Assembly: GCF_028693505.1 (NCBI RefSeq)
Contig: NZ_JAQUVF010000006.1
Span: 1-64,000, forward strand
DNA: 64,000 nucleotides
Direction of reading: 5' to 3'
From: Oscillibacter sp.
GTDB taxonomy: Bacteria; Bacillota; Clostridia; Oscillospirales; Oscillospiraceae
This document shows, in pieces, positions 1 to 64,000 of this stretch. The number at the start of each line of letters is the position of its first letter. Positions within the stretch are counted from its first letter, which is position 1. The position numbers and the translations under genes are program-made. Below the pieces are notes generated by a model. That model was not told the DNA's origin, searched no databases, and saw nothing but the letters and a program-made list of their open reading frames with translations.

Positions 1-252
1 TGATATTCTTTCCTTGAGCCATTGGGTGATCACTCCTTTTTTGAATGTCTCGACACCATTCATTTTATCGGAGTCCCAATGGCTTTTCTATGCCTTCATG
101 AAATTGCGAACTTTATTATACACGGCCGCATAAACTCCATGATTCAGGCGGCAAAGAGGAAGGCTCGCGGATTCAATACATTCAAGGGCTATACCTCCAT
201 GATTTACCTCATTGCGGGTAAATTGGAGCTTGCTGTGCCGCGCCCGTTTTAG
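1..252 (+). pseudogene. ISL3-family transposase C-terminal remnant
   Basis: Frame 1 reads to a TAG at 250-252. Its last ~45 residues (from about 118) contain INSMIQAAKRKARGF, then a MIYLIAGKL stretch, which resembles the C-terminal end of ISL3-type transposases (typically N-x-LIQAAK-x-KARG followed by F-x-N-MIYL). The part upstream of 118 does not look like the DDE domain and has no plausible start, so this is probably a decayed fragment rather than a working gene. The family call is from remembered motif resemblance only. No terminal inverted repeat is visible inside the window, and the element may continue past the left edge. Confidence 0.55.
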
Positions 253-349
253 CAGTCATCAACAAGAATTGGAGTTGAGCCGGTAAAATTTTGTCAACCG
301 GCGGTTGGCAAATGGAGAAAAGGCACAGAGAACAGAGAAACAGAGAGGA

Positions 350-385
350 GAAAAGAAGGCGCATCCGGGATGGATGCGCCTTCTG
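350..385 (-). terminator. Intrinsic terminator of ftsH
   Basis: An 11-bp inverted repeat (AAGGCGCATCC at 356-366 and GGATGCGCCTT at 372-382) lies just after the ftsH stop. Read on the minus strand it is followed by a T-rich CTTCTTTTC run. Confidence 0.75.
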
Positions 386-388
386 CTT

Positions 389-2629
389 TCAGGGGTTTGT
401 CGGGGTCTGCGTGCCGTCCTCCGGCGGCGCTTGCATCTCCGGCGGGGTCTGCGTGTCGTCCTCCGGCGTCTCGGGAGACACGGGCTGCGCCTCCTCCGTC
501 TCGGGAGACGTCTCCACCGGCTGATCGGACGTATCCGCGGGTCCTTCGATCTTCTGAGAGATCATGTGGACCTTTCTGGCGGGGGCTTCGATCTCCCCGG
601 AGCGGCTGATCGTGGAGGCATAGGCGTCCTCCACCAGCGCGGGGTCCCGGCCCTCGATGATGGCGACCATCTCCGCGCCGGTGATGGTTTCCTTCCCCAG
701 CAGGTAGGAGACCACCTTGTCCATGTCGCCCCGGTTCTCCTTGAGGATTTCCACGGCGTCCTGATAGCACCGGTCCAGAATCTCCTTCACGGCGCTGTCC
801 ATCCGGGCGGCGGTTTCCTGCGCGCAGTCCATGCCGTAGCCGCCGTCAAGGAACTGGTTGCGGCGGGAGGCCAGCGCCATCATGCCAAACTCTGCGCTCA
901 TGCCGAACATGGCCACCATGTTCCGGGCCACACCCGTGGCGTCCTGAATGTCCTGAGAAGCGCCGTTGGTCATGGTGCCCAGCACCACCTCCTCGGCAGC
1001 CCGGCCGCCCATGGAGACGGTGATTTTTGCCATCAGCTCGTCCCGGGTGCGCAGCTCGGTCTTGTCCTCCTCGGGCATCAAGAGGGTGTAACCCAGAGCG
1101 CCCTGGGTGTGTGGCACAATGGTAATCTTTTGCACCGGCTCGCTGTTTTTCTGCTTGTAGGCTACCATGGCGTGTCCCACCTCGTGGTAGGCCACCAGCT
1201 TTTTCTCAAATTCGGTGAGGACACTGCCCTTTTTCTCCGTACCGGCGATCACCAGCTCGAAGGCAGAGAGCAGATCCTCCTGCGTCACCAGCTTGCGTCC
1301 CTTGCGCACGGCCCGCAGCGCGGCCTCGTTCACGAGGTTTGCAAGGTCTGCGCCCACGCAGCCCGCGGTGGCCAACGCCACCTTTTTAAGGTTCACGTCC
1401 TCGCCCAGACGGATGTTCCGGGTGTGGACCTGAAGGGTTGCCAGACGCCCGGCAAGGTTGGGCCGGTCGATGATGATGCGCCGGTCGAACCGGCCGGGCC
1501 GCAGCAGCGCCTGATCCAGCACCTCCGGACGGTTGGTGGCGGCCAGCAGGATGACGCCCTTGGTGGGGTCGAAGCCGTCCATCTCAGCCAGAAGCTGGTT
1601 GAGGGTCTGCTCCCGCTCGTCGTTGCCGCCCATGCGGTTATCCCGGGACTTGCCGATGGTGTCGATCTCGTCGATAAATACGATGCAGGGGGCCACCTTG
1701 CTGGCTTCCTTGAAGAGGTCCCGCACGCGGGAGGCGCCCACGCCCACGAACATCTCCACAAAGTCGGAGCCGGAAATGGAGAAGAAGGGCACGTTGGCTT
1801 CTCCCGCCACGGCCTTGGCCAAAAGCGTTTTGCCGGTGCCCGGAGGGCCAACCAGCAGCGCGCCCTTGGGCAGCTTCGCGCCGATCTCCGTGTATTTCTG
1901 GGGATTGTGCAAAAAGTCAATGATCTCCGTCAGAGATTCCTTGGCCTCGTCCTGCCCGGCCACGTCCTTAAAGGTGACGCCGGTGGATTTTTCCATATAG
2001 ACCTTGGCGTTGGCCTTGCCCACGCCGCCAAGACCGCCCATGCCGCCCATGCCGCCCTTTTTTGCCATCCAGCGCATGGCGAAGGAGAACATCAGCATGA
2101 TAAAGAGGAAGGGCAGCACGTAAGAGACCAGCACCGCCATGATGGGGCTGACCGGCGGCTGATAGGTCTCTTTAAACCGCACGCCGTTTTCCTGCAGGTA
2201 GGCCACCAGCTCGTCGTTTGGAAGTTCCACCACGATGGGGTCCAGCTGCGTGGTGCGCGCTTCCCCGGCGGCGTCCGCATAGGTCCAGACCACGGACTGA
2301 TCGCTGGCGGTGGATTTGGTGTACGCCACGCCGTCCTTGCCGGTGTAGACGTAGCCATCCTCCGGGACCAGATGCATGATGCTCTCATTGGGGTCGAAGG
2401 CGACCTCGGTCAGCTCCCCCTCCTTGACCAGATCCAGGAAGTCGCTGTAATAGAGCTCCACGGTGGAGGACTGATGGCCCGCGCTGGTCATGTAGTTGGT
2501 GGCATAGCTGATGAGAATGGTCAGCAGCAGCGCCCAGGAGACCAGAGAGATGATCCCGCGTACGTTATTGTTTTTGCCGCCGGGACCGCCGGAGCCATTG
2601 GGAGAATTCTTTTTGTTGTTTTGATCCAT
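389..2629 (-). CDS. ftsH: ATP-dependent zinc metalloprotease FtsH
   Basis: Membrane-anchored AAA+ protease that degrades misfolded and regulatory membrane and cytosolic proteins. The 746-residue protein has two N-terminal membrane segments (about 24-46 and 163-186) flanking an extracytoplasmic domain, and a Gly/Met-rich linker at 191-204. The AAA module has Walker A GPPGTGKT (261-268), Walker B IVFIDE (to 321) and the second region of homology around residues 365-385. The M41 zinc site is HEVGH (482-486), with Val where HEAGH is usual. The C-terminal ~60 residues are an acidic Pro/Thr/Glu tail with near-repeats (PPEDGTQTP-like), longer than in many FtsH proteins. The start is set by AAAGGAG upstream of ATG at 2629. 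It is a single gene divergent from rlmB. Confidence 0.97.
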
Positions 2630-2745
2630 TCTATCGGAAACTCCTTTCAGGGGGAAACGCTCTTATTAAAAGTATAACGCAGTATATCACACAAGCGGCC
2701 CTGTCACAAGGACAAGGGCACTTTTTTTCATGAAGTTTCTGTAAA

Positions 2746-2776
2746 TTCACACTTTATTGTGCCCTGCTTCTATGAT
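2746..2776 (+). promoter_or_regulatory. Candidate promoter of rlmB
   Basis: TTCACA (2746-2751) and TATGAT (2771-2776) are separated by 19 bp in the AT-rich ftsH/rlmB spacer. The spacer is long, so this is tentative. Confidence 0.35.
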
Positions 2777-2822
2777 ATACTACCACATGAATGCGACAAA
2801 AACTTCTTTTTAAGGAGACAAT

Positions 2823-3590
2823 ATGAACGAAGAAAAAAAGGACGCCCTGACGGCGGAGGCAGACGGTATCATCGAAGGCCGCAATGCCGTGATCGAGGCG
2901 CTTCGCGCGGGCGAGAACATTGACAAGATCTATCTCCAAAAGGGGGAGACGGACCGGACGCTGGGCCACATCGCATCCAAGGCGAGAGCCGCAGGCGTTG
3001 TTGTGGTGGAGGCGGACCGGCGGAAGCTGGACTCCATGAGCCGTACCCACGCCCATCAGGGCGTCATCGCGCTGGCGGCGGTGCGGGAGTATGTCAGCGT
3101 GGAGCGCATTTTGGAGATCGCGGCGGAAAAGGGGGAGCCTCCCCTGATCGTCGTGTGCGACGAAATTTCCGATCCCCACAATCTGGGCGCCATCATCCGC
3201 ACGGCGGAGTGCGCCGGGGCCCACGGCGTGGTGATCCCCAAGCGCCGCAGCGCGGGACTGACCGCCGTGGTGGCCAAGACCTCCGCCGGGGCGGTGGCCC
3301 ATGTGCCGGTGGCCCGGGTGCCCAACATTCCGGCCCTTTTGAAGGACCTCAAAAAGCAGGGCGTGTGGGTGTTCGGCACGGCGGCGGGCGGAAGTACGGC
3401 GCTCTATGACGCCGATCTCAAGGGCCCGGCGGCCATCGTCATCGGCAGCGAGGGGGACGGCATGACCCGTTTGGCCGTGGAAAACTGTGATTTTCTGGTG
3501 AGCATCCCCATGCGGGGAAAGCTCAGCTCCCTGAATGCCTCCGCGTCGGCAGCGATTTTGCTGTACGAGGCGGTGCGTCAGCGGCAGTAA
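2823..3590 (+). CDS. rlmB: 23S rRNA (guanosine-2'-O-)-methyltransferase RlmB (SpoU/TrmH family)
   Basis: SPOUT-class SAM methyltransferase predicted to 2'-O-methylate G2251 (E. coli numbering) in 23S rRNA. The 255-residue protein has the usual size and order: an N-terminal L30e-like substrate-binding domain (about 12-90), then the knotted catalytic domain. The three SpoU motifs are visible: DPHNLGAIIRTAE from residue 117, VIGSEGDGM near 201, and IPMRGKLSSLNASASAAI near 228. TAAGGAGA precedes ATG at 2823. It is followed after 21 bp by the pseudo-ATPase gene, so the two are probably cotranscribed. In many clostridia rlmB sits near cysS or mrnC instead. Confidence 0.94.
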   Translation: MNEEKKDALTAEADGIIEGRNAVIEALRAGENIDKIYLQKGETDRTLGHIASKARAAGVVVVEADRRKLDSMSRTHAHQGVIALAAVREYVSVERILEIAAEKGEPPLIVVCDEISDPHNLGAIIRTAECAGAHGVVIPKRRSAGLTAVVAKTSAGAVAHVPVARVPNIPALLKDLKKQGVWVFGTAAGGSTALYDADLKGPAAIVIGSEGDGMTRLAVENCDFLVSIPMRGKLSSLNASASAAILLYEAVRQRQ

Positions 3591-3611
3591 CACGAGGAAA
3601 GGACCGGCAGC

Positions 3612-5756
3612 ATGATCCCAAAGGACGAGAAAAAACGAAATAGCGCAGCTTTCCTCGCCGACGGGACGGATGTGCCGGCGGAGGAGACAGACTTCTCTCT
3701 GGAGGAGATTCTGGCTGAATACGGCGCGGGACGCGAGCAGCAGATTTTGCGGGATGTGGAGCAGTCCGTCTGCCCCGCCCCTTCGGCGGAGAAGCCCACC
3801 GAAGAGACAAAAATGCCGCCTGCAATGCCGCCTGTACGCGAGGGCGTGCCGGAGATCCCGGCCACTGCGGAGACGGAAAGGCCCCGGCAGGGGGCTTCGC
3901 TGCACGCCGAGGCCCCATGTGAGCTATTCGAGCTGGAAAAGGAACTGCCGAAAGCGCCCCGCCCCATTTCGCTGGAAGAGGTGGTGGGCAGCACGGTGGA
4001 CGCGGTGATGGAAGAACACCGCGAACCGCTGCTTCAGCGGCCCCGGGGCCTGTTTTCCCGGCGGCGGCTGGAGGAGACGGAGGAGCTGTACGCACCGCCC
4101 CAGCCGGAAGAAGAGCCGCAAGCGGAGCCTGTGGAGCCGGAGATGGACCCTTGGGACGCCTCGGAGCAATACCGCAGCGAATATCACCGCCGCCGGGGCG
4201 GACTGCTGGCGGCGGCAGTGGCCGCGCTGGTACCGTCCGTGCCTTTGCTGCTGGAGCGGCAGGGCTTTTTGATCCCGGTCTGGTCCGGGGATATCCAGCT
4301 GCAAACCATGGTGCTGCTGGGGTGCCTCGCGGTGGTGGCGCTGCTTTGTCGGAGCGTCTTTGCCAAGGGTGTGCGGATGCTGTGCAGGAAGCGCTGCACC
4401 AGCGAGCTGCTGATCTCCCTCTCCGCTATTCTGACGGCGGGGGACTGCGTAATGCGGCTGCTGGAGCCGGGGCGCAGCGCGACGATGCCCTATGTGTCGG
4501 TAAGCGCGCTGGCGCTGGTGTTTGCCCTCTGGGGAGACAGCCGGGAAAGCCGGGGGCGCTACGACACGTTCCGCGCCGCGGCGATGGACGATGAGCCGCC
4601 CTACCTCGTGACGGAGACGGGCCGCGGCGCCTGCAAGCAGCGGGGCGAGCTGCCGGGATTCTATACCGCCGCCATGCGGGACGACGCCGCAACGCTCTGG
4701 CAGACGGTGCTGCTGCCGGTGGTGCTGATGGCCTCGCTGGTGTTTGCCGGACTCAGCTCTCTGGGACAGGGGCGCGGCGCCGACTTCTTACTGAATTGGT
4801 CCGCTATTTTGGCCTCCGGCGCTACCTTTGCGCTGCCGCTTTGCTGGGGGCTGCCCTTTTCCAAGCTGGCGGCGCACCTGCAAAAAACGGGCTGCGCCGT
4901 GGGGGGCTGGCTGGGCGCGGAAAAGATCAGCCGGAAAAAAAGCATGATTTTGACGGACGCGGACCTGTTTCCGCCGGGGACCATCCAGCTCAACGGCGTG
5001 AAGGTGTTTGGCGAGGAGATGAGAAAAGCCACCTCCTACGCCGCCACCATGGCCCGGGCGGCGGGCAGCGGGCTGGAGCGGCTGTTTGACGGGCTGGTGC
5101 GCAGCGAGGGCGGTCATTACGAAAAAGCCGACGATTTCAGCTTTTTCGAAGAGGGCGGCTGGTCCGCCACCATCCACGGAGAGTCCGTGCTGATGGGGAC
5201 CGCTTCCTTCATGCGCAAGATGGAGGTCCGGATGCCGGGCAACATCAACCTGAAAACCGGCATGTTTCTCACGGTGGACCACCAGCTTATCGCGGTGTTC
5301 GCGGTGAAATACAATCCGGCGGAAAATGTGGACTTCGCCCTGCGGATGATGCGGCGCAGCCGTATCATGCCCATTTTGGCATCCCGGGACCCCAACATCA
5401 CGCCATCGCTGCTCAAACGCAAATTTTATAAGGGCGTGAAGGTGGAGTATCCCAATCTCACCACCCGGGTGGCGCTGAGCGAGGCGGAAAAGGACCGGGG
5501 ACTGCCCCGGGCGCTGCTGTTCCGGGAGGGGCTGCTGCCCTATGCCGAGACGGTGGCGGGCAGCCGTAGGCTGTGCAAGGCCGTCCGGCGGGCCACGCTG
5601 CTGGGACTTCTGGGCAGCGCCGCGGGAACGCTGCTGTCATTCTATCTCGTGAGCATGGGGGCTTACAGTCTGCTGACGCCGCTGGCGCTGGAGGTTTTCC
5701 TGCTGCTGTGGACGCTGCCAGTTTTGCTCATGACGGAGTGGACGGGCTGGTATTGA
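3612..5756 (+). CDS. Degenerate P-type ATPase-like membrane protein (predicted pseudo-ATPase)
   Basis: No confident family name. The 714-residue protein has an acidic, Pro-rich cytoplasmic N-terminus (1-190), then eight predicted membrane segments (about 196-215, 231-251, 264-284, 290-307, 362-384, 393-418, 661-683, 684-708). A ~240-residue cytoplasmic domain lies between TM6 and TM7, the layout of a P1B heavy-metal ATPase. LCWGLPFSKLA (410-420) sits where P1B pumps have CPCALGLATP. MILTDADLFPPGT (445-457) sits at the phosphorylation motif, with Asp449 but no KTGT. LASRDPNIT (589-597) replaces the TGDN region. The actuator loop is only ~54 residues with no TGE, and no GDGxND is found. The fold is probably retained but catalysis lost. 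The start follows GAGGAAAGG. Confidence 0.6.
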   Translation: MIPKDEKKRNSAAFLADGTDVPAEETDFSLEEILAEYGAGREQQILRDVEQSVCPAPSAEKPTEETKMPPAMPPVREGVPEIPATAETERPRQGASLHAEAPCELFELEKELPKAPRPISLEEVVGSTVDAVMEEHREPLLQRPRGLFSRRRLEETEELYAPPQPEEEPQAEPVEPEMDPWDASEQYRSEYHRRRGGLLAAAVAALVPSVPLLLERQGFLIPVWSGDIQLQTMVLLGCLAVVALLCRSVFAKGVRMLCRKRCTSELLISLSAILTAGDCVMRLLEPGRSATMPYVSVSALALVFALWGDSRESRGRYDTFRAAAMDDEPPYLVTETGRGACKQRGELPGFYTAAMRDDAATLWQTVLLPVVLMASLVFAGLSSLGQGRGADFLLNWSAILASGATFALPLCWGLPFSKLAAHLQKTGCAVGGWLGAEKISRKKSMILTDADLFPPGTIQLNGVKVFGEEMRKATSYAATMARAAGSGLERLFDGLVRSEGGHYEKADDFSFFEEGGWSATIHGESVLMGTASFMRKMEVRMPGNINLKTGMFLTVDHQLIAVFAVKYNPAENVDFALRMMRRSRIMPILASRDPNITPSLLKRKFYKGVKVEYPNLTTRVALSEAEKDRGLPRALLFREGLLPYAETVAGSRRLCKAVRRATLLGLLGSAAGTLLSFYLVSMGAYSLLTPLALEVFLLLWTLPVLLMTEWTGWY

Positions 5757-5837
5757 CCATCTCCCGAAAGCGGGGGGCGTTGGCACACAAAAAGAGACCC
5801 GGAAAGCCCTGGGTTCTTCTCCCCATCAATGATAGAC

Positions 5838-5882
5838 ACAAAACTCCCCGGGCACCGTTGAAGTGCCCGGGGAGTTTTGTTT
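5838..5882. terminator. Bidirectional intrinsic terminator
   Basis: A 15-bp perfect stem (AAACTCCCCGGGCAC at 5841-5855, complement at 5863-5877) has an A-run on one side and a T-run on the other. It serves the pseudo-ATPase gene on + and the small membrane gene on -. Confidence 0.85.
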
Positions 5883-5931
5883 ACACGAAAGCATCGCCAA
5901 TTTTACCGATAAGCGGCAAATGGCAGGGCTT

Positions 5932-6189
5932 TTATCCCCAAAGCTTCCATAGATAGCTTCCAATGGTGCAAACGCTGCATCCATAAAGAACCAGCGCACA
6001 GGCGGTGATGAGCCGCGCCTTTTTCTTTTCGCCTTTGACGGCATAGGTCTTGGCATTGATGGTGTAGGCCACGGCAAAAAAGAAGAAGCCCATTTGCAGG
6101 AACAGTTCCTTTTGGGAAAAAACCTTGATAAAACTGCCCAGTATGAAAATACTGCCCAGAACAATGAAGCCATTCATCACTTTATTCAT
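5932..6189 (-). CDS. Small hypothetical membrane protein (85 aa)
   Basis: Not recognised. The 85-residue product is dominated by hydrophobic stretches (about 6-23, 30-46 and 60-80), separated by short basic loops including VKGEKKKAR. That predicts two or three membrane helices. There are no cofactor motifs. GGGAG lies about 10 nt before ATG at 6189, and the gene ends just before a strong convergent terminator. Both support a real small gene, although there is no family evidence. It lies downstream of ilvD on the same strand with a 109-bp gap. Confidence 0.6.
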   Translation of the reverse strand: MNKVMNGFIVLGSIFILGSFIKVFSQKELFLQMGFFFFAVAYTINAKTYAVKGEKKKARLITACALVLYGCSVCTIGSYLWKLWG

Positions 6190-6298
6190 GGTCAGCTCCC
6201 GCCCACTCTATCAAATTTGAGGAAAAGGCGAGAGACAGGGGCCTCTCACCCAATTTCCCCAGATTCCCCGGAAGGGGTCTCTTTTTATGTGTCTTTGG

Positions 6299-7990
6299 TT
6301 ACAGCCGGTCGTATTTCAGGATGGCGCCCTCGGAGCCGGAGGCCGCAATCTTGCAGTAAAGGCCCAGCCAGCCCTTTTTGAATTTCGGCTCCGGGCGCTT
6401 CCACGCCGCCAGCCGGGTGTCGATCTCCGCCTGAGGCACCAGCAGCTCCAAAGACCGCTTTTCCACGTCGATGACGATGCGGTCGCCGTCATGGACGATG
6501 GCGATGGGACCGCCCTCGGCGGCCTCCGGAGAGATGTGGCCCACAAAGCAGCCGTTGTTGGTACCGGAGAACCGGCCGTCGGTGATGAGGGCGGTGGAAA
6601 GCGCCAATCCCCGGCCGTAGAGATACTTCATGGCCTTGAACATCTCCCGCATACCGGGGCCGCCCTTGGGCCCTTCGTACCGGATGACCACCACGTGTCC
6701 CTCCCGGACCTTTCCGGCGAGGATGGCTTCCTCCGCCGCTTCCTCAGAGTCAAAGCAGATGGCCTCGCCCTCGAAGTGGTGCAGGCTCTTGTCGAAGGCG
6801 CCGGGCTTCGTGATGCCGGTATCCGGCGCCAGATTGCCCCGCAGCACCGCAACGCCCCCGGTGAAGCCAAAGGGATCGTCCGCCGGGCGGATGACGAGGC
6901 CCGTGGCGGGATAGGGGTACTTGTGATCGGCAATATTTTCCGCCACGGTGTGGGCGGTGACGGTCATCGCGTCCGTATCCAGCATAGCTGCCAGATACTC
7001 CATCATCCGGGAGACGCCGCCGTCCCGATAGAAGTCGATCATGTTGTATTTGGAGGAGGGGTTGATCTTGGCGATCTGGGGCGTCGTCGCGGAGAGCCGG
7101 TCGAACTCGTTCAAAACGTCGATGGAAAGCTCCGCCTCGTGGGCGATGGCGGTGAGGTGCATGACGGCGTTGGTGGACCCGCTCATGGCAAGGCACACCT
7201 TGATGGCGTTGCGGATGGCGCCGTCGGTCAGGATCTGGCGGGCGGTGATCTTCTTTTCCACCAGCTCCATGATCTTGATGCCGGTTTCCTCGGCCTTCAC
7301 CATGCGGGCGGCGGAGGTGGCGGGGGCAATGCCGCCGTCCGGCAGCGTCATGCCCAGCGCTTCCGCCAGAGAGCACATGGTGTTGGCGGTGCCCAAATAG
7401 GAGCAGGAGCCGCAGGAGGGGCAGGAGAGGTCCTCCAGCGCGGTGTATTCTGCCTCTGTGATCTTGCCCGCGGAGAGCATGCCGTAAGCCTCCGCGCTGG
7501 AGGTCTGGTCGGACTGACGGCCGTCAAAGACCACGCCGCCCTCCATGGGACCGCCGGGCAGGAAGATGCAGGGGATATTCAGCCGGGCCGCCGCCATCAG
7601 CATGCCGGGCACGATCTTGTCACACGAGCCCAGCAGCACCAGCCCGTCGAACAGGTTGATCTGCGCCATGGACTCTACGGAGTTTGCAATCAGCTCCCGG
7701 GAGGGGAGGATGTAGTGCATGCCGTCGTGGCCCTGACCCATGCCGTCGCAGCCGCCGATCACGCCGAATTCAATCGGGGTGCCGCCGGCGCGGTAGACGC
7801 CGTCCTTGACCCGCTGGGCCACCTGACGGAGGTTGAAATGTCCGGGAACGCACTCGCTCCAGGCGTTGGCGATGCCGATGACGGGGCGCTTGAGATCGTC
7901 TCCGGTGAAGCCCATGGATTTGAGTGTGGCGCGGTAATACTGGTTGTCCAGACCGCACAGGATCTTTTCACTGCGTGCTGCGTGCTCCAT
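6299..7990 (-). CDS. ilvD: Dihydroxy-acid dehydratase
   Basis: Fe-S dehydratase converting 2,3-dihydroxy-isovalerate or -methylvalerate to the 2-keto acids in valine, isoleucine and leucine synthesis. The 563-residue length matches the family. Visible hallmarks are GSCDKIVPGM and CPSCGSCSYLGTANTMCS (cluster cysteines), NAWSECVPGHFNL, and the C-terminal ITDGRFSGTNNG and HISPEAAEGGPIA. The reading frame stays open upstream to 8212, but homology begins at MEHAARSEKILCG. AAGGGAGAG precedes ATG at 7990, so that start is chosen. No other ilv or leu genes are nearby. It has its own promoter with a ~90-nt leader. Confidence 0.97.
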   Translation of the reverse strand: MEHAARSEKILCGLDNQYYRATLKSMGFTGDDLKRPVIGIANAWSECVPGHFNLRQVAQRVKDGVYRAGGTPIEFGVIGGCDGMGQGHDGMHYILPSRELIANSVESMAQINLFDGLVLLGSCDKIVPGMLMAAARLNIPCIFLPGGPMEGGVVFDGRQSDQTSSAEAYGMLSAGKITEAEYTALEDLSCPSCGSCSYLGTANTMCSLAEALGMTLPDGGIAPATSAARMVKAEETGIKIMELVEKKITARQILTDGAIRNAIKVCLAMSGSTNAVMHLTAIAHEAELSIDVLNEFDRLSATTPQIAKINPSSKYNMIDFYRDGGVSRMMEYLAAMLDTDAMTVTAHTVAENIADHKYPYPATGLVIRPADDPFGFTGGVAVLRGNLAPDTGITKPGAFDKSLHHFEGEAICFDSEEAAEEAILAGKVREGHVVVIRYEGPKGGPGMREMFKAMKYLYGRGLALSTALITDGRFSGTNNGCFVGHISPEAAEGGPIAIVHDGDRIVIDVEKRSLELLVPQAEIDTRLAAWKRPEPKFKKGWLGLYCKIAASGSEGAILKYDRL

Positions 7991-8086
7991 GATGATTTCT
8001 CTCCCTTGATTGAATTCCGGCCGGTGAAGGCCGGGGATAGCCGCCATGTACAAAACGGAATAAAATTCCGCAGCTGAGACAGTAAA

Positions 8087-8116
8087 ATTATAACATTTTG
8101 CGCAAAGGAATGTCAA
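8087..8116 (-). promoter_or_regulatory. Promoter of ilvD
   Basis: On the minus strand TTGACA (8111-8116) is followed 18 bp later by TATAAT (8087-8092), both exact consensus, about 95 bp before the ilvD start. Confidence 0.8.
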
Positions 8117-8237
8117 CGGATTCCACGGGAATTCGGCAAGCCGCCGAAACGGAGGCGGATTCTTTTGCACAGAAGGCAGAATTTCCATCTGATTTTTCTC
8201 CTTCCTGCCCAAAATGTGAAATGTGCCAAAATTTTTG

Positions 8238-8266
8238 TTGTATTAACCGGGAGAACGTTGTATAAT
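8238..8266 (+). promoter_or_regulatory. Promoter of the EF-G paralogue
   Basis: TTGTAT (8238-8243), a 17-bp spacer, then consensus TATAAT (8261-8266). Confidence 0.75.
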
Positions 8267-8364
8267 TTCTACATTAGACACCCCGGCGGACCGCCAAATG
8301 ACTGATTTCGGCAGGGCGGATGCCGGAGCGCGTCATCAGCACAAACATAAGGAGTGGAACGATC

Positions 8365-10434
8365 ATGAGCTATTCTGTACAGAACATCCGGAACGTCTGC
8401 CTGCTGGGACACAGCGGCAGCGGCAAGACTGCCTTGGCCGAGAGCCTGCTCTATATGACCGGCGCGATCGACCGCATGGGCCGCATGGCGGACGGAAACA
8501 CCGTCTGCGACTATGATCCCGAGGAGATCAAGCGTCAGATTTCTCTTTCTGCCGCCGTTGCCCCTCTGGAGTATAAGGGCTGCCGCATCAATGTGCTGGA
8601 TACCCCGGGCGCTTTCGATTTTGCCGGCGAGGTCATGGAGGCCCTGCGGGCCGCCGACGCCGCCGTGATCGTCTGCTCCGCCAAGGACGGCATTTCCGTG
8701 GGCCTGGAAAAGGCCTGGAAATACTGCGAGGAGCGGAATATGCCCCGTTTTGTCTATATCTCCAAGACGGACGAGGAAAACAGCGACTACAACGCCACCT
8801 TCGACGCCCTGCGAGAGCACTTTGGCAAGAAGATTGCCCCCGTGGTGGTGCCCATTTGGGACGCGGACAAGAGAGTCACCGGCCTCATCGACGTGCTGAA
8901 CAAGCGCGCCTATGAGATGCAGCAGCTCAAGCGGGTGGAGATCGAGGTGCCTGCCGACAAGGAAAGCGTCATCAGCGAGTTCAACGACGCGCTGAAGGAG
9001 TCTGTGGCGGAGACCAGCGAGGCGCTGATGGAGAAATTCTTCAGCGGAGAGGACTTCACCTACCCGGAGATGATTCAGGGCCTGCGCCAGGGCGTGCGGG
9101 AATTGAACCTGATCCCGGTGCTGTGCGGCTCCGCCGTCAACTGCATGGGAAGCCTCATGCTGATGGACAACATCGTGGAGCTGCTGCCCAACCCCACGGA
9201 GGGCAACTACCACAAGGCCACCCGGCAGGACGGCGAGACGGAGGAATTTGTGGTTTCCCCCGGCGGCGTGCCCACCGCGTTCGTATTCAAGACCGTCTCC
9301 GACCAGTACGGAAAATTCTCCTTTGTCAAGGTGCTCTCCGGCGCTATTACCCCGGATTTGAGTATGGTCAATGCCCGCACCGGCTCCGCGGAAAAGCTGG
9401 GGCATCTTTATATCATGCGAGGCAAAAAGACCACGGAGGTCAAGGAACTGGGCTGCGGCGAGATCGGCGTCATCGCAAAGATGGACAAGGTGAAAACCGG
9501 CGATACGCTGTGCGACGCCAGAAAGGTCGTCTCCCTGAAGAGCATCCCCTTTGCCGAGCCCTGCTACTCTGTGGCCATCGTGCCCAAGACCCGGGGACAG
9601 GAGGATAAGATCGCCCAGGGGCTGGTCCGCTTGAATGAAGAGGACCCCACCTTTACCGTGACGAACAACGCCGAGACCCACCAGATGGTCCTCTCCGGCG
9701 CGGGCGACATGCAGGTGGACGTTCTGGTGAGCAAGCTGAAAAACCGGTTCAATGTGGAATCCGAGCTGAAAACCGTCCGCGTGCCGTACCGTGAGAAGAT
9801 TCGCAAGATCGTCCAGAAACAGGGCCGCCATAAAAAGCAGACCGGCGGCAGCGGCCAGTTCGGCGATGTCTGGGTCCGCTTTGAGCCTCAGACCGAATCG
9901 GATGAAATGGTCTTTACGGAAGAGGTGTTCGGCGGCAGCGTGCCCAGAAACTTCTTCCCCGCCGTGGAAAAGGGCCTGCGGGAGGCTTGCATCCATGGGC
10001 CGCTGGCGGGCTATCCGGTGGTGAATTTGAAGGCCGTTTTGTATGACGGGTCCTATCACCCGGTGGACTCTTCCGAAATCGCCTTCAAGACGGCGGCGCA
10101 GCTGGCCTATAAGGCCGCTCTGCCCGAGGCGAATCCTGTTTTGCTGGAGCCGGTGGGCGAGCTGAAGGTCACGGTGCCCGATACCTATATGGGCGATGTC
10201 ATGGGCGATTTGAATAAACGCCGGGGCCGTGTCATGGGTATGGACCCCACGGATGATGGCTCGCAGGTCATCACGGCGGAGGTTCCCATGGCCGAGATGG
10301 GCGGATATGCCATCGACCTGCGGTCCATGACCCAGAGCCGGGGCAGCTTCGTGTTCCACTTTGTCCGCTATGAGGACTGCCCGCCTGCCGCGCAGGAAAA
10401 GGCGATTGCCGAGGCCAAGGCGCTGGCGGAGTAA
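8365..10434 (+). CDS. Elongation factor G-like translational GTPase
   Basis: A 689-residue EF-G family GTPase. G1 is GHSGSGKT (15-22), G3 DTPG (79-82), and the G4 position reads SKTD (133-136) where translational EF-G has NKMD. EF-G domains II to V follow, including GGSGQFGDVWVRFEP and the C-terminal YMGDVMGDLNKRRGRVMGM motif. The altered G4 and weak switch I suggest the EF-G-like paralogue subgroup found beside the main fusA in Firmicutes and Actinobacteria, not the essential EF-G, which normally lies in the str operon. The precise role is unknown. The start is ATG at 8365 behind AAGGAG. An upstream in-frame ATG lacks a ribosome site. Confidence 0.85.
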   Translation: MSYSVQNIRNVCLLGHSGSGKTALAESLLYMTGAIDRMGRMADGNTVCDYDPEEIKRQISLSAAVAPLEYKGCRINVLDTPGAFDFAGEVMEALRAADAAVIVCSAKDGISVGLEKAWKYCEERNMPRFVYISKTDEENSDYNATFDALREHFGKKIAPVVVPIWDADKRVTGLIDVLNKRAYEMQQLKRVEIEVPADKESVISEFNDALKESVAETSEALMEKFFSGEDFTYPEMIQGLRQGVRELNLIPVLCGSAVNCMGSLMLMDNIVELLPNPTEGNYHKATRQDGETEEFVVSPGGVPTAFVFKTVSDQYGKFSFVKVLSGAITPDLSMVNARTGSAEKLGHLYIMRGKKTTEVKELGCGEIGVIAKMDKVKTGDTLCDARKVVSLKSIPFAEPCYSVAIVPKTRGQEDKIAQGLVRLNEEDPTFTVTNNAETHQMVLSGAGDMQVDVLVSKLKNRFNVESELKTVRVPYREKIRKIVQKQGRHKKQTGGSGQFGDVWVRFEPQTESDEMVFTEEVFGGSVPRNFFPAVEKGLREACIHGPLAGYPVVNLKAVLYDGSYHPVDSSEIAFKTAAQLAYKAALPEANPVLLEPVGELKVTVPDTYMGDVMGDLNKRRGRVMGMDPTDDGSQVITAEVPMAEMGGYAIDLRSMTQSRGSFVFHFVRYEDCPPAAQEKAIAEAKALAE

Positions 10435-10464
10435 GCGTAAGAGCGCCGCGCCATTGAAATAAAA

Positions 10465-10516
10465 AACCAAGCGGGCTTGCCGTCTATCCAAGTTAGACGG
10501 CAAGCCCGCTTGCGCC
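10465..10516. terminator. Bidirectional terminator (TTGCCGTCT-type)
   Basis: A 17-bp stem (AAGCGGGCTTGCCGTCT at 10469-10485, complement at 10495-10511) lies between the convergent EF-G-like gene and the ECF operon. It shares its core with hairpins at 15.8 and 51.3 kb. Confidence 0.8.
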
Positions 10517-10530
10517 GCAATATCAGCTTT

Positions 10531-10857
10531 TTATAGATATACCTGCCACTCGGGATGGTAGAGCAGGGCCCACGCCATGGCGTAAAGGCACAGGGCGGCG
10601 CAGACCAGAAGGAAGCACAGCGCCATCCCCACCCAGTCATAGCGGACCCTTCCGCCGCTCCGGGCGGAGAGAAGCGTTTCCACGCCGAGACTCACAAGGA
10701 TGAGGGGGGCGCCTTGCAGCGCCCAGCGCAGGTCCAGCCCCGGGAAAAACAGGGACAGGGCCATCAGCGCGCCGGCGAGAATCAGCACCGCGCCCAGCGT
10801 GAAGGTCCCCACCCGGCGAACGGGAGCCTCTGCCGCGGCGGGATCAGTCGTTTTCAT
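10531..10857 (-). CDS. Hypothetical membrane protein, last gene of ECF sigma operon
   Basis: Not recognised. From ATG at 10857 it encodes 108 residues with hydrophobic helices at about 17-37, 43-60 and 75-100, so probably three or four membrane spans. The arrangement resembles small LiaI/LiaF-TM (DUF5668-like) envelope-stress proteins, but that is only a resemblance. The start lies inside the preceding gene (14-bp overlap), so translational coupling is likely. The frame is open further upstream (to 10953), but that part is an Arg-rich out-of-frame reading of the neighbour. Confidence 0.7.
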   Translation of the reverse strand: MKTTDPAAAEAPVRRVGTFTLGAVLILAGALMALSLFFPGLDLRWALQGAPLILVSLGVETLLSARSGGRVRYDWVGMALCFLLVCAALCLYAMAWALLYHPEWQVYL

Positions 10858-11419
10858 GAGACTTCTCCGTTTCCGCGCCCGACGGGGTAAAGGGCGGGAT
10901 TTCTTCCGCGGCGGCCTTTTTCGGCCCCCGGATAAACCAGACGCCCAGCGCAATGATTCCGATGGTCATGGCCAGCCGGGGCACGTCGTAGATCAAAAGA
11001 TCGAAAAGCCAGTCTACTTGCCAGAGCAGGTCCCCCAGAATCCGCCGCACCAGTCGGTCGTACAGCAGGTATCCGCCAAGAGCCACCAGCACCCAGCCCA
11101 CCACGCTGTGCCGCTTGCGGCAAAGATCGGAAAGCTTTTTGGAGTCCAGATCGGAAAAGCCGAAAAGATATTCGTCCGGGTTGGCGGCGGCCTCCTCGTC
11201 GGACTGGGCGCGGAGATTGTAGCTGTCAAAGAAGGAGAACAGCCACAGCGGCAGCATCAAAATCGCCAGCGCCGCGATTTCCAAAAAGATCGCCAGCGCG
11301 AAAATGGCGCAGAAAGCCGTGAGGATGGAGGCGCCCCGCTTCATATAGCCCTGGTGCATCTCTCCGCAGCCGGGAATGCAGGAAGCGAGAAAGAGAAAAA
11401 GTCCGTGTTTGCGTTTCAT
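10844..11419 (-). CDS. Membrane protein of ECF sigma operon (TM2-like N-terminus)
   Basis: A 191-residue protein of unknown function. The N-terminus reads LASCIPGCGEMHQGYMKRG, then a long hydrophobic stretch (about 30-62) ending in LFSFFDSYNLRA. This pattern resembles TM2-type and related clostridial membrane proteins (GxGxMYLGxxxRG ... DAY). Two further membrane segments lie near 107-125 and 147-163, and the tail is acidic and hydrophilic. Its ATG overlaps the stop of the anti-sigma gene by 4 bp (ATGA), so it is cotranscribed and coupled with it. Confidence 0.75.
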   Translation of the reverse strand: MKRKHGLFLFLASCIPGCGEMHQGYMKRGASILTAFCAIFALAIFLEIAALAILMLPLWLFSFFDSYNLRAQSDEEAAANPDEYLFGFSDLDSKKLSDLCRKRHSVVGWVLVALGGYLLYDRLVRRILGDLLWQVDWLFDLLIYDVPRLAMTIGIIALGVWFIRGPKKAAAEEIPPFTPSGAETEKSHEND

Positions 11420-11892
11420 GAGTGCGTTCCTCCTTGTGTGGGTTCGGACCGCTGTTGGGCAGATCCGCTGAAAAGATTGTTAAAGTCGGAGAGCGCCCGA
11501 TTCAAAGAGGCGTTCCATTCCTCCGGCCAGGTGCGCAGGCGCTGGGAAAAGGCGGGGGAGGCTTCCGGCAGGCGGGGGATGAAATCTAGATTCCCGCTGC
11601 CCCAGACCACCGTCAGCGCCAGCGCCACCGCAGCCACCGCAGTGGCGTAACGGCTGGTGACAAGGCGGAGGGTCCGCTGGCGGATGCGCCGAAAGAGACT
11701 TTCCCGGCAGGAGTGGGGGGGGAATTGCAGCTCCGCGCCGGAAAGAGCGTTTGTGTACCGCTGGAGACAGCTGTCGCAATAGGAGAGGTGCTCCGCGATT
11801 TCCAGACGTGCCAGCTCGTCCAAATTGCTTTCCTGCATCAGTGCGCACAGGGCTGCGTCGCTTAAGTGTCCGTCAGGGCGAAAAATTTCCAT
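11416..11892 (-). CDS. Putative anti-sigma factor with zinc-finger (zf-HC2-like) motif
   Basis: A 158-residue predicted single-pass membrane protein. The N-terminal cytoplasmic domain carries HLSYCDSC (His-x3-Cys-x2-Cys), the signature of zinc-binding anti-sigma domains that clamp ECF sigma factors. One membrane helix follows (about 82-99, YATAVAAVALALTVVW), then a ~55-residue extracytoplasmic tail. It lies directly after the sigma factor gene with a 20-bp overlap, the standard sigma/anti-sigma order. The signal sensed is unknown. Confidence 0.85.
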   Translation of the reverse strand: MEIFRPDGHLSDAALCALMQESNLDELARLEIAEHLSYCDSCLQRYTNALSGAELQFPPHSCRESLFRRIRQRTLRLVTSRYATAVAAVALALTVVWGSGNLDFIPRLPEASPAFSQRLRTWPEEWNASLNRALSDFNNLFSGSAQQRSEPTQGGTHS

Positions 11893-12391
11893 GCGTCTGC
11901 CTCCTTTCCAAATGTTCCCGCAAGAGTTTTTTTCCCCGGGAGAGCTGTGTGTGGATGGTTTTTACGGGCCTTCCTAGCGCCAGCGCCGCCTCCTCCGGAG
12001 AGCGTTCCTCCAAAAGACACAGGCGGCACACCGGACGGTAAGGCTCCTTCAGCGCCGCGACGGCCGATGCGATCTCCTGAGCGCCGGTGCGCGATAGCGC
12101 CACCTCCTCCGTGGGCGGGGCCAGCCCGGGGGGCATTTCCTCGTCTCCCGGCAGTATGGTGTGGCGGTTCCACGCGCTTTGCAGATGGTCCTTGGCCTTG
12201 TTGGCGGCAATGCGCCCCAGCCACTGCCGCTCATAGCCCGCAGGCATGGTCTCCCGGTGGAGGTAAGCGGAAAGAAAGGTCTCCTGCGTCAGGTCTTCCG
12301 CAGCGGCGGCGTCGTGGACCAGTTGGAAACAGATGGTGTACACCAGACGCTCATATTGGACCACCAGCTGTGAAAAATGCTCTTTGGTCAT
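11873..12391 (-). CDS. ECF-type RNA polymerase sigma factor
   Basis: A 172-residue sigma-70 family member with only regions 2 and 4. Region 2 includes LVYTICFQLVHDAAAAEDLTQETF, and region 4 includes a helix-turn-helix ending SRGKKLLREHL. ATG at 12391 is chosen because the family starts close to region 2. The open frame extends to 12472 through a weak TTG. It heads a four-gene minus-strand operon with its anti-sigma factor and two membrane proteins, consistent with an envelope-stress regulon. No clear autoregulated ECF promoter was identified, although TATGAT near 12432 could be a -10. Confidence 0.92.
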   Translation of the reverse strand: MTKEHFSQLVVQYERLVYTICFQLVHDAAAAEDLTQETFLSAYLHRETMPAGYERQWLGRIAANKAKDHLQSAWNRHTILPGDEEMPPGLAPPTEEVALSRTGAQEIASAVAALKEPYRPVCRLCLLEERSPEEAALALGRPVKTIHTQLSRGKKLLREHLERRQTHGNFSP

Positions 12392-12576
12392 CAAACCGTC
12401 CGCCGCCTCCTCTCTTTGATTGCTCTTTCTATCATACGGTATCGCGGAGCGAAAATCTTCAAAACTACGCAAAAATTTTCAAAAAAGCTGTCGGAACTTT
12501 TTTCTGTGAAGATTTTGTGGTAAAATAGTCAAAACAGCGCTTGGCGCGGGCACCGCGCCGGACCGGGCAGTTTTTC

Positions 12577-12605
12577 TTGCCATTCCCGGCCCGTCATGCT
12601 ACAAT
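12577..12605 (+). promoter_or_regulatory. Promoter of dCMP deaminase gene
   Basis: TTGCCA (12577-12582), 17 bp, then TACAAT (12600-12605) preceded by a TGC extended -10. Confidence 0.75.
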
Positions 12606-12641
12606 CAATCATCTTATATACACCGAATCGGAGGGCTGCCC

Positions 12642-13136
12642 ATGAATCGCATCAGCAAAGAGAATTACTATCTGGATATCGCGGAGACCGTGCTGGAACG
12701 GGCGACCTGTCTGCGCCGGGTCTACGGCGCGATTATCGTCAAAAACGACGAGATCATTTCCACCGGCTATAACGGCGCGCCCCGGGGCCGGGCCAACTGC
12801 GCGGATATGGGCTATTGCTCCCGGGAGGCCATGCGGGTGCCCCGGGGTGAGCGGTACGAGCTGTGCCGCAGCGTCCATGCCGAGGCAAACGCCATCATCT
12901 CCGCCTCCCGGCGGGATATGGTGGGGGGGACGCTGTACCTCGTGGGGCGGGACGCCCGCACGGGGGAGCTGCTCTCGGACGCCACCTCCTGCTCCATGTG
13001 CCGCCGGCTGGTCATCAATTCCGGCTTGGAAAAGGTGGTCATCCGCCGGAGCGAAACAGAGTTTACTGTGGTCACTGTCTCTGACTGGGTGGCGGAGGAC
13101 GATCTCCTGATCCCCGAAACGCCGGACCTGTCATAA
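12642..13136 (+). CDS. Deoxycytidylate (dCMP) deaminase, ComEB-like
   Basis: Zinc-dependent deaminase predicted to convert dCMP to dUMP for thymidylate synthesis. The 164-residue protein has the catalytic HAEANAI (His ligand plus Glu proton shuttle) and the second zinc element CSMCRR. A preceding substrate-loop segment, STGYNGAPRG, is typical of dCMP rather than cytidine deaminases. GGAGGGC lies before ATG at 12642. In Bacillus the homologue is comEB within the competence locus. Here it stands alone ahead of the pyruvyl-transferase fusion, 18 bp downstream, with which it probably shares a transcript. Confidence 0.92.
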   Translation: MNRISKENYYLDIAETVLERATCLRRVYGAIIVKNDEIISTGYNGAPRGRANCADMGYCSREAMRVPRGERYELCRSVHAEANAIISASRRDMVGGTLYLVGRDARTGELLSDATSCSMCRRLVINSGLEKVVIRRSETEFTVVTVSDWVAEDDLLIPETPDLS

Positions 13137-13154
13137 AGAAAGGAAGTCTCCCGT

Positions 13155-15458
13155 TTGAAAGCAGGACTTGTCACCTTTTATCATATCCATCACTACGGCG
13201 CACTGCTGCAGGCCGCCGCCACAGAGCGGGCGGTGGAGCAAGCGGGCGGTGAGTGTGAGATCATTGACTATTATGTCAATCAAAATAACGACCTTTTCCG
13301 CAAGCCCACCGGGCTTGGCAGCGCCGCGGCGGACGCCCACACCGCCCTGCATTATGCCGCGCTGAAAACCCGGTACGACCGGTTTGAGCAGTTTGCAAAG
13401 GACCATCTGCGCATCTCCGGACACCGGTTTGAAAGCGGGGAGGAGCTGCGCGCGGCGGAGCTTCCCTATGACGTGATCCTCTCCGGAAGCGACCAGATCT
13501 GGAACCCGAAGATTTTCCCCAACGGCCGGTTTGACCCGGTGTTTTTCGGGGAGTTCTCTCCCCGGCGGAAGATCGCCTACGCCCCCTCCTTCGGCGTGCC
13601 GCATATTCCGTCGGGCATGGAACGGGAGCTGCGGGAGTATCTCGCGCACTTTTCCCACCTCTCCGTCCGGGAGCGGCAGGGGCAGGCCATTGTGCGGGAG
13701 GTGGCGGGGGTGAAGGTGCCGGTGGTGCTGGACCCCACGCTGCTGCTCACTTCCGAGCAGTGGTCGGCCATGGCCAAGCCCCCCGTGAAGCTGCCCCAGG
13801 GGGGATACCTGCTTTGCTACTGCATCAGCGCCCCCGGCCCACTGGAGCCTTACATCCGCGCGCTGGCGGAGAAAACGGGACTGCCGGTGGTGCAGCTTTG
13901 CGGTGCCCGGCAAAAGGTCCATCCCAAGGCGCGGTGCGTGCTGGACGCGGGCCCGGCGGAATTTTTGGGCCTGTTCCAAAATGCCGCCTGCGTGTGTACG
14001 AATTCCTTCCACGGAACCGTCTTTTCCGTGCAGTTTCAAAAGCCGTTTTTCACCGCCGTCGCCCCCGGCGAACTGGCGGAGCCGGAAAGCTCCCGGACCT
14101 TCAGCATCCTCAGCCGCCTTGGCCTGACGGATCGGATCATCGGCAAGGGCGACACGGCCGAAATCGACGCGCCGGTGGACTGGGCGGCGGTGAGTAAGCG
14201 GCTGGAGGACGCGCGGCGCTCCTCGCTGGACTATCTCCGTGCCGCCTTGCAAAATGAACCGTACTGTCCGCAAAGGGCGGCGGACTCGCAGGACGCGGCG
14301 CTGCCCACGCTGGCGGGGCACAGCCTTTGCACCGGCTGCGGCGCCTGCATGAGCGGCTGTCCCAAGGACGCCATTTCCATGGAACGGGACCGGGAGGGCT
14401 TTTCCTACCCGGTGGTAAATGGAGAAAAGTGCGTTCACTGCGGACGCTGCACCGCCGTTTGTCCCTTGCTCCATGAGCGGGAGAAGGGGCCGCTGCCGGC
14501 GGTGTATGCCGCGTGGCACAAAGACGACGGCATCCGCAAGGACTCCACCTCCGGCGGCGCGTTTACCGCGCTGGCGGAATACGTGCTGGAGGGCGGGGGC
14601 GTTGTATACGGCGCGGCGTTTGACGCAAAGCAGCATCTGCGCCATGTGGCGTGCTTCCGTAAGGAGGAGCTGTGGCGGCTGCGGGGCGCCAAGTATGTCC
14701 AAAGCGACTTAGGCGATACCTTCCGGGAGATCCGGGCCGCGTTGGAAAACCGTCCCGTGCTCTTTACCGGCACGCCCTGTCAGGTGGATGGACTGTACCG
14801 GTATTTGGGCAGTCGGCCCGAAAATCTCACCACCTGCGATCTGGTGTGCCACGGCGTGCCGTCTCCCGGCGTGTGGGAGGACATGGCCCGGTCCATTGAG
14901 CATCGAAAGGGAAAAAAGCTGCAGGCGGTGCGCTTTCGCAATAAAGTCACCGGCTGGAAGGATAGCCACTTCACCACGGTTTATGACGACGGCACGGTGG
15001 ATACCGCGCCGCTGTTCCGGACAGAATACGGCAGGGCCTTTGGTAGGTCCCTGTTCCTGCGGCCCAGCTGCCACCACTGCGCCTACACATCCATGACCCG
15101 CCCCGGCGATTTCACCTTGGGCGATTTCTGGGGCCTGCGGCCGGAGGAATTGCCCGATGAGCAGAGCAGGGGCGTCAGTTTGCTGATGGTGAACACGCCC
15201 CACGCAAGCCATATTTTCGACCAACTCCCGCTGGCGCGCAAGGCGTTTCCGCCGGAGCGGGCCATTGCCGGAAATCCCCGGCTGGCGTCTCCCGTTCCTA
15301 CCGCTTCCGACCGCGCGGCGTTCTTTGCCGCCTATGCGCTGGAGCCCTTTGACGCGGTGCGCAGAAAATTTTGCACCCTGCCGCCGCTGCCGGTGCGCAT
15401 GGCGACGCGGCTTTTGTCGCCGGAGGCCAAGGAAAAGCTGCGAAAAAAGCTGCGGTAA
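13155..15458 (+). CDS. Polysaccharide pyruvyl transferase / F420H2-dehydrogenase beta-like fusion protein
   Basis: A 767-residue two-part protein. Residues 1-370 look like a polysaccharide pyruvyl transferase (CsaB/WcaK-type): start KAGLVTFYHIHHYGALLQA, ILSGSDQIWNP near 110, and CVCTNSFHGTVFSVQF near 276. Residues ~388-435 form a 2[4Fe-4S] ferredoxin (CTGCGACMSGC and CVHCGRCTAVC). The remaining ~330 residues match FrhB-type F420 hydrogenase beta domains, including GTPCQVDGLYRYL, CDLVCHGVPSPGVW and DFTLGDFWG. Separate neighbouring genes for these domains are common in exopolysaccharide loci. Here they are fused and no glycan genes adjoin. The start is TTG behind AAAGGAAG. Confidence 0.88.
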   Translation: MKAGLVTFYHIHHYGALLQAAATERAVEQAGGECEIIDYYVNQNNDLFRKPTGLGSAAADAHTALHYAALKTRYDRFEQFAKDHLRISGHRFESGEELRAAELPYDVILSGSDQIWNPKIFPNGRFDPVFFGEFSPRRKIAYAPSFGVPHIPSGMERELREYLAHFSHLSVRERQGQAIVREVAGVKVPVVLDPTLLLTSEQWSAMAKPPVKLPQGGYLLCYCISAPGPLEPYIRALAEKTGLPVVQLCGARQKVHPKARCVLDAGPAEFLGLFQNAACVCTNSFHGTVFSVQFQKPFFTAVAPGELAEPESSRTFSILSRLGLTDRIIGKGDTAEIDAPVDWAAVSKRLEDARRSSLDYLRAALQNEPYCPQRAADSQDAALPTLAGHSLCTGCGACMSGCPKDAISMERDREGFSYPVVNGEKCVHCGRCTAVCPLLHEREKGPLPAVYAAWHKDDGIRKDSTSGGAFTALAEYVLEGGGVVYGAAFDAKQHLRHVACFRKEELWRLRGAKYVQSDLGDTFREIRAALENRPVLFTGTPCQVDGLYRYLGSRPENLTTCDLVCHGVPSPGVWEDMARSIEHRKGKKLQAVRFRNKVTGWKDSHFTTVYDDGTVDTAPLFRTEYGRAFGRSLFLRPSCHHCAYTSMTRPGDFTLGDFWGLRPEELPDEQSRGVSLLMVNTPHASHIFDQLPLARKAFPPERAIAGNPRLASPVPTASDRAAFFAAYALEPFDAVRRKFCTLPPLPVRMATRLLSPEAKEKLRKKLR

Positions 15459-15499
15459 CGTTGCAATAGCAACAGCTATTTACCGGAAAAAGCGTATGC

Positions 15500-15510
15500 T
15501 GATAGTATCA
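15500..15510. promoter_or_regulatory. Short palindrome in the rubredoxin promoter region
   Basis: TGATAGTATCA is a perfect 5-1-5 inverted repeat covering a weak -10 (GATAGT, 16 bp after TTTACC), about 30 bp before the rubredoxin start. It is a possible operator. The regulator is unknown. Confidence 0.3.
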
Positions 15511-15540
15511 ATATAAAATGATAATCTGGAGGAATGGACC

Positions 15541-15699
15541 ATGAAACAGTACGAATGCAAGCCCTGCGGGTATATTTACGATGAGGCCGCAGGCGATCCC
15601 GATAACGGCGTCGCGCCCGGCACCAAGTGGGAGGACCTGCCCGCGGATTGGGTGTGCCCCCTCTGCGGCGCGGGCAAGGAAGAATTTGAGGCCCAATAA
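15541..15699 (+). CDS. Rubredoxin
   Basis: A 52-residue one-iron electron carrier. The FeS4 ligands are Cys6-x2-Cys9 (CKPCGYIYD) and Cys39-x2-Cys42 (CPLCGAGK), with the conserved [10 protein letters not shown] loop and [13 protein letters not shown] segment. The length is typical. CTGGAGG precedes ATG by 10 nt. It probably supplies electrons to oxygen or peroxide reductases such as rubrerythrin or flavodiiron proteins in an anaerobe. It is followed by a strong terminator, so it is monocistronic or the last gene of the upstream unit. Confidence 0.97.
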
Positions 15700-15769
15700 A
15701 AGCGCCCAAGGGCATTTTGCGGGGTAAAGCGTGCTCCCTTTCGGGAGAAAGCGGTCTTGAAGAAAACAG

Positions 15770-15818
15770 CCGAAAGGGCTTGCCGTCTGCAATTTGCAGA
15801 TGGCAAGCCCTTTTCCTT
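15770..15818 (+). terminator. Terminator of rubredoxin gene (TTGCCGTCT-type)
   Basis: A 20-bp stem-loop (arms at 15773-15792 and 15793-15812, one mismatch) ends in a TTTTCCTTT run. Its core matches the hairpins at 10.5 and 51.3 kb. Confidence 0.8.
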
Positions 15819-15828
15819 TAGCGTCGCG

Positions 15829-15864
15829 CAAAAAAGGGCGGACGGCATTCCCGCCGTCCGCCCT
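15829..15864 (-). terminator. Terminator of the sufCB operon
   Basis: A 12-bp perfect stem (AGGGCGGACGGC at 15835-15846, complement at 15853-15864) is followed on the minus strand by six T (15829-15834). Confidence 0.88.
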
Positions 15865-15875
15865 GATGGTGAAAG

Positions 15876-16799
15876 TTATGCAAGAAATCCCTTGAGGATG
15901 CAGTCCTCGGCCTGCTCTTCCGTAAGGCCCAGCGTCTGAAGCTTCAAAAGCTGGTCGCCGGCAATCTTGCCGATGGCAGCTTCGTGGATGAGCTGCGCCT
16001 CGGTGGAGTTGGCGGCGATCTCCGGTACGGAGTGGATGGTTGCCGGCCCCATGATGATGGAGTCGCACTGGACATGACCAAAGCATTTCGCGTTGCCCAC
16101 CACGCACGGCTTGAATACCTGTGAGGAGGCGTCCTGCGCAACGGAGCGGGAGATCACCCGGCCCTTGGCGTCCTCGCCGTTCAGCTCGATAATCAGGTCG
16201 CTTTCGGCAACCTGCTCCCCGTGGGTTAGCAGGCGCTCGGTGACCACAGCCTCCGCACCCTTGCCGCAGATGATTTTCGTATACCGCTTGGTGGAGTCGA
16301 TGCCTCGGATCTGGGTGGTGTCCATCTGGATGGAGGCGCCCTCCTCCAGATACACGATGGTCTGGGGGTTCATGATTTTTCCGCCCTTGCCGTCGCCCTC
16401 GCCGTAGTGCTTTTCCGTGTAGTGGACGTGAGAGTGCTTGCCCACATAGAAGGTATGGATGCCGTCGTGCCGGGAAGCCTTGTCCCCGCAGTTATGGATG
16501 CCGCAGCCCGCCACAATGTTCACGCTGCAATTTTCTCCGATATAAAAGTCGTTGTAGACCATTTCCTCGATGCCGGGCTTGGTGATGATGACGGGGATGT
16601 GGCAGGTCTCGCCCACCGTGCCGTCCTTCACCCGGATGTCGATGCCGGGTTTGTCCTCTTTCCCGGTGATTTCAATGTGCTCCGTGCTTTGGCGGCCGTC
16701 GCAGCCGCAGTCCTTCCGGATATTGAAGGCGCCCACCGGCTTGCCCAAAAGGTCCGCGATCTTTTCCAGAAGTGCGCGGTCGATCTCGTTTTCCATCAT
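15876..16799 (-). CDS. SufB/SufD-family Fe-S assembly scaffold (minimal SUF/SmsB type)
   Basis: A 307-residue protein of the SufBD beta-helix family. It is much shorter than the ~465-residue SufB of full suf operons. Recognisable segments include HTFYVGKHSHVHYTEKHYG, YLEEGASIQMDTTQIRGID and a C-terminal EAQLIHEAAIGKI, the conserved SufB/D end containing the Ala-Ala-Ile-Gly motif. With the adjacent SufC ATPase it forms a two-gene SUF-like system of the kind proposed as the ancestral minimal machinery (SmsCB). No cysteine desulfurase, SufU or SufD lies nearby. Its start overlaps the stop of sufC (ATGA), so translation is coupled. Confidence 0.9.
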   Translation of the reverse strand: MMENEIDRALLEKIADLLGKPVGAFNIRKDCGCDGRQSTEHIEITGKEDKPGIDIRVKDGTVGETCHIPVIITKPGIEEMVYNDFYIGENCSVNIVAGCGIHNCGDKASRHDGIHTFYVGKHSHVHYTEKHYGEGDGKGGKIMNPQTIVYLEEGASIQMDTTQIRGIDSTKRYTKIICGKGAEAVVTERLLTHGEQVAESDLIIELNGEDAKGRVISRSVAQDASSQVFKPCVVGNAKCFGHVQCDSIIMGPATIHSVPEIAANSTEAQLIHEAAIGKIAGDQLLKLQTLGLTEEQAEDCILKGFLA

Positions 16800-17536
16800 T
16801 TCGCATGGGCCTCCTTCGTCAAAACCGGGCAGCCGCTCAGGGTGTCCGCCAAAATCTGGGGCAGAATTTCCGACGCGGGACCGCGGTGGCGGATCACGCC
16901 GTCCCCCACCACAATGACCTCGTCCGCAAGGGAGATGATGCGCTCCTGGTGGGAAATGATGATCATGGTGGCGGTGCCGCCGGCATGGATCTGTTCAAAG
17001 GTCTCCGTGAGGCGGGCAAAGCTCCACAGGTCGATCCCGGCCTCCGGCTCGTCGAAGATCATCAGCGCGGCGCTTCGTGCCAGAATGGAGGCAATCTCAA
17101 TGCGCTTGACCTCTCCGCCGGAAAGGGACACGTCCACCTCCCGCTCCAGATAGTCGTTGGCGCAAAGGCCCACCTTGGTGAGGAACTGGCAGCATTGGTC
17201 CTTGGACAGGTGCTGGTCCCCGGAGGCCAGCGTCAAAAGGTCCCGGACCGTGAGGCCCTTGAAGCGAGGGGGCTGCTGAAAGCCGTAGCTGATGCCAAGC
17301 TTCGCCCGCTCCGTGATGCCGAGGGCGGTGATGTCCTGCCCGTTCCAGAAAATCTGGCCGGAGGTGGGGGTCACCAGTCCCATGATGATCTTGGCCAGCG
17401 TGGTTTTGCCGCCGCCGTTGGGACCGGTAAATACCACCAGCTTGTGATCGTCGATGGTCAGAGAAATATCGCTCAAAATACCCAGTTCTTCGTCGCCCTC
17501 CCGGACGGCGAAGCCGATATGTTTCAATTCCAGCAT
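16796..17536 (-). CDS. sufC: SufC-like Fe-S assembly ATPase
   Basis: A 246-residue ABC-type ATPase that energises Fe-S cluster assembly with the adjacent SufB/D protein. Walker A is GPNGGGKTT (near residue 39), the signature is LSGGEVKRIEIAS and Walker B LMIFDEPEAGIDLW, followed by the H-loop IIISHQ. No membrane partner is encoded, which fits the soluble SufC class rather than a transporter. AAAGGAGGG precedes ATG at 17536. It is the first gene of a two-gene operon with its own promoter. Confidence 0.92.
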   Translation of the reverse strand: MLELKHIGFAVREGDEELGILSDISLTIDDHKLVVFTGPNGGGKTTLAKIIMGLVTPTSGQIFWNGQDITALGITERAKLGISYGFQQPPRFKGLTVRDLLTLASGDQHLSKDQCCQFLTKVGLCANDYLEREVDVSLSGGEVKRIEIASILARSAALMIFDEPEAGIDLWSFARLTETFEQIHAGGTATMIIISHQERIISLADEVIVVGDGVIRHRGPASEILPQILADTLSGCPVLTKEAHAK

Positions 17537-17580
17537 AAAAACGGACCCTCCTTTGATGGAAAAATGCTCATAGCTTGTCT

Positions 17581-17609
17581 ATTTTAACAGAACGCGCAGG
17601 GAATTGCAA
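17581..17609 (-). promoter_or_regulatory. Promoter of sufCB
   Basis: On the minus strand TTGCAA (17604-17609), 17 bp, then TAAAAT (17581-17586), about 45 bp before sufC. Confidence 0.7.
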
Positions 17610-17658
17610 CGCGGGGACGGTACTTTCCAACTGTATTTTAACCGATTCCTGAAAAAAT

Positions 17659-17708
17659 TACCTGTTGCCGCTGCAACAGGTACAAAAAAGGGGCCAAATG
17701 CATAGACT
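17659..17708 (+). promoter_or_regulatory. Inverted repeat and possible sporulation-type promoter before ferritin-like gene
   Basis: A 10-bp inverted repeat (TACCTGTTGC at 17659-17668 and GCAACAGGTA at 17673-17682) is followed by CATAGACT (17701-17708). The latter fits the CATANNNT -10 of sigma-E/sigma-K, with AC 17 bp upstream. No good sigma-A promoter is seen. Tentative. Confidence 0.35.
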
Positions 17709-17731
17709 GAAGAGAAAAGGAGGGAACCGTT

Positions 17732-18451
17732 ATGGAGCAACAACTACATAGCCCTGATGGGTATGATTATCGGCAGTACGACCGTATCTGGCAGAGAGTG
17801 GCCCCCACGCTGGAGCCGTATCCCGGTCTGCGGCAGGCGGAGACGCCCCCTGCCCCCATGGCGACGCCTATGACAGCCCCCATCACCACGCCCATGGCAG
17901 GCCCGATGGGAATGCCTATGGGAACGTCCATGGCAGGCTCCATGGGAGCCTCTATGGCAGCTCCGCTGACGCCGTCTCAGATCCAACAGGAGGCGCAGCT
18001 GCCCGGGGCGGAGGAAAATCCCTGCTGCATGGGCAGCGCGGCGGCGGAGATGCTGGAGGTGCTGACCGGATTTATCGAAGAGGAGCTGGGGGACCGGCGG
18101 TATTATCTGGCGCTGGCGCGGCAGGCGCCAACGTGGGCGCGGCAGCGTCTGCGGGACATCGCCGCCGACGAGGGCGGCCACGCCCGGCAGCTGATGGCGG
18201 TGCATTACCTCATCACCGGGGAATGCTACCGTCCCGCCGTCAGCTGTGAGCGCATCTATATCGGCCGCTGGTGTCCGGCGCTGCGGGAGCGGTATCACGC
18301 CGAGGCGTGCGGCGGGCTGAACTACGCCCGGTCGGCGGACGCCACCACGGACATCTGCCTTGGAAAGCTCCTGAGTGAGCTGAGCGCGGACGAATACCGC
18401 CATTCGGAAGAACTGCTGGCCATGCTGGAGCGAAGCCTGCAAAATGCGTGA
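17732..18451 (+). CDS. Ferritin-like (rubrerythrin-type) protein with Met/Pro-rich N-terminal repeats
   Basis: A 239-residue protein. Residues ~47-85 are a low-complexity run of short Met/Pro/Ala/Thr/Gly units (APMATPMTAPIT, GPMGMPMG and similar). Residues ~100-238 form a four-helix ferritin-like domain with carboxylate/His motifs: FIEEELGDRRYY, DEGGHARQL, the EACGG segment and LSADEYRHSEELL. Such domains bind di-iron, or serve structurally in spores. The Pro/Met-rich head resembles that of the GerQ-like coat protein at 44.9 kb. A spore location is therefore plausible but unproven. AAAAGGAGGG precedes ATG at 17732. Confidence 0.75.
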   Translation: MEQQLHSPDGYDYRQYDRIWQRVAPTLEPYPGLRQAETPPAPMATPMTAPITTPMAGPMGMPMGTSMAGSMGASMAAPLTPSQIQQEAQLPGAEENPCCMGSAAAEMLEVLTGFIEEELGDRRYYLALARQAPTWARQRLRDIAADEGGHARQLMAVHYLITGECYRPAVSCERIYIGRWCPALRERYHAEACGGLNYARSADATTDICLGKLLSELSADEYRHSEELLAMLERSLQNA

Positions 18452-18453
18452 GA

Positions 18454-18490
18454 AGAATCCCGGACGGCAGCGCCGTCCGGGATTTTCGGC
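18454..18490 (+). terminator. Terminator of ferritin-like gene
   Basis: A 13-bp perfect stem (AATCCCGGACGGC at 18456-18468, complement at 18472-18484) with a 3-nt loop and trailing T's. Confidence 0.85.
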
Positions 18491-18772
18491 TTGTCGGGCG
18501 GGGAAGCGTGTGCTATACTCAGGCTGGCAAAAAGGCTTTTTTGCCAGCCTGAGCAAGTTTTTGAAACCCGCGAAAAGTTTCAAAAACTTATGATTGAAAA
18601 CGAATGACACCCTTCCTGGGTTGTCTACGCGCTAAGTGCCGCCTTTGGCGGTTGCGCTTCGACACGCTCTGCGGAGCAGTCTTTCGTAACTATCTTCCTT
18701 CCCGTCGTTCAGGTTTTCGGGATTTGTCGAAAAGCTCACTTGGCTTAATTTTGAAATACGATGGAGGACGCC
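18491..18772. repeat. Hairpin-rich intergenic spacer
   Basis: Non-coding stretch before the DUF2461 gene. It holds a GGCAAAAA/TTTTTTGCC hairpin (~18527-18545), a 13-bp inverted repeat AAGTTTTTGAAAC (18555-18567, complement 18577-18589), GCCGCC-TTT-GGCGGT (~18641) and TTTGTCGAAAA near 18724, which equals a Spo0A box. It resembles the spacer at 46.1-46.4 kb in composition and motifs. Confidence 0.5.
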
Positions 18773-19480
18773 ATGTTTACCGGATTTACCGATGAGACCG
18801 TGGACTTTATGTGGGGCATTCGCTTCAACAATGAGCGGACTTGGTTTGAGGCCCATAAGGACCAGTATCTGGAATATTTTTATCGCCCCATGGCGGAGCT
18901 GGGGGATGAGGTGTATGGGTTTTTGCGGGAGAAGCGGCCGGACTACGGCCTTATCCGCAAGGTGACCCGCATTTACCGGGACGCCCGCCGCCTGCATGGG
19001 CGGGGACCCTACAAGGAGAGCCTGTGGTTTTCCGTGGAGCAGCCCGCCGAGCAGTGGACGGCAAAGCCCACCTTCTGGTTTGAGCTGATGCCGGAGGGCT
19101 GGACCTACGGCATGGGCTATTATCTGCCCAAACCCCTGACCATGGCGAAGCTCCGCGCCCGGATCGACCGCTGTCCGGAGACCATGACCGCTCTGATGGA
19201 GGGCCTTGCGGGGCAGACGGAGTTTGTGCTGGAGACGGAAAATTACCGAAAGCCCCGCGCCGAAGCGCCATCCGAACTGCTCTCGCCGTGGTATCAGGCC
19301 AAATCCTTTTCCCTGCTCCATCAGGAAAAGCTGACGGACGAGCTGTTTGGCCGGGACATTGTGGAGCGGTTGGAGCGAGGGTACGCTTTTTTGCTGCCGT
19401 GGTATGACTATTTTGTGACGCTGGATGGGGACATGGACCCGAGAGAGGCGAAGCGAGAGGGCGAAAAACCTTGCAAATAA
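18773..19480 (+). CDS. DUF2461 (TIGR02453) family protein
   Basis: A 235-residue protein of a widespread uncharacterised family. Family-like features are the N-terminal FTGFTDETVDFMWGIRFNNERTWFEAHKDQY (short form: L-x-NNxRxWF-x-xHK-x-Y), the central IYRDARRLHGRGPYKES, and a WFELMPEGWTYGMGYY segment. The function is unknown. ATG at 18773 is chosen because GGAGG lies 4-8 nt upstream. The frame opens 12 nt earlier at an ATG without a ribosome site. The last codons overlap the promoter of the next gene. Confidence 0.85.
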   Translation: MFTGFTDETVDFMWGIRFNNERTWFEAHKDQYLEYFYRPMAELGDEVYGFLREKRPDYGLIRKVTRIYRDARRLHGRGPYKESLWFSVEQPAEQWTAKPTFWFELMPEGWTYGMGYYLPKPLTMAKLRARIDRCPETMTALMEGLAGQTEFVLETENYRKPRAEAPSELLSPWYQAKSFSLLHQEKLTDELFGRDIVERLERGYAFLLPWYDYFVTLDGDMDPREAKREGEKPCK

Positions 19481-19499
19481 GGCGAAAAAAGGCTATACT
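19471..19499 (+). promoter_or_regulatory. Promoter of HD-domain gene
   Basis: TTGCAA (19471-19476, inside the preceding stop region), 17 bp, then TATACT (19494-19499). Confidence 0.78.
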
Positions 19500-19531
19500 G
19501 ACACTGATTTTGATACAAAGGAGCGATTTCC

Positions 19532-20116
19532 ATGAAAGCATGTCCTGAAAGGGCGGCGGCGCTGGCCCTGCTGAAAAAGTACAACAGCGAGTCCTTCCAC
19601 ATTCTCCACGGCCTGACGGTGGAGGGCGCCATGCGCTGGTACGCCGGGGAGCTGGGCTATGGCGAGGAGGCCGACTTCTGGGCCACCGTGGGCCTTTTGC
19701 ACGATGTGGACTTTGAGGGGTGGCCGGAGCAGCACTGCAAGAAGGCGCCGGAGCTGCTGGCGGAGCTGGGGTGCAGCGCGGAGTTCGTCCACGGGGTGTG
19801 CTGCCACGGGTACGGGCTTTGCAGCGATGTGGAACCGGTCCATGAGATGGAGAAGGTCCTCTTCGCGGCGGACGAGCTGACGGGATTGATCGGCGCGGCG
19901 GCTCGGATGCGGCCCAGCAAGAGCGTTTCCGACATGGAGCTGTCCTCCCTGAAGAAAAAATTCAAGGATAAGAAGTTTGCCGCGGGCTGCTCCCGGGATG
20001 TGATTGTGGAGGGCGCGCAGCGCCTTGGCTGGGAAGTGGACACGCTGCTGGAGAAAACGATTCTGGCCATGCGCGCTTGCGAGGAGCGGGTGAACGCGGA
20101 GATGGCCGGCCTTTAA
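19532..20116 (+). CDS. HD-domain protein
   Basis: A 194-residue protein of the HDIG/HD hydrolase superfamily. ILHGLTVEGAMRWYA supplies the first His, and GLLHDVDFEGWPEQH contains the HD pair. A further His comes from CCHGYG, and VLFAADELTGLIGAA continues the helical core. Similar proteins are often annotated as HD-domain hydrolases acting on nucleotides or phosphoesters, but the substrate is unknown. AAAGGAG precedes ATG at 19532. It is monocistronic between its own promoter and a terminator. Confidence 0.85.
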   Translation: MKACPERAAALALLKKYNSESFHILHGLTVEGAMRWYAGELGYGEEADFWATVGLLHDVDFEGWPEQHCKKAPELLAELGCSAEFVHGVCCHGYGLCSDVEPVHEMEKVLFAADELTGLIGAAARMRPSKSVSDMELSSLKKKFKDKKFAAGCSRDVIVEGAQRLGWEVDTLLEKTILAMRACEERVNAEMAGL

Positions 20117-20158
20117 GACGGCCTTCACCGGCCCGCACTCCTTCCATCAGGATAGTTT

Positions 20159-20201
20159 TAGGGCATCACCGAACTTATGAACGGTGATGCCCTCATTTTT
20201 T
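20159..20201 (+). terminator. Terminator of HD-domain gene
   Basis: An 11-bp stem (GGGCATCACCG at 20161-20171, complement at 20182-20192) followed by TCATTTTTT. Confidence 0.88.
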
Positions 20202-20564
20202 GCTGCGCAAATCATTTTTTGGCCAAACGGGAATTTGAAGCCTGCTTCGCGTCACCGGCGTGGGGGGGTGTACTGCTTTGCAGTACGGGAATGCACCCCA
20301 CATTTTCTTTGCTCTTGCGCAAAGAAAACGTGCCGTGCACGATACAAAAGAAAAGCGCTTAAGGGGTTTGCAGAAGGCAAAACCTCCAAAGCGCCTTTTT
20401 CTTCCACCGATCAAACGGCGCATTCTACCCGCAAGGGGTATGCCACATCCGTAAGGCGGCGAAGCCGCCAACGGCTGTGCAATCTTTCGGCAAGACGAAA
20501 AAGAATGGGGGGGTTGAAGCCCTTTTGGCGAGCTACCGCCAAACCATACGTCCCTCTGGACAAA
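20202..20564. repeat. Hairpin-array intergenic region
   Basis: There is no credible gene in this 360-bp stretch. At least five inverted repeats follow one another: GTACTGC-TTT-GCAGTAC inside a GGGGTG/CACCCC outer stem (~20263-20300), TTTTCTTTGC/GCAAAGAAAA (20303-20312, 20319-20328), GTGC-CGT-GCAC (~20331), a long imperfect GCGCTT...AAGCGC hairpin (~20354-20394) followed by CTTTTTCTT, and GGCGGC-GAA-GCCGCC (~20455). It is probably a dispersed or composite repeat rather than a gene. Confidence 0.5.
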
Positions 20565-20604
20565 AGGCGGCAGCCGTGAAAATCAATCACGGCTGCCGCC
20601 TTTG
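20565..20604. terminator. Terminator of fakA
   Basis: A 14-bp perfect stem (GGCGGCAGCCGTGA at 20566-20579, complement at 20587-20600), with a T-run on the minus strand (TTTTG). Confidence 0.85.
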
Positions 20605-20642
20605 AAACCATCTTGATTTGACCGGGAGATTGGGGCGGGGGG

Positions 20643-22331
20643 TTACTCCATGGAGATGATATAGTAATAGACGGGCTGCCCACCGGAAAGGATGGCCACC
20701 TCCGCGTCGGGACAGGAATCTTCAAAGATTTTTGCGGCCTTTTGCGCGTCCTCTTCGCTGACGTCCTCACCAAAATAGAGAGAGATGAAGGAGGCGCTCC
20801 GCTCCACGGCGTTTGCCGCCAGCTTTTGCAGCAGGGTGTCCAGAGAGCTGTCAGTGCCAAAGAGCTTGCCTTCCTCCAGCGCCAGATAGTCACCCTCCTT
20901 GATGTCAAACCCGTCAAAATCGGAGTTGCGGGCGGCATAGGTGATCTGGGCGGTGGTTACGGCGGAGAGACTTTCCTGCATGGCGTCGGTAATGGACTGC
21001 GCGTCCGGCGCTTCAAAGTCCACATTCATCATGGCGGTGATTCCCTGCGGCACGGACTTGGTGGGGATGACCACCACGTTTTTCTCCGTCAGAGCGCCGC
21101 ACTGCTGGGCCGCCATGATGATATTGCCGTTATTGGGCAAAACAAACACGGTCTCGGCGGGGATGCGGTCCACCCCGGCGAGAATGCTCTCGGTGGAGGG
21201 GTTCATGGTCTGCCCGCCGGAGACCACGCCATCGGCGCCAAGGTCCCGGAACACGGCGGCAAGCCCGTCGCCCGCGCAGACGGCCAGAAAGCCATAGGGC
21301 TTTTCCGGCGCGGCCACCACATGGCCGTTTTCCGCAGAATCCTCGGACTGCGGCGCTTCCGCGCCCTCCAGATCGTCCACGCTCTGCACCGCCTTGCCGG
21401 CGGAGAGATCGTCGTGCTGGGTGCGCATGTTTTCAATTTTGGCCAGCTCCAGCGTGCCGTATTTCTGCGCTTCGGTCAGGGCGCTGCCGGGAATGTTGGT
21501 GTGAACGTGCACCTTGAAGGCCTCGTCGTCCTCGCCGATGACCAGACTGTCGCCAATGCTGCCAAGATAGGTCCGCAGCGGCTCCAGCGCGATGTCCGCA
21601 GTGGCCTTGCGCACAATGAACACCGTGTCGAAGGCAAAGGTGATCTCCTCCGTGGAAAAGACGTTGAAATCCGCTTTGCTTTGGGTTTCACCGCTCTCGG
21701 ACACCTCCGGCAGCGGCTCGCCCCGGACCTGGGCCAGCATCCCCTCCAGAATCAGAAGGTAGCCCTTGCCGCCGGCATCCACCACGCCGGCCTTTTTCAA
21801 AACGGGATTCATCTCAATGGTCTGGGCCAGGGCCGCATAGCCCTCCCGGACGGATTCCGCGAGAACCGTCTCCAGGTCGCCGCCCTCCGCGGCGACCTCC
21901 ACGGCGCGCTTTGCGGCAAGACGGGACACGGTGAGCACCGTGCCCTCGGCAGGCTTCATCACCGCCTTGTAGGCGGCGGAAACGCCCTCCTGCATGGCGG
22001 CGGAAAAGGCGGCGGCGTCGGCGCTCTCCAGCCCCTTAAGCCCTTTGGAAAGGCCCCGGAACAGCAAAGAGAGAATGACGCCGGAGTTGCCACGCGCGCC
22101 CCGCAGCAGGGCGGAGGCGGTGACGGAGGCGGCCTGATCCAGCGTGGTGGGGGTGGTTTTCCGAAGCTCCGCAACCGCGGCTGCAATGGTCATGGACATA
22201 TTGGTGCCCGTGTCGCCGTCCGGCACGGGAAAGACGTTCAGGTCGTTGATGGCCTGTTTTTGCGCGGTAATAGCGGCAGCGCCGTGCAGGACCATCTGCT
22301 TGAAAAGCGCGCCGGTGATCTGTTCATTCAT
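20643..22331 (-). CDS. fakA: Fatty-acid kinase FakA-like (DAK2/DhaL-domain, YloV family)
   Basis: A 562-residue protein predicted to phosphorylate fatty acids held by FakB (DegV) proteins. The N-terminal DhaL ATP-binding domain is clear: NVFPVPDGDTGTNMSMT near 30, then SALLRGARGNSGVILSLLFRG and VVDAGGKGYLLILEG. The C-terminal half contains the FakA middle and DegV-like domains (VLPNNGNIIMAAQQ, VVIPTKSVPQGITAM). The length is usual for the family. GGGAGG precedes ATG at 22331. It lies 16 bp after the Asp23-family gene, the common yloU-yloV order. No FakB gene is in the window. Confidence 0.92.
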   Translation of the reverse strand: MNEQITGALFKQMVLHGAAAITAQKQAINDLNVFPVPDGDTGTNMSMTIAAAVAELRKTTPTTLDQAASVTASALLRGARGNSGVILSLLFRGLSKGLKGLESADAAAFSAAMQEGVSAAYKAVMKPAEGTVLTVSRLAAKRAVEVAAEGGDLETVLAESVREGYAALAQTIEMNPVLKKAGVVDAGGKGYLLILEGMLAQVRGEPLPEVSESGETQSKADFNVFSTEEITFAFDTVFIVRKATADIALEPLRTYLGSIGDSLVIGEDDEAFKVHVHTNIPGSALTEAQKYGTLELAKIENMRTQHDDLSAGKAVQSVDDLEGAEAPQSEDSAENGHVVAAPEKPYGFLAVCAGDGLAAVFRDLGADGVVSGGQTMNPSTESILAGVDRIPAETVFVLPNNGNIIMAAQQCGALTEKNVVVIPTKSVPQGITAMMNVDFEAPDAQSITDAMQESLSAVTTAQITYAARNSDFDGFDIKEGDYLALEEGKLFGTDSSLDTLLQKLAANAVERSASFISLYFGEDVSEEDAQKAAKIFEDSCPDAEVAILSGGQPVYYYIISME

Positions 22332-22347
22332 TCGTTTTCGTCCTCCC

Positions 22348-22698
22348 TTACAGGGTCATGGAGTCGATGCACACATCCACTGCCTTCACGGATACGCCGG
22401 TGTTTTTGGTCACCACATAGCGCACCTCGCTCATAATGGAACGGCACACCGCGGGGAGGTTGACCCCATTCTCCACAATGATGTGGAGCTCGATGGAGAT
22501 GGAATTGTCATCGTGATAGGTGATGCTGACGCCCTTGCTCATGGCTTCGCGGCGCAGCAAATGGACCAGTCCGTCGGTCATGGAACGGTAGGCCATGCCC
22601 TTGACGCCAAAGCAGTTGGTGGCAGCCATGCCGGTGATGTTGGAAAACACGGCGCTGCTGACGGAGATCTCACCTTGATCAGACTTGAATTGAATCAT
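22348..22698 (-). CDS. Asp23/Gls24-family protein (YloU-like)
   Basis: A 116-residue protein of the Asp23 family, small envelope-associated or stress-linked proteins of unknown molecular role. Hallmarks are GEISVSSAVFSNITGMAA at the N-terminus, SISIELHIIVENGVNLPAVC in the middle and the GVSVKAVDVCIDSM ending. The open frame extends far upstream to 23325, but homology and the ribosome site (AAAGGACG) place the start at ATG 22698. It precedes fakA on the minus strand, as in Bacillus, and has its own strong promoter. Confidence 0.92.
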   Translation of the reverse strand: MIQFKSDQGEISVSSAVFSNITGMAATNCFGVKGMAYRSMTDGLVHLLRREAMSKGVSITYHDDNSISIELHIIVENGVNLPAVCRSIMSEVRYVVTKNTGVSVKAVDVCIDSMTL

Positions 22699-22770
22699 GA
22701 GAACGTCCTTTCTTTCCGGAGGATGGAGGGAGACGGCAGTCTCCTTGGAATTGCGTATTTTCAGAGCTTT

Positions 22771-22799
22771 ATTATATACGATTCCGCCGTAAAGTACAA
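22771..22799 (-). promoter_or_regulatory. Promoter of asp23-fakA operon
   Basis: On the minus strand TTGTAC (22794-22799), 17 bp, then TATAAT (22771-22776). Confidence 0.8.
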
Positions 22800-22835
22800 G
22801 TCCCAAAAAAGAAGGAGGACCCCGGCGAGAACCTA

Positions 22836-22864
22836 TTGAAAAAAGAAGAACTTTGCCGTAAAAT
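22836..22864 (+). promoter_or_regulatory. Promoter of rsmD-coaD operon
   Basis: TTGAAA (22836-22841), 17 bp, then TAAAAT (22859-22864). Confidence 0.75.
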
Positions 22865-22975
22865 GAATAAATAGAAAAAAGATGGGAGGCGGCCGCTTTG
22901 GCGAAAGGAACCGCCGGTCCCGTCTTTGCACGCCGCCCGTCGGCAGGGCAGTATTCATGAGAAGGAGAAATCGCC

Positions 22976-23557
22976 ATGCGCGTGATTACCGGCTCCGCAC
23001 GGGGCCGTCGCTTAAAGGAACTGGAGGGGATGGAGACCCGCCCCACCACCGACCGGGTGAAAGAGGGGCTGTTCAGCATCCTCCAATTTGAAATTGAGGG
23101 CCGCCGGGTGCTGGACCTTTTTGCCGGCACGGGACAGCTGGGCATCGAGTGTCTCAGCCGGGGCGCTGCCTCGGCAGTGTTTGTGGACCGGCGGGCCGAC
23201 GCGGTGAAGCTGATTCGGGAAAATCTCGCGGCCACGTGTTTGCAGGAGCGGGCGAGGGTGGTCGCCGGGGACTCCGTGGAATACCTGAACTCCCTGAACT
23301 CCCTGCACGAAAAATTTGACCTCATTTTTCTGGACCCGCCCTACGCGGCGGGACTGCTGGAGCCCGCAGCGGCGCAGATTGCGAGGTTTGACATTCTCAG
23401 GCCCCATGGTATAATGGTGGCGGAACATCCATCGGAGAAGGCACCGGCGCCGCTGGCGCCGCCCTATCGGATTTATCGAACGTATCGGTACGGCAAGATC
23501 GGCCTGACCGTTTACCGCCGTGACGCAAACCAAGAGAACGAGGAGCAACGCTCATGA
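22976..23557 (+). CDS. rsmD: 16S rRNA (guanine966-N2)-methyltransferase RsmD
   Basis: A 193-residue Rossmann-fold SAM methyltransferase. MRVITGSARGRRL starts the family. TRPTTDRVKEGLFSIL, the SAM site VLDLFAGTGQLGIECLSRGA and the catalytic IFLDPPYAAG (DPPY for an exocyclic amine) are all visible. The length is typical. Leader sequence 22865-22975 is about 100 nt. The gene overlaps coaD by 4 bp, the classic rsmD-coaD pairing. Confidence 0.96.
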   Translation: MRVITGSARGRRLKELEGMETRPTTDRVKEGLFSILQFEIEGRRVLDLFAGTGQLGIECLSRGAASAVFVDRRADAVKLIRENLAATCLQERARVVAGDSVEYLNSLNSLHEKFDLIFLDPPYAAGLLEPAAAQIARFDILRPHGIMVAEHPSEKAPAPLAPPYRIYRTYRYGKIGLTVYRRDANQENEEQRS

Positions 23558-24060
23558 GAACAGCCATCTGCTCTGGCAGCTTCGACCCCATCACGCTGGG
23601 CCATCTCGATATCATCCGCCGCGCTGCCGTCTGCTTTGATCGCGTATACGTCTGCGTAAGTCCCAATGCGGAAAAGAAGGATCAGATGTTTACGCCCGAG
23701 GAGAAGCTGTGCCTGGTGCAAACCGCCGTGGCGGAGCTGGGCAATGTGGAGGCGGAGCTGTGGCCGGGCTTACTTGTGGAATTTGCCGTGAATCACAAGG
23801 CCGACGCGATTGTGCGCGGAGTGCGCAACGGGACCGATTTCGACGCGGAGTACCAGATGGCGCTCATCAACCGGGGAATCCGGCCCGAGCTGGAGACGAT
23901 GCTGCTGCCCGCGAGTCCCGCGTTTCAGCATTTCAGCTCCTCCATGGCCCGGGAGATGATTCGCTATCACCAGCCTCTGGAAAAATATCTGCCAATGTCT
24001 GTGATCCCTCTGGTACGGCGTATGGTGGAGAGAAGGAAGGATATAAAAAATGGCAAATGA
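23554..24060 (+). CDS. coaD: Phosphopantetheine adenylyltransferase
   Basis: A 168-residue nucleotidyltransferase transferring AMP from ATP to 4'-phosphopantetheine in CoA synthesis. The N-terminal GSFDPITLGHLDII carries the H-x-G-H-like ATP site (TLGH). RGVRNGTDFDAEYQMALIN is the pantetheine-binding helix, and SSSMAREMI stands where ISSTxVRE is usual. The start overlaps the rsmD stop (ATGA), and the 3' end overlaps the following coiled-coil gene by 11 bp, so a three-gene coupled operon is likely. Confidence 0.97.
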   Translation: MRTAICSGSFDPITLGHLDIIRRAAVCFDRVYVCVSPNAEKKDQMFTPEEKLCLVQTAVAELGNVEAELWPGLLVEFAVNHKADAIVRGVRNGTDFDAEYQMALINRGIRPELETMLLPASPAFQHFSSSMAREMIRYHQPLEKYLPMSVIPLVRRMVERRKDIKNGK

Positions 24061-24574
24061 TGTAAATCGCCTGATTGATATGCTGTATCAGCGGATTGAG
24101 GACGCCAAGTCTCCCGCGCTGAAGCCCAACATGAGCATGGTGGACCGGGACGAGCTGCTGGATCTGCTGGACGAGCTGCGGGCGCAGCTGCCGGTGGAGA
24201 TCAAGCGCGCGCAGGAGCTGCTCTCTGCCCGGGAAAAATTTGTGGACGATGCCAAGCGGGACGTGGACCGGCTGATGCGTCAGGCAGAGCTGGACGCCAA
24301 GGCCAAGGTCTCCGACAGCGAGGTGCTGTATGCCGCCAAGGAGAAAGCCCGCCAGATCATCCAGCAGGCGGAGGAGCGCTCCCGGAAGCTGTATCAGGTG
24401 GCAAATGAATACGCCGAGGACGCCCTTTCCCGCACGGAAGAAGCCGTGCAGGCGGCGCTGGACGAGGTGAAGCAGTCCCGGGTCCGTTTCCGCGGCGCTT
24501 CCGCGGCAAAAATGCAGGAGCAGCGGGATCAGCTGGATGGAAAAATTTCCCCGGCGCAGGCCGACGAGAACTGA
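24050..24574 (+). CDS. Coiled-coil hypothetical protein (coaD-linked)
   Basis: A 174-residue hydrophilic protein with no recognised catalytic motif. Residues ~30-150 are strongly heptad-like and rich in Ala, Glu, Lys and Arg (KRAQELLSAREKFVDDAKRD, AKEKARQIIQQAEERSRK). This resembles the stalk-like helices of V/F-ATPase E or b subunits, or DivIVA-like coiled coils. Such a gene commonly follows coaD in clostridia, sometimes named ATPase, but no function is established to my knowledge. It starts within coaD (11-bp overlap), so expression is coupled. Confidence 0.75.
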   Translation: MANDVNRLIDMLYQRIEDAKSPALKPNMSMVDRDELLDLLDELRAQLPVEIKRAQELLSAREKFVDDAKRDVDRLMRQAELDAKAKVSDSEVLYAAKEKARQIIQQAEERSRKLYQVANEYAEDALSRTEEAVQAALDEVKQSRVRFRGASAAKMQEQRDQLDGKISPAQADEN

Positions 24575-24844
24575 CGCTCCGCTGCCCGACAGCAGCCGAC
24601 AAGTTTCCTGAAAAGTTTGTTAAAAACGACGAAAAAATTGCTGGAACTTTTTTGGGACACACAATATTTTGAAGCAATATCGAAAATAAGAAGCCCGTCA
24701 ACACAACATGTTGTGTTGACGGGCTTCTTTGATTTTACGTCAACCAAGGCAACTGGAATCGAACACTCGTTTTATTTGTGCCGTTTTGCACCGTTTTTAC
24801 TGATTTTGAGCCTGTTTCAAGGGGTTTGTGTCCGAAAAAAAACC
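24575..24844. other. Intergenic region before mraZ
   Basis: Between the coiled-coil gene and the mraZ promoter. It holds the perfect palindrome/terminator at 24688-24729. The ~110 bp after it (24735-24844) is AT-richer than its surroundings and shows no gene or RNA that I can name. Confidence 0.5.
24688..24733 (+). terminator. Terminator formed by a 42-bp perfect palindrome
   Basis: Positions 24688-24729 are perfectly self-complementary with no spacer (AAGAAGCCCGTCAACACAAC and onwards, mirrored at 24708/24709) and are followed by T's. It closes the rsmD-coaD operon. Confidence 0.75.
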
Positions 24845-24873
24845 TTGCAATTTCAGGAATCTTTCCGTATACT
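24845..24873 (+). promoter_or_regulatory. Promoter of the mraZ/dcw cluster
   Basis: TTGCAA (24845-24850), 17 bp, then TATACT (24868-24873). Confidence 0.8.
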
Positions 24874-24884
24874 CAAAGTATCGG

Positions 24885-24899
24885 TGGGGAAAAGTGGGG
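24885..24899 (+). promoter_or_regulatory. Candidate MraZ operator
   Basis: TGGGG repeats at 24885-24889 and 24895-24899 with a 5-bp gap, just downstream of the -10. This matches the known MraZ site (direct TGGGN repeats on a 10-bp period). A looser pair (CGGGG, GGGGG) recurs at about 24947-24961 over the ribosome site. Confidence 0.65.
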
Positions 24900-24969
24900 G
24901 ATAGTAGTATTCAGGTGCCACATGCGCCCCATTTTAACCCAAAAAACGGGGAAAAGGGGGGCGGCTTTC

Positions 24970-25413
24970 ATGGCGAGACTGCTTGGTAAATCCAATAACA
25001 GCATCGACTCCAAGGGCCGCCTGGTCATCCCCTCCACCATGCGCGAAGCGCTGGGAGACACCTTTACCATTACCATTGGCGCGGAGCACTGCCTCACTAT
25101 TTATCCCCAGGCCAAGTGGGAGCAGATGTCCGATGAAATGGACCAGCTCAGCTATACCGAGGCCCGGGCGCTGACGCTGCTGTACGCCAACGCCGTCCAG
25201 TGCGAGCCGGACGGGCAGGGGCGCGTGCTGATCCCCGGCAATCTCCGCACCCACGCGGGCCTCAAGAAAACGGCCACCATCGTGGGTTTGAACTCCTTCG
25301 CGGAAATTTGGGACGAGGCCACCTGGACCGAGCGCGAGCGCCGGATGCTGGAAAGCGATGATATGGCTGCCGCCATGGACGCGCTCTCCCGTGCCCGCAC
25401 GAACCGGGGATGA
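24970..25413 (+). CDS. mraZ: Transcriptional regulator MraZ
   Basis: A 147-residue DNA-binding protein with two SpoVT/AbrB-type beta-barrel domains (about 6-50 and 78-122). It starts [29 protein letters not shown], with the mirrored second motif [13 protein letters not shown]. It heads the dcw cluster and in other bacteria represses it by binding TGGG repeats in its own promoter, which are visible here. ATG at 24970 follows AAAAGGGGGG. The longer open frame upstream (from 24778) has no homology. Its stop overlaps the rsmH start. Confidence 0.96.
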
Positions 25414-26366
25414 GGCCGATGGAATATACGCATAAGCCCGTTTTGCTGGACGAATGCATCGCCGCGCTGGCGATCCGGCCGGACGGAATCTATATAGACG
25501 GCACGCTGGGTCGGGCCGGGCATTCCAGAGAGATTGCCAAACGGCTGACCACCGGTCGGCTCATCTGCATCGACCGGGACATGGCGGCCATTGACGCCGC
25601 AAGGGAGCGTCTGGCTCCCTGGATGGACCGCGTGACGCTGGTCCATCAAAATTTTGCGGAGTTGGGGGACGTTTTGCGCGCCGCCGGGGCACCGGCCGCC
25701 GACGGAATGCTCTTTGATCTGGGCGTTTCCTCTCCCCAGCTGGATGATGCCTCCCGGGGCTTTTCCTATATGCAGGATGCGCCGCTGGACATGCGGATGG
25801 ACGCCTCCGCGCCCCTGACGGCGTACGAGGTGGTCAACAGCTGGAGCTATGAGGAGCTGCGGCGGATCTTATATGAATACGGCGAGGAGCGCTACGCCCC
25901 CGCCATTGCCAAGGCCATTGTCCGGGCGCGGGAGAGTGCGCCCATCCAAACAACACTGCAACTGGTGGACGTCATCAAGGGCGCCATGCCGCCCGCGGCG
26001 CTGCGGGAAAAGCAGCATCCGGCCAAGCGCAGCTTTCAGGCCATCCGCATCGCGGTCAACGGGGAGCTGGACGCGCTGGAGCCTATGCTGCTCTCGGCAG
26101 TGGACGGCTTGCGGCCCGGCGGACGGCTGGCAGTCATCACCTTCCACTCTCTGGAGGACCGCATTGTGAAGCGGACCTTGCAGAACTTGTCCCGGGGCTG
26201 CACCTGCCCGCCGGAATTTCCCGTGTGTGTGTGCGGCAAGAAACCGAAAATCAAGCTCCTCACCCGCAAGCCCGTCGTCTCGGGCCCGGCGGAGCTGGAG
26301 GAAAACCCGCGAGCCAGAAGCGCAAAGCTTCGCTCCGCTGAAAAATGCGGAACGTTTGACCTTTAA
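25410..26366 (+). CDS. rsmH: 16S rRNA (cytosine1402-N4)-methyltransferase RsmH (MraW)
   Basis: A 318-residue SAM-dependent methylase of the m4C1402 site. Family features are [35 protein letters not shown] at the start, [41 protein letters not shown] and [13 protein letters not shown]. The start is taken at 25410 because it overlaps the mraZ stop (ATGA coupling). An in-frame ATG at 25419 (MEYTHKP) is an equally plausible start by homology. RsmI, which acts on the same nucleotide, is encoded at 58.2 kb. Confidence 0.96.
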
Positions 26367-26437
26367 AGGGACTTTAACGGGGGCGCGGGCCGCCCCTGTG
26401 GAAAAAATGTGTGTGCGTGAACCGGAGGGAGGAATCC

Positions 26438-27001
26438 ATGGTGGCATCTGCGGCGCAGGAGCTGCGCTATCGTAGCGGTCGTGCTGTCAACGGCAGCCTT
26501 GCATATGATCTGGATCTGGAGGTTCGTGAACGGGAGCTGCGCCATGCAGGCGAGGCGCCTCGCCGCCGGGAAGCGGAGAGGGAGCAGACCAAGGTCCGCA
26601 GCGTGGCGAAGGTGCAGGTTCGGGAGCGGCAGAAGGTATCCCCGCTGGCCGTTCTGGGCTTTGGCGCCGTGGTGGGACTGGCGGTACTGGTGCTGATGAG
26701 CTATATTCAGCTCATGGAGCTGTCCGCCGACACGGTGAATCTGAAAAAGCAGCTCTCCTCGCTGGAGACGGAGCATGTGACCCTCACCACGCAGTATGAG
26801 CAGATGTTCGATCTGGCTACGGTGAAGGAGGCCGCCGAGGCGTCCGGCATGGCCAAGCCCAGCAACAGCCAAATTTATTACATTGATCTCAGCGACGGCG
26901 ACAATGCCGTGGTTTACCAGAAGGAAGAACCCAGCGTCTTAAGCCGCGTACTGACGTCCTTCAACCACGGAGTCTATGCGGTGGTGGAATATTTTGACTG
27001 A
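26438..27001 (+). CDS. ftsL: Cell division protein FtsL
   Basis: A 187-residue bitopic protein. It has a basic cytoplasmic N-terminus (about 85 residues, rich in Arg/Glu), one membrane helix (about 91-112, LAVLGFGAVVGLAVLVLMSYI), then a leucine-zipper-like coiled coil (LSADTVNLKKQLSSLETEHVTL) and a short tail. The family is poorly conserved. The identification rests on topology and position between rsmH and the class B PBP. GGAGGGAGG before ATG 26438 decides the start over an earlier ATG at 26411. Confidence 0.85.
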   Translation: MVASAAQELRYRSGRAVNGSLAYDLDLEVRERELRHAGEAPRRREAEREQTKVRSVAKVQVRERQKVSPLAVLGFGAVVGLAVLVLMSYIQLMELSADTVNLKKQLSSLETEHVTLTTQYEQMFDLATVKEAAEASGMAKPSNSQIYYIDLSDGDNAVVYQKEEPSVLSRVLTSFNHGVYAVVEYFD

Positions 27002-27033
27002 CCATTGCACTATAATGGAATGGACTGAGAGCG

Positions 27034-27062
27034 GGGAGTAAGAAGGACGTCTTCTTGCTCCC
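27034..27062 (+). other. Stem-loop in the ftsL-pbp spacer
   Basis: A 12-bp stem with one G-T pair (27034-27045 and 27051-27062) and a 5-nt loop. No T-run follows, so it is not a standard terminator. It could be an mRNA processing or stability element. Confidence 0.45.
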
Positions 27063-27118
27063 TTGCTTCGCTCAAAGCAAGCTGAAGTGGGCTGCAGGCC
27101 CGAAAAGGAGAACGTAGC

Positions 27119-29563
27119 ATGGCAAGCAAACCCCGCAGAAAAAGTGACGCTGCCCGCCGCGCCAACCAGGTCATCCGCAGCCGGACGGTTGCGGTGATGA
27201 TCCTTCTGGGCGTGTGTACCTTTGGAATGCTGTTCTGGAAGCTCTATGACCTCCAGATTCGTCAGCACGAAAAATTGCAGGAGCAGGCGGTCGCCCAGCA
27301 GACCCGCAGCACGGTCATCACTGCCTCCCGCGGGACGCTCTATGACCGCAACGGCACTCCGCTGGCCATCTCCGCCACGGCAGAGACGGTGTTCATCTCC
27401 CCTCAGGAGATCGGGGAATTTGTGGAGAGCCAAAAAACCAAACAGACGGAGCTGCAGGAAAAGGCGGCTAAAAAGGGCGAGAGCTATACGCCCGGCGCGG
27501 TGCGGGACGGCAATTATATTGCCCGGGGCCTTGGTCGGATTCTGGGCGTGGATGAGGGCATCATCCAGAAAAAGATGGAGCGCACCTGGTCTCAGTACGA
27601 GATCGTGAAGTTGCGCTCGGAGCAGGCCACCGCCGACGAGGTCCGCCGCTTTATCAACGGGCAGATCGACGATGCGGGCAATCCCGTGCCGGAGGGGCAG
27701 GAGCAAAAGCTGCGGGGCGTATACATGGAGCCGGATTCCAAGCGCTACTATCCCTATGGCTCCCTGGCCGCCAACGTCATCGGCTTCGTCAACGGGGAAA
27801 ATAAGGGCGGCGTGGGGCTGGAGGCCAAGTACGAAAGCGTGCTGGAGGGCACCTCCGGCCTGACCGTCACAGCCAAAAACGCCAGAAACACCGATCTTCT
27901 CTACCAGTATGAGCAGTACTACGACGCGCAAAACGGCGAAAGTCTGGTGCTGACACTGGATACCAACGTGCAGCACTCTCTGGAGAAAAACATCGAGAGC
28001 ATGGTGAAGAAATTCAACGCCAAAAACGGCGCCACCGGCATCGTGATGGATGTGAACTCCGGCGCCATCGTGGGGATGGCGTCCTACCCCAATTACGACT
28101 TGAATGCCTACGGAACCATCTACGACGAAAAGCTGCAATCGCAGCTTACCGCAAAGCTGGCGGAGCTGGAGAAAAACCGCGGCAGCTATAAAACCGAGGA
28201 GGAGTATCAGGCGGCGGTCTCCAAGGCCACCAGCGACATGGTGCAGACCCAGTGGCGCAACAAGTGCATCGACTCCACCTACGAGCCCGGCTCCACCTTT
28301 AAGCCCCTGACGCTGGCGGCGGCGCTGGAAGAGGGCGTGGTCACCACGAATACCACCTTCGATTGCAGCGGCTCCATCAAGGTGCAGGGCTGGGGCAAGC
28401 CCATCAACTGCTCCAAAAAGATCGGGCACGGTCACCAGACGCTGGAACAGGCGGTGGGAAACTCCTGCAACCCCGCCTTCATCAGCATGGGATTGAAAAT
28501 CGGCACGGAAAAATACTATCAGTATCTCAAAGCATTTGGACTGATGGAGCCAACGGGCGTGGACATGATCGGCGAGGTGACGGGCCTTTTCGCCAGTGAG
28601 AAGAGCTTCAACTCCAACGTGGTGTCGCTGGCCTCCTATGCCTTCGGCCAGACCTTTACCGTGACCCCGCTGCATCTGATCCGGGCGCAGGCCGCCTGCA
28701 TCAACGGCGGATATCTCTATACGCCCTATGTGGTGGATCAGGAGCTGGACGACGACGGCAACATCGTCTCTCAGCATGATTCCACCCCCATCCGGCAGGT
28801 CATCAGCGAGGAAACCTCCGCCAAGGTGCGGCAGTGCCTGGAATACGTGGTGGCCAGCGGCACCGGCAAAAACGGTCAGGTGGTGGGCTACCGCATCGGC
28901 GGCAAGACCGGTACCGCCGATAAGACCGGCACCCGTACCGCCAATAACCCTCAGGGCGACGTGGTGGTGTCCTTCATGTGCTTCGCCCCCGCCAACGACC
29001 CCCAGTACATCATGCTCCTCACCATGGATACCCCCAGCCGGAATACCGGCGTTTACGTCTCCGGCGGCAATATGGTGGCGCCCACCGCCAGCAAGATCAT
29101 GGGCGAAATTTTGCCGTATCTCGGCATCGAGCCGGACTATTCCGCCGAGGAGCTGGTAGGTGCGGACGCGGCGGTCCCCAATGTGGTGGGCCTTTCCACT
29201 GCGGACGCCAAGGCCAAAATGGAAAGCGCGGGCTTTGCCTGCCGAACCCTCGGCAGCGGCGATACCGTCACCGACCAGACGCCTGCCGGCGGCGCCATTG
29301 TTCCCAATAACGCCACCATCATCCTGTATCTGGGCGGGCAAAAACCGGACGATCCGTGTACGGTGCCCAATGTGGTGGGCCTCACCGCGTCTGAGGCGAA
29401 TCAGACGCTGACCAACGCGGGGCTTATTATGAAGGTGGCAGGCGCCACCGCGGCAAGCTCCGGCAATGTCCACGCCATCTCCCAGTCCCATCCCTCCGGC
29501 AGTCACTTGACGGTGGGCGAGGTGGTCACGGTCCAGTTCGGTGACAGCTCTGTTTTGGATTGA
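27119..29563 (+). CDS. Class B penicillin-binding protein (FtsI/PBP2B/SpoVD type) with two PASTA domains
   Basis: An 814-residue septal or spore-cortex transpeptidase. It has a basic cytoplasmic tail and one membrane helix (about 25-43), then a dimerisation domain containing SRGTLYDRNGTPLA. The transpeptidase domain has S392-T-F-K, S449-C-N and K596-T-G. Two C-terminal PASTA domains begin near 688 (PNVVGLSTADAK) and 757 (PNVVGLTASEAN). There is only one PBP gene in the cluster. In Bacillus, pbpB and spoVD are tandem here, so this one may serve division while a sporulation paralogue lies elsewhere, or it may do both. ATG 27119 follows AAAAGGAG. Confidence 0.93.
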   Translation: MASKPRRKSDAARRANQVIRSRTVAVMILLGVCTFGMLFWKLYDLQIRQHEKLQEQAVAQQTRSTVITASRGTLYDRNGTPLAISATAETVFISPQEIGEFVESQKTKQTELQEKAAKKGESYTPGAVRDGNYIARGLGRILGVDEGIIQKKMERTWSQYEIVKLRSEQATADEVRRFINGQIDDAGNPVPEGQEQKLRGVYMEPDSKRYYPYGSLAANVIGFVNGENKGGVGLEAKYESVLEGTSGLTVTAKNARNTDLLYQYEQYYDAQNGESLVLTLDTNVQHSLEKNIESMVKKFNAKNGATGIVMDVNSGAIVGMASYPNYDLNAYGTIYDEKLQSQLTAKLAELEKNRGSYKTEEEYQAAVSKATSDMVQTQWRNKCIDSTYEPGSTFKPLTLAAALEEGVVTTNTTFDCSGSIKVQGWGKPINCSKKIGHGHQTLEQAVGNSCNPAFISMGLKIGTEKYYQYLKAFGLMEPTGVDMIGEVTGLFASEKSFNSNVVSLASYAFGQTFTVTPLHLIRAQAACINGGYLYTPYVVDQELDDDGNIVSQHDSTPIRQVISEETSAKVRQCLEYVVASGTGKNGQVVGYRIGGKTGTADKTGTRTANNPQGDVVVSFMCFAPANDPQYIMLLTMDTPSRNTGVYVSGGNMVAPTASKIMGEILPYLGIEPDYSAEELVGADAAVPNVVGLSTADAKAKMESAGFACRTLGSGDTVTDQTPAGGAIVPNNATIILYLGGQKPDDPCTVPNVVGLTASEANQTLTNAGLIMKVAGATAASSGNVHAISQSHPSGSHLTVGEVVTVQFGDSSVLD

Positions 29564-29664
29564 CAGCAGGTTTCACAAGGTTTTAGGCACCATTGTGCGT
29601 ATACTTTGCGTTTCGTCCTGACTATAATAAGGCTGGAAAACTCAATATAAAGGGGCGGATACGC

Positions 29665-31116
29665 ATGAAATTAAAAGAATTATTGCAGGGACTCCCGATC
29701 CTCTCCGCGAAGGCGGACCTCAATACGGAGATTTCGGATGTGAGCTATGACTCCCGGACCACAAAGCCCGGGGACCTCTTCGTGGCAATGACCGGCTTCG
29801 CCGTGGACGGACACACCTTTATCGCCAGGGCGGTTTCTGCCGGCGCGGCGGCTGTGGTGTGCGAACGTCCGCCGGAGGACGGGACGGTTCCCTATGTGCA
29901 GGTGGAAAACTCCCGGCGGGCGCTGGCGGTAATAGGCGCAAATTACTTCGGCCATCCCGCGGACGCCATGACCATGGTGGGCGTCACCGGGACCAACGGA
30001 AAGACCACCACCACCTATCTCTTAAAAGCGGTCTTGGAGCAGGAGCTGGGCGCCCGGGTGGGGCTGATCGGCACCAATCAGAATATGATCGGCAGCGAGG
30101 TCCTTCCCACGGAGCGGACCACGCCGGAATCCTTTGAGCTTCAGCGCCTGTTTGCCCAGATGCGCTCTGCGGGCTGCACCCACGTGGTGATGGAGGTATC
30201 CTCCCATGCGCTGGTGCTGGACCGGGTCTGGGGCGTTTCCTACGACGTGGGCATTTTTACCAATCTGACCCAGGACCATCTGGATTTCCACAGGACCATG
30301 GAAGAATATTGCGACGCCAAGGCGATGCTCTTTCAAAACTGCGCCGTGGGCGTTTGCAACGCCGACGATCCGTGGACGGAGCGGCTGCTGCGCGGCGCTA
30401 CGTGTAAAACGTTTTTCTACGCCGAGAAGGCTAACGCCGACCTGCGGGCGGAGGACGTCCTTCTCGCGGCGGACCACATTGGATTCACGGCGGTGACAAA
30501 GGACGCCCGGGTGGATGTCCGGGTGAATATCCCCGGCGGCTTCATGGTGTACAATACGCTGGATGTGCTCTGTGCGGCGCTGGCGCTGGGCATTCCTCTG
30601 GAAAGAAGCGCCGAGGCGCTTGCCCGGGTCCCCCATGTGAAGGGCCGGGTGGAGGTGGTCCCCACGCCGGGAAAGGACTTTACGGTGCTCATCGACTACG
30701 CCCACAGTCCCGACAGTCTGGAAAATGTGTTGCGGACGGTGAAGGGCTTTGCCAAGGGCCGTACCATCGCGCTCTTTGGCTGCGGCGGCGACCGGGACCG
30801 GACGAAGCGGCCCAAAATGGGCGCTGTCGCCGCCAAGTTGGCGGACTTTGCAATCGTCACCTCCGATAACCCCCGGACGGAAGAGCCGGCGGCCATCATT
30901 GCAGATATTTTGCCCGGCCTTGCCGGGAGTGAGACGCCCTATACGGTTGTGGAAAACCGGGTGGAGGCCATCCATTACGGGCTGGACCACGCAGGCGCGG
31001 GGGACGTCCTCGTCCTTTGCGGCAAGGGCCACGAAAGCTATCAGGAAATCAACCACGTCAAGCACCACATGGATGAACGGGAGATCGTGGCGGAGTACCT
31101 GAACGGGGGAAAATAA
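29665..31116 (+). CDS. murE: UDP-MurNAc-tripeptide synthetase MurE (meso-DAP type)
   Basis: A 483-residue Mur ligase. The ATP loop is VTGTNGKTTTT (near residue 111), with the conserved HLDFH and IDYAHSPDSLENVL. The substrate-choice motif is DNPR (SDNPRTEEP), which in this family indicates meso-diaminopimelate as the added amino acid, consistent with dapA in this window. ATG 29665 is chosen, with AAAGGGGCGG 6-15 nt upstream. The open frame begins 72 nt earlier without a ribosome site. A TATAAT at 29623-29628 in the spacer may be an internal promoter, but no good -35 accompanies it. Confidence 0.96.
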   Translation: MKLKELLQGLPILSAKADLNTEISDVSYDSRTTKPGDLFVAMTGFAVDGHTFIARAVSAGAAAVVCERPPEDGTVPYVQVENSRRALAVIGANYFGHPADAMTMVGVTGTNGKTTTTYLLKAVLEQELGARVGLIGTNQNMIGSEVLPTERTTPESFELQRLFAQMRSAGCTHVVMEVSSHALVLDRVWGVSYDVGIFTNLTQDHLDFHRTMEEYCDAKAMLFQNCAVGVCNADDPWTERLLRGATCKTFFYAEKANADLRAEDVLLAADHIGFTAVTKDARVDVRVNIPGGFMVYNTLDVLCAALALGIPLERSAEALARVPHVKGRVEVVPTPGKDFTVLIDYAHSPDSLENVLRTVKGFAKGRTIALFGCGGDRDRTKRPKMGAVAAKLADFAIVTSDNPRTEEPAAIIADILPGLAGSETPYTVVENRVEAIHYGLDHAGAGDVLVLCGKGHESYQEINHVKHHMDEREIVAEYLNGGK

Positions 31117-31161
31117 GACACAAAAGCGCCGGCGGGGGAGTCCGGCGGAAAAGGGAGAAGT

Positions 31162-32151
31162 ATGGAGTTGTTGATCTGGATTGCGGCGGGAATCAGTTTT
31201 CTTCTGACCCTGGTGATCGGAAAGTTTTTGATTCCGGAGCTGCGAAAACTGAAGGCCGGGCAGGAGATCCGAAAGGACGGACCCTCGTGGCACGCCGGAA
31301 AGGCCGGTACGCCCACCATGGGCGGTATCATGTTCATTCTGGGCGTGGGCGTCACGGTGTTTGTGCTGGGCTGGAAGATGATGCTCAGTGGAATTTTTAT
31401 TCATCTCTATGTATACCTGTTCGCGTTGATTTTTGGCCTGATCGGCTTTGTGGACGATTACCGCAAGGTCCGTCAGCACCAGAACGAGGGTCTCACCGCC
31501 AAGCAGAAGTTTGTTTTGCAGCTGGCGGCCGCCATTGTGTTTTTGTGCCTGATGCGCTATGAGGAGCTTTTGACCAACGAGGTGTACGTTCCCTTCGTGA
31601 ATGTGACCTTCACCATGAACTGGGTGGTGTATCTTGCCTTTGCGGCGTTTGTGATCGTGGGCTGCGTCAACGCGGTCAATCTGACGGACGGCATTGACGG
31701 CCTTGCCACCAGCGTCACCTTCGTGGTGATGGCGTTTTTCACGGTGGCGGGCGCGCTGTACAGCTTTCACGGGGTGCAGGCGCTGTTTCCGGCGGCTCTG
31801 GCGGGGGGGCTTGCAGCCTTTTTCGTTTACAACCACCACCCCGCCAAGACCTTTATGGGCGACACCGGCAGTTTGTTTCTGGGCGGCGCGGTGGCCGCTG
31901 TGGCGTTTGCCATGGACCTGCCGCTGATTTTGATTCCGGTGGGCGTTATTTACATCGCGGAGACCGTGAGCGATATCATTCAGGTGACGTATTTCAAGAT
32001 GACCCACGGCAAGCGCTTTTTCAAAATGGCACCGCTGCACCATCATCTGGAGCTCTCCGGCTGGAGCGAGGCAAAGCTGGTGACGGTGTTTTCCATCATC
32101 ACGCTGGTGTGCTGCGTTTTGGCGTATTTCGGCATACAGGGACGGTATTAA
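31162..32151 (+). CDS. mraY: Phospho-N-acetylmuramoyl-pentapeptide-transferase MraY
   Basis: A 329-residue polytopic enzyme with about ten membrane helices that makes lipid I. Catalytic landmarks are FVDDYRKVRQHQNEGL with its DD pair, NAVNLTDGIDGLA, the FMGDTGSLFLG loop and the HHHLE segment near the C-terminus. GKAGTPTMGG near residue 51 is family specific. It follows murE directly. The usual intervening murF is absent. Confidence 0.97.
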   Translation: MELLIWIAAGISFLLTLVIGKFLIPELRKLKAGQEIRKDGPSWHAGKAGTPTMGGIMFILGVGVTVFVLGWKMMLSGIFIHLYVYLFALIFGLIGFVDDYRKVRQHQNEGLTAKQKFVLQLAAAIVFLCLMRYEELLTNEVYVPFVNVTFTMNWVVYLAFAAFVIVGCVNAVNLTDGIDGLATSVTFVVMAFFTVAGALYSFHGVQALFPAALAGGLAAFFVYNHHPAKTFMGDTGSLFLGGAVAAVAFAMDLPLILIPVGVIYIAETVSDIIQVTYFKMTHGKRFFKMAPLHHHLELSGWSEAKLVTVFSIITLVCCVLAYFGIQGRY

Positions 32152-32181
32152 GCAAAAACAAAGCGGGAAGGGGGGAGAGCG

Positions 32182-33411
32182 GTGACAAAACAGGGGACCA
32201 CGCAGCGGCGCAGGCCAATGCCCCGGGAAGAAGCGCTGGAGCGGCAGAAGCGGGCGCAGCAGCTGCGGGAAAAGGAGCAGGAGAGCCGGGAACTGGCCCG
32301 CGGCCCTATCGATCTGCCCTTTTGTCTGCTGGTTTTGCTGCTGACGGGCATCGGACTTGTGATGCTGCTTTCCGCCAGCTTTCCATCCGCCTATTACATC
32401 AACAGTGACCCCACCCATTATTTTGTGCGGCAGGGAATTTTTGCGGCGGCGGGGATCGCGGCCATGTTCCTCCTCAGCCGCATCAATTACCAGCGCTTTC
32501 GCGCCATCGCCAAGCCGCTGCTCTATCTGGCCTTCATTTTGCTGGTGCTGGTCATTATTCCGGGAAACCCCATCGCCGTCACCCGCAACCACGCCACCCG
32601 CTGGATCGGCATCGGCGAGCTGTTCACCTTCCAGCCCTCGGAAATCGCCAAGATGGCAGTGGTGATCTATTTTTCCAGCAGCATTTCCAAAAAGAAGGAT
32701 AAGATGAACACCACCCGATACGGCATTACGCCCTACCTCCTGATTTTGGGCGCGCTTTCCGTGCTGATGCTGCTGGAGCCTCATCTTTCCGGCACGGTGC
32801 TCATCGTGGGCACCGGCGCGGTTTTGATGCTCATCGGCGGCATCAACCTCGGCTGGGTGCTTGCCGCGATGGGCGGCGCGGCGGGCGTAGCCGCGCTGAT
32901 GTTCTCCGGCATCATCTCTTACGGGCAGTCCCGCATCGCCATGTGGCACAACCCCTGGCTGGACGCGCAGGGGGACGGATACCAGCTGGTGCAAAGTCTG
33001 CTGTCCATCGGCTCGGGGGGCCTTCTGGGCGTGGGGCTTGGAAAAAGCCGCCAGAAGTATCTGTATCTGCCGGAGGAGCACAACGACTTCATTTTCGCCA
33101 TCATCTGCGAGGAACTGGGATTGATCGGCGCCACCATCATCATGCTGCTTTTCGCGGCACTGATCCTGCGGGGCTACTGGATCGCGCTCCATGCCCGGGA
33201 CCGGTTCGGAAGCCTTCTGGTGGTGGGCGTTACCACGCTGATCGCGCTGCAAACGTTTTTGAATATCGGCGTGGTCACGGGACTGCTGCCCACCACCGGT
33301 ATCTCGCTGCCCTTTTTCAGCTATGGAGGCACGGCGCTTTCCATGCAGTTGGCGGAAATGGGCATCGTGCTCAGCGTCTCGCGACAAATGAAGCCCACGA
33401 AGGCAGGGTAG
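32182..33411 (+). CDS. ftsW: FtsW/RodA/SpoVE-family peptidoglycan glycosyltransferase
   Basis: A 409-residue SEDS protein with a ~45-residue basic cytoplasmic N-terminus and about ten membrane helices. Conserved segments are LLSASFPSAYY, ATRWIGIG, FQPSEIAKMAVVIYF, EEHNDFIFAIICEELG and TGLLPTTGISLPFFSYGGTAL. Position next to murG favours FtsW (or SpoVE) rather than RodA. The start is GTG at 32182 behind GGGGGGAG. murD, usual just upstream, is missing. Confidence 0.93.
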   Translation: MTKQGTTQRRRPMPREEALERQKRAQQLREKEQESRELARGPIDLPFCLLVLLLTGIGLVMLLSASFPSAYYINSDPTHYFVRQGIFAAAGIAAMFLLSRINYQRFRAIAKPLLYLAFILLVLVIIPGNPIAVTRNHATRWIGIGELFTFQPSEIAKMAVVIYFSSSISKKKDKMNTTRYGITPYLLILGALSVLMLLEPHLSGTVLIVGTGAVLMLIGGINLGWVLAAMGGAAGVAALMFSGIISYGQSRIAMWHNPWLDAQGDGYQLVQSLLSIGSGGLLGVGLGKSRQKYLYLPEEHNDFIFAIICEELGLIGATIIMLLFAALILRGYWIALHARDRFGSLLVVGVTTLIALQTFLNIGVVTGLLPTTGISLPFFSYGGTALSMQLAEMGIVLSVSRQMKPTKAG

Positions 33412-33422
33412 GTGTTAAGGAA

Positions 33423-34556
33423 ATGAAGCAGATACAGCGCGTGATTTTTACCTGCGGCGGCACGGCGGGGCATGTGAATCCCGCCGTCGCGCTGGCACAG
33501 CTGATGCAAAAGGAAAACCGGTCCACGGAGGTTTTATTCGTGGGTGCGGAGCGGGGACTGGAAAAAGACCTGATCCCCAAGGCGGGCTATGATTTTCGCA
33601 CCGTCCACATCTCCAGCTTCCACCGCTCCGTAAAGCCCCGGGAGCTGCGCCACAACGCGGTTTCCCTCTGCAATTTGCTGCGGGCGCCCCGGGAGGCCCG
33701 GGCCATTTTGCGGGAGTTTCGACCGGACGTGGTCATCGGCACCGGCGGCTATGCCAGCTTTCCCATGGTGAAGGCGGCGGCTAAGGCGGGCATCCCCACG
33801 GCGGTCCATGAATCCAACATGGTGCCGGGTCTGACCACCCAGATGCTGGAGCCCTTCGCCTCCCGCATCTGCGTGGGCTTTGAGGCGTGCCGGGCGCAGT
33901 ACCGCCACCCGGAGAAGGTGCTGGTCACCGGAACGCCGGTGCGGGGAGACTTCTTTTCCCTGACGAAGGAGGAGGCCAAGAGGCGGCTGGGCGTGGACGA
34001 CGGCCGGGCGCTGATCGTCTCCTTCTGGGGGTCCCTGGGCGCGTCTGACATGAACCGCGCTATGGCGGACTTCCTCGCGCTGGAGGCGGCAAAGGAACCC
34101 TTCCATCACATCCATGGCGCGGGAAAGAGCGGCTACCCCATGATGCAAAAGCTGCTGGCGCAAAAGGGCGTGGATCTTGCCGCCCACCCGTCCCTTTCCC
34201 TGCGGGAGTATATTTACGATATGGCGACGGTGATGCGGGCGGCGGATCTGGTCATTTCCCGGGCGGGCGCCTCCACCATCAGCGAGCTGACGGCGCTGGG
34301 CGTTCCGGCGCTGCTGGTGCCCTCGCCCCATGTCACCAACAACCATCAGGAGAAAAATGCCCGGGTGCTGGAGGCGGCGGGCGGCGCGGCGGTGCTACTG
34401 GAAAAGGACGCCTCCGCCTCGGCGCTGTTTCAGACCGCCTGCGGCATCCTCCATGACGCCGCGGAGCAAAAATCTATGGAGACCGCCATGACGGCCCTCG
34501 GCATCCGGGACGCCGCAGCGCGCATTTACCAGACGGTTTTGGAGCTGATCCAGTAA
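33423..34556 (+). CDS. murG: UDP-GlcNAc:undecaprenyl-PP-MurNAc-pentapeptide GlcNAc transferase MurG
   Basis: A 377-residue GT28 enzyme making lipid II at the membrane surface. The N-terminal loop is TCGGTAGHVNPAVALA, with GTGGYASFPMVKAA and HESNMVPG. The C-terminal UDP-GlcNAc site includes SRAGASTISELTALGVPALLVPSP and NHQEKNA. The open frame runs far upstream inside ftsW, but homology and gene order place the start at ATG 33423. AAGGA lies immediately before it, an unusually tight spacing. Confidence 0.96.
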   Translation: MKQIQRVIFTCGGTAGHVNPAVALAQLMQKENRSTEVLFVGAERGLEKDLIPKAGYDFRTVHISSFHRSVKPRELRHNAVSLCNLLRAPREARAILREFRPDVVIGTGGYASFPMVKAAAKAGIPTAVHESNMVPGLTTQMLEPFASRICVGFEACRAQYRHPEKVLVTGTPVRGDFFSLTKEEAKRRLGVDDGRALIVSFWGSLGASDMNRAMADFLALEAAKEPFHHIHGAGKSGYPMMQKLLAQKGVDLAAHPSLSLREYIYDMATVMRAADLVISRAGASTISELTALGVPALLVPSPHVTNNHQEKNARVLEAAGGAAVLLEKDASASALFQTACGILHDAAEQKSMETAMTALGIRDAAARIYQTVLELIQ

Positions 34557-34620
34557 CCACAAAGCCTCTTTGCCCATAGGATGGTTCATAATACCATCTT
34601 GGGTATGGAGGGGAATGGAT

Positions 34621-35877
34621 ATGAGTCAGCTTTTGATCGGCGGCGGGCGGAGCTTGCAGGGCGAGGTGGCGATCCAGGGAGCGAAGAACAGCGTGCTCCC
34701 CATTCTGGCGGCCACCATTTTGACCCGCAGCCGGGTAGAACTGCGGGGCTGTCCCCGCCTGCGGGATGTGGACGCCTCGGTGCGGATTCTGGAGACGCTG
34801 GGCTGCCGCGCCGGGTGGGACGGCGACAGCTTGACGGTGGACACCGCCGGGTTGAACGGTTGGACCATTTCTGATATACTGATGCGGGAAATGCGCTCCT
34901 CTGCCATTTTTCTCGGCGCCATTCTGGCCCGCTGCGGTCAGGCGGAGCTGAGCTATCCCGGCGGGTGCGAGCTGGGCCCTCGACCCATTGACCTGCATCT
35001 GGCGGGCCTGAGGGAGCTAGGGGCGGAAATCGACGACGCAGGCGGCATTTTGCACTGCACCGCTGCCCACATGGCAGGCAGTGAGATCGTCTTAAGCCTG
35101 CCCTCGGTGGGCGCGACGGAGAATTTGATGCTGGCAGCTTGCGGCGCGGAGGGCACCACGGTGATTTCCAATGCCGCCCGGGAGCCGGAGATCGTGAATC
35201 TCCAGAACTTTTTGAACGCCTGCGGCGGCAAGGTTTCCGGCGCGGGCGGCTCGACGGTCGTGGTGGAGGGCGGAAGGACGCTGCATGGCGGCGTCTATAC
35301 CGTGATGCCGGACCGCATTGCCGCGGCAACCTATCTTTGCGCCGCGGCCTCCGCCGGAGGAGAGATCTTTTTACGGGGCGCCCGGGAACAGCACCTTTCC
35401 ACCGTGACCGCGGCTTTGCGGGAAGCGGGCTGCGATATCCGCTCGGATGCGGCGGGCATCGTCTTAAGCTGCCGGGGGCAGCTCAAGGCAATCCGTCCGG
35501 TGCGCACAGCGCCCTATCCGGGCTTTCCCACAGATGCGCAGGCCGTTTTGATGGCGGCGCTGCTGCGCCATCGGGGCGCGACGGTGTTTGAGGAAAATAT
35601 TTTTGAAAATCGCTATCGCCATGTGGATGAACTGACCCGCATGGGGGCGGAGATCCGGGTGATGGGCCGCGTGGCGGTGGTCACCGGCGTGGAGACGCTG
35701 CGGGGCGCTTCGGTGCGCTGCACCGATCTGCGGGGCGGGGCGGCGCTGTGCGTGGCCGCGCTGGCGGCGCAGGGCGAGACGAAAGTGAGCGCCATCGACC
35801 ACATCGACCGGGGATATCAGGACTTGGCGGGCGATTTACGGGCTTTGGGAGCGGACATTGTCCGCACAGAAGAATAA
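34621..35877 (+). CDS. murA: UDP-N-acetylglucosamine 1-carboxyvinyltransferase MurA
   Basis: A 418-residue enolpyruvyl transferase committing UDP-GlcNAc to peptidoglycan. The IQGAKNSVLPILAA start motif is present. The active-site cysteine is retained at Cys116 (PGGCELGPRPIDLH), so fosfomycin sensitivity would be expected. PDRIAAATYLCAAA and PGFPTDAQ also match. ATG 34621 sits 7 nt after GGAGGGG. ATG 34615 is only 1 nt after it and is less likely. It occupies the place where murB or murC is found in many clusters. Confidence 0.95.
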   Translation: MSQLLIGGGRSLQGEVAIQGAKNSVLPILAATILTRSRVELRGCPRLRDVDASVRILETLGCRAGWDGDSLTVDTAGLNGWTISDILMREMRSSAIFLGAILARCGQAELSYPGGCELGPRPIDLHLAGLRELGAEIDDAGGILHCTAAHMAGSEIVLSLPSVGATENLMLAACGAEGTTVISNAAREPEIVNLQNFLNACGGKVSGAGGSTVVVEGGRTLHGGVYTVMPDRIAAATYLCAAASAGGEIFLRGAREQHLSTVTAALREAGCDIRSDAAGIVLSCRGQLKAIRPVRTAPYPGFPTDAQAVLMAALLRHRGATVFEENIFENRYRHVDELTRMGAEIRVMGRVAVVTGVETLRGASVRCTDLRGGAALCVAALAAQGETKVSAIDHIDRGYQDLAGDLRALGADIVRTEE

Positions 35878-35892
35878 CAGTAGGAGAACGGC

Positions 35893-36669
35893 ATGGCGAG
35901 ACGCAGAAAATCCAATCGGCGGAGAAGAGGAAGTTTCGGCTTCCTCTATAAGCTCCTGTCTGTACTGGTGATCTGCGGAGCCATTGTCGCGGCGCTGACC
36001 CTGTTTTTCCGGGTGGACACCATTGTGGTCACGGGGCAGCAGCGCTATACGCAGCAGGAGGTGGTGGATGCCACCGGCATCCAGTCCGGTGACAACCTCT
36101 TCCTGCTGAATAAGTATAACGCGGCCAACAACATTGCTACGGCCCTGCCGTATATCAACATCGAGGATGTCTGGATTCGGCGCAAGCTGCCGGATACGCT
36201 GCTGATCGACGTGAAAGAATGCGGCATCCCCATGGCGGTGGTGCAGGACGGGAGTGCCTGGCTGGTGAGCCCGGGGGGAAAGATCGTGGAGCAGAAGGCA
36301 TCTGATGCGACGTCGGATTACGGCGTGATCGACGGGTGCCAGCTGCTGGCGCCTTCCGTGGGGACGCAGCTGGCGCTGGCCACGGAACATGCCAGCCAGC
36401 AAAGAAGCCTGCTGGCGCTGATGACGGCGCTGGAGGAGGCCGGAGAGCTGGAGAAGGTGGACGCCATCCACTTGCAGGATCTCTCCATGCTCACCATGGA
36501 GTATGACGGACGCTTCACGGTGCAGCTGCCCTATGGGGCGGATTACGAGCGGAAGCTGAAGGCGTTTGCGCAAATTCTTACCAGCGGCGCCATTCAGGAC
36601 AATATGACCGGCACCTTCGACATGCGTCGGGAGGACGGAAGAATCAATCTGATTCAAAATGTACGGTGA
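35893..36669 (+). CDS. ftsQ: Cell division protein FtsQ/DivIB
   Basis: A 258-residue bitopic division protein with a very basic N-terminus (ARRRKSNRRRRG), a membrane helix at about 20-40, then an extracytoplasmic POTRA domain (FRVDTIVVTGQQRYTQQEVVDATGIQSGDNLFLLN) and beta domain. VWIRRKLPDTLLIDVKE is the typical POTRA end. Position between murA and ftsZ fits. ftsA and sepF are not nearby. Confidence 0.9.
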   Translation: MARRRKSNRRRRGSFGFLYKLLSVLVICGAIVAALTLFFRVDTIVVTGQQRYTQQEVVDATGIQSGDNLFLLNKYNAANNIATALPYINIEDVWIRRKLPDTLLIDVKECGIPMAVVQDGSAWLVSPGGKIVEQKASDATSDYGVIDGCQLLAPSVGTQLALATEHASQQRSLLALMTALEEAGELEKVDAIHLQDLSMLTMEYDGRFTVQLPYGADYERKLKAFAQILTSGAIQDNMTGTFDMRREDGRINLIQNVR

Positions 36670-36727
36670 ATAAAAAGCGAGATATTCGTTTTTTTTCCAA
36701 AATTGGCCCGAAAACAAAGAGGGGCAC

Positions 36728-36756
36728 TTGACCGGAGCGGGAAAGTGTCATACAAT
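36728..36756 (+). promoter_or_regulatory. Promoter of ftsZ
   Basis: TTGACC (36728-36733), 17 bp, then TACAAT (36751-36756), about 80 bp before the ftsZ start. The -10 region also reads CATACAAT, compatible with a sigma-E -10. Confidence 0.78.
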
Positions 36757-36834
36757 GAATAAAATATCACAGAATATGCCGTGATAAATTGGGCGAAAGC
36801 CCTTTCTACACAAATGATAGCAGGAGGCACCACT

Positions 36835-37959
36835 ATGGCATTTGGATTGGAAACCGGTCCCGATACCGTTGTCAATATCAAGGTCATCGGCGTGGGCGGC
36901 GGCGGAAACAATGTGGTCAACCGTATGGTCCGCTCTGGGACAAAGGGCGTGGACTTTGTCGCCGTGAACACCGATAAGCAGGCTCTGAATATTTCCAACG
37001 CTACTTACAAAATTCAAATCGGTGAAAAGCTGACCCACGGGCAGGGCGCCGGCTCCGACCCGGAGGTGGGCCGCAAGTCCGCCGAGGAAAGCCGCAACCA
37101 GATCGCGAAGGCCCTGGAGGACACCGACATGGTGTTCATTACCGCCGGTATGGGTGGCGGCACCGGCACCGGCGGCGCGCCCATCGTGGCGGAGATCGCC
37201 AAGGAGATGGACATCCTTACCGTGGCCGTCGTCACCAAGCCCTTCGGGTTTGAAGGCCCCCGCCGGATGCGCTCCGCCAACAGCGGCATCGCCGAGCTTC
37301 AGGAAAAGGTGGACTCGCTGGTCATCATCCCCAATGACCGGCTGAAGTTTGCCACCGACCAGAAAATCACCTTTGCCAACGCTTTTGAAATTGCCGACGA
37401 TGTGCTGCGTCAGGCGGTGCAGTCCATTTCCGACCTGATCCGGGATACCGGCTTCATCAACCTGGACTTTGCCGACGTGACGGCCATCATGAAAAATGCC
37501 GGCATGGCCCACATGGGCGTGGGCCGGGCAGCCGGAAAGGGCAAGGCCGAGGAAGCCGCCAAGATGGCAATTTCCAGCCCGCTGCTGGAGACCTCCATCG
37601 AGGGGGCCAAGGGCGTGCTCATCAATATTACCGGCTCCATGGATATCGGGCTGGAGGAAGTGGAGCAGGCGGCAAGTCTGGTACAGGCCGCCGTCCATCC
37701 GGATGCCCTCACCATTTTCGGCGCCACCTTCGACGAGACGCTGGACGACGAGATCCGCGTCACCGTCATTGCCACCGGTTTTGACAAGGTGCCGGAGGAG
37801 CTGCCGAAGATTTCCAAGACCGCGCCCGCTGCCGCCGCGGTACAGTCGGCCCCTCCCGAGCTGGTGCCCTTGAAGGAAGAGGACGTGCCCAAGCCCGAAG
37901 AGGACGATGACGACGTGTTTGGCGAGATCCTCAAAATTTTTAACAAACGCGACGATTGA
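36835..37959 (+). CDS. ftsZ: Cell division GTPase FtsZ
   Basis: A 374-residue tubulin-like GTPase that forms the Z ring. The N-terminal [18 protein letters not shown] and the GTP signature GGGTGTG (107-113) are present, as are NVDFAD-like and T7-region residues ([13 protein letters not shown]). After the globular core (to about 317) comes an acidic linker and the C-terminal peptide [17 protein letters not shown], a variant of the usual IPxFLR motif. AGGAGG precedes ATG 36835. An upstream in-frame start at 36781 lacks a site. Confidence 0.98.
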
Positions 37960-37966
37960 AAATCAT

Positions 37967-38008
37967 GGAAGTTCCCGCAGGTTTTTGCCTGCGGGAACTT
38001 TTTTTCGC
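37967..38008 (+). terminator. Terminator of ftsZ/dcw cluster
   Basis: A 13-bp perfect stem (AAGTTCCCGCAGG at 37969-37981, complement at 37988-38000) with seven T's. Confidence 0.9.
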
Positions 38009-38137
38009 CCGCAGTGCGTCGCAGGCGCTCTTTTCCATGGCGGCGCTGCCGCTTTTTGCATGGCGTGCTTTTTTGACTTTGGCAGAAGATAAGCTCGCCG
38101 GTATGGACCGGCAAAATTTTTGAAAGGGGTGATCGGA

Positions 38138-39178
38138 TTGTATGAACTTGTGGAAAACGCAAAGCGGCTGCTGCGGGGCGGAGCGGCACTGGCATTGGCG
38201 TTTTTGTTGTGCGCCGGCCCCATGGCGGGCGCCGCAGAGGTGATTCCCGGCGGCGCTGACCCATCCGCCCGCATGTTGATCCCGGTGGGGCATACGGTGG
38301 GCATCAAGCTGTTTTCGAGGGGTGTTCTGGTGGTAAAGCTGTCTGATGGCGGTACCCCCGCGAAGGAGTGCGGCCTTAAGACGGGCGACGTCATCGTCAA
38401 ATGCGGCGGCGTAACCGTCAGCTCCACGGAGCAGTTTCAGTCCCTGCTGCAAAAGGGCGGCGAAACGGTTACAAATTTACAGGTGCGGCGAGGCAGCGAA
38501 AATATGACGCTCTCCGTGGAACCGGAGCAAAACGAGCAGGGAACCTACTCCATCGGCGCCTGGATTCGAGACAGCATGGCGGGCATCGGCACGATGACCT
38601 ATTATGACCCCGCTACCGGCGCTTTCGGCGCCTTGGGCCACGGTATCACCGACACGGATACGGCGCTGCTGATGCCTTTCGCCTCCGGGTCCATTCTGCC
38701 TTCCACCGTCAAAGCGGTGAAGAAGGGCGCTGCCGGAGAAGCCGGAGAGCTGCGGGGTGACTTCGATCTCACAACGGATCTGGGCAGCTTAAACGCCAAC
38801 ACGGCAAACGGAATTTTCGGAAGTCTCCCCGGGGACACGGAAACCTGGCAGTCGGGTGTGGCGCTGCCCGTGGCTTCCGCCGGGGAAGTGAAGGAAGGCC
38901 CCGCCACCATCCTCTCCAACGTGGAGGGAGATACGGTGCAGAGCTACGACGTTGAAATTTTGAAGGTACTGCCCGATGCAGCCGACAGCCGGAATATGGT
39001 GATCTCCGTGACGGACCCGGACCTGATCGCCGCCACCGGCGGCATTGTGCAGGGCATGTCCGGCAGTCCTATTTTGCAAAACGGAAAACTGGTGGGCGCG
39101 GTGACTCACGTTTTATTAAACGATCCGACTAAAGGATATGGAATTTTCATTGAAAATATGCTGAGCGCGGCGAATTAA
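38138..39178 (+). CDS. spoIVB: SpoIVB serine peptidase (S55), sporulation signalling
   Basis: A ~346-residue protease secreted into the intermembrane space of the forespore to trigger pro-sigma-K processing. After a hydrophobic export segment (about 16-34) it has a PDZ domain (GGTPAKECGLKTGDVIVKCGG) and the S55 domain with FGALGHGI (His) and GMSGSPILQNGKLVGAVTHV (Ser). TTG at 38138 is preferred because GAAAGGGG sits 8 nt upstream. TTG 38120 and GTG 38129 are in-frame alternatives. It sits in the usual spoIVB-spo0A neighbourhood, here interrupted by a convergent Nudix gene. Confidence 0.94.
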   Translation: MYELVENAKRLLRGGAALALAFLLCAGPMAGAAEVIPGGADPSARMLIPVGHTVGIKLFSRGVLVVKLSDGGTPAKECGLKTGDVIVKCGGVTVSSTEQFQSLLQKGGETVTNLQVRRGSENMTLSVEPEQNEQGTYSIGAWIRDSMAGIGTMTYYDPATGAFGALGHGITDTDTALLMPFASGSILPSTVKAVKKGAAGEAGELRGDFDLTTDLGSLNANTANGIFGSLPGDTETWQSGVALPVASAGEVKEGPATILSNVEGDTVQSYDVEILKVLPDAADSRNMVISVTDPDLIAATGGIVQGMSGSPILQNGKLVGAVTHVLLNDPTKGYGIFIENMLSAAN

Positions 39179-39184
39179 TGGCAA

Positions 39185-39217
39185 AAACGGCGGACCCAGC
39201 GGTCCGCCGTTTTTTAA
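39185..39217 (+). terminator. Terminator of spoIVB
   Basis: ACGGCGGACC-CAGC-GGTCCGCCGT (39187-39210) followed by TTTTT. Confidence 0.9.
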
Positions 39218-39268
39218 AAATTTCTGTATGTGGCCGCGTTCCAATTTCGTCCGTGGGGGTGGGAAGGC

Positions 39269-39841
39269 TCACTCCGCCGGCAGGAAATTCACCAGCTTTT
39301 CGTTTAATTTTTTATAAATCCGCTCGCGAAACCATGGCTCGGAGGACGCCGCCACAGCATCCTCGGGAGAAAACCAGCCGATGCGGCTGTTTTCATCGCT
39401 CTTGCAGTGAATCACCGCTTTGGGACTCGCCTCCAGCAGATAGGTGACATTCAAATGCAGATGGGAAGAGACGTAGACGCCCTGCTTTTCATGACCATCC
39501 ACGGAAAGAATTTCCAAAGAATAAATATTGTCGGACACCGGACGGACTTCCGTAAGGCCGCTTTCCTCCCGCACCTCCCGCATGGCGGCAAAGAGCAGAT
39601 CCCGGTCTCCGTCGGCATGGCCGCCCAGCCACGCCCAGGAGTGGTACAAATTGTGATAAGCCAGCAAAACCTGCTTGCGGTCAGGACTCACCACCCAGGC
39701 CGAGGCCGTCAGGTGAGCGGCCGGGTTTTCTCTGGTAAAAAGCGCTTCGCCGCTTTTCAGCCGCCGCAGTATCTCGCGGCAATCCCGCTGCTCCTGTTCG
39801 TTCCACGGTAAGTATGCTTCCAGCGCTGATCGTAAATCCAT
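39269..39841 (-). CDS. Nudix hydrolase
   Basis: A 190-residue Nudix-fold protein. The box reads GGHADGDRDLLFAAMREVREESGL, matching the G-x5-E-x7-REUxEExGU pattern with Asp at the first acidic position. An N-terminal ~40-residue helical extension precedes ASAWVVSPDRKQVLLAYH, and the substrate is not predictable. ATG 39841 follows AAAGGAA. An upstream start at 39877 is less likely. It lies on the opposite strand between spoIVB and spo0A, which are usually adjacent, so it may be an insertion into that locus. Confidence 0.88.
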   Translation of the reverse strand: MDLRSALEAYLPWNEQEQRDCREILRRLKSGEALFTRENPAAHLTASAWVVSPDRKQVLLAYHNLYHSWAWLGGHADGDRDLLFAAMREVREESGLTEVRPVSDNIYSLEILSVDGHEKQGVYVSSHLHLNVTYLLEASPKAVIHCKSDENSRIGWFSPEDAVAASSEPWFRERIYKKLNEKLVNFLPAE

Positions 39842-39953
39842 GGCTCGGATTCCTTTCTGATAAAGTATTCGCATCATATCATATTTTTTCCTGAATGAAA
39901 AGCACTTTGCGCAAACCCTTGGGAGCCGGGGGGTTTCGGTGTCCCAAAAAAGC

Positions 39954-40019
39954 TGTCGAATGATTTATGGAATAATTTGGGAATCACATCTTGAAAAATG
40001 TGTAATTTTATGCTAGTTT
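39954..40019 (+). promoter_or_regulatory. spo0A promoter region with 0A box
   Basis: TGTCGAA at 39954-39960 is an exact Spo0A box. Downstream, TTGAAA (39991-39996), 17 bp and TAGTTT (40014-40019) preceded by TGC form a plausible extended -10 promoter. A sigma-H promoter, known for spo0A elsewhere, was not clearly identified. Confidence 0.6.
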
Positions 40020-40109
40020 ATAGAAAACGTGATTTGAAGCTTCATGAATCCGTCGTAAATCGAAATTTCTGGAAAAAGGACAGGGTATAACATAGACAAC
40101 AGGAAAACG

Positions 40110-40859
40110 GTGCTGCTGGCAGACGCCAATGAGGAATTCCGCACCATGCTGCGGGAAGCCATCGAGAAATCCGGAGAATTTACCGTGGTGGGGACCACAG
40201 GAGATGGGATGGAAGCGCTGGAGCTGATTGCCCAGCACAAGCCGCAGTTGCTGGTGCTGGATGTGGTATTGCCCGGTCTGGATGGATTGGGTGTTCTGCG
40301 GCAGCTGAAGGCGCGGGAAGGGGACCAGCCCAAGGCAATTCTGCTTTCCGCTTTTTGTACGGATCGGGTGCTGGCGGAGGCCGGCGAGCTGGCTGTCAGC
40401 TATTTTCTCCCCAAGCCCTGTGAGGTGAACGCGCTGCTGGACCGGATGCAGATGGCTTTCGGTCAGCCCACGACGCCGGAGGAGAAGAACGCGTCGCTGA
40501 AAAATCTGGTCACCTCCGTCATCCACGAGATCGGCGTGCCCGCCCATATCAAGGGATACCAGTACCTGCGGGAGGCCATCATGATCGCCGTGAACGACAT
40601 GGACGTCATCAACGCCGTGACGAAGGTCCTCTATCCGGAAGTGGCAAAGCGCTTTTCCACAACGCCGTCCCGGGTGGAGCGGGCAATCCGCCATGCCATC
40701 GAGGTGGCTTGGGACCGGGGCGATCTGGAGACGCTGCAAAAGTATTTCGGTTACACAGTTTCCAACGCCAAGGGCAAACCCACCAACTCGGAGTTCATCG
40801 CCATGATCGCCGACCGACTGGTGCTGGAGCAGCGCAACGGCCGGGGAATGACGGTTTAA
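40110..40859 (+). CDS. spo0A: Sporulation master regulator Spo0A
   Basis: Response regulator that, when phosphorylated, starts sporulation by binding TGTCGAA boxes. The receiver domain has the acidic pocket (ADANEEF), phospho-acceptor Asp51 ([11 protein letters not shown]) and FLPKPCEV with the conserved Lys. The Spo0A-specific C-terminal domain is unmistakable: [22 protein letters not shown] and [21 protein letters not shown]. The only canonical start is GTG 40110 behind AGGA, but this trims the first beta strand. In-frame codons upstream read [11 protein letters not shown] from an ATA at 40092, behind AAAAAGGA. That ATA may be the true start. Confidence 0.95.
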
Positions 40860-40877
40860 GCGGGATCGGCAGTTAAC

Positions 40878-40911
40878 ATAAAAAGGAGAGGCGCGGCCTC
40901 TCCTTTTTTAT
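40878..40911. terminator. Bidirectional terminator spo0A/DUF2812
   Basis: AAAAGGAGAGGC and GCCTCTCCTTTT form a stem at about 40881-40906, with A's on one side and T's on the other. Confidence 0.8.
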
Positions 40912-42293
40912 GCGGCTTTCAGCCGCGTCGCCGCCAGAGCCATTTGGGCCGGGGTAGGCTCCCAGTTGAAGCGAATCTGCGCCAGACGGTCCGGCCAGCA
41001 GACCAGATAGACATTCTCCGGCGTGTCTCCCCGCTGAAAGCGGAAGGCCCGCTCCGCCTGCCACGCCTCGGCGGGCACCCCTTCCCAGCTGTTGGGAGCA
41101 TCCGGATCGGAGTGGCGCTCCGCCTTGGATAGATATTCCTTGAGGGCCAAATCCAGAAGCGCCGGAAGATCGGTCTCCACGATTTCGTAATGCACTTCCG
41201 GTGCACCCGTGTCGCCCAGCCGGTGCTCCTGGGCATACTCCCTGCGCCACATCAAGGCGGTGCCTGCCTCCTCCGCCACCGTGGAGTAGCCGGGGTAATC
41301 CGTATCCATCAGGTCCTCCACGGTAAGGGGCAGCGCGTCGTGGTAGACCTCCCAGGTCATGCCGTGCCATTCATAGGTTTCCGCCGGGGGATGGTCGTCC
41401 AGAGCGCCGAGGCGGCTCAGGCGGACGACGCCAAATACCACCGCGCCCATCAGGACAAAGGACAGCAGGAAGCAGGACCCCAGCGTGACGGCCCGGTTCA
41501 CGGCGGCGGAGACCCGCTTTCGCTTGAGCAGGCTCTTTAGGAAATTGACTAAAAAAATCAGCAGGGCCATCCAAAGGATACTGGCGGCGGCGAAAAGCAC
41601 CTCCCGCCGGGAGCGGAGAGACCAAAGCCAGCACCCAAGTCCCAGCCCCACAACTGCCAGCGCCCATCTCTGGAGACGATAGTGGCTGCGGGGAAGGGCC
41701 AGCGTGCGGCTGCGCTGCGCCGCGTCCACGGCCCGGCGGCGCCAGCGAAAGTAGCTCGAAAGCTCCAAAGAACAAAGCAGCAGCACCACAAGCCAGCAGG
41801 GAACGAGGAACAGCGAGGTGGGTGCGGTGAAAAAATCAACGGGGCGGCTATGGAACTGCTGTACCTGCATTCCCAGTTGAAACAGGGAGAGCAGCAGCAA
41901 AATCACCTGTCCCGGCAGGTAGTTTTTTTTCATGGCCCGGTGAATGTTTTGAAGCTGCACCGCCGCGTCCGTCTCAATGGGGACCGCCGATTGTGCGTGG
42001 GTGCAAAAAATTTGCATCTGGGCGGAGCGTGTCACCAGCTCCCAGCCCGCTTCGGCGCAGTAGTCCTGCAAAACCGTCTCATTCTCGCTGGGGGCCGGGT
42101 CAAATTCCGAGGCCTGCGCAAAATAGGTGACGGAAAAGCGGACGGCGGCAGGCTCCGTCCGCCGGTACTGCCAGCCCAGCGCCCCGATCCGCTCCAGCAT
42201 CCAGCCCCTGGCCGCCATGGTCTCCAGATGGGCTGCGATGCCCGCAAAATCATAAAAGGAGAAGGCTATCCACTCTCGTTTGGTATTCCTCAT
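40908..42293 (-). CDS. DUF2812-domain membrane protein
   Basis: A 461-residue protein. The N-terminal ~110 residues (FYDFAGIAAHLETMAARGWML, then FSVTYF and an EAGWELVT segment) match the DUF2812 pattern. About five hydrophobic segments follow (near 128-145, 158-175, 211-228, 232-250, 275-296), then a ~160-residue C-terminal extracytoplasmic domain. DUF2812 genes are typically paired with PadR regulators, as here: the start overlaps the padR stop by 4 bp. The function is unknown. They are often proposed to be envelope or drug-response proteins. Confidence 0.85.
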   Translation of the reverse strand: MRNTKREWIAFSFYDFAGIAAHLETMAARGWMLERIGALGWQYRRTEPAAVRFSVTYFAQASEFDPAPSENETVLQDYCAEAGWELVTRSAQMQIFCTHAQSAVPIETDAAVQLQNIHRAMKKNYLPGQVILLLLSLFQLGMQVQQFHSRPVDFFTAPTSLFLVPCWLVVLLLCSLELSSYFRWRRRAVDAAQRSRTLALPRSHYRLQRWALAVVGLGLGCWLWSLRSRREVLFAAASILWMALLIFLVNFLKSLLKRKRVSAAVNRAVTLGSCFLLSFVLMGAVVFGVVRLSRLGALDDHPPAETYEWHGMTWEVYHDALPLTVEDLMDTDYPGYSTVAEEAGTALMWRREYAQEHRLGDTGAPEVHYEIVETDLPALLDLALKEYLSKAERHSDPDAPNSWEGVPAEAWQAERAFRFQRGDTPENVYLVCWPDRLAQIRFNWEPTPAQMALAATRLKAA

Positions 42294-42616
42294 GGTTCCT
42301 GCCTTTCTGTGCCTGTACAGGCTTCATAGTCCGTCGCCACCCGGAGCAGACGCCGATATTCCTCTTCCAGCGCGGCCTGCCCCACCGGGGTGAGGACATA
42401 GCTGCGCTTTCGGCCCTCCACCTTCGTCTCGCGGATCATGCCCGCCTGCAAAAAGCTCTCCAGCAAATTATACAGCGTCCCCGGCCCCACGGCCACCCGG
42501 CCCGCCGTCAGGGCGTCCACCCGGGCCATGATGTCCGCGCCGCACTGTTCCTGGCGCAGACAGAGGAGAATGTAAAACATCTGCTCTGTCAGCGTCTGAA
42601 ATTTCTCCCGCGCCAC
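42290..42616 (-). CDS. PadR-family transcriptional regulator
   Basis: A 108-residue winged-helix regulator. LTEQMFYILLCLRQEQCGADIMARVDALTAGRVAVGPGTLYNLLESFLQAGMI gives the PadR signature (GTLY), followed by the wing KRSYVLTPVGQAAL. It lacks a long C-terminal dimerisation domain (PadR-s2 type). It is cotranscribed with the DUF2812 gene and probably autoregulates through the palindromic repeats covering its promoter. Confidence 0.93.
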   Translation of the reverse strand: MAREKFQTLTEQMFYILLCLRQEQCGADIMARVDALTAGRVAVGPGTLYNLLESFLQAGMIRETKVEGRKRSYVLTPVGQAALEEEYRRLLRVATDYEACTGTERQEP

Positions 42617-42637
42617 CCCACGTCACCGCCTTCTATA

Positions 42638-42688
42638 TCGAATATCGCTATTACGGTTTATTGTATAATCGAATATCGATATTGTCAA
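42638..42688 (-). promoter_or_regulatory. Promoter and double operator of the padR-DUF2812 operon
   Basis: On the minus strand TTGACA (42683-42688), 17 bp and TACAAT (42660-42665) are near perfect. The palindromic AATATCGATATT lies in the spacer. The 10-mer TCGAATATCG occurs at 42669-42678 and again at 42638-42647, 31 bp apart (about three helical turns), suggesting cooperative PadR binding. Confidence 0.75.
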
Positions 42689-42762
42689 GAGAAAACCTTG
42701 TATTTTTGGAATATCTATGCTATTGTGGACAAAAATAATGACAGGTAAGGAGAAATGGAACG

Positions 42763-43026
42763 ATGACGATTTCCTTTCGGCCCAAGGGCGTTTGCTCGCA
42801 GGAAATGCAGGTGGAGGTGGACGACGGGGGCGTGATCCGCGACCTGCGGATTTTGGGCGGATGCAGCGGTAATTTACAGGGGATCGCGGCCTTGGTGCGG
42901 GATATGCCTGCTCAGGAGGCGATTCGCCGGTTGAAGGGGATCCGCTGTGGCTTTAAAAGCACCTCCTGCCCGGACCAGCTGGCACAGGGGCTGGAGAAAA
43001 TTTTGAGCGAAGCGGGCAAAGCGTGA
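42763..43026 (+). CDS. TSCPD-domain (TIGR03905) protein
   Basis: An 87-residue protein matching the small TSCPD family. It begins FRPKGVCSQEMQVEVDDGGVIRDL. GGCSGNLQGIAALV in the centre and the C-terminal CGFKSTSCPDQLAQGL carry the namesake T-S-C-P-D. The domain also occurs at the end of B12-dependent ribonucleotide reductases, where cysteines take part in redox. The stand-alone role is unknown. AAGGAG precedes ATG 42763 with a ~12-nt gap. Confidence 0.88.
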   Translation: MTISFRPKGVCSQEMQVEVDDGGVIRDLRILGGCSGNLQGIAALVRDMPAQEAIRRLKGIRCGFKSTSCPDQLAQGLEKILSEAGKA

Positions 43027-43030
43027 GAGA

Positions 43031-43064
43031 AACCGGCCTGCGCTGCGGCGCGGGCCGGTTTTGG
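43031..43064 (+). terminator. Terminator of TSCPD gene
   Basis: An ACCGGCC/GGCCGGT stem (about 43031-43061) with trailing TTTT. Confidence 0.65.
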
Positions 43065-43070
43065 TTTCAG

Positions 43071-43099
43071 TAGACAAATTACGGGAATAATGATACACT
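43071..43099 (+). promoter_or_regulatory. Promoter of GT4 glycosyltransferase gene
   Basis: TAGACA (43071-43076), 17 bp, then TACACT (43094-43099) with a TGA extended -10. Confidence 0.65.
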
Positions 43100-43151
43100 G
43101 AAAATACAACCGGGATGCCGGCAGAAAACCGGGGAAAGTGCGGTTACAGAT

Positions 43152-44291
43152 ATGAAAATCGTATTGGTCATCGACCAGTTTGACGACGCCAACAACGGCA
43201 CCACCATCAGCGCCCGCCGATTTGCCACGGCGCTGAAGGAGCACGGCAACGAGGTGCGGGTCATTGCCACCGGCAAGCCTGCGGATTATAAATACGCCGT
43301 TCGGCAGATGCGCTTTTTCCCCATTGTGGAGCAGTTGATCACCAGTCAGGGAATGCGGCTTGCCATTCCCAACCGCCACGTGTTTGAAAAGGCGGCGGCT
43401 TGGGCGGACGTGGTGCATTTTATGATGCCCTCGCCGCTGGCGGTCATGGGGCTGCGACATGTGGAAAAGTTGGGCATCCCCCACACGGCGGCCTTCCACT
43501 GCCAGCCGGAGAATATCACCTTTACGCTCCACATGGGAAACAGCAAACGGGTGAATGATTTTGTGTATAACCGCTTTCGGGACACCTTTTTTAACCGCTT
43601 CACCCACATCCACTGCCCCAGCAATATGATTGCCGGGCAGCTGCGCCAGCATGGCTACACCGCCCAGCTCCACGTGATCTCCAACGGCATCAGCCCGCAG
43701 TACGTCTATGGGAAAGGCCCCAAGGAGGACTGGATGGCGGGCAAGTTCAATGTGCTGATGGTGGGCCGCTACGCGGGAGAAAAGAGACAGGACGTGCTGA
43801 TCGAGGCCTGCTGCAAAAGCCGCTACGCCGCGCAGATTCAGCTGATTCTGGCAGGCAAGGGCCCGCTGGAGAAAAAATACCGCAATCTTGCCCAGAAACT
43901 GCCCAATCCCATCGTGATGGAGTTTTACGAGCCTTCCCGCCTGCTGGAGATTTTGCATATGGCGGATTTGTACGTGCACACCTCCGACGCCGAGATCGAG
44001 GCCATGAGCTGTATGGAGGCATTTGCCTGCGGCCTGGTGCCGGTCATCGCCAACTCGCCCCGCTCCGCAACGCCCCAGTTTGCATTGGATGAGCAGAGCC
44101 TGTTTCCCGCCGGGGACAGCGCGGCGTTGGCGGAACGGATCGACTGGTGGTTTGAGCATCCCGCAGAGCGCTCCGAGATGGAGCGCCGTTACGCCGAACA
44201 CGCCAAAGCGTATGCGCTGGAAGCGTCTATCGAGCAGACGGAGGAAATGTTCCGTCTGGCAATTGCGGAACAGAAGCAAAAAAGAGATTAA
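43152..44291 (+). CDS. GT4-family glycosyltransferase
   Basis: A 379-residue GT-B glycosyltransferase. The N-terminal domain opens IVLVIDQFDDANNGTTISARRFATALKEHGNEV. The C-terminal GT4 nucleotide-sugar site includes NVLMVGRYAGEKRQDVLIEA and a DAEIEAMSCMEAFACGLVPV acidic E-x7-E motif. Such enzymes resemble diacylglycerol glucosyl- or mannosyl-transferases, so a glycolipid product is possible. The substrate cannot be read from sequence. It is monocistronic with its own promoter and terminator. Confidence 0.9.
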   Translation: MKIVLVIDQFDDANNGTTISARRFATALKEHGNEVRVIATGKPADYKYAVRQMRFFPIVEQLITSQGMRLAIPNRHVFEKAAAWADVVHFMMPSPLAVMGLRHVEKLGIPHTAAFHCQPENITFTLHMGNSKRVNDFVYNRFRDTFFNRFTHIHCPSNMIAGQLRQHGYTAQLHVISNGISPQYVYGKGPKEDWMAGKFNVLMVGRYAGEKRQDVLIEACCKSRYAAQIQLILAGKGPLEKKYRNLAQKLPNPIVMEFYEPSRLLEILHMADLYVHTSDAEIEAMSCMEAFACGLVPVIANSPRSATPQFALDEQSLFPAGDSAALAERIDWWFEHPAERSEMERRYAEHAKAYALEASIEQTEEMFRLAIAEQKQKRD

Positions 44292-44296
44292 AAAGT

Positions 44297-44325
44297 AGCC
44301 GCCGGGGAACCGGCGGCTGTTTTTG
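44297..44325 (+). terminator. Terminator of GT4 gene
   Basis: AGCCGCCGG-GGAA-CCGGCGGCT (44297-44318) followed by GTTTTT. Confidence 0.88.
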
Positions 44326-44359
44326 CGCATAGAATGGAGCAGCAATGCGAAAGCGGGAT

Positions 44360-44409
44360 CATCCGAGTCCGTTTGCAGCGCGGTACGTCCTGCGGGACGG
44401 ACTCGGATG
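44360..44409 (+). other. Long stem-loop in the cwlJ leader
   Basis: A 13-bp perfect inverted repeat (CATCCGAGTCCGT at 44360-44372, complement at 44397-44409) with a 24-nt loop, ending ~14 nt before the ribosome site. There is no T-run. A CATAGAAT (44328-44335) upstream fits a sigma-E/K -10. Confidence 0.5.
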
Positions 44410-44438
44410 GCCCTGGTTTGGCCAAGGAGGAAGAGACA

Positions 44439-44879
44439 ATGGCTTATTCCGACCGGGAATTGCTGGCGCGTTTAATCCAGTGTGAGGCAGGAGGAGAAGG
44501 AGAAACCGGGATGAAGGCAGTGGCGGGTGTGGTCATGAACCGCGTCCATGCCAAGGGCGGGGAATATGCCCGGGTGGGCCAGGGCAGTATCCGCAACATC
44601 ATCTTTCAGCCGTACCAATTCGTCTGCGCCAGTGAAACAGAACGCGGCGCCTACAATCCACAAAATATTTACAATATGCGGCCCGAACAAATCCACTACG
44701 ATATCGCCGACTGGGCCATTGCGGGAAACCGGCTGCCGGACGTGGCGGAGTCCCTGTGGTTTTACAATCCCTTCGGCCCCAAGTGCCGGTCTCGCTTTCC
44801 GTCGGACGTGGGGTACTGGCAAACGAGAATCGGCGATCACTGCTTCTACAATCCGACCGATGCGTATTATAAGACTTAA
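44439..44879 (+). CDS. cwlJ: Cell-wall hydrolase, CwlJ/SleB type (spore germination)
   Basis: A 146-residue Hydrolase_2 (SleB/CwlJ) catalytic domain with no export signal or PG-binding domain, as in CwlJ. DRELLARLIQCEAGGEGETGMKAVAGVVMNRV carries the catalytic Glu. GSIRNIIFQPYQFVC and a SLWFYNP segment are also family motifs. It is predicted to degrade spore cortex during germination. The adjacent downstream gene encodes a GerQ-like protein, reproducing the cwlJ-gerQ pair of Bacillus in which GerQ retains CwlJ in the coat. AAGGAGG before ATG 44439 sets the start. Confidence 0.92.
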   Translation: MAYSDRELLARLIQCEAGGEGETGMKAVAGVVMNRVHAKGGEYARVGQGSIRNIIFQPYQFVCASETERGAYNPQNIYNMRPEQIHYDIADWAIAGNRLPDVAESLWFYNPFGPKCRSRFPSDVGYWQTRIGDHCFYNPTDAYYKT

Positions 44880-44897
44880 AAAATGGAGAGGTGCATT

Positions 44898-45518
44898 ATG
44901 ATGAATTATCCGACCGGCGCAGCCGCCCGGTACGGGATGAGCGCAGGAAGCGCGGGGCAGGGAAATATGCCTGTCGCCCAGAATGGAGCCGGACAGGAGT
45001 GGGCCGGCGAGGTTACCTACCAGCCGCCCGGCTACAACACCAACGCGGTACCCGGCTTAGAGCCCGGCGTGACGCTCGGCTACAACACGAACACGATGCC
45101 CGGTCTGACGCCGGGCATGACGCCCATGGGGTTCCCCACGGGCCAGCCGATGCCGCAGCAGATGCCGGGAACAGGGGGGAGACAGACTTTGGAAATGTCC
45201 CCGAGCGTTCCGGATGAGACAGTGGAAAATCCCACCACCGTAGAAGAAGCGCATCTGGGCTCCCTGCGGGCGCTGCTGATGAAAAACCTGGGACACTACG
45301 TTGTTGCCACCTTCCTGGTCGGGACCCAGAGCCCGGTTTCCTGGGAGGGATTCCTCCACAGCGTGGGCAACGATTATCTGGTGATTTTCCAGCCGGATCA
45401 GGGCCGGTATATCACCGGCGATTTCTATTCCCTGAAATTCGTGGAGTTTCACGATACCGCCGGCGTCAAGCCCTCTTGCCCAGGCTATCGCCGCAGGGAC
45501 GGCGTTCACATCTGGTAG
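44898..45518 (+). CDS. gerQ: GerQ-like spore coat protein
   Basis: A 206-residue protein. The N-terminal half is low complexity, rich in Gly, Pro, Met, Gln, Asn and Tyr with near-repeats (GYNTNAVPGLEPGVT, GYNTNTMPGLTPGMT). The C-terminal ~95 residues (LRALLMKNLGHYVVATFLVG, SVGNDYLVIFQPDQGRYI, FYSLKFVEF) resemble the GerQ domain. In Bacillus, GerQ is a transglutaminase-crosslinked coat protein needed for CwlJ localisation. Position right after the CwlJ gene supports the call. GGAGAGG precedes ATG 44898. An earlier ATG at 44883 lies before that site. Confidence 0.85.
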   Translation: MMNYPTGAAARYGMSAGSAGQGNMPVAQNGAGQEWAGEVTYQPPGYNTNAVPGLEPGVTLGYNTNTMPGLTPGMTPMGFPTGQPMPQQMPGTGGRQTLEMSPSVPDETVENPTTVEEAHLGSLRALLMKNLGHYVVATFLVGTQSPVSWEGFLHSVGNDYLVIFQPDQGRYITGDFYSLKFVEFHDTAGVKPSCPGYRRRDGVHIW

Positions 45519-45547
45519 TTGTCAAATTGCTCCCGGCGTGATAAAAT
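45519..45547 (+). promoter_or_regulatory. Promoter of nitroreductase gene
   Basis: TTGTCA (45519-45524), 17 bp, then TAAAAT (45542-45547) with a TGA extended -10, starting right after the gerQ stop. Confidence 0.78.
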
Positions 45548-45619
45548 CAACGCAAATGATTTGGCGCTGCGGGGAAGGTCCCGGCGCGGCAATCGATACA
45601 AAAGAGAGGAAGAGATTCC

Positions 45620-46132
45620 ATGGATTTTGCAATGCTAGCCGCGCAGCGGTATTCCCTGCGCAAATTCAGCGACCGGCCCATTGAGCCGGAGAAGTTGGCA
45701 GTCGTGCTGGCGGCGGGCCACAACGCGCCCACCGCCCACAATAACCAGCCCCAGCGCATTTTCGTACTTCAAAGTCCGGAGGCGCTTGCAAAGGCCGACG
45801 CGTGCATGGACTCCCATTTCGCGCCGCCTATGATTCTGGTGGTGGCCTATGACCCCCAAAGCGCATGGAAACGGGAGGGAGACGGCAAGAACCACGGCGA
45901 GATCGACGCTGCCATCGCCTCTGCCCAGATGATGCTGCAAGCGGCGGATCTGGGACTGGGCACCACCTACGTGGGGATGTTCGACCCGGAAAAGCTGCTC
46001 TCGGCGTTCCCGGAAATGGCCGGGGTAATGCCTGTCGCCATGATCCCCATGGGCTATCCGGCGGAGGACGCCCGCCCCTCCCGGCTGCATCAAACCCGGA
46101 TGCCGCTGGAGGAAATGGTCCGGTATCTGTGA
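45620..46132 (+). CDS. Nitroreductase-family FMN protein
   Basis: A 170-residue protein of the short nitroreductase family. The N-terminal LAAQRYSLRKFSDRPIE (R-x-S-x-R FMN phosphate contact), the APTAHNNQPQRIFVL segment (S/T-x-x-N-x-QP) and the C-terminal DLGLGTTYVGMF and IPMGYPAE are visible. It is predicted to be a flavin-dependent NAD(P)H oxidoreductase. The substrate is unknown. AGAGAGGAAGAG precedes ATG 45620. It is monocistronic. Confidence 0.92.
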   Translation: MDFAMLAAQRYSLRKFSDRPIEPEKLAVVLAAGHNAPTAHNNQPQRIFVLQSPEALAKADACMDSHFAPPMILVVAYDPQSAWKREGDGKNHGEIDAAIASAQMMLQAADLGLGTTYVGMFDPEKLLSAFPEMAGVMPVAMIPMGYPAEDARPSRLHQTRMPLEEMVRYL

Positions 46133-46134
46133 AA

Positions 46135-46366
46135 AAAAGAGACTGCCGAAAGGCAGTCTCTTCAGCTTGTCGAAAAAGTCTCACAGAGTTTGCCGCCGGG
46201 GCGGCAAAAAAATTTAAATCCGTTTTCGACCGCGGCTTGTACGTGGGCGAAAACACTTTACGCGAAGCGAGCGTCGAATTGTCCGCCGAAAGCGGACCTA
46301 TGAGGCGCGGAGCGTAGCGAAGCCATTTGTCGAAAAAGCCTATTGGCTTTTTCGACAGTCTCTTTT
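46135..46366. repeat. Hairpin-rich spacer with 11-bp terminal inverted repeats
   Basis: The 232-bp spacer between nitroreductase and dacF begins AAAAGAGACTG (46135-46145) and ends CAGTCTCTTTT (46356-46366). Inside are the nitroreductase terminator (GAGACTGCC-GAAA-GGCAGTCTC), TTTGCCGC-CGGG-GCGGCAAA (~46188), GTCCGC-CGAAA-GCGGAC (~46281), a GTCGAAAAAGCC hairpin (46329-46356) and two TTGTCGAAAA copies. It is either a small non-coding mobile element or two similar terminators plus filler. No gene. Confidence 0.5.
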
Positions 46367-46368
46367 CC

Positions 46369-47724
46369 TTATCTTCTGCGTCCCCGGTATCCGCCGCTGC
46401 GCCCGCTCCCGACGCTGCGGCCGTACCGATAGCGCCGACGGCCCAGCAGCAGCTTCCACGCCAGCACAGCCACTGCCAGCACCAGCAAAACTGCCGCCGT
46501 GATCCGGACGGAGGTCCGGGAGAAAAACAGCTGCACATCCCGCCAAAAGACCAGCAGAGCGGAGGCTTCCACGTCATGCATGGCCAAAAGTTCCACGGAG
46601 GCGTATACTGTTCCGTCCTGACTAAGCTCCAGCGTGCCCAGCTTGTCCCCCTCCTTCACCGGCGCTTCCACCGGGTCCTGCATCACCACGGTGCGCTCCA
46701 GCTCCGCCGCGCCTAGATCCTTGGGCAGCAGGGCCTCCACATCCTCGGCGGGGTGGACGGTGACGTGGTCGATCTTGGAGAGGGAAACGGGGACCTCCTT
46801 GACCACCTCCGTGGCGCTTACGATGGTTTGATAGGAAAAATTCTCAAAGCCGTAGTTAAACATCCGGGTGGTCTCTGAAAAGCTGCGGATATTTCCCACG
46901 CCGTTTTCCTCCACCCGGTCCGCGCCCAAAATCACGCTAATGAAGGAGAGACTTCCCCGGGTGGCGGAGGAGACGAGACAGTGGCCCGCCTCGCTGGTGG
47001 ACCCGGTTTTGATGCCGTGGGCCTCCTTGTTGCGATAGCCGATGACCCGCCAGCTGGAGAGGAGGTTGTTGGTGGTGTAAAGATGGCGCTCCGCGCTGAG
47101 GTTGGTGGCGGGAATCACGATATCCGCCGTGTCGCAGATGGGCAAAAATTCCGCGTGCTTCAGCGCGGCGCTGGTGATGAGATACAGGTCCCACGCGGAG
47201 GTGTAGTGCTGCGAATCGTGGAGCCCGTTGGGATTGACAAAGTGGGTGTTTTCGCAGCCAAGCTCCGCCGCCTTCGCGTTCATTTTCTCTACAAAGGCGC
47301 TCACACTGCCCGCAACGCCTTCGGCCAGAATGTCGCAGGCCTCGTTGGCGGAGACCACCAGCATACAGTAGAGAAGGTTGCGCACCGTCATGGTCTCGCC
47401 CACCTTAATGCCGGCGGAGCTGCCGTCGTCGGAAAGTCCCTCCAGCGCGGAGGCGGTGGCGGTGAGCTCCTGATCCAAGGAAAGCTGGCCCGCCTCCACA
47501 GCGTCCAGCACCAAAAGCGCGGTCATAATTTTGGTAAGACTTGCGGGGTAAAGCTCCTGGTGTTCATTTTTGCCATAGACGATCCCACCGGTGCCGGCAT
47601 CCACCAAAAGCGCGGCCTTCGCCAGAATGTTGGGGTCCTCCACGGCGGCGGCGCTGGGGGCGGTCCACAGGCTGAAAAGCAGGCTTAGCAGCAAAAAAAG
47701 GGCAAAAAAGCGTCTTGTTTTCAT
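46369..47724 (-). CDS. D-alanyl-D-alanine carboxypeptidase (DacF/PBP5 type, S11)
   Basis: A 451-residue penicillin-binding protein trimming the terminal D-Ala of peptidoglycan. It has a signal peptide (about 1-27, ending SAAAVED). The active-site triad is S62-L-T-K65 (PASLTKI), SAN (VVSANEAC) and KTG (HGIKTGSTSEAG). The S11 C-terminal beta domain follows, then a membrane helix (about 408-427) and a short Arg/Gly/Tyr-rich tail. A true transmembrane anchor replaces the usual amphipathic helix. In sporulating species DacF adjusts cortex crosslinking. GGGAG precedes ATG 47724. Confidence 0.95.
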   Translation of the reverse strand: MKTRRFFALFLLLSLLFSLWTAPSAAAVEDPNILAKAALLVDAGTGGIVYGKNEHQELYPASLTKIMTALLVLDAVEAGQLSLDQELTATASALEGLSDDGSSAGIKVGETMTVRNLLYCMLVVSANEACDILAEGVAGSVSAFVEKMNAKAAELGCENTHFVNPNGLHDSQHYTSAWDLYLITSAALKHAEFLPICDTADIVIPATNLSAERHLYTTNNLLSSWRVIGYRNKEAHGIKTGSTSEAGHCLVSSATRGSLSFISVILGADRVEENGVGNIRSFSETTRMFNYGFENFSYQTIVSATEVVKEVPVSLSKIDHVTVHPAEDVEALLPKDLGAAELERTVVMQDPVEAPVKEGDKLGTLELSQDGTVYASVELLAMHDVEASALLVFWRDVQLFFSRTSVRITAAVLLVLAVAVLAWKLLLGRRRYRYGRSVGSGRSGGYRGRRR

Positions 47725-47743
47725 ATCTATCTCCCAAAGAGTA

Positions 47744-47772
47744 TGGTATAATCTTTTTCAGAATTGTGTCAA
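47744..47772 (-). promoter_or_regulatory. Promoter of dacF-like gene
   Basis: On the minus strand TTGACA (47767-47772) is followed 16 bp later by TATACC (or at 18 bp by TACCAT), about 25 bp before the start codon. Confidence 0.55.
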
Positions 47773-47855
47773 AATAAATGGGCCGCATGCGGGCGGAATC
47801 TGCCGGGATGCGATGCCTCTTTACAGTATAACAAAAAAAAGGCGGGAGTTCAACC

Positions 47856-48236
47856 TTGAACGAGCGGAGAAGGGCCACGAAAACTGAGACAATCCTTTTG
47901 GGCATGACGGCACTCTTTTTGTGCATCCTGCTGGCCCTGTTTTTGCACGACCGAAAGGCGGCCGCCGCAGCCGCCGCGGTGGAGACGGACCAAACGGTGC
48001 CGCAGGAGATGATTTTGCCGGACGTTTCGCCCTTGGACCTGAATACCGCCACGGCTGAGGAGCTGGAGACCCTGCCCGGGATCGGACCGGCGCTGGCCAG
48101 CCGGATCGTTTCTTATCGCGCCAGCCACGGCCCTTTTGAAACGATCGAGGAGATCATGGAGGTGCCGGGAATCGGTCAGGGGAAATTTGAGGGACTGCGG
48201 GAGAGCGTGACAGTGGAGGAAGAGGGGACAACATGA
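47856..48236 (+). CDS. ComEA-like helix-hairpin-helix protein
   Basis: A 126-residue membrane-anchored protein with one N-terminal helix (about 11-31, ILLGMTALFLCILLALFL), a short linker, then a ComEA-type double HhH DNA-binding domain (LDLNTATAEELETLPGIGPALASRIVSYRASHGPF and EEIMEVPGIGQGKFEGLR). It lacks the SLBB domain of full ComEA. It may bind DNA at the membrane, but competence is not demonstrated. The start is TTG behind GGCGGGAG. The stop overlaps the response regulator start by 4 bp, an unexpected coupling. Confidence 0.88.
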   Translation: MNERRRATKTETILLGMTALFLCILLALFLHDRKAAAAAAAVETDQTVPQEMILPDVSPLDLNTATAEELETLPGIGPALASRIVSYRASHGPFETIEEIMEVPGIGQGKFEGLRESVTVEEEGTT

Positions 48237-48910
48237 AAATTCTGGTGGTGGACGACGAGCGGACGCTGGTCAAGGGCATGAAATTCAATCTGGAGAACGA
48301 GGGGTACGCGGTGGAGTGCGCCTATGACGGCGCTGCCGCCGTGGAGATGGCCCGCAGCGGCAGCTTCGATCTTCTGGTGCTGGACGTGATGATGCCGGAG
48401 GTGGACGGGCTGGAGGCGTGTATGCGCATCCGGGAGTTTTCCAATGTCCCCATCATCATGCTGACGGCAAAAAGCGAGGACGCCGACAAGCTGATGGGCT
48501 TTGAGTGCGGCGCGGACGATTATCTCACCAAGCCTTTCAACATTCTGGAGCTGAAGGCCCGGGTCCGGGCGCTGCTGCGCCGGGCCGCCGGCGTGCAGCG
48601 CGCCCAGGGCGATGTTCTGACGGCGGGGGATCTGTCGCTGGACACCCGGGAGCGGGTGGCGATCCGAGAGGGAAAGCTCGTGGAGCTTACCGCCAAGGAG
48701 TACGATCTTGTTGAGCTGCTGATGCGCAACCCCCGGCGGGTATACAGCCGGGAGAATTTGATGAATGTGGTGTGGGGATACACCTATGCCGGGGATTACC
48801 GCACCGTGGACGTCCACATCCGCCGTCTGCGGGAGAAGCTGGAGAAAAATCCGGCGGAGCCGGATCACATTATGACCAAGTGGGGAGTGGGGTACTATTT
48901 CAAGGGATAA
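48233..48910 (+). CDS. OmpR/PhoB-family response regulator
   Basis: A 225-residue two-component regulator. The receiver domain has the DDE acidic residues (VVDDERT), phospho-acceptor Asp51 (VLDVMMPEVDG), Thr (MLTAKSE) and Lys (LTKPFN). The C-terminal winged helix is of OmpR type (ELTAKEYDLVELLMRNPRRVYSRENL and TVDVHIRRLREKLE). It is coupled to the upstream comEA-like gene and followed 10 bp later by the cognate kinase. It is similar in type to WalR/PhoP/MtrA, but the regulon is unknown. Confidence 0.95.
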   Translation: MKILVVDDERTLVKGMKFNLENEGYAVECAYDGAAAVEMARSGSFDLLVLDVMMPEVDGLEACMRIREFSNVPIIMLTAKSEDADKLMGFECGADDYLTKPFNILELKARVRALLRRAAGVQRAQGDVLTAGDLSLDTRERVAIREGKLVELTAKEYDLVELLMRNPRRVYSRENLMNVVWGYTYAGDYRTVDVHIRRLREKLEKNPAEPDHIMTKWGVGYYFKG

Positions 48911-48920
48911 GGGGTCTTAT

Positions 48921-50321
48921 TTGGACAGCTTGCAGGCGAAATTCGGCTTGAGCTACATCCTCATCATCGCCGCCGTGCTGTTGCTGCTCAATACGTATCC
49001 GCTGCTGGTGTCGGAGGATCTGGTGTTTCGCTCCAAGGAAACCACCCTGCAAGCCAGCGTTTCCGTGATGGTCTATTCCCTGTCGGGGCTGGACCGCCTG
49101 AACGAAGAAAACGTGGCGGAGGCCATGGCAGTGGTGGAGGAGACGGGCCTTTCCCGTATTCTCGTGACCAACAGCTCCGGAAAGGTGCTCTACGATTCCC
49201 GGGAGACCGGGGGCGCTGTGGGGGAATACACCTTTTACACGGAAATTGTACAGGCGCTGCTTGGAAACGACGCGTTTCGCTGCGCGTTCCGGGACGGCGC
49301 GTTCCGCAGCCACGCCTCCTCCCCGGTGCTCTATCAAAACCGGATCATCGGCGCGGTGTACGCCTATGAATACGATACGGAGCAGGGCGCGCTGCTGGGC
49401 GGGTTGCAGGGGAATCTCATGCGGCTTTCCATGGGCGTGGGCGCGGTGGTGCTGGCGCTCAGCGGCCTTTTGTCCATGGCGCTGACGAAGAAGATCAGCG
49501 AGCTTCTCACGGCGATTCGGGAGGTGCGGGAGGGCGCATACAGCCACCGCACGGAAATTCGGGGCCGGGATGAGATCGCCCAGCTGGGACAGGAGTTCAA
49601 CAGCCTGACCGACCGGCTTCAGACCACGGAGAATGCCCGGCGTCGGTTTGTGTCCGACGCCTCCCACGAGCTGAAAACGCCGCTGGCGGCCATTCGTCTG
49701 CTGACGGATTCCATTTTGCAAACGGAGAATATCGACCCCGCCATCACCCGGGAGTTTGTGTCGGATATCGGTGCGGAGGCGGAGCGGCTCACCCGCATCA
49801 CAGAGGACCTGCTGCGGCTGACCAGGCTGGACAGCGGCGTTTTGGATACGCCCGTGGTGGTGGACGTGCTTCCGGTTTTGGAGCAGGTCATGCGGATGAT
49901 GAGTCTGGTGGCCCACGAAAAGAAAATTGACCTCACCTACGTGGCCAGCGACGACTGCACGGTGCTGGCCACGCGGGACGAAATCCATCAGGTGATCTAC
50001 AACCTGACGGATAACGCCATCAAATACTCCTCCGTGGGGGGCGCGGTGCAGGTGTCTCTTCGGCGGGAGCGGGGGCAGGTGGTATTGTCCGTGGAGGATA
50101 ACGGCGCCGGCATTCCGGAAACCGATCTGCCCCGGATCTTCGAGCGGTTTTATCGGGTGGACAAGGCCCGTTCCCGGGAAGCCGGCGGAACCGGACTGGG
50201 ACTTTCCATCGTCAGCAACACGGTGGAAAAGCGGGGCGGAACGGTGTCTGCCGCCAACCGGGCGGAGGGCGGCGCCGTGTTCACGGTTTGCTGGCCCGGC
50301 GTGGAAGGAGGGACGGCATGA
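48921..50321 (+). CDS. Sensor histidine kinase (HAMP, HisKA, HATPase_c)
   Basis: A 466-residue membrane kinase with two membrane helices (about 9-28 and 169-191) flanking a ~140-residue extracytoplasmic sensor. After them come HAMP (about 192-240), HisKA with the phosphorylated His in SDASHELKTPL and an ATPase domain (N-box NLTDNAIKYSS, G1 VEDNGAGIP, F-box FERFYRVDKARS, G2 GGTGLGLSIV). The start is TTG 48921 behind AAGGGG. It overlaps the GerMN lipoprotein gene by 4 bp, so that protein may modulate the sensor, as LpqB does for MtrB. Confidence 0.95.
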   Translation: MDSLQAKFGLSYILIIAAVLLLLNTYPLLVSEDLVFRSKETTLQASVSVMVYSLSGLDRLNEENVAEAMAVVEETGLSRILVTNSSGKVLYDSRETGGAVGEYTFYTEIVQALLGNDAFRCAFRDGAFRSHASSPVLYQNRIIGAVYAYEYDTEQGALLGGLQGNLMRLSMGVGAVVLALSGLLSMALTKKISELLTAIREVREGAYSHRTEIRGRDEIAQLGQEFNSLTDRLQTTENARRRFVSDASHELKTPLAAIRLLTDSILQTENIDPAITREFVSDIGAEAERLTRITEDLLRLTRLDSGVLDTPVVVDVLPVLEQVMRMMSLVAHEKKIDLTYVASDDCTVLATRDEIHQVIYNLTDNAIKYSSVGGAVQVSLRRERGQVVLSVEDNGAGIPETDLPRIFERFYRVDKARSREAGGTGLGLSIVSNTVEKRGGTVSAANRAEGGAVFTVCWPGVEGGTA

Positions 50322-51217
50322 AGCGGATCGCGCTGCTTTTGCTGTGTACCGCCATGATCCTTGGCGGCGGCTGCGCGGTAGTGGGCCGCAAACAGCAGGA
50401 GAATGCCTACGCACTTTATTTCCAAGAGGCGAATTTGACGGCTGCGGACAGCGGCGACGCGCTGCGGTCGGAATCCATCCTTCTGGGCGCGCAGGGCGCG
50501 GATACGCAGGCCCTGGCGGAAAAGCTGATGAGCGCGCTTTTGGAGGGTCCCGCGGACGAGACGCTGAAAAGCCCCATTCCCCTCGGTACACAGCTGCTGT
50601 CCGTGACGGTGGATCGAGGCAGGGCGGTGGTGGATCTGACCTTTCCCTACGCCGCGCTTTCCGACGTGGCGCTGACGCTGGCGGATTACGCCATCACGCT
50701 GACGCTGACACAGCTGCCGGAGATCCTGTCTGTTCAGATCACGGTCCGGGGGCAGGAGCTGGCCTATCGGGACAAGCAGGTCCTCACGGCGCAGGACGTG
50801 CTGCTCTCCCCCAAGGGGGATGTGGTGAGCACCGTGACGGCCACGCTGTATTTTCTGAATGAATACGGGTCCCTGTCGGCGGAAAACCGGGTGTTGGAGC
50901 TTTACGAGGGGGACACGCAGGTGGGCGCGGTGGCCAGGGCGCTGGAGAGCGGACCGGAGGAAAAGAATCACACAGACGCCCTGCCGGGTGGGTTCCGGGT
51001 GCGTTCCGTCTGGCTGGAGGAGAATACGTGCTACGTCAATTTGTCGTCGGCGCTGCTGGAAACCCTTTCGCCGGAGGCAAATCTGTCCGCCGCCATGCAG
51101 GCGCTGTGGCGGTCACTCTGCTCGCTGGACGCGGTGGAGGAGGTCCGGTTTCTGGTGGACGGCGAGTTTGCCCGGACCTACGGGACGGTCAATATCGCAA
51201 ATCCCTACTCCAAATGA
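50318..51217 (+). CDS. GerMN-domain lipoprotein
   Basis: A 299-residue lipoprotein. The signal reads KRIALLLLCTAMILGGGC (lipobox LGGGC, Cys near residue 18). Two GerMN domains follow (about 35-160 and 170-295). Repeating features are LAEKLMSALLEGP with VDRGRAVVDLT, and then VARALESGPEE with EENTCYVNLS. The domain occurs in the sporulation protein GerM and in actinobacterial LpqB. ATG 50318 overlaps the kinase stop (ATGA), so the start at 50288 is rejected. Confidence 0.9.
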   Translation: MKRIALLLLCTAMILGGGCAVVGRKQQENAYALYFQEANLTAADSGDALRSESILLGAQGADTQALAEKLMSALLEGPADETLKSPIPLGTQLLSVTVDRGRAVVDLTFPYAALSDVALTLADYAITLTLTQLPEILSVQITVRGQELAYRDKQVLTAQDVLLSPKGDVVSTVTATLYFLNEYGSLSAENRVLELYEGDTQVGAVARALESGPEEKNHTDALPGGFRVRSVWLEENTCYVNLSSALLETLSPEANLSAAMQALWRSLCSLDAVEEVRFLVDGEFARTYGTVNIANPYSK

Positions 51218-51283
51218 CACGGGAAACGGGCGGGCAAAGCAACCCGCATTTTTAAGGTTTTAAGGTAAAGAAAAAAGAAAAAA

Positions 51284-51321
51284 GAGCCTGCCGTCTGCAT
51301 GTGCAGACGGCAGGCCTTTTC
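51284..51321. terminator. Bidirectional terminator (CTGCCGTCT-type)
   Basis: A 14-bp perfect stem (GCCTGCCGTCTGCA at 51286-51299, complement at 51302-51315) with TTTT to the right and a long A-run to the left. It ends both the GerMN operon and the convergent membrane protein gene. Confidence 0.88.
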
Positions 51322-51339
51322 TTTGTTGTATCGGTCCGG

Positions 51340-53151
51340 TCAGGCGGGTTCGCCGCCGGGAGGCGTCTCACCCTCAAACCAGAAATTCTTTGCCCGTACG
51401 ATGCCGTTTTCCGGGAATTCCGCGCTTTGCAGCTCGTATCGATACCAGATGTGGTCGCCCACGTCCAGCAGCACCGCCCGGGGCGTTGCCTCCGCGGAGA
51501 AGTCTAGATAGCCCACGCCGTGCTCCATACGGACATAGTAGTGGGTGTTTCCGTCAATGACGGCGGTGCGGATTTCGGCAATCACGCCGTCCTCCACCCG
51601 ACTTTCCGCGCTGGAGATATCCGCATCCCCCGCGCTGATCAGCCCGCTCTGGGCCAGCGCCCGGCGGTAGCTGCTCTCGCACTCCGCCACGGTCTGCCCG
51701 GTCTCCACGATCTGGTACTGCTGCACGTTGACCATGGCATACATCTTAACAAGGCCGTCCGCGCCCTTGAGGGAGAGAAAATAGGTAGGCTGGTCGGCAA
51801 TGTTTAAAAGCAGCGGGAAGGTCGCCTGATAGTTCATCTGCTGCACCTTGCTCTGGGCGGAGGACATGGCGGAAAACTCCTCCGCGCCGGCAATGGAGTA
51901 AAAATGCGTCTCCTTGGTCCGCTGGTTGGAGAGGATGAAGCCGATGTTGGACTGGTCGGAGGTGACGGAGGTGACGCCGGTATACATATACACATCGTCG
52001 CCGATGGCGATATAGTTGTAGCCGTCGGTGGTGATGGTCACGTCCCGCTGACCGAACATGGAGTTTAAAAAGCCGTTGTGATACTGGCCGTAATAGTCAT
52101 ACTGCTGCACAATGATGTCGGCGGAGTATACCCGGTCCACCCAGCTGGGGACCTGCTCGTAATATTCACTCTCGCCGGTGATGGCGTTCACTAAAACCGC
52201 GCCGTTTACATCCATGCCGCCGAAAAGGCCGATGGTCTTGACAATGCGGGAGCAGACCCAGTAGGGCGTGCCCGTCTCGTCAATTTCAAACATGGGCTCG
52301 TCAAACATCATGGTGGGATAGTTGAAGCGCAGGTGGCGGTAAAGATTGCGCCCAAAGTGCTCCGCCACGGTGTACTTCATGCCCTCATCCAGACGGACCA
52401 CCTCGGCCTCCTGCGTCACCATATCGATGATCACATAGGCGGGCAGACCCTGCGTGCGGTTGGTAAACCACTTGATGAGATCGCCGTAGCGCAGCGACGT
52501 GACCCGCACGGGGCGGCCCTGATAGTTGATTTGTGTGTAGGTGGGCAGAATCTCAAACTGGGAGACCATGTCCGCCAGCTCGCCCAGCTTCCGGGTGCCG
52601 AGGCGGGAGGCGGAGTCCGCGTCCAGCATGGGGATCTGGTCGTAGGAGATCTCCTCCACCTCTGTGGTGAAGTCGCCGGTTTGGATGGGCAGCATCTCAC
52701 TGTAAGCGCCGGCCCGCAGCACCACCCACGAGCTGATGGCGCCGATGGCAATGGCGGCAATGAGTCCCAGCAGCACCACAAAGGGCACCACGCACTGCTT
52801 TTTGACAAAGCCCACATAGCCCTTGACGCCTTCCCCCTGAAAGCCGGAGGTCAGCACCGCGCACACGCAGTATACCGCGCACAGCAAAAAGGCGAATACA
52901 TAGAATTCCTCGGCGTGGAGGTTGAGGGCGGGAAGCTCCAGATAGAAGTACACAAGACCCGCCGCCAGCGTCACGCCCAGATTGATGAGCGTGCGGGTAA
53001 ACGCGTTGCCGATGGCCTTGCGGGGCTTCCGGGGCCTTTGCGGCTGCTGGGGAGGGACGGCGGAGCTGTCTTTGCCGGGGAAGCCGCCGGGGTTGAAACC
53101 GCCGCCGAAGGCATTGGGGTCAAACCCGCCGAAGTTGAATGAGAACGGCAT
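51340..53151 (-). CDS. Large membrane protein of unknown function
   Basis: Not recognised. The 603-residue protein starts with a Phe/Gly/Asn/Pro-rich segment (FNFGGFDPNAFGGGFNPGGF), then a basic stretch and about three to four membrane helices between residues 52 and 148. The remaining ~450 residues are extracytoplasmic, rich in Tyr, Thr and beta-prone segments. They carry features such as ANAITGESEYYEQVP-like turns and repeated GD.YMYTGVTSV segments, but no catalytic motif that I can name. AAAGGAG precedes ATG 53151 and a strong promoter lies upstream, so it is clearly expressed as a single gene. Confidence 0.75.
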   Translation of the reverse strand: MPFSFNFGGFDPNAFGGGFNPGGFPGKDSSAVPPQQPQRPRKPRKAIGNAFTRTLINLGVTLAAGLVYFYLELPALNLHAEEFYVFAFLLCAVYCVCAVLTSGFQGEGVKGYVGFVKKQCVVPFVVLLGLIAAIAIGAISSWVVLRAGAYSEMLPIQTGDFTTEVEEISYDQIPMLDADSASRLGTRKLGELADMVSQFEILPTYTQINYQGRPVRVTSLRYGDLIKWFTNRTQGLPAYVIIDMVTQEAEVVRLDEGMKYTVAEHFGRNLYRHLRFNYPTMMFDEPMFEIDETGTPYWVCSRIVKTIGLFGGMDVNGAVLVNAITGESEYYEQVPSWVDRVYSADIIVQQYDYYGQYHNGFLNSMFGQRDVTITTDGYNYIAIGDDVYMYTGVTSVTSDQSNIGFILSNQRTKETHFYSIAGAEEFSAMSSAQSKVQQMNYQATFPLLLNIADQPTYFLSLKGADGLVKMYAMVNVQQYQIVETGQTVAECESSYRRALAQSGLISAGDADISSAESRVEDGVIAEIRTAVIDGNTHYYVRMEHGVGYLDFSAEATPRAVLLDVGDHIWYRYELQSAEFPENGIVRAKNFWFEGETPPGGEPA

Positions 53152-53195
53152 GGAAAATGCTCCTTTCTGTGGGGGGAAAAATTGATAACACTACC

Positions 53196-53224
53196 ACTAT
53201 ACAGGATAAATATGAACAAATCAA
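53196..53224 (-). promoter_or_regulatory. Promoter of the 603-aa membrane protein gene
   Basis: On the minus strand TTGATT (53219-53224), 17 bp, then TATAGT (53196-53201). Confidence 0.7.
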
Positions 53225-53261
53225 GGCGATATTCCGAAAGGAAAACGTTTCGCTGAAACAA

Positions 53262-53304
53262 AACCAACCGCCGGAGAGCACACGTAGGCGCCCTCCGGCG
53301 GTGG
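53262..53304 (-). terminator. Terminator of ctsR-mcsA-clpC operon
   Basis: ACCGCCGGAG (53267-53276) pairs with CTCCGGCGGT (53293-53302). On the minus strand the stem is followed by TTGGTTTTGTTT. Confidence 0.75.
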
Positions 53305-53321
53305 ATTCGCAAAGAAAAAAA

Positions 53322-55775
53322 TCATTTGGTAATCAGCAGCTTGTTGTTTTCCATGAACAGCTTTGCCGTGTCGCCCTCTTTTAAGGTGCCGTCCAGCATT
53401 CGTTCCGCAACGGCGTCCTCCACCATGCTCTGGATGGCCCGGCGCAGGGGACGGGCGCCGTATTTCGGGTCAAAGCCCTCCTTGGCAAGCGCGGCAACGG
53501 CCTCCTCGCCGGCATCCAGATGAATGCCCATGGCCTCCATCCGGGCGGAGACGGTTTTCAGCATCCGGCGGGCCACCTCCTGAATGTCTGCCTCCGTCAG
53601 AGCGCGGAATACGATGATGTCGTCGATACGGTTCAAAAACTCAGGACGGAAGGTTTGGTGCAGCTCCGCGAGGACCGTTTCCTTGGCCCGGGCGAAGCGC
53701 TTTTCGGCGTCCGATTCGATGTGCTCGTCCGCAGAGAAGCCCAGCTTCGCGCCCGCGGCGGTCAGGGTCTTGGCGCCGAGGTTGCTGGTCATGACGATGA
53801 CCGTGTTTTTGAAATCGATCATCCGCCCCTGAGAATCGGTGATCCGGCCGTCGTCCAAAATCTGGAGCAGCACGTTCCACACATCCTCGTGGGCCTTTTC
53901 AATTTCGTCAAACAGCACCACGGAATAGGGCTTGCGCCGGACCTTCTCCGTCAGCTGTCCGCCCTCGTCATAGCCCACATAGCCCGGGGGAGAGCCGATG
54001 AGGCGGGAGACGGTGTGCCGCTCCATATATTCGGACATGTCAATGCGGATCATGGTGCTCTCGTCGCCGAACATGGCCTCCGCCAGAGATTTGCAAAGCT
54101 CCGTCTTGCCCACGCCCGTGGGTCCGAGAAAAAGGAAGGAGCCGATGGGGCGCTTGGGGTCCTTCAAGCCCACCCGGCCCCGGCGGATGGCCCGGGCCAC
54201 GGCGGTCACGGCTTCGTCCTGCCCCACCACACGCGCATGGAGGGTGTCCTCCATGTGCAAAAGCCGCGCGCCCTCATCCTCCGTGAGACGGGTGACGGGG
54301 ATGCCTGTCCAGCCGGACACCACGGCGGCGATATCCTCCGCGGTGACAGGGCGGTGCCTGGCGTTGTTTTTGCGGCGTTTGCTGCGCTCCTGCTCCGCCT
54401 GATCCTGATAGTTTCGCTCGATATCCCGCAGCTGGGCGGCAGTTTCATAGTCCTGCCGGGCGATGGCCTCGTCCTTGTCCTTTGTGAGCGATGCGATCTT
54501 TTCCTCCAGACTCTTCAGCTCCGGGGAGATCTCCTCCACCTCCATGCGGACCCGGCTGGCGGCCTCGTCCATCAAATCGATGGCCTTATCCGGCAGGAAA
54601 CGGTCGTTGATATAGCGGCTGGAGAGCGTCACGGCGGCGGAGAGGGCCTCGTCGGTGATTTGCAGCTTGTGATGCTGCTCGTACCGCTCCCGCAGACCCT
54701 TCAAAATCTCCAGAGACGCCTCCTGACTGGGTTCGCCCACCTGCACGGGCTGGAAGCGCCGCTCCAGCGCCGCGTCCTTTTCGATATACTTGCGATATTC
54801 GTTCAGCGTGGTGGCCCCCACGACCTGAATTTCGCCCCGGCCGAGGGCGGGCTTGATGATGTTGGCGGCGTCCACCGCGCCCTCGGCGGAGCCGGCGCCC
54901 ACAATGGTGTGCAGCTCATCAATAAAGAGAATCACGTCGCCGCAGCGCCGGACCTCCTCCAAAACTTTTTTGATCCGCTCTTCAAATTCGCCCCGGTACT
55001 TGGTGCCTGCCACCATGCCGGAGAGGTCCAGGGACAAAATGCGCTTATCCAGCAGCTCGTCGGGCACGTCGCCCAGAACGATTTTCTGGGCCAGACCCTC
55101 CGCGATGGCGGTCTTGCCAACGCCCGGCTCGCCGATGAGGCAGGGGTTGTTTTTCGTGCGGCGGGAGAGAATTTGAATGACTCGCTGAATTTCGCGCTCC
55201 CGCCCGATCACGGGGTCCAGCTTGCCGGCGCGGGCGTCGGCGGTGAGGTCCCGGGTGAATTCCCGCAGGGTCTTGGTTTTCCCGCTGTCCTCCTTGACGG
55301 CGGGGTTTGCTTTGGCCTCCGCCGCCTTGCCCCGGGGCGTCTCATTCAGCTTTTGCATGAGGGCGGTGTACAGGCGGCGGCCGTCGATCCCGGCGGTGCG
55401 CAGAATGCGCACGGCCATGTTGTTGCCCTCCCGCAAAAGGCCCGCCAGCAGATGCTCTGTGCCCACATAGTTGTACCCGCCCCGAAGGGAATCCTCCATG
55501 GCGATCTCCACCACCCGCTTGGCCCGGGGGGTGAGACCCTGGGCCGGGTTGCTGCCGGGCAGTCCCGCGCCCACGCTTTTTTTGATGATCTCCACGATCA
55601 TCTCATCGGTGAGACCTGCCTCGGTGAGAACGGTATGGGCCATGCCGTCCCCCTCCCGGGCTAATCCCAGCAGCAGATGCTCCGTGCCCACGTATCCGTG
55701 GCCCAGCTCGCCCGCCGCCTCCTGAGAAAGCCGCAGGGCTTCCTCGGCTCTGGGGGTGAATTTATTTTCATTCAT
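53322..55775 (-). CDS. clpC: ATP-dependent Clp protease ATPase subunit ClpC
   Basis: An 817-residue Hsp100 unfoldase feeding ClpP. It has an N-terminal double Clp repeat ([16 protein letters not shown] and the second [15 protein letters not shown]), D1 with Walker A GEPGVGKT (215-222), and a middle domain carrying a UVR motif ([19 protein letters not shown]) typical of ClpC. D2 has [10 protein letters not shown] and a C-terminal [10 protein letters not shown] region. ATG 55775 ([14 protein letters not shown]) is preferred over the start at 55796. It is the third gene of the CtsR-controlled operon. The adaptor kinase McsB is not encoded. Confidence 0.97.
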
Positions 55776-55817
55776 GTGCGTCGCCTTCTTTCTCACTGGT
55801 ACAGGAAGGAGGAGCGC

Positions 55818-56324
55818 TTACGCGCGCTCTTTCTTCTCCTTGTGCTGCGCCTCCAGCTGGTGAATCTCGTCCCGCAGCTTGGCGGCCTGTTCAAAATTTT
55901 CGGTATGGACGGCCTTCTTCATCTCCAGCCGCAGCGCGTTAAGCTCTCGCAGGTAGGAAAAGCGGCTTTGCTCTTGTGCGTCCACCAGATCGGCGGAGTC
56001 TGTTTGCTCGGCCTGCTCCGCCTCCTTCTCCGCGCCAAGGGCGGGCATGTCGGCGAAGAAATCGTCAAAGGGGTCCTCCAGCAGCCAGCCCTTCCGGGCG
56101 GAGAGGAGCGGCTGGGGGGAGAAGAAATTTTCCAGAAAGCCGCCGCCGAAAAAGCGGTCCCCAAAGAAATTTTCCATCATGCGCCGACTCTGGGCCGCAA
56201 CGCGCTGGGTTAAACCCAGCTTTTCCGCGCATTCGCTGCAAAGATGTTTTTCCGTGACCTTTCCGTTGATGTTGCTCTGATAAAGAAAGGTAACTTCATT
56301 CTTGCCACAATTCTCGCATTTCAT
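55818..56324 (-). CDS. mcsA: McsA-like zinc/UVR protein
   Basis: A 168-residue protein with two N-terminal CxxC pairs (CENCGKNEVTF, CSECAEKLG) as in McsA, and a C-terminal UVR motif (LRLEMKKAVHTENFEQAAKLRDEIHQLE). Between them is a Phe/Gly-rich linker (FFGDRFFGGGFLENFF) not typical of short McsA proteins. McsA normally activates the arginine kinase McsB and helps control CtsR. Here it is kept without McsB, so it may act as a redox or heat sensor or a ClpC adaptor alone. AGGAGG before ATG 56324. Confidence 0.9.
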   Translation of the reverse strand: MKCENCGKNEVTFLYQSNINGKVTEKHLCSECAEKLGLTQRVAAQSRRMMENFFGDRFFGGGFLENFFSPQPLLSARKGWLLEDPFDDFFADMPALGAEKEAEQAEQTDSADLVDAQEQSRFSYLRELNALRLEMKKAVHTENFEQAAKLRDEIHQLEAQHKEKKERA

Positions 56325-56382
56325 AATCAAAAACCTCCTGTATCCGCATATAAATGTGAACTGAATTCAATGGGCCGTTTCC

Positions 56383-56838
56383 TCAGAGGATCTGAAGGAT
56401 CAGCACCTGCTTGAGGATGTCGGCACGGACGCCGTCTCGAAGCGCCCGGGGCACGGCCCTCAGCGCCCGGTCGCCCACGGCGGCCAGCAGCGCCTGCCCA
56501 ATCTCCGGCGTCAGTGCGCCGGACTGCACCAGATTCTCCAGAATCGCCCGGACCGACTTGAGGTCCACCCCATCCCCCAGCGAGTTGATGACGTGCATCA
56601 TCAGCATCTGCCGGTCCATCCGGACCCGGGTGATGCGGATGTACCCGTTGCCGCCCCTGCGGCTTTCCACCGCGTAGCCCCGCTCGGGAGAAAAGCGTGT
56701 GGACATCACATAGTTGATCTGGCTGGGCACGCAGTTGAAACGCTGGGCCAAATCGCTGCGCTGAACCTCCAGCACGCCGTCCTCCGCCGTCTCCAGACCG
56801 CTCTGGAGAAAGTCGGCGATCAAATCCGAAATTCCCAC
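56383..56838 (-). CDS. ctsR: Transcriptional repressor CtsR
   Basis: A 151-residue heat-shock repressor of clp genes. The N-terminal winged helix has GISDLIADFLQSGLE, QRSDLAQRFNCVPSQINYVMSTRF (recognition) and the glycine-rich wing ESRRGGNGYIRI with the conserved Arg. The start is GTG 56838 (GISDLI) behind AAAGGGATGG. The frame is open to 56961 but upstream residues are not CtsR-like and would cross the promoter. It heads the operon and is autoregulated through the CtsR box in its promoter. Confidence 0.95.
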   Translation of the reverse strand: MGISDLIADFLQSGLETAEDGVLEVQRSDLAQRFNCVPSQINYVMSTRFSPERGYAVESRRGGNGYIRITRVRMDRQMLMMHVINSLGDGVDLKSVRAILENLVQSGALTPEIGQALLAAVGDRALRAVPRALRDGVRADILKQVLILQIL

Positions 56839-56905
56839 CGGTCGACCATCCCTTTCTATAAAAATCAAATTGACTTTGACTTTCCTTAACCTTCGTTCTG
56901 ACGCC

Positions 56906-56959
56906 AGTATAGCACGGCCTTCCGGAAAGTCAAGAGGTACTTTTTGACTTTCTTTGACC
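56906..56959 (-). promoter_or_regulatory. ctsR operon promoter with CtsR box
   Basis: On the minus strand the CtsR heptad repeat GGTCAAAGAAAGTCAAA (56943-56959) lies just upstream of TTGACT (56928-56933), 16 bp and TATACT (56906-56911) with a TGC extended -10. The repeat matches the known consensus (A/GGTCAAA-NAN-A/GGTCAAA) closely. Confidence 0.85.
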
Positions 56960-57031
56960 AATATGAAAACAATTTGTGAACGGGATTACGAAGCTTTCCG
57001 AGGGCTTCGCTATTTTTTTAAAGGGAATGGC

Positions 57032-57059
57032 TTGCTTTTTTCAAATTGTATGGTACAAT
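57032..57059 (+). promoter_or_regulatory. Promoter of ferredoxin gene
   Basis: TTGCTT (57032-57037), 16 bp, then TACAAT (57054-57059) with a TGG extended -10. Confidence 0.72.
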
Positions 57060-57090
57060 GAAAAACACAAATCTTATGGAGGTGCTTCCC

Positions 57091-57264
57091 ATGGCTTATA
57101 AAATTACTTCTGCCTGCGTGAGCTGTGGCTCCTGCGCGGACGCTTGCCCCGCCGGTGCTATCAGCCAGGGTGATGACCTGTACGTCATCGATGCTGCCGC
57201 TTGCCTGGACTGCGGTTCTTGCTGCGACACTTGCCCCAACGGCGCCATCGTTCCCGAGGAATAA
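57091..57264 (+). CDS. 2[4Fe-4S] ferredoxin
   Basis: A 57-residue clostridial-type ferredoxin, a small low-potential electron carrier. The two cluster motifs are CVSCGSCADACP (Cys9, 12, 15, 19) and CLDCGSCCDTCP, each CxxCxxCxxxCP, with the pseudo-twofold repeat GAIS/GAIV. ATG 57091 has GGAGG 8 nt upstream. An earlier in-frame ATG at 57046 falls within the promoter. It is a single gene with its own promoter and terminator. Confidence 0.97.
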   Translation: MAYKITSACVSCGSCADACPAGAISQGDDLYVIDAAACLDCGSCCDTCPNGAIVPEE

Positions 57265-57280
57265 TTTCAGAGGGATACAT

Positions 57281-57318
57281 AAACACACCGTAAGCTCTGC
57301 TTGCGGTGTGTTTTGTTT
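57281..57318 (+). terminator. Terminator of ferredoxin gene
   Basis: ACACACCGTAAG and CTTGCGGTGTGT form a stem (about 57282-57310, one G-T) followed by TTTTGTTTT. Its 3' arm carries the -35 of the next promoter. Confidence 0.85.
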
Positions 57319-57329
57319 TCGACTATAAT
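57301..57329 (+). promoter_or_regulatory. Promoter of trmN6-like/rsmI operon, overlapping the ferredoxin terminator
   Basis: TTGCGG (57301-57306, in the terminator stem), 17 bp, then consensus TATAAT (57324-57329). Confidence 0.7.
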
Positions 57330-57336
57330 AGCATCA

Positions 57337-57400
57337 GTTGACAAAGAAAAACCGTGGAGACCCTCGTCAACCGAGGGTCCCTGCGAAACGGTAAAACATC
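57337..57400 (+). other. Structured leader of the trmN6-like gene
   Basis: Nested inverted repeats follow the promoter: an outer ACCGT/ACGGT pair (about 57350 and 57389) encloses GACCCTCG-TCAAC-CGAGGGTC (about 57360-57380). It matches no riboswitch class I could name. Confidence 0.4.
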
Positions 57401-57426
57401 CAACAGCCGGGAAGGGGGCGAGCGCG

Positions 57427-58155
57427 ACGGAGCACTGGGAATTTTTAAAGCCCGACGGGTATCGGTTTGTCTATGACGACACGCTGTTCCGTCCGGGCAC
57501 GGACACCTTTTTGCTCTCCTCGCTGCCCCGGCTGCGGCCGGGTCTGCGGGTGTGCGATTTGGGCTGCGGCACCGGCCTTTTGTGTTTGCTGCTGTTGCAG
57601 CGGGAAAAGGCGCTGCGCGTCACCGGGGTGGAGGTGCAGGGCGCGGCGGTTTCCCTTGCGGAGCGGGCCGCCGAAAAAAATGGTCTCACGGACCGACTTT
57701 CCTTTTTTCAGGGCGATCTGAGGGCGGCCCCACTTACAGCGGGCGCTTTCGATCTGGTGGTGTGCAATCCGCCCTATTATCCCGTGGGCAGCGGGCGTCT
57801 TTCGCAAGCGGACGCGCTGCGCACGGCCCGATCGGAGCTTCACTGCACGCTGGAGGAGGTGGGGAAGGCGGCGGCACGGCTTCTCCGCTGGGGCGGGAGC
57901 TTTTGCCTTTGTCACAAGCCGGAGCGGCTTTGCGACGTGCTTTGCACCCTGCGCCAGGCCGGACTGGAACCTAAGCGGCTCCGCTTTGTCGCAAAGACCT
58001 CGGGCGCCGCGCCGTCGCTACTTTTGGTGGAGGGACGCCGGGGCGGAAAGCCGGGACTGACGGTGGAACCACCGTTGCTTTTGCAGACGCCAGAGGGCCT
58101 TCCCACGGCGGAACTGGACGCCATTTATTTTCGAACACAGGAGGACGCGCTATGA
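57427..58155 (+). CDS. TrmN6-like tRNA1(Val) adenine methyltransferase family protein
   Basis: SAM-dependent N6-adenine methylase family. EHWEFLKPDGYRFVYDDTLFRPGTDTFLLSSL is followed by the SAM loop VCDLGCGTGLLCLLLL and the catalytic VCNPPYYPVGSG (NPPY). The open frame reaches back to TTG 57301/57313, but those codons lie inside the ferredoxin terminator and this gene's own promoter. GGAAGGGGG lies 7 nt before an in-frame ACG (57427) directly ahead of EHWEF, so a non-canonical ACG start, or a base change from ATG, is inferred. It ends overlapping rsmI by 4 bp. Confidence 0.85.
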   Translation, partial: TEHWEFLKPDGYRFVYDDTLFRPGTDTFLLSSLPRLRPGLRVCDLGCGTGLLCLLLLQREKALRVTGVEVQGAAVSLAERAAEKNGLTDRLSFFQGDLRAAPLTAGAFDLVVCNPPYYPVGSGRLSQADALRTARSELHCTLEEVGKAAARLLRWGGSFCLCHKPERLCDVLCTLRQAGLEPKRLRFVAKTSGAAPSLLLVEGRRGGKPGLTVEPPLLLQTPEGLPTAELDAIYFRTQEDAL

Positions 58156-58982
58156 GCGGTACACTGTATCTGGTTGCCACCCCCATCGGCAATCTGGGGG
58201 ATTTTTCCATGCGGGCTGTGGAAACGCTGAAGAGCGTGGATTTTATCGCGGCGGAGGATACCCGGGTCTCCGTGAAGCTTTTAAACCATTTTGCCATCAA
58301 GCAGCCCATGGTGAGCTATCACGAGCATAACCATGTCTCCGCGGGGCAAAGCATCCTCGAGCGCTTGCTGGCGGGGGAATCCTGCGCGCTGGTGACGGAC
58401 GCCGGGACGCCTGCCGTCTCGGACCCCGGAGAGGATTTGGTGCGCCTGTGCGCGGAAAACGGCGTGGAGGTGCTGTCCATCCCCGGTTGCTGCGCGGCGG
58501 TGAATGCGCTGGCGGTCAGCGGCCTGCCCACGGGCCGGTTTACCTTCGAGGGGTTTTTGACGGTCAATAAAAAGAGCCGGCGGGAGCATCTGGATTCCTT
58601 GAAAAACGAGGAGCGCACCATGCTCTTCCATGAGGCGCCCCACAAGCTGAAAACCACCTTGGAGGACCTGCTTTCAGCCTTTGGGCCGGAGCGGCGGATC
58701 GCCCTTTGCCGGGAGCTGACCAAGCTCCACGAGACCACCCTGCGCTGTACGCTGGGCGAGGCCGTGGACTACTACGCCGAAAACGCGCCCAAGGGGGAAT
58801 ATGTGCTGGTGGTAGCCGGGGCGGAAAAGCAGCAGGAGACCGTGGTCACGCTGGAGGACGCGGTGGCGCAGGTGCTGTCCCTCAAGGAGCAGGGGTATCG
58901 CCTCAAGGACGCGGCCAAGGAGGTGGCGGAGCACACCGGACTTTCCAAAAACGAGCTGTACGCCGCCGCACTGGAAACATAA
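58152..58982 (+). CDS. rsmI: 16S rRNA (cytidine1402-2'-O)-methyltransferase RsmI
   Basis: A 276-residue tetrapyrrole-methylase-fold enzyme that 2'-O-methylates C1402. The N-terminal GTLYLVATPIGNLGDFSMRAVETLKSVD and AAEDTRVSVKLLNHF are diagnostic, as are LVTDAGTPAVSDPGEDLV, GLPTGRFTFEGFL and FHEAPHKLKTTLEDL. The partner RsmH, for the same nucleotide, is encoded in the dcw cluster. ATG 58152 overlaps the trmN6-like stop, so the two are coupled. Confidence 0.97.
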   Translation: MSGTLYLVATPIGNLGDFSMRAVETLKSVDFIAAEDTRVSVKLLNHFAIKQPMVSYHEHNHVSAGQSILERLLAGESCALVTDAGTPAVSDPGEDLVRLCAENGVEVLSIPGCCAAVNALAVSGLPTGRFTFEGFLTVNKKSRREHLDSLKNEERTMLFHEAPHKLKTTLEDLLSAFGPERRIALCRELTKLHETTLRCTLGEAVDYYAENAPKGEYVLVVAGAEKQQETVVTLEDAVAQVLSLKEQGYRLKDAAKEVAEHTGLSKNELYAAALET

Positions 58983-58989
58983 CACATCG

Positions 58990-59040
58990 CATAAAAGCAC
59001 AGCTCCCGGCGCTTTCGCGCCGGGAGCTGTGCTTTTTTCG
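58990..59040. terminator. Bidirectional terminator rsmI/abrB
   Basis: A ~19-bp stem (AAAGCACAGCTCCCGGCGC, loop TTTC, complement) at 58994-59035, with A- and T-runs at the two ends. Confidence 0.9.
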
Positions 59041-59045
59041 GTAAT

Positions 59046-59288
59046 TTACAGACCCTTCAATTCCTTCAGGCACTTGGGGCAGATGTTCTTGTCTTTAAAA
59101 AGCGTGATGTCCTTGCTGCTGTCGCAGAAAATACAGCTGGGTCTGTATTTTTTCAGAATGACGGACGCACCTTCCACATAGATTTCCAATGCGTCCTTCT
59201 CTGCAATGTCCAACGTACGGCGCATTTCAATTGGAAGCACGATCCGCCCCAGCTCGTCCACCTTACGTACAATTCCCGTTGATTTCAC
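59046..59288 (-). CDS. abrB: AbrB-family transition-state regulator
   Basis: An 80-residue DNA-binding protein. The N-terminal swapped-hairpin domain reads GIVRKVDELGRIVLPIEMRRTLDIAEKDALEIYVEG. The C-terminal half carries two CxxC pairs (CIFCDSS, CPKCLKEL), suggesting zinc binding in place of the usual AbrB C-terminal domain. This form is common in clostridia. It is predicted to repress post-exponential genes. The start is GTG 59288 behind AAAGGAG. Its promoter carries a Spo0A box over the -10, consistent with repression by Spo0A~P as in Bacillus. Confidence 0.93.
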   Translation of the reverse strand: MKSTGIVRKVDELGRIVLPIEMRRTLDIAEKDALEIYVEGASVILKKYRPSCIFCDSSKDITLFKDKNICPKCLKELKGL

Positions 59289-59321
59289 AGTGTGTCTCCT
59301 TTATTACATATTTAGCATGCT

Positions 59322-59355
59322 TTCGACAATATCATAAATTCCCATGATATGTCAA
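59322..59355 (-). promoter_or_regulatory. abrB promoter with overlapping Spo0A box
   Basis: On the minus strand TTGACA (59350-59355), 18 bp, then TATTGT (59326-59331). TTGTCGAAAG, containing the 0A box TGTCGAA (59322-59328), overlaps the -10. Confidence 0.7.
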
Positions 59356-59424
59356 TTACCAGCAAAGGAAATTAAAACTAAATTCATAAATTTGTAAAAT
59401 ATAGGAAAATGGAGATGGATAATT

Positions 59425-60001
59425 ATGGCAATGTCCTGGGTGTGGACGGGAATGGTGGTGCTTTCGCTGATCTTCGGCGTGGCCACCGGCAATCTGGACG
59501 CGGTGGCCTCTGCGGCGCTCACGGGGGCGGACTCTGCCATTCGGCTGAGTCTGTCCATGGCGGGCGTACTGTGTCTTTGGACGGGCGTCATGGAGATCAT
59601 GAACGTCTGCGGACTCTCCAGTGGCCTTGCCCGGGCCTTTCGCCCGATTTTGCGCCGCCTGCTGCCAAATGCCTGCAAGGATTCGGAGACGCTGGCTGCG
59701 GTCTCCGCCAACGTTTCGGCCAATTTGCTGGGGCTTGGCAACGCCGCTGGGGATTCGGGCGGCCCGCCGCATGGCCGTGGGCTGCGGGGGCGTTGCCAGC
59801 AACGAGCTTTGTATGCTGGTGGTGCTGAACACCGCCTCCATCCAGCTGCTGCCGGCCACCGTGGCCTCCGTCCGCGCCGCGGCGGGGTGCGCCACCCCCT
59901 TTGATATTTTGCCGGCGGTATGGCTTTCCTCCGTTTTGTCTGTGGCGGTGGGGCTGCTCGCTGCCCGGGTGCTTGCCCGCCGGGAAAGGAGTCGGGTGTG
60001 A
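59425..60001 (+). pseudogene. spmA: Spore maturation protein SpmA, frameshifted
   Basis: Two overlapping frames together make one SpmA. The first (from ATG 59425, SWVWTGMVVLSLIFGVATGN to ANLLGLGNAA) breaks near 59741. The second resumes as ATPLGIRAARRMAVGCGG and runs to 60001 (RRERSRV). SpmA proteins have LGLGNAATPLG at this point. The DNA fits loss of 8 nt between copies of ACGCCGC. SpmA/SpmB affect spore-core dehydration. The second frame's stop overlaps the spmB start (GTGA), so it was a coupled pair. It is a real lesion, a sequencing or assembly error, or a reversible slippage site. Confidence 0.85.
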
Positions 60002-60519
60002 ATTTTAGTTCTCTGGTGCTCCCGGTGCTGCTGGCCGCCGTGGCGGTGTGGGGAATGGGCCACCGGGTGGATGTATACGGCGCGCTGACCCACGGCGCGG
60101 GGGAAGGCCTGACCGTCCTGCTGCGCATTATCCCGGCGCTGGTGGGGCTGCTGACCGCCGTTGCCATGTTTCGTGCCTCCGGGGCCATGGAGTGGCTCTC
60201 CCAGCTGTGCGCACCGGTCTTGGGGTTTTTGGGCGTGCCGCCGGAGACCACGCCGCTCATGCTCATTCGTCCCATCTCCGGCAACGGCGCGCTGGCGGTG
60301 GGCACCGATCTCATGTCCGCCTACGGGCCGGACAGCTACATCGGCCGTGTGGCGGCAGTGATGCTGGGCAGCACGGAGACCACGTTTTACACCATTGCCG
60401 TCTACTTCGGGTCCGCCGGAATCCACAAGACCCGGCATACGGTCCCGGCGGCGCTGGCGGCGGATCTCACGGGCTTCGTCGCCTCCGCCTTTGCCGTGCG
60501 GCTCTTCTTCGGAACCTGA
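59998..60519 (+). CDS. spmB: Spore maturation protein SpmB
   Basis: A 173-residue membrane protein with about four to five helices and a nucleoside-recognition (Gate-like) domain. LLRIIPALVGLLTAVAMFRASGAMEWL, PLMLIRPISGNGALAV and GSTETTFYTIAVYFGSAGI are characteristic. With SpmA it is needed for normal spore-core dehydration in Bacillus. The start is GTG 59998 behind AAAGGAG, overlapping the end of the spmA frame. SpmB itself looks intact. Confidence 0.92.
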   Translation: MNFSSLVLPVLLAAVAVWGMGHRVDVYGALTHGAGEGLTVLLRIIPALVGLLTAVAMFRASGAMEWLSQLCAPVLGFLGVPPETTPLMLIRPISGNGALAVGTDLMSAYGPDSYIGRVAAVMLGSTETTFYTIAVYFGSAGIHKTRHTVPAALAADLTGFVASAFAVRLFFGT

Positions 60520-60568
60520 GGGGACAAAAGAGGAGTCCGCCCCGCCTTCTTTCACGCAAAATACGGCG

Positions 60569-60597
60569 TTGACATCCTTTTTGGGGACGCATATACT
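60569..60597 (+). promoter_or_regulatory. Promoter of aminotransferase gene
   Basis: TTGACA (60569-60574), 17 bp, then TATACT (60592-60597). About 30 bp before the start codon, so a very short leader. Confidence 0.88.
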
Positions 60598-60627
60598 GTG
60601 GTTATTCCAAAAAGGAGCGTGAGACCC

Positions 60628-61764
60628 ATGGAACTGACCTTAAACAGCGCCGTTCTCGGCGTGCAGCTTTCCGGCATCCGCCGGTTTACTTTTCTGGTGC
60701 GGGATACGCCCGGCGCCTGCGCCCTGACGATCGGGGAGCCGGACCTGAATACGCCCGACGTCATCAAGGACGCCGCCAAGGCGGCGCTGGACGACAACGA
60801 CACCCACTATCCTCCCGGAAACGGCTACCCCTATATGCTGGAGGCCATTTCCGCGTTTGAGGCGAAGGCCCATGGGCTTCACTATTCTCCCGATGAGATC
60901 ATCCTCACCATCGGCGCCACGGAGAGCCTGTTTCTCAGCCTCTCCACCGTGCTCAATCCCGGCGACGAGGTCATCATCCCCACGCCCGCCTTCAGCCTGT
61001 ACGAGTCCATCACCCAGCTGTGCCGGGGCGTTCCGGTGGCGCTGCCCACGGAGAAAAACCACTTCCAGATCGACCCGGAACAGCTGAAGGCGGCCATCAC
61101 CCCCCGGACCAAGGCCGTCATCCTGACGTCGCCCAACAATCCCACCGGCTGCATTTACACCCGGGAAACACTGAACGCCATCCATGAAATTCTCAAAGAC
61201 AAGCCCATCTTTGTCCTCTGCGACGACGTGTACCGGACGCTGGTCTATACCGGGGAATACCACAGTTTTTCCGAATATCAGGATATGCGGGATCGGATCA
61301 TCGTCATCCAGAGCTTCTCCAAGCCCTATGCCATGACCGGCTGGCGGCTGGGGTACTGTCTGGCGGACGCGCCCATCCGGGACCGGATGCAGATTTTCCA
61401 CCAGTACAGCGTGGTCTCCGCCCCCTCTTTTGTCCAGAGGGCCTGCGTGGCGGCGCTTGGGAGCGACACCCACGGCGTGGTGGAGATCTTCCGCAAGCGG
61501 AAGGAGTACGTGTACCGGCGGCTCAAGGACATGGGACTGGAGGTCCAGGAGCCGGAGGGGGCCTTCTACATGTTCATCAACATCCGCAAGTACGGCATGG
61601 ACTCTTTGACCTTCTGTGAAAAAATGCTCCGGGAGGGGCTGGTGGGCCTGATTCCCGGCGTCTACTTCGGCACGGAGGGATACATGCGGCTCTCCTACTG
61701 CTATTCCGACGCGGATTTGAAAGAGGGGCTGGACCGGGTGGAGCGGTTTTTGCAAACGCTATAA
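60628..61764 (+). CDS. Class I/II PLP-dependent aminotransferase
   Basis: A 378-residue fold-type I aminotransferase. Features are the N-terminal LSGIRRFTFLVRDTPGACALTIGEPDLNTPD, YPPGNGYPYMLEAISAFEA, SPNNPTGCIYTRETL and the PLP lysine K232 (SFSKPYAMTGWRLGY). The C-terminal Arg region is GYMRLSYCYSD. It could act on aromatic or acidic amino acids, or as an N-acetyl-LL-diaminopimelate aminotransferase (PatA type). The last is suggested by its neighbours, an M20 deacetylase-like gene and dapA, but cannot be decided here. ATG 60628 follows AAAAAGGAG. Confidence 0.9.
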   Translation: MELTLNSAVLGVQLSGIRRFTFLVRDTPGACALTIGEPDLNTPDVIKDAAKAALDDNDTHYPPGNGYPYMLEAISAFEAKAHGLHYSPDEIILTIGATESLFLSLSTVLNPGDEVIIPTPAFSLYESITQLCRGVPVALPTEKNHFQIDPEQLKAAITPRTKAVILTSPNNPTGCIYTRETLNAIHEILKDKPIFVLCDDVYRTLVYTGEYHSFSEYQDMRDRIIVIQSFSKPYAMTGWRLGYCLADAPIRDRMQIFHQYSVVSAPSFVQRACVAALGSDTHGVVEIFRKRKEYVYRRLKDMGLEVQEPEGAFYMFINIRKYGMDSLTFCEKMLREGLVGLIPGVYFGTEGYMRLSYCYSDADLKEGLDRVERFLQTL

Positions 61765-61765
61765 A

Positions 61766-61803
61766 AAATGAGGGGCATCCGAAAGGATGCCCCTCATTTT
61801 TTG
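61766..61803. terminator. Bidirectional terminator
   Basis: A ~15-bp stem (AAATGAGGGGCATCC, loop GAAA, complement) at 61767-61800, flanked by A's and T's. It separates the convergent aminotransferase and M20 genes. Confidence 0.88.
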
Positions 61804-61806
61804 CGC

Positions 61807-62913
61807 TCACGGAAGCAGCAAGAGCTTTTTCAAAAATTCCACGCCCTTGGGCAGTACCGTCTCGTCATCGAAGGAAAATTGCGGCGCGTGGAGCTGCGCG
61901 GTGTCTCCCACGCCCAGAAAGAAGAACACGCCGGGGACGTTTTGCTGATAGAAGGAAAAGTCCTCCGCCGCCAGCGCGGGCGTTTCCAGCGTATGGGGGG
62001 CGTCCGGCCCAAGCTTTTGGCAAAGCGCCTCATACAGCGCCTCGTGGTTCCAAACCGCGGGATACCCCTCGCTCAGGTGGACGTCCACGCCGCAGCCACT
62101 CTCCGCCGCCACGGCCTTGCCGATCTCCCTGAACTGCCGCCGGCAAAAAAGGAAGGTGTCCTCCCGATAGGTCCGCAAGCTGCCCTCCAGCACCGACTGA
62201 CCGCTGATGGCGTTGCGCACCGTGCCGGAGACCATCTTGCCAAAGCGCAGCAGCCGGGGCTCCTCGGGAGGTAGCTGGTCCATCATGTCGTAGAAGCGCT
62301 CCAGACAGGCGATCCCCGCCGTCAGGGCGTCCCGCCCCTCCGCTGCCCGGCTGAGATGTACGCTTTGCCCGGTGACGGTGACGGTCACCTCGTTGGAGCT
62401 TGCCATCATGGGGCCGGGGCGGGAGAAAACCGACCCTGCGGGAAGGCCCGGCCACAGATGCACGCCGAACATCCGGCGCACCCGGTAGCGCTCCAGCACG
62501 CCGGTCTCACAAAGCTGCCGGGCCCCACCGGTGGTCTCCTCCGCGGGCTGAAAAATAAAGAGCACGTTTCGGGGCAGCTCGCCCAGATGCTCCGCCACGA
62601 TCTCCGACAGCGCCAGCGCCATGGCGGTGTGGCCGTCGTGGCCGCAGGCGTGCATCCGCCCGGGGTGGGCCGACGCGAAGGGAAGGCCGGTATCCTCCGT
62701 CACCGGCAGGGCGTCCAGATCCGCCCGGAAGGCGATGCTTTCCCGCGCCCCGGCGTCAAAAAACGCGCAGACGCTGCCGACGACGGGGGAAAAAAGCTTG
62801 CAGGGAAGGCCCTTCAAAACGGAGCGGACATAGTTCACAGTCTCCGGCAGCTGATTGTCCAGCTCCGGAATGCGGTGCAGCTCTCTGCGGTAGGCGACGA
62901 CGGATGAAAGCAT
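61807..62913 (-). CDS. M20-family amidohydrolase (N-acyl amino acid / N-acetyl-DAP deacetylase-like)
   Basis: A 368-residue M20D metallopeptidase-like amidohydrolase. FRADLDALPVTEDTGLPFAS and MHACGHDGHTAM give metal ligands. FIFQPAEETTGGARQL contains the catalytic Glu pair. VHLWPGLPAGSV and the dimerisation domain follow, with TPALAAEDFSFYQQ near the end. Relatives hydrolyse hippurate, N-acetyl amino acids, IAA conjugates or N-acetyl-LL-DAP. Its position beside dapA makes the last attractive but unproven. ATG 62913 follows AGGAGG. The frame is open to 63003 without a better site. An extended -10 (TGC TATATT) lies at 62945-62953. Confidence 0.88.
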   Translation of the reverse strand: MLSSVVAYRRELHRIPELDNQLPETVNYVRSVLKGLPCKLFSPVVGSVCAFFDAGARESIAFRADLDALPVTEDTGLPFASAHPGRMHACGHDGHTAMALALSEIVAEHLGELPRNVLFIFQPAEETTGGARQLCETGVLERYRVRRMFGVHLWPGLPAGSVFSRPGPMMASSNEVTVTVTGQSVHLSRAAEGRDALTAGIACLERFYDMMDQLPPEEPRLLRFGKMVSGTVRNAISGQSVLEGSLRTYREDTFLFCRRQFREIGKAVAAESGCGVDVHLSEGYPAVWNHEALYEALCQKLGPDAPHTLETPALAAEDFSFYQQNVPGVFFFLGVGDTAQLHAPQFSFDDETVLPKGVEFLKKLLLLP

Positions 62914-62990
62914 CGGAAGAACCTCCTGTTGAGTAGATACTATCAATATAGCACGGCGGCGCAAAGTAGAACAGGGAAAAGTGACTTTTT

Positions 62991-62997
62991 TGTCGAA
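62991..62997 (+). promoter_or_regulatory. Spo0A box between M20 gene and dapA
   Basis: TTTTTTGTCGAAC contains the exact 0A box TGTCGAA, located between the two divergent promoters. Confidence 0.45.
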
Positions 62998-63046
62998 CTC
63001 CACAAGAAAAGTCCCGTATTTTTCCCTAAAATTTTTAATATTTCTC

Positions 63047-63075
63047 TTGAAACAGGGGACGCAAGATGATATGAT
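63047..63075 (+). promoter_or_regulatory. Promoter of dapA
   Basis: TTGAAA (63047-63052), 17 bp, then TATGAT (63070-63075), placing transcription start near 63082, at the head of the riboswitch. Confidence 0.78.
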
Positions 63076-63084
63076 AACGCAAAA

Positions 63085-63320
63085 TAAGATAGAGGCGCGG
63101 ATGCGATGGACCCACAGGAGCCGGCAGGCGGAGAAGGTGGGAAGGGCAAGTCCGCCGAACCTTTTCCCCGGGCGCGGCGGAGAGGGTGGGGCCGTGGGAA
63201 ATACCTGCGGGACTGTCTGCGGCCTTCGCCGCAGGGGCGCTATCCGCTTACAGAGACTCCACGTTTTTGAACGTGAACGGACTGTCGGTAGGAGCGTGTC
63301 TCTACCGGCTTTTTCTTTTA
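63085..63320 (+). ncRNA. Lysine riboswitch (L box) with terminator expression platform
   Basis: The leader begins AAGATAGAGGCGCGGATG and closes its first helix with GGCGCTATCC (GATAG at 63088-63092 with CTATC at 63240-63244). Internally it has GCCGAA and GGGACTGTC-like conserved segments, in the L-box order. The aptamer is followed by a terminator: GTCGGTAG (63284-63291) pairs with CTACCGGC (63302-63309), then TTTTTCTTTT. An L box switching off dapA in excess lysine is well established in Firmicutes. The assignment is by motif reading, not by a covariance model. Confidence 0.82.
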
Positions 63321-63350
63321 CAAAAAACGAAAAGTATGGAGGACACTTAC

Positions 63351-64000
63351 ATGAAGTTCGAGCATTTGAGAGGTTCCGTTGTGGCCATGATCACGCCGTT
63401 CCGTGAGGACGGCAGCGTGAATTTTGACGCGCTGACCCAGCTGCTGGAGCGCCAGATCGCCGCCGGGACCGACGGCATTTTGGCGCTGGGCACCACCGGC
63501 GAATACTCCACCATGACCCATGAAGAGGACGCCGCCGTGGTGGCGCACACCATTCGCGTGGTGGACGGACGGGTGCCTGTGGTGGTGGGCAGCGGCTCCA
63601 ACTGCACCGCCACGCAGATCGAAAAGAGCATCCAGTATCAGGAGATGGGGGCCGACGCGCTGCTGCTGATCTCTCCCTACTATAACAAGGCCAATCCCGA
63701 GGGGATGTATCGCCACTTCGCCGAGACGGCGGACAAGGTCCGCGTTCCCTGCATTTTGTATAACGTGCCCGGCCGCACGGGCTGCTCCATTCCCGTTTCC
63801 GTGGTGGAACGGCTGGCAAAGCACCCCAACATCGCCGGAATCAAGGAAGCCAGCGGCGATATGAGCTATGCCATGAAGATCGCCCGCTGCGTGGGGCCGG
63901 ATTTTGCGCTCTACTCCGGCAATGACGATATCACCGTGCCCATCATGAGCATCGGCGGCAGCGGCGTCATCTCCGTTTACGCCAACGTGATGCCCGCCAT
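63351..64000 (+). CDS. dapA: 4-hydroxy-tetrahydrodipicolinate synthase (partial at window edge)
   Basis: The first 216 residues of DapA, which condenses pyruvate with aspartate semialdehyde in lysine, DAP and spore dipicolinate synthesis. FEHLRGSVVAMITPFREDGSVNFDAL, LGTTGEYSTMTHEE, ISPYYNKANPEGMYRHF, YNVPGRTG and GIKEASGD with Schiff-base Lys165 are all present. ATG 63351 follows GGAGG. The gene runs past position 64000, so the last ~80 residues are outside the window. It is under control of the upstream lysine riboswitch. Confidence 0.96.
   Translation, partial: MKFEHLRGSVVAMITPFREDGSVNFDALTQLLERQIAAGTDGILALGTTGEYSTMTHEEDAAVVAHTIRVVDGRVPVVVGSGSNCTATQIEKSIQYQEMGADALLLISPYYNKANPEGMYRHFAETADKVRVPCILYNVPGRTGCSIPVSVVERLAKHPNIAGIKEASGDMSYAMKIARCVGPDFALYSGNDDITVPIMSIGGSGVISVYANVMPA

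Follow-up and report, generated by a model that had tools for sequence, protein, structure and literature searches.

A P1B-type ATPase homologue with rewritten catalytic motifs, kept behind rlmB in the Oscillospirales, probably serves in docking or sensing

A 714-residue, catalytically altered homologue of the P1B-type ATPases is encoded at 3612..5756 (+) of the window, by which we mean the whole 64,000-nucleotide stretch of DNA that was analysed. We refer to it as the pseudo-pump; its assignment comes from the open reading frame, its family, and profile and structure matches. The intact 714-codon frame with a good ribosome site claimed by the original prediction is present, as the ATG frame runs from 3612 to 5756 and the ribosome-binding site AGGAAAGG (3595..3602, +), read from the sequence itself, lies nine bases 5' of the ATG. 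The gene for the 23S rRNA (guanosine-2251-2'-O)-methyltransferase, rlmB (2823..3590, +), is found 21 bases upstream and matches TIGR00186 at 240.6 bits, above the cut-off. On the other side, a hairpin of 18 bp (5838-5880, +; -35.4 kcal/mol, z -7.6), bordered by runs of A and T, is located between convergent genes. It is terminator-like and could stop transcription on both strands; a simple terminator scan did not include it among its predictions. Between the pseudo-pump and ilvD there is a gene for an 85-aa protein (5932-6189, - strand), which is membrane-like by eye and matched no NCBIfam model at E 1e-10. This small gene and ilvD separate the pseudo-pump from an EF-G-like GTPase gene (8320..10434, +; NF009381, 882 bits), which in many relatives follows the pseudo-pump on its downstream side. 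The stretch 10844-12472 (- strand) carries an ECF-type sigma factor gene (11873-12472) and then two small genes, one of which (11416-11892) has a zinc-finger-like N-terminus, giving by eye the appearance of a sigma/anti-sigma pair.

Searches with the single pseudo-pump protein were uninformative. Pfam gave no match, NCBIfam and PDB sequence searches gave chance matches only, PHROGs gave nothing useful, and no Pfam or NCBIfam model scored above its cut-off. In contrast, homology to P-type pumps was recovered with the family profile. A profile-profile alignment made with hhalign, which took in all but one of the canonical pumps used in the tree described below (15 of 16), and a structure model built from the core alone (window 4170-5753) both place the protein with the P1B-type ATPases in full-length sequence and fold. 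The structural match to P-type ATPases, on which the original prediction depended, was strong when tested. Chance resemblance was ruled out by the profile, profile-profile and structure matches. Besides the pseudo-pump, PF00122 matches three other P-type ATPases in the same genome, and the two that were examined (L001 and L003) have DKTG, GDGxND, TGE and CPC all present.

Model helices and hydropathy clusters agree with the proposed eight membrane segments in 4+2+2 order, as in P1B-type ATPases, and with a big cytoplasmic domain between TM6 and TM7. All features within the gene are given on the + strand. TM1-TM4, corresponding to MA, MB, M1 and M2 of P1B pumps, span residues of about 188-323 (4173..4580; model helices, hydropathy and alignment). 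They are followed by a shrunken actuator (A) domain without a TGE loop, residues of about 324-358 (4581..4685), for which the alignment was used and the model has two short strands. TM5-TM6 (M3 and M4; 4686..4886) contain Ala-Thr-Phe in place of the former CPC metal site, as seen in the alignments and the model. The fold of the nucleotide-binding (N) domain is found at residues of about 456-568 (4977..5315), with the second Gly of GxG kept and HP absent. TM7-TM8 (M5 and M6), placed by hydropathy and the model at residues of about 641-711 (5532..5744), include Trp700, the top-ranked position for conservation across the pseudo-pump family.

The catalytic motifs of the pumps are missing from the whole family. 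DKTG, GDGxND and CPC occur in none of 160 distinct family cores, the pseudo-pump included; these cores are 192 loci minus exact duplicates and are Oscillibacter-heavy (80 of the 200 relatives kept in the DLFP-pattern search). Close orthologues with an intact DKTGT were looked for and none was found among the 160 cores. The family alignment and the profile-profile alignment show that loss of KTGT and TGE is conserved across the family. In the latter, the P-domain stretch with GDGIND is deleted and about 80 A-domain residues holding TGES are absent, so both motifs reported as missing by the original prediction are indeed gone. The letters TGE occur somewhere in 12 of the 160 cores, CPH in one and SPC in two.

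Where pumps have DKTGTLT, the pseudo-pump has the rewritten loop TDADLFPPGT (residues 448-457; 4953..4982, from the alignments). The Asp had been read as kept, in DADLFPPGT, which is probably off by one residue. In gapless HMMER and hhalign alignments, the phospho-Asp is matched by Thr448 and the Lys after it by Asp449, while the structure model has beta-1 ending at residue 447; these data point to Thr448, not Asp449, as the probable occupant of the phospho-Asp position. The phospho-Asp column is Thr in 125 and Asp in 8 of the 160 cores, and the next column is Asp in 145. Within D[LI]FP of the loop, the Asp is found in 149 of 160 cores and the Phe and the Pro in 157 each, and some distant members have DxxD, not DxD. 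A second correction concerns LCWGLPF, which had been taken to stand for CPCALGL; both HMMER and hhalign align CPC with the Ala-Thr-Phe immediately ahead of it. ASRDPNITP (residues 590-598; 5379..5405, from the alignment and column conservation) lies where pumps have TGDN. The reading of ASRDPNI as an altered TGDN was right that the motif is changed, but 149 of 160 cores still have the Asp of TGD, with the Thr in 50 and Gly replaced by Arg in 138, in the new setting xRDxN[IL]TP. Ahead of the P/N hinge, Tyr567 (5310..5312) replaces a conserved Asp at a weighted frequency of 0.98 and is the second most conserved position by column conservation. In the N domain, the weighted frequencies of the HP pair expected in P1B pumps are 0.00 for His and 0.21 for Pro, and those of GxG are 0.31 for the first Gly and 1.00 for the second.

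The former catalytic sites are among the most conserved parts of the family. With sequence weights, used for all column and segment conservation figures, the mean over twelve former catalytic columns is 3.06 bits compared to 1.45 overall, and most of the twelve hold new residues. This mean was reached by none of 20,000 draws of random columns, in a test that treats neighbouring columns as independent when they are correlated. Six positions of the rewritten cleft rank 2, 3, 4, 5, 6 and 10 of 538 for conservation, one of the six being the unchanged Asp of TGD; one variable column in the loop ranks 423 of 538. The CPC and HP columns show no special conservation, and within the core conservation is lowest in TM1-4 (1.12 bits vs 1.90 for the first P-domain segment). 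Since the former catalytic columns are conserved with new residues and those of CPC and HP are not, the P-domain cleft seems to have been kept for a new use while the metal path relaxed. The conserved rewritten cleft is the strongest functional clue.

The added N-terminus, estimated beforehand at ~190 residues, is a variable arm of 186 residues. Arm length varies widely among members, up to 900 residues when stop-to-stop frames are taken as an upper bound, and the arms are unalignable. A linear motif, FSLEEILAEY (residues 28-37; 3693..3722), was found by its recurrence in N-termini and by alignment. A first strict pattern matched 53 of 106 N-terminal rows. A pattern loosened only after the sequences had been inspected matched 73 of 101 members with an arm of at least 100 residues, compared to 0.2% of shuffled copies, the members being related and the cases therefore not independent. 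The motif is shared by distant families in otherwise dissimilar arms (e.g. L080-L082, L102 and L113). The 28 of 101 members without the loosened pattern lie, for over half, within the distant loci L078-L097. A second helix-like segment, ISLEEVVGSTVDAVMEE (residues 119-135; 3966..4016), was noted by eye and is similar in few relatives. A search of 13 genomes for a partner with the motif profile gave no lead: in the same genome, the pseudo-pump gene was the sole match at E <= 10, and the matches in the genomes of relatives were weaker and chance-like (E 0.11 to 10). The motif looks like an amphipathic docking helix within a predicted disordered arm.

The pseudo-pump was found in Oscillibacter, Dysosmobacter and other Oscillospiraceae, and beyond them in the order. 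It was present in 79/86 genomes of a genus sample (42/42 near-complete), 279/300 of a family sample (186/189 near-complete) and 269/295 of an order sample (213/226 near-complete), where at most three candidates were scored per genome in the family and order samples and some weak single-sequence matches may be non-members. Most genomes had one match. When 13 of the apparent negatives were searched again with the profile, 6 had a member, which in G595 covered part of the profile, and 7 did not. In a class-wide sample, the 12 genomes of the order covered the profile almost completely, with scores of 273 to 662 bits, and 279 genomes outside the order reached at most 129 bits among the matches listed, which were ranked by E-value (at most four candidates per genome). 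The best of these outside matches cover profile positions of about 180 to 462, the region matched by ordinary pumps.

In a tree, 27 family members split from 16 canonical P-type pumps with branch support 100/100; long branches leave the inner order unsure. The canonical pumps, from this and other genomes of the order, were chosen for DKTG, and GDGxND and TGE were present in 16/16 and CPC in 15/16. If the root lies outside the family, the motif loss would have happened once, before the order radiated. That the frame is maintained, as had been proposed, is seen in the purifying selection on it: the median dN/dS was 0.12 for the core (28 non-overlapping close pairs), 0.25 for the N-terminal arm (27 pairs) and 0.074 for rlmB (24 pairs). 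The order-wide conservation, the dN/dS, and the profile and structure matches are beyond chance. Recent decay of a pump copy was ruled out by the retention, the absence of the motifs from all 160 cores, the dN/dS and the single clade.

The tight linkage to rlmB noted at this locus persists across the order, in 149/149 loci with at least 500 bases of upstream sequence. In the main count, 147 of 160 loci had rlmB upstream and in the same direction, and 11 were without upstream sequence; a truncated rlmB was found in the remaining two (L064 and L075) with a lower length limit. Between the stop of rlmB and the pseudo-pump frame lie 3 bases in the median and 1.1 kb at most. The genes beyond rlmB vary, with ftsH here (on the opposite strand) and metK in some relatives. 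The product of metK makes the methyl donor of RlmB. In L278 (L278:8576-10773), metK immediately precedes rlmB and the pseudo-pump, and the same cluster at L280 and L281 means that this arrangement is seen in two genera. In one family, a second rlmB-like frame is located on the opposite strand upstream of rlmB (L084:1-9001, where it scores 71 bits, and L089:1-6205). The EF-G-like (fusA-like) gene is inconstant, being within 2.5 kb downstream in 72 of 160 loci, with none seen in 74 (49 of them with 1.2-4 kb visible) and no sequence in 14. Seven near-complete genomes without a full-length pseudo-pump were also without a true RlmB (<=73 bits, compared to >=180 in carriers). Co-loss of the two genes was set aside as functional proof. 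An assembly gap is more likely because the flanking metK, which is taken as essential, was also missing or cut in the three of these genomes where it was sought (absent from the G215 and G260 assemblies and truncated at a contig end in G357).

Together, these findings make it probable that the family protein is a docking or sensing protein and not a pump. The reading that we favour, with somewhat better than even confidence, is that catalysis was lost in an ancestor and that the protein is a membrane-anchored receptor or scaffold whose cleft binds and whose arm docks; it agrees with the original view of a non-transporting protein maintained as a scaffold or sensor, the scaffold or sensor part of which we infer. 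In the ancestor of the order, a P1B-type (CopA-like) ATPase would have lost both phosphorylation and dephosphorylation, together with Mg2+ binding and its metal site, and would have retained its membrane body and P-N head. The rewritten P-domain cleft (TDxD[LI]FPxG, Tyr567 and RDxN[IL]TP) would then bind a putative ligand or partner, and the long, presumably flexible N-terminal arm would present the helix-like [FY]S[LIV][DE]xILAE[FY] to a putative cytosolic partner, which would belong to ribosome maturation or translation. The fixed place behind rlmB suggests this last tie, and the gene order could also reflect operon inertia. The fuller version, in which a pump body was rebuilt as a receptor with the old active site as its ligand pocket and the arm docking a neighbouring component of ribosome maturation or translation, is possible but doubtful.

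Other explanations were weighed against this receptor or scaffold. As a dead paralogue, the protein could be a regulatory or structural subunit that associates with a live P1B pump of the CopA or Zn type and tunes it. The retained membrane body fits, and a canonical P1B pump scored above the curated cut-off in 36/36 genomes tested; however, such pumps are near universal (13/14 control genomes above the cut-off) and their co-occurrence is uninformative. The fixed neighbour is rlmB and no pump, the metal-site columns have no special conservation, and P1B pumps usually work as monomers, so that we regard a pump subunit as unlikely. DxD is the general pattern of HAD motif I, and the columns of Asp449, Asp451 and the TGD Asp are Asp in 145, 149 and 149 of the 160 cores. 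This would suit an enzyme whose chemistry has changed to that of a HAD-type phosphatase or phosphotransferase, but two aligners match the nucleophile with Thr, beta-1 ends at residue 447, the GDGxND (motif IV) region is deleted and some distant members replace DxD with DxxD, making this quite unlikely. Some chemistry may nevertheless remain, since Asp449, Asp451, Asp593 and Asn595 are conserved polar residues.

A sporulation role, as for many clade-specific membrane proteins of Clostridia, is very unlikely. Spo0A was above the cut-off in 33/36 genomes tested, but the linkage is to rlmB. The three exceptions carry family matches, strong in G126 and G302 (E 1.4e-48 and 6.7e-56), mildly against this role, and weaker in G452 (E 1.2e-10); incomplete assemblies could conceal Spo0A. 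We consider it highly improbable that the old transmembrane path serves as a passive channel or carrier without ATP, as all eight helices would allow, given that CPC is absent in 160/160 cores and that no part of the core is less conserved than TM1-4. Only the motif loss speaks for a decaying pump copy or pseudogene, and its chance is close to nil given the single clade, a dN/dS of 0.12 and the retention of the gene in nearly all sampled genomes.

The pseudo-pump shares the 4+2+2 membrane plan, the P and N folds, and a full-length profile and structure match with P1B-type ATPases such as CopA, ATP7B and HMA4. It differs from them by having no phospho-Asp, TGE, CPC, GDGxND or HP, and by its shrunken A domain, long variable N-terminal arm and rewritten conserved cleft. 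TMEM94, the same protein as ERMA, belongs to a different P-type branch. TMEM94 is a human P-type-ATPase-like protein reported to have no TGES and no ATPase activity (PMC12134183), similar to the pseudo-pump in its P-type plan and defective catalytic machinery, and different in being human and keeping the proposed phospho-Asp D417. Its role is disputed, because ERMA is called an ER Mg2+ ATPase in another paper (PMC13322241). Apicomplexan guanylate cyclases are fused to P4-ATPase-like domains, and the ATPase domain of PfGCbeta is described as degenerated (PMC6592433). These fusions also retain a P-type domain alongside another function, but they are of P4 type, cyclase-fused and eukaryotic. Both cases indicate that P-type bodies can persist despite defective catalysis. 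In the literature searched, no bacterial P-type ATPase family with altered catalytic motifs like those of the pseudo-pump came up.

As a P1B homologue that lacks the catalytic features of the class, the pseudo-pump should not be given the name of copper exporter, and the finding should stop annotators from labelling such genes in this way. The rewritten, fixed cleft provides a test case for the conversion of a transport ATPase into a binding protein, and its conserved residues are a list of mutants to make. Across the samples of this gut-common order, the gene is nearly always present, mostly single copy and locked to rlmB; therefore, the pseudo-pump probably has a basic role in the order. If true, a pump turned receptor would connect the modification of 23S rRNA with the membrane, or else with a signal carried by a nucleotide or metabolite.
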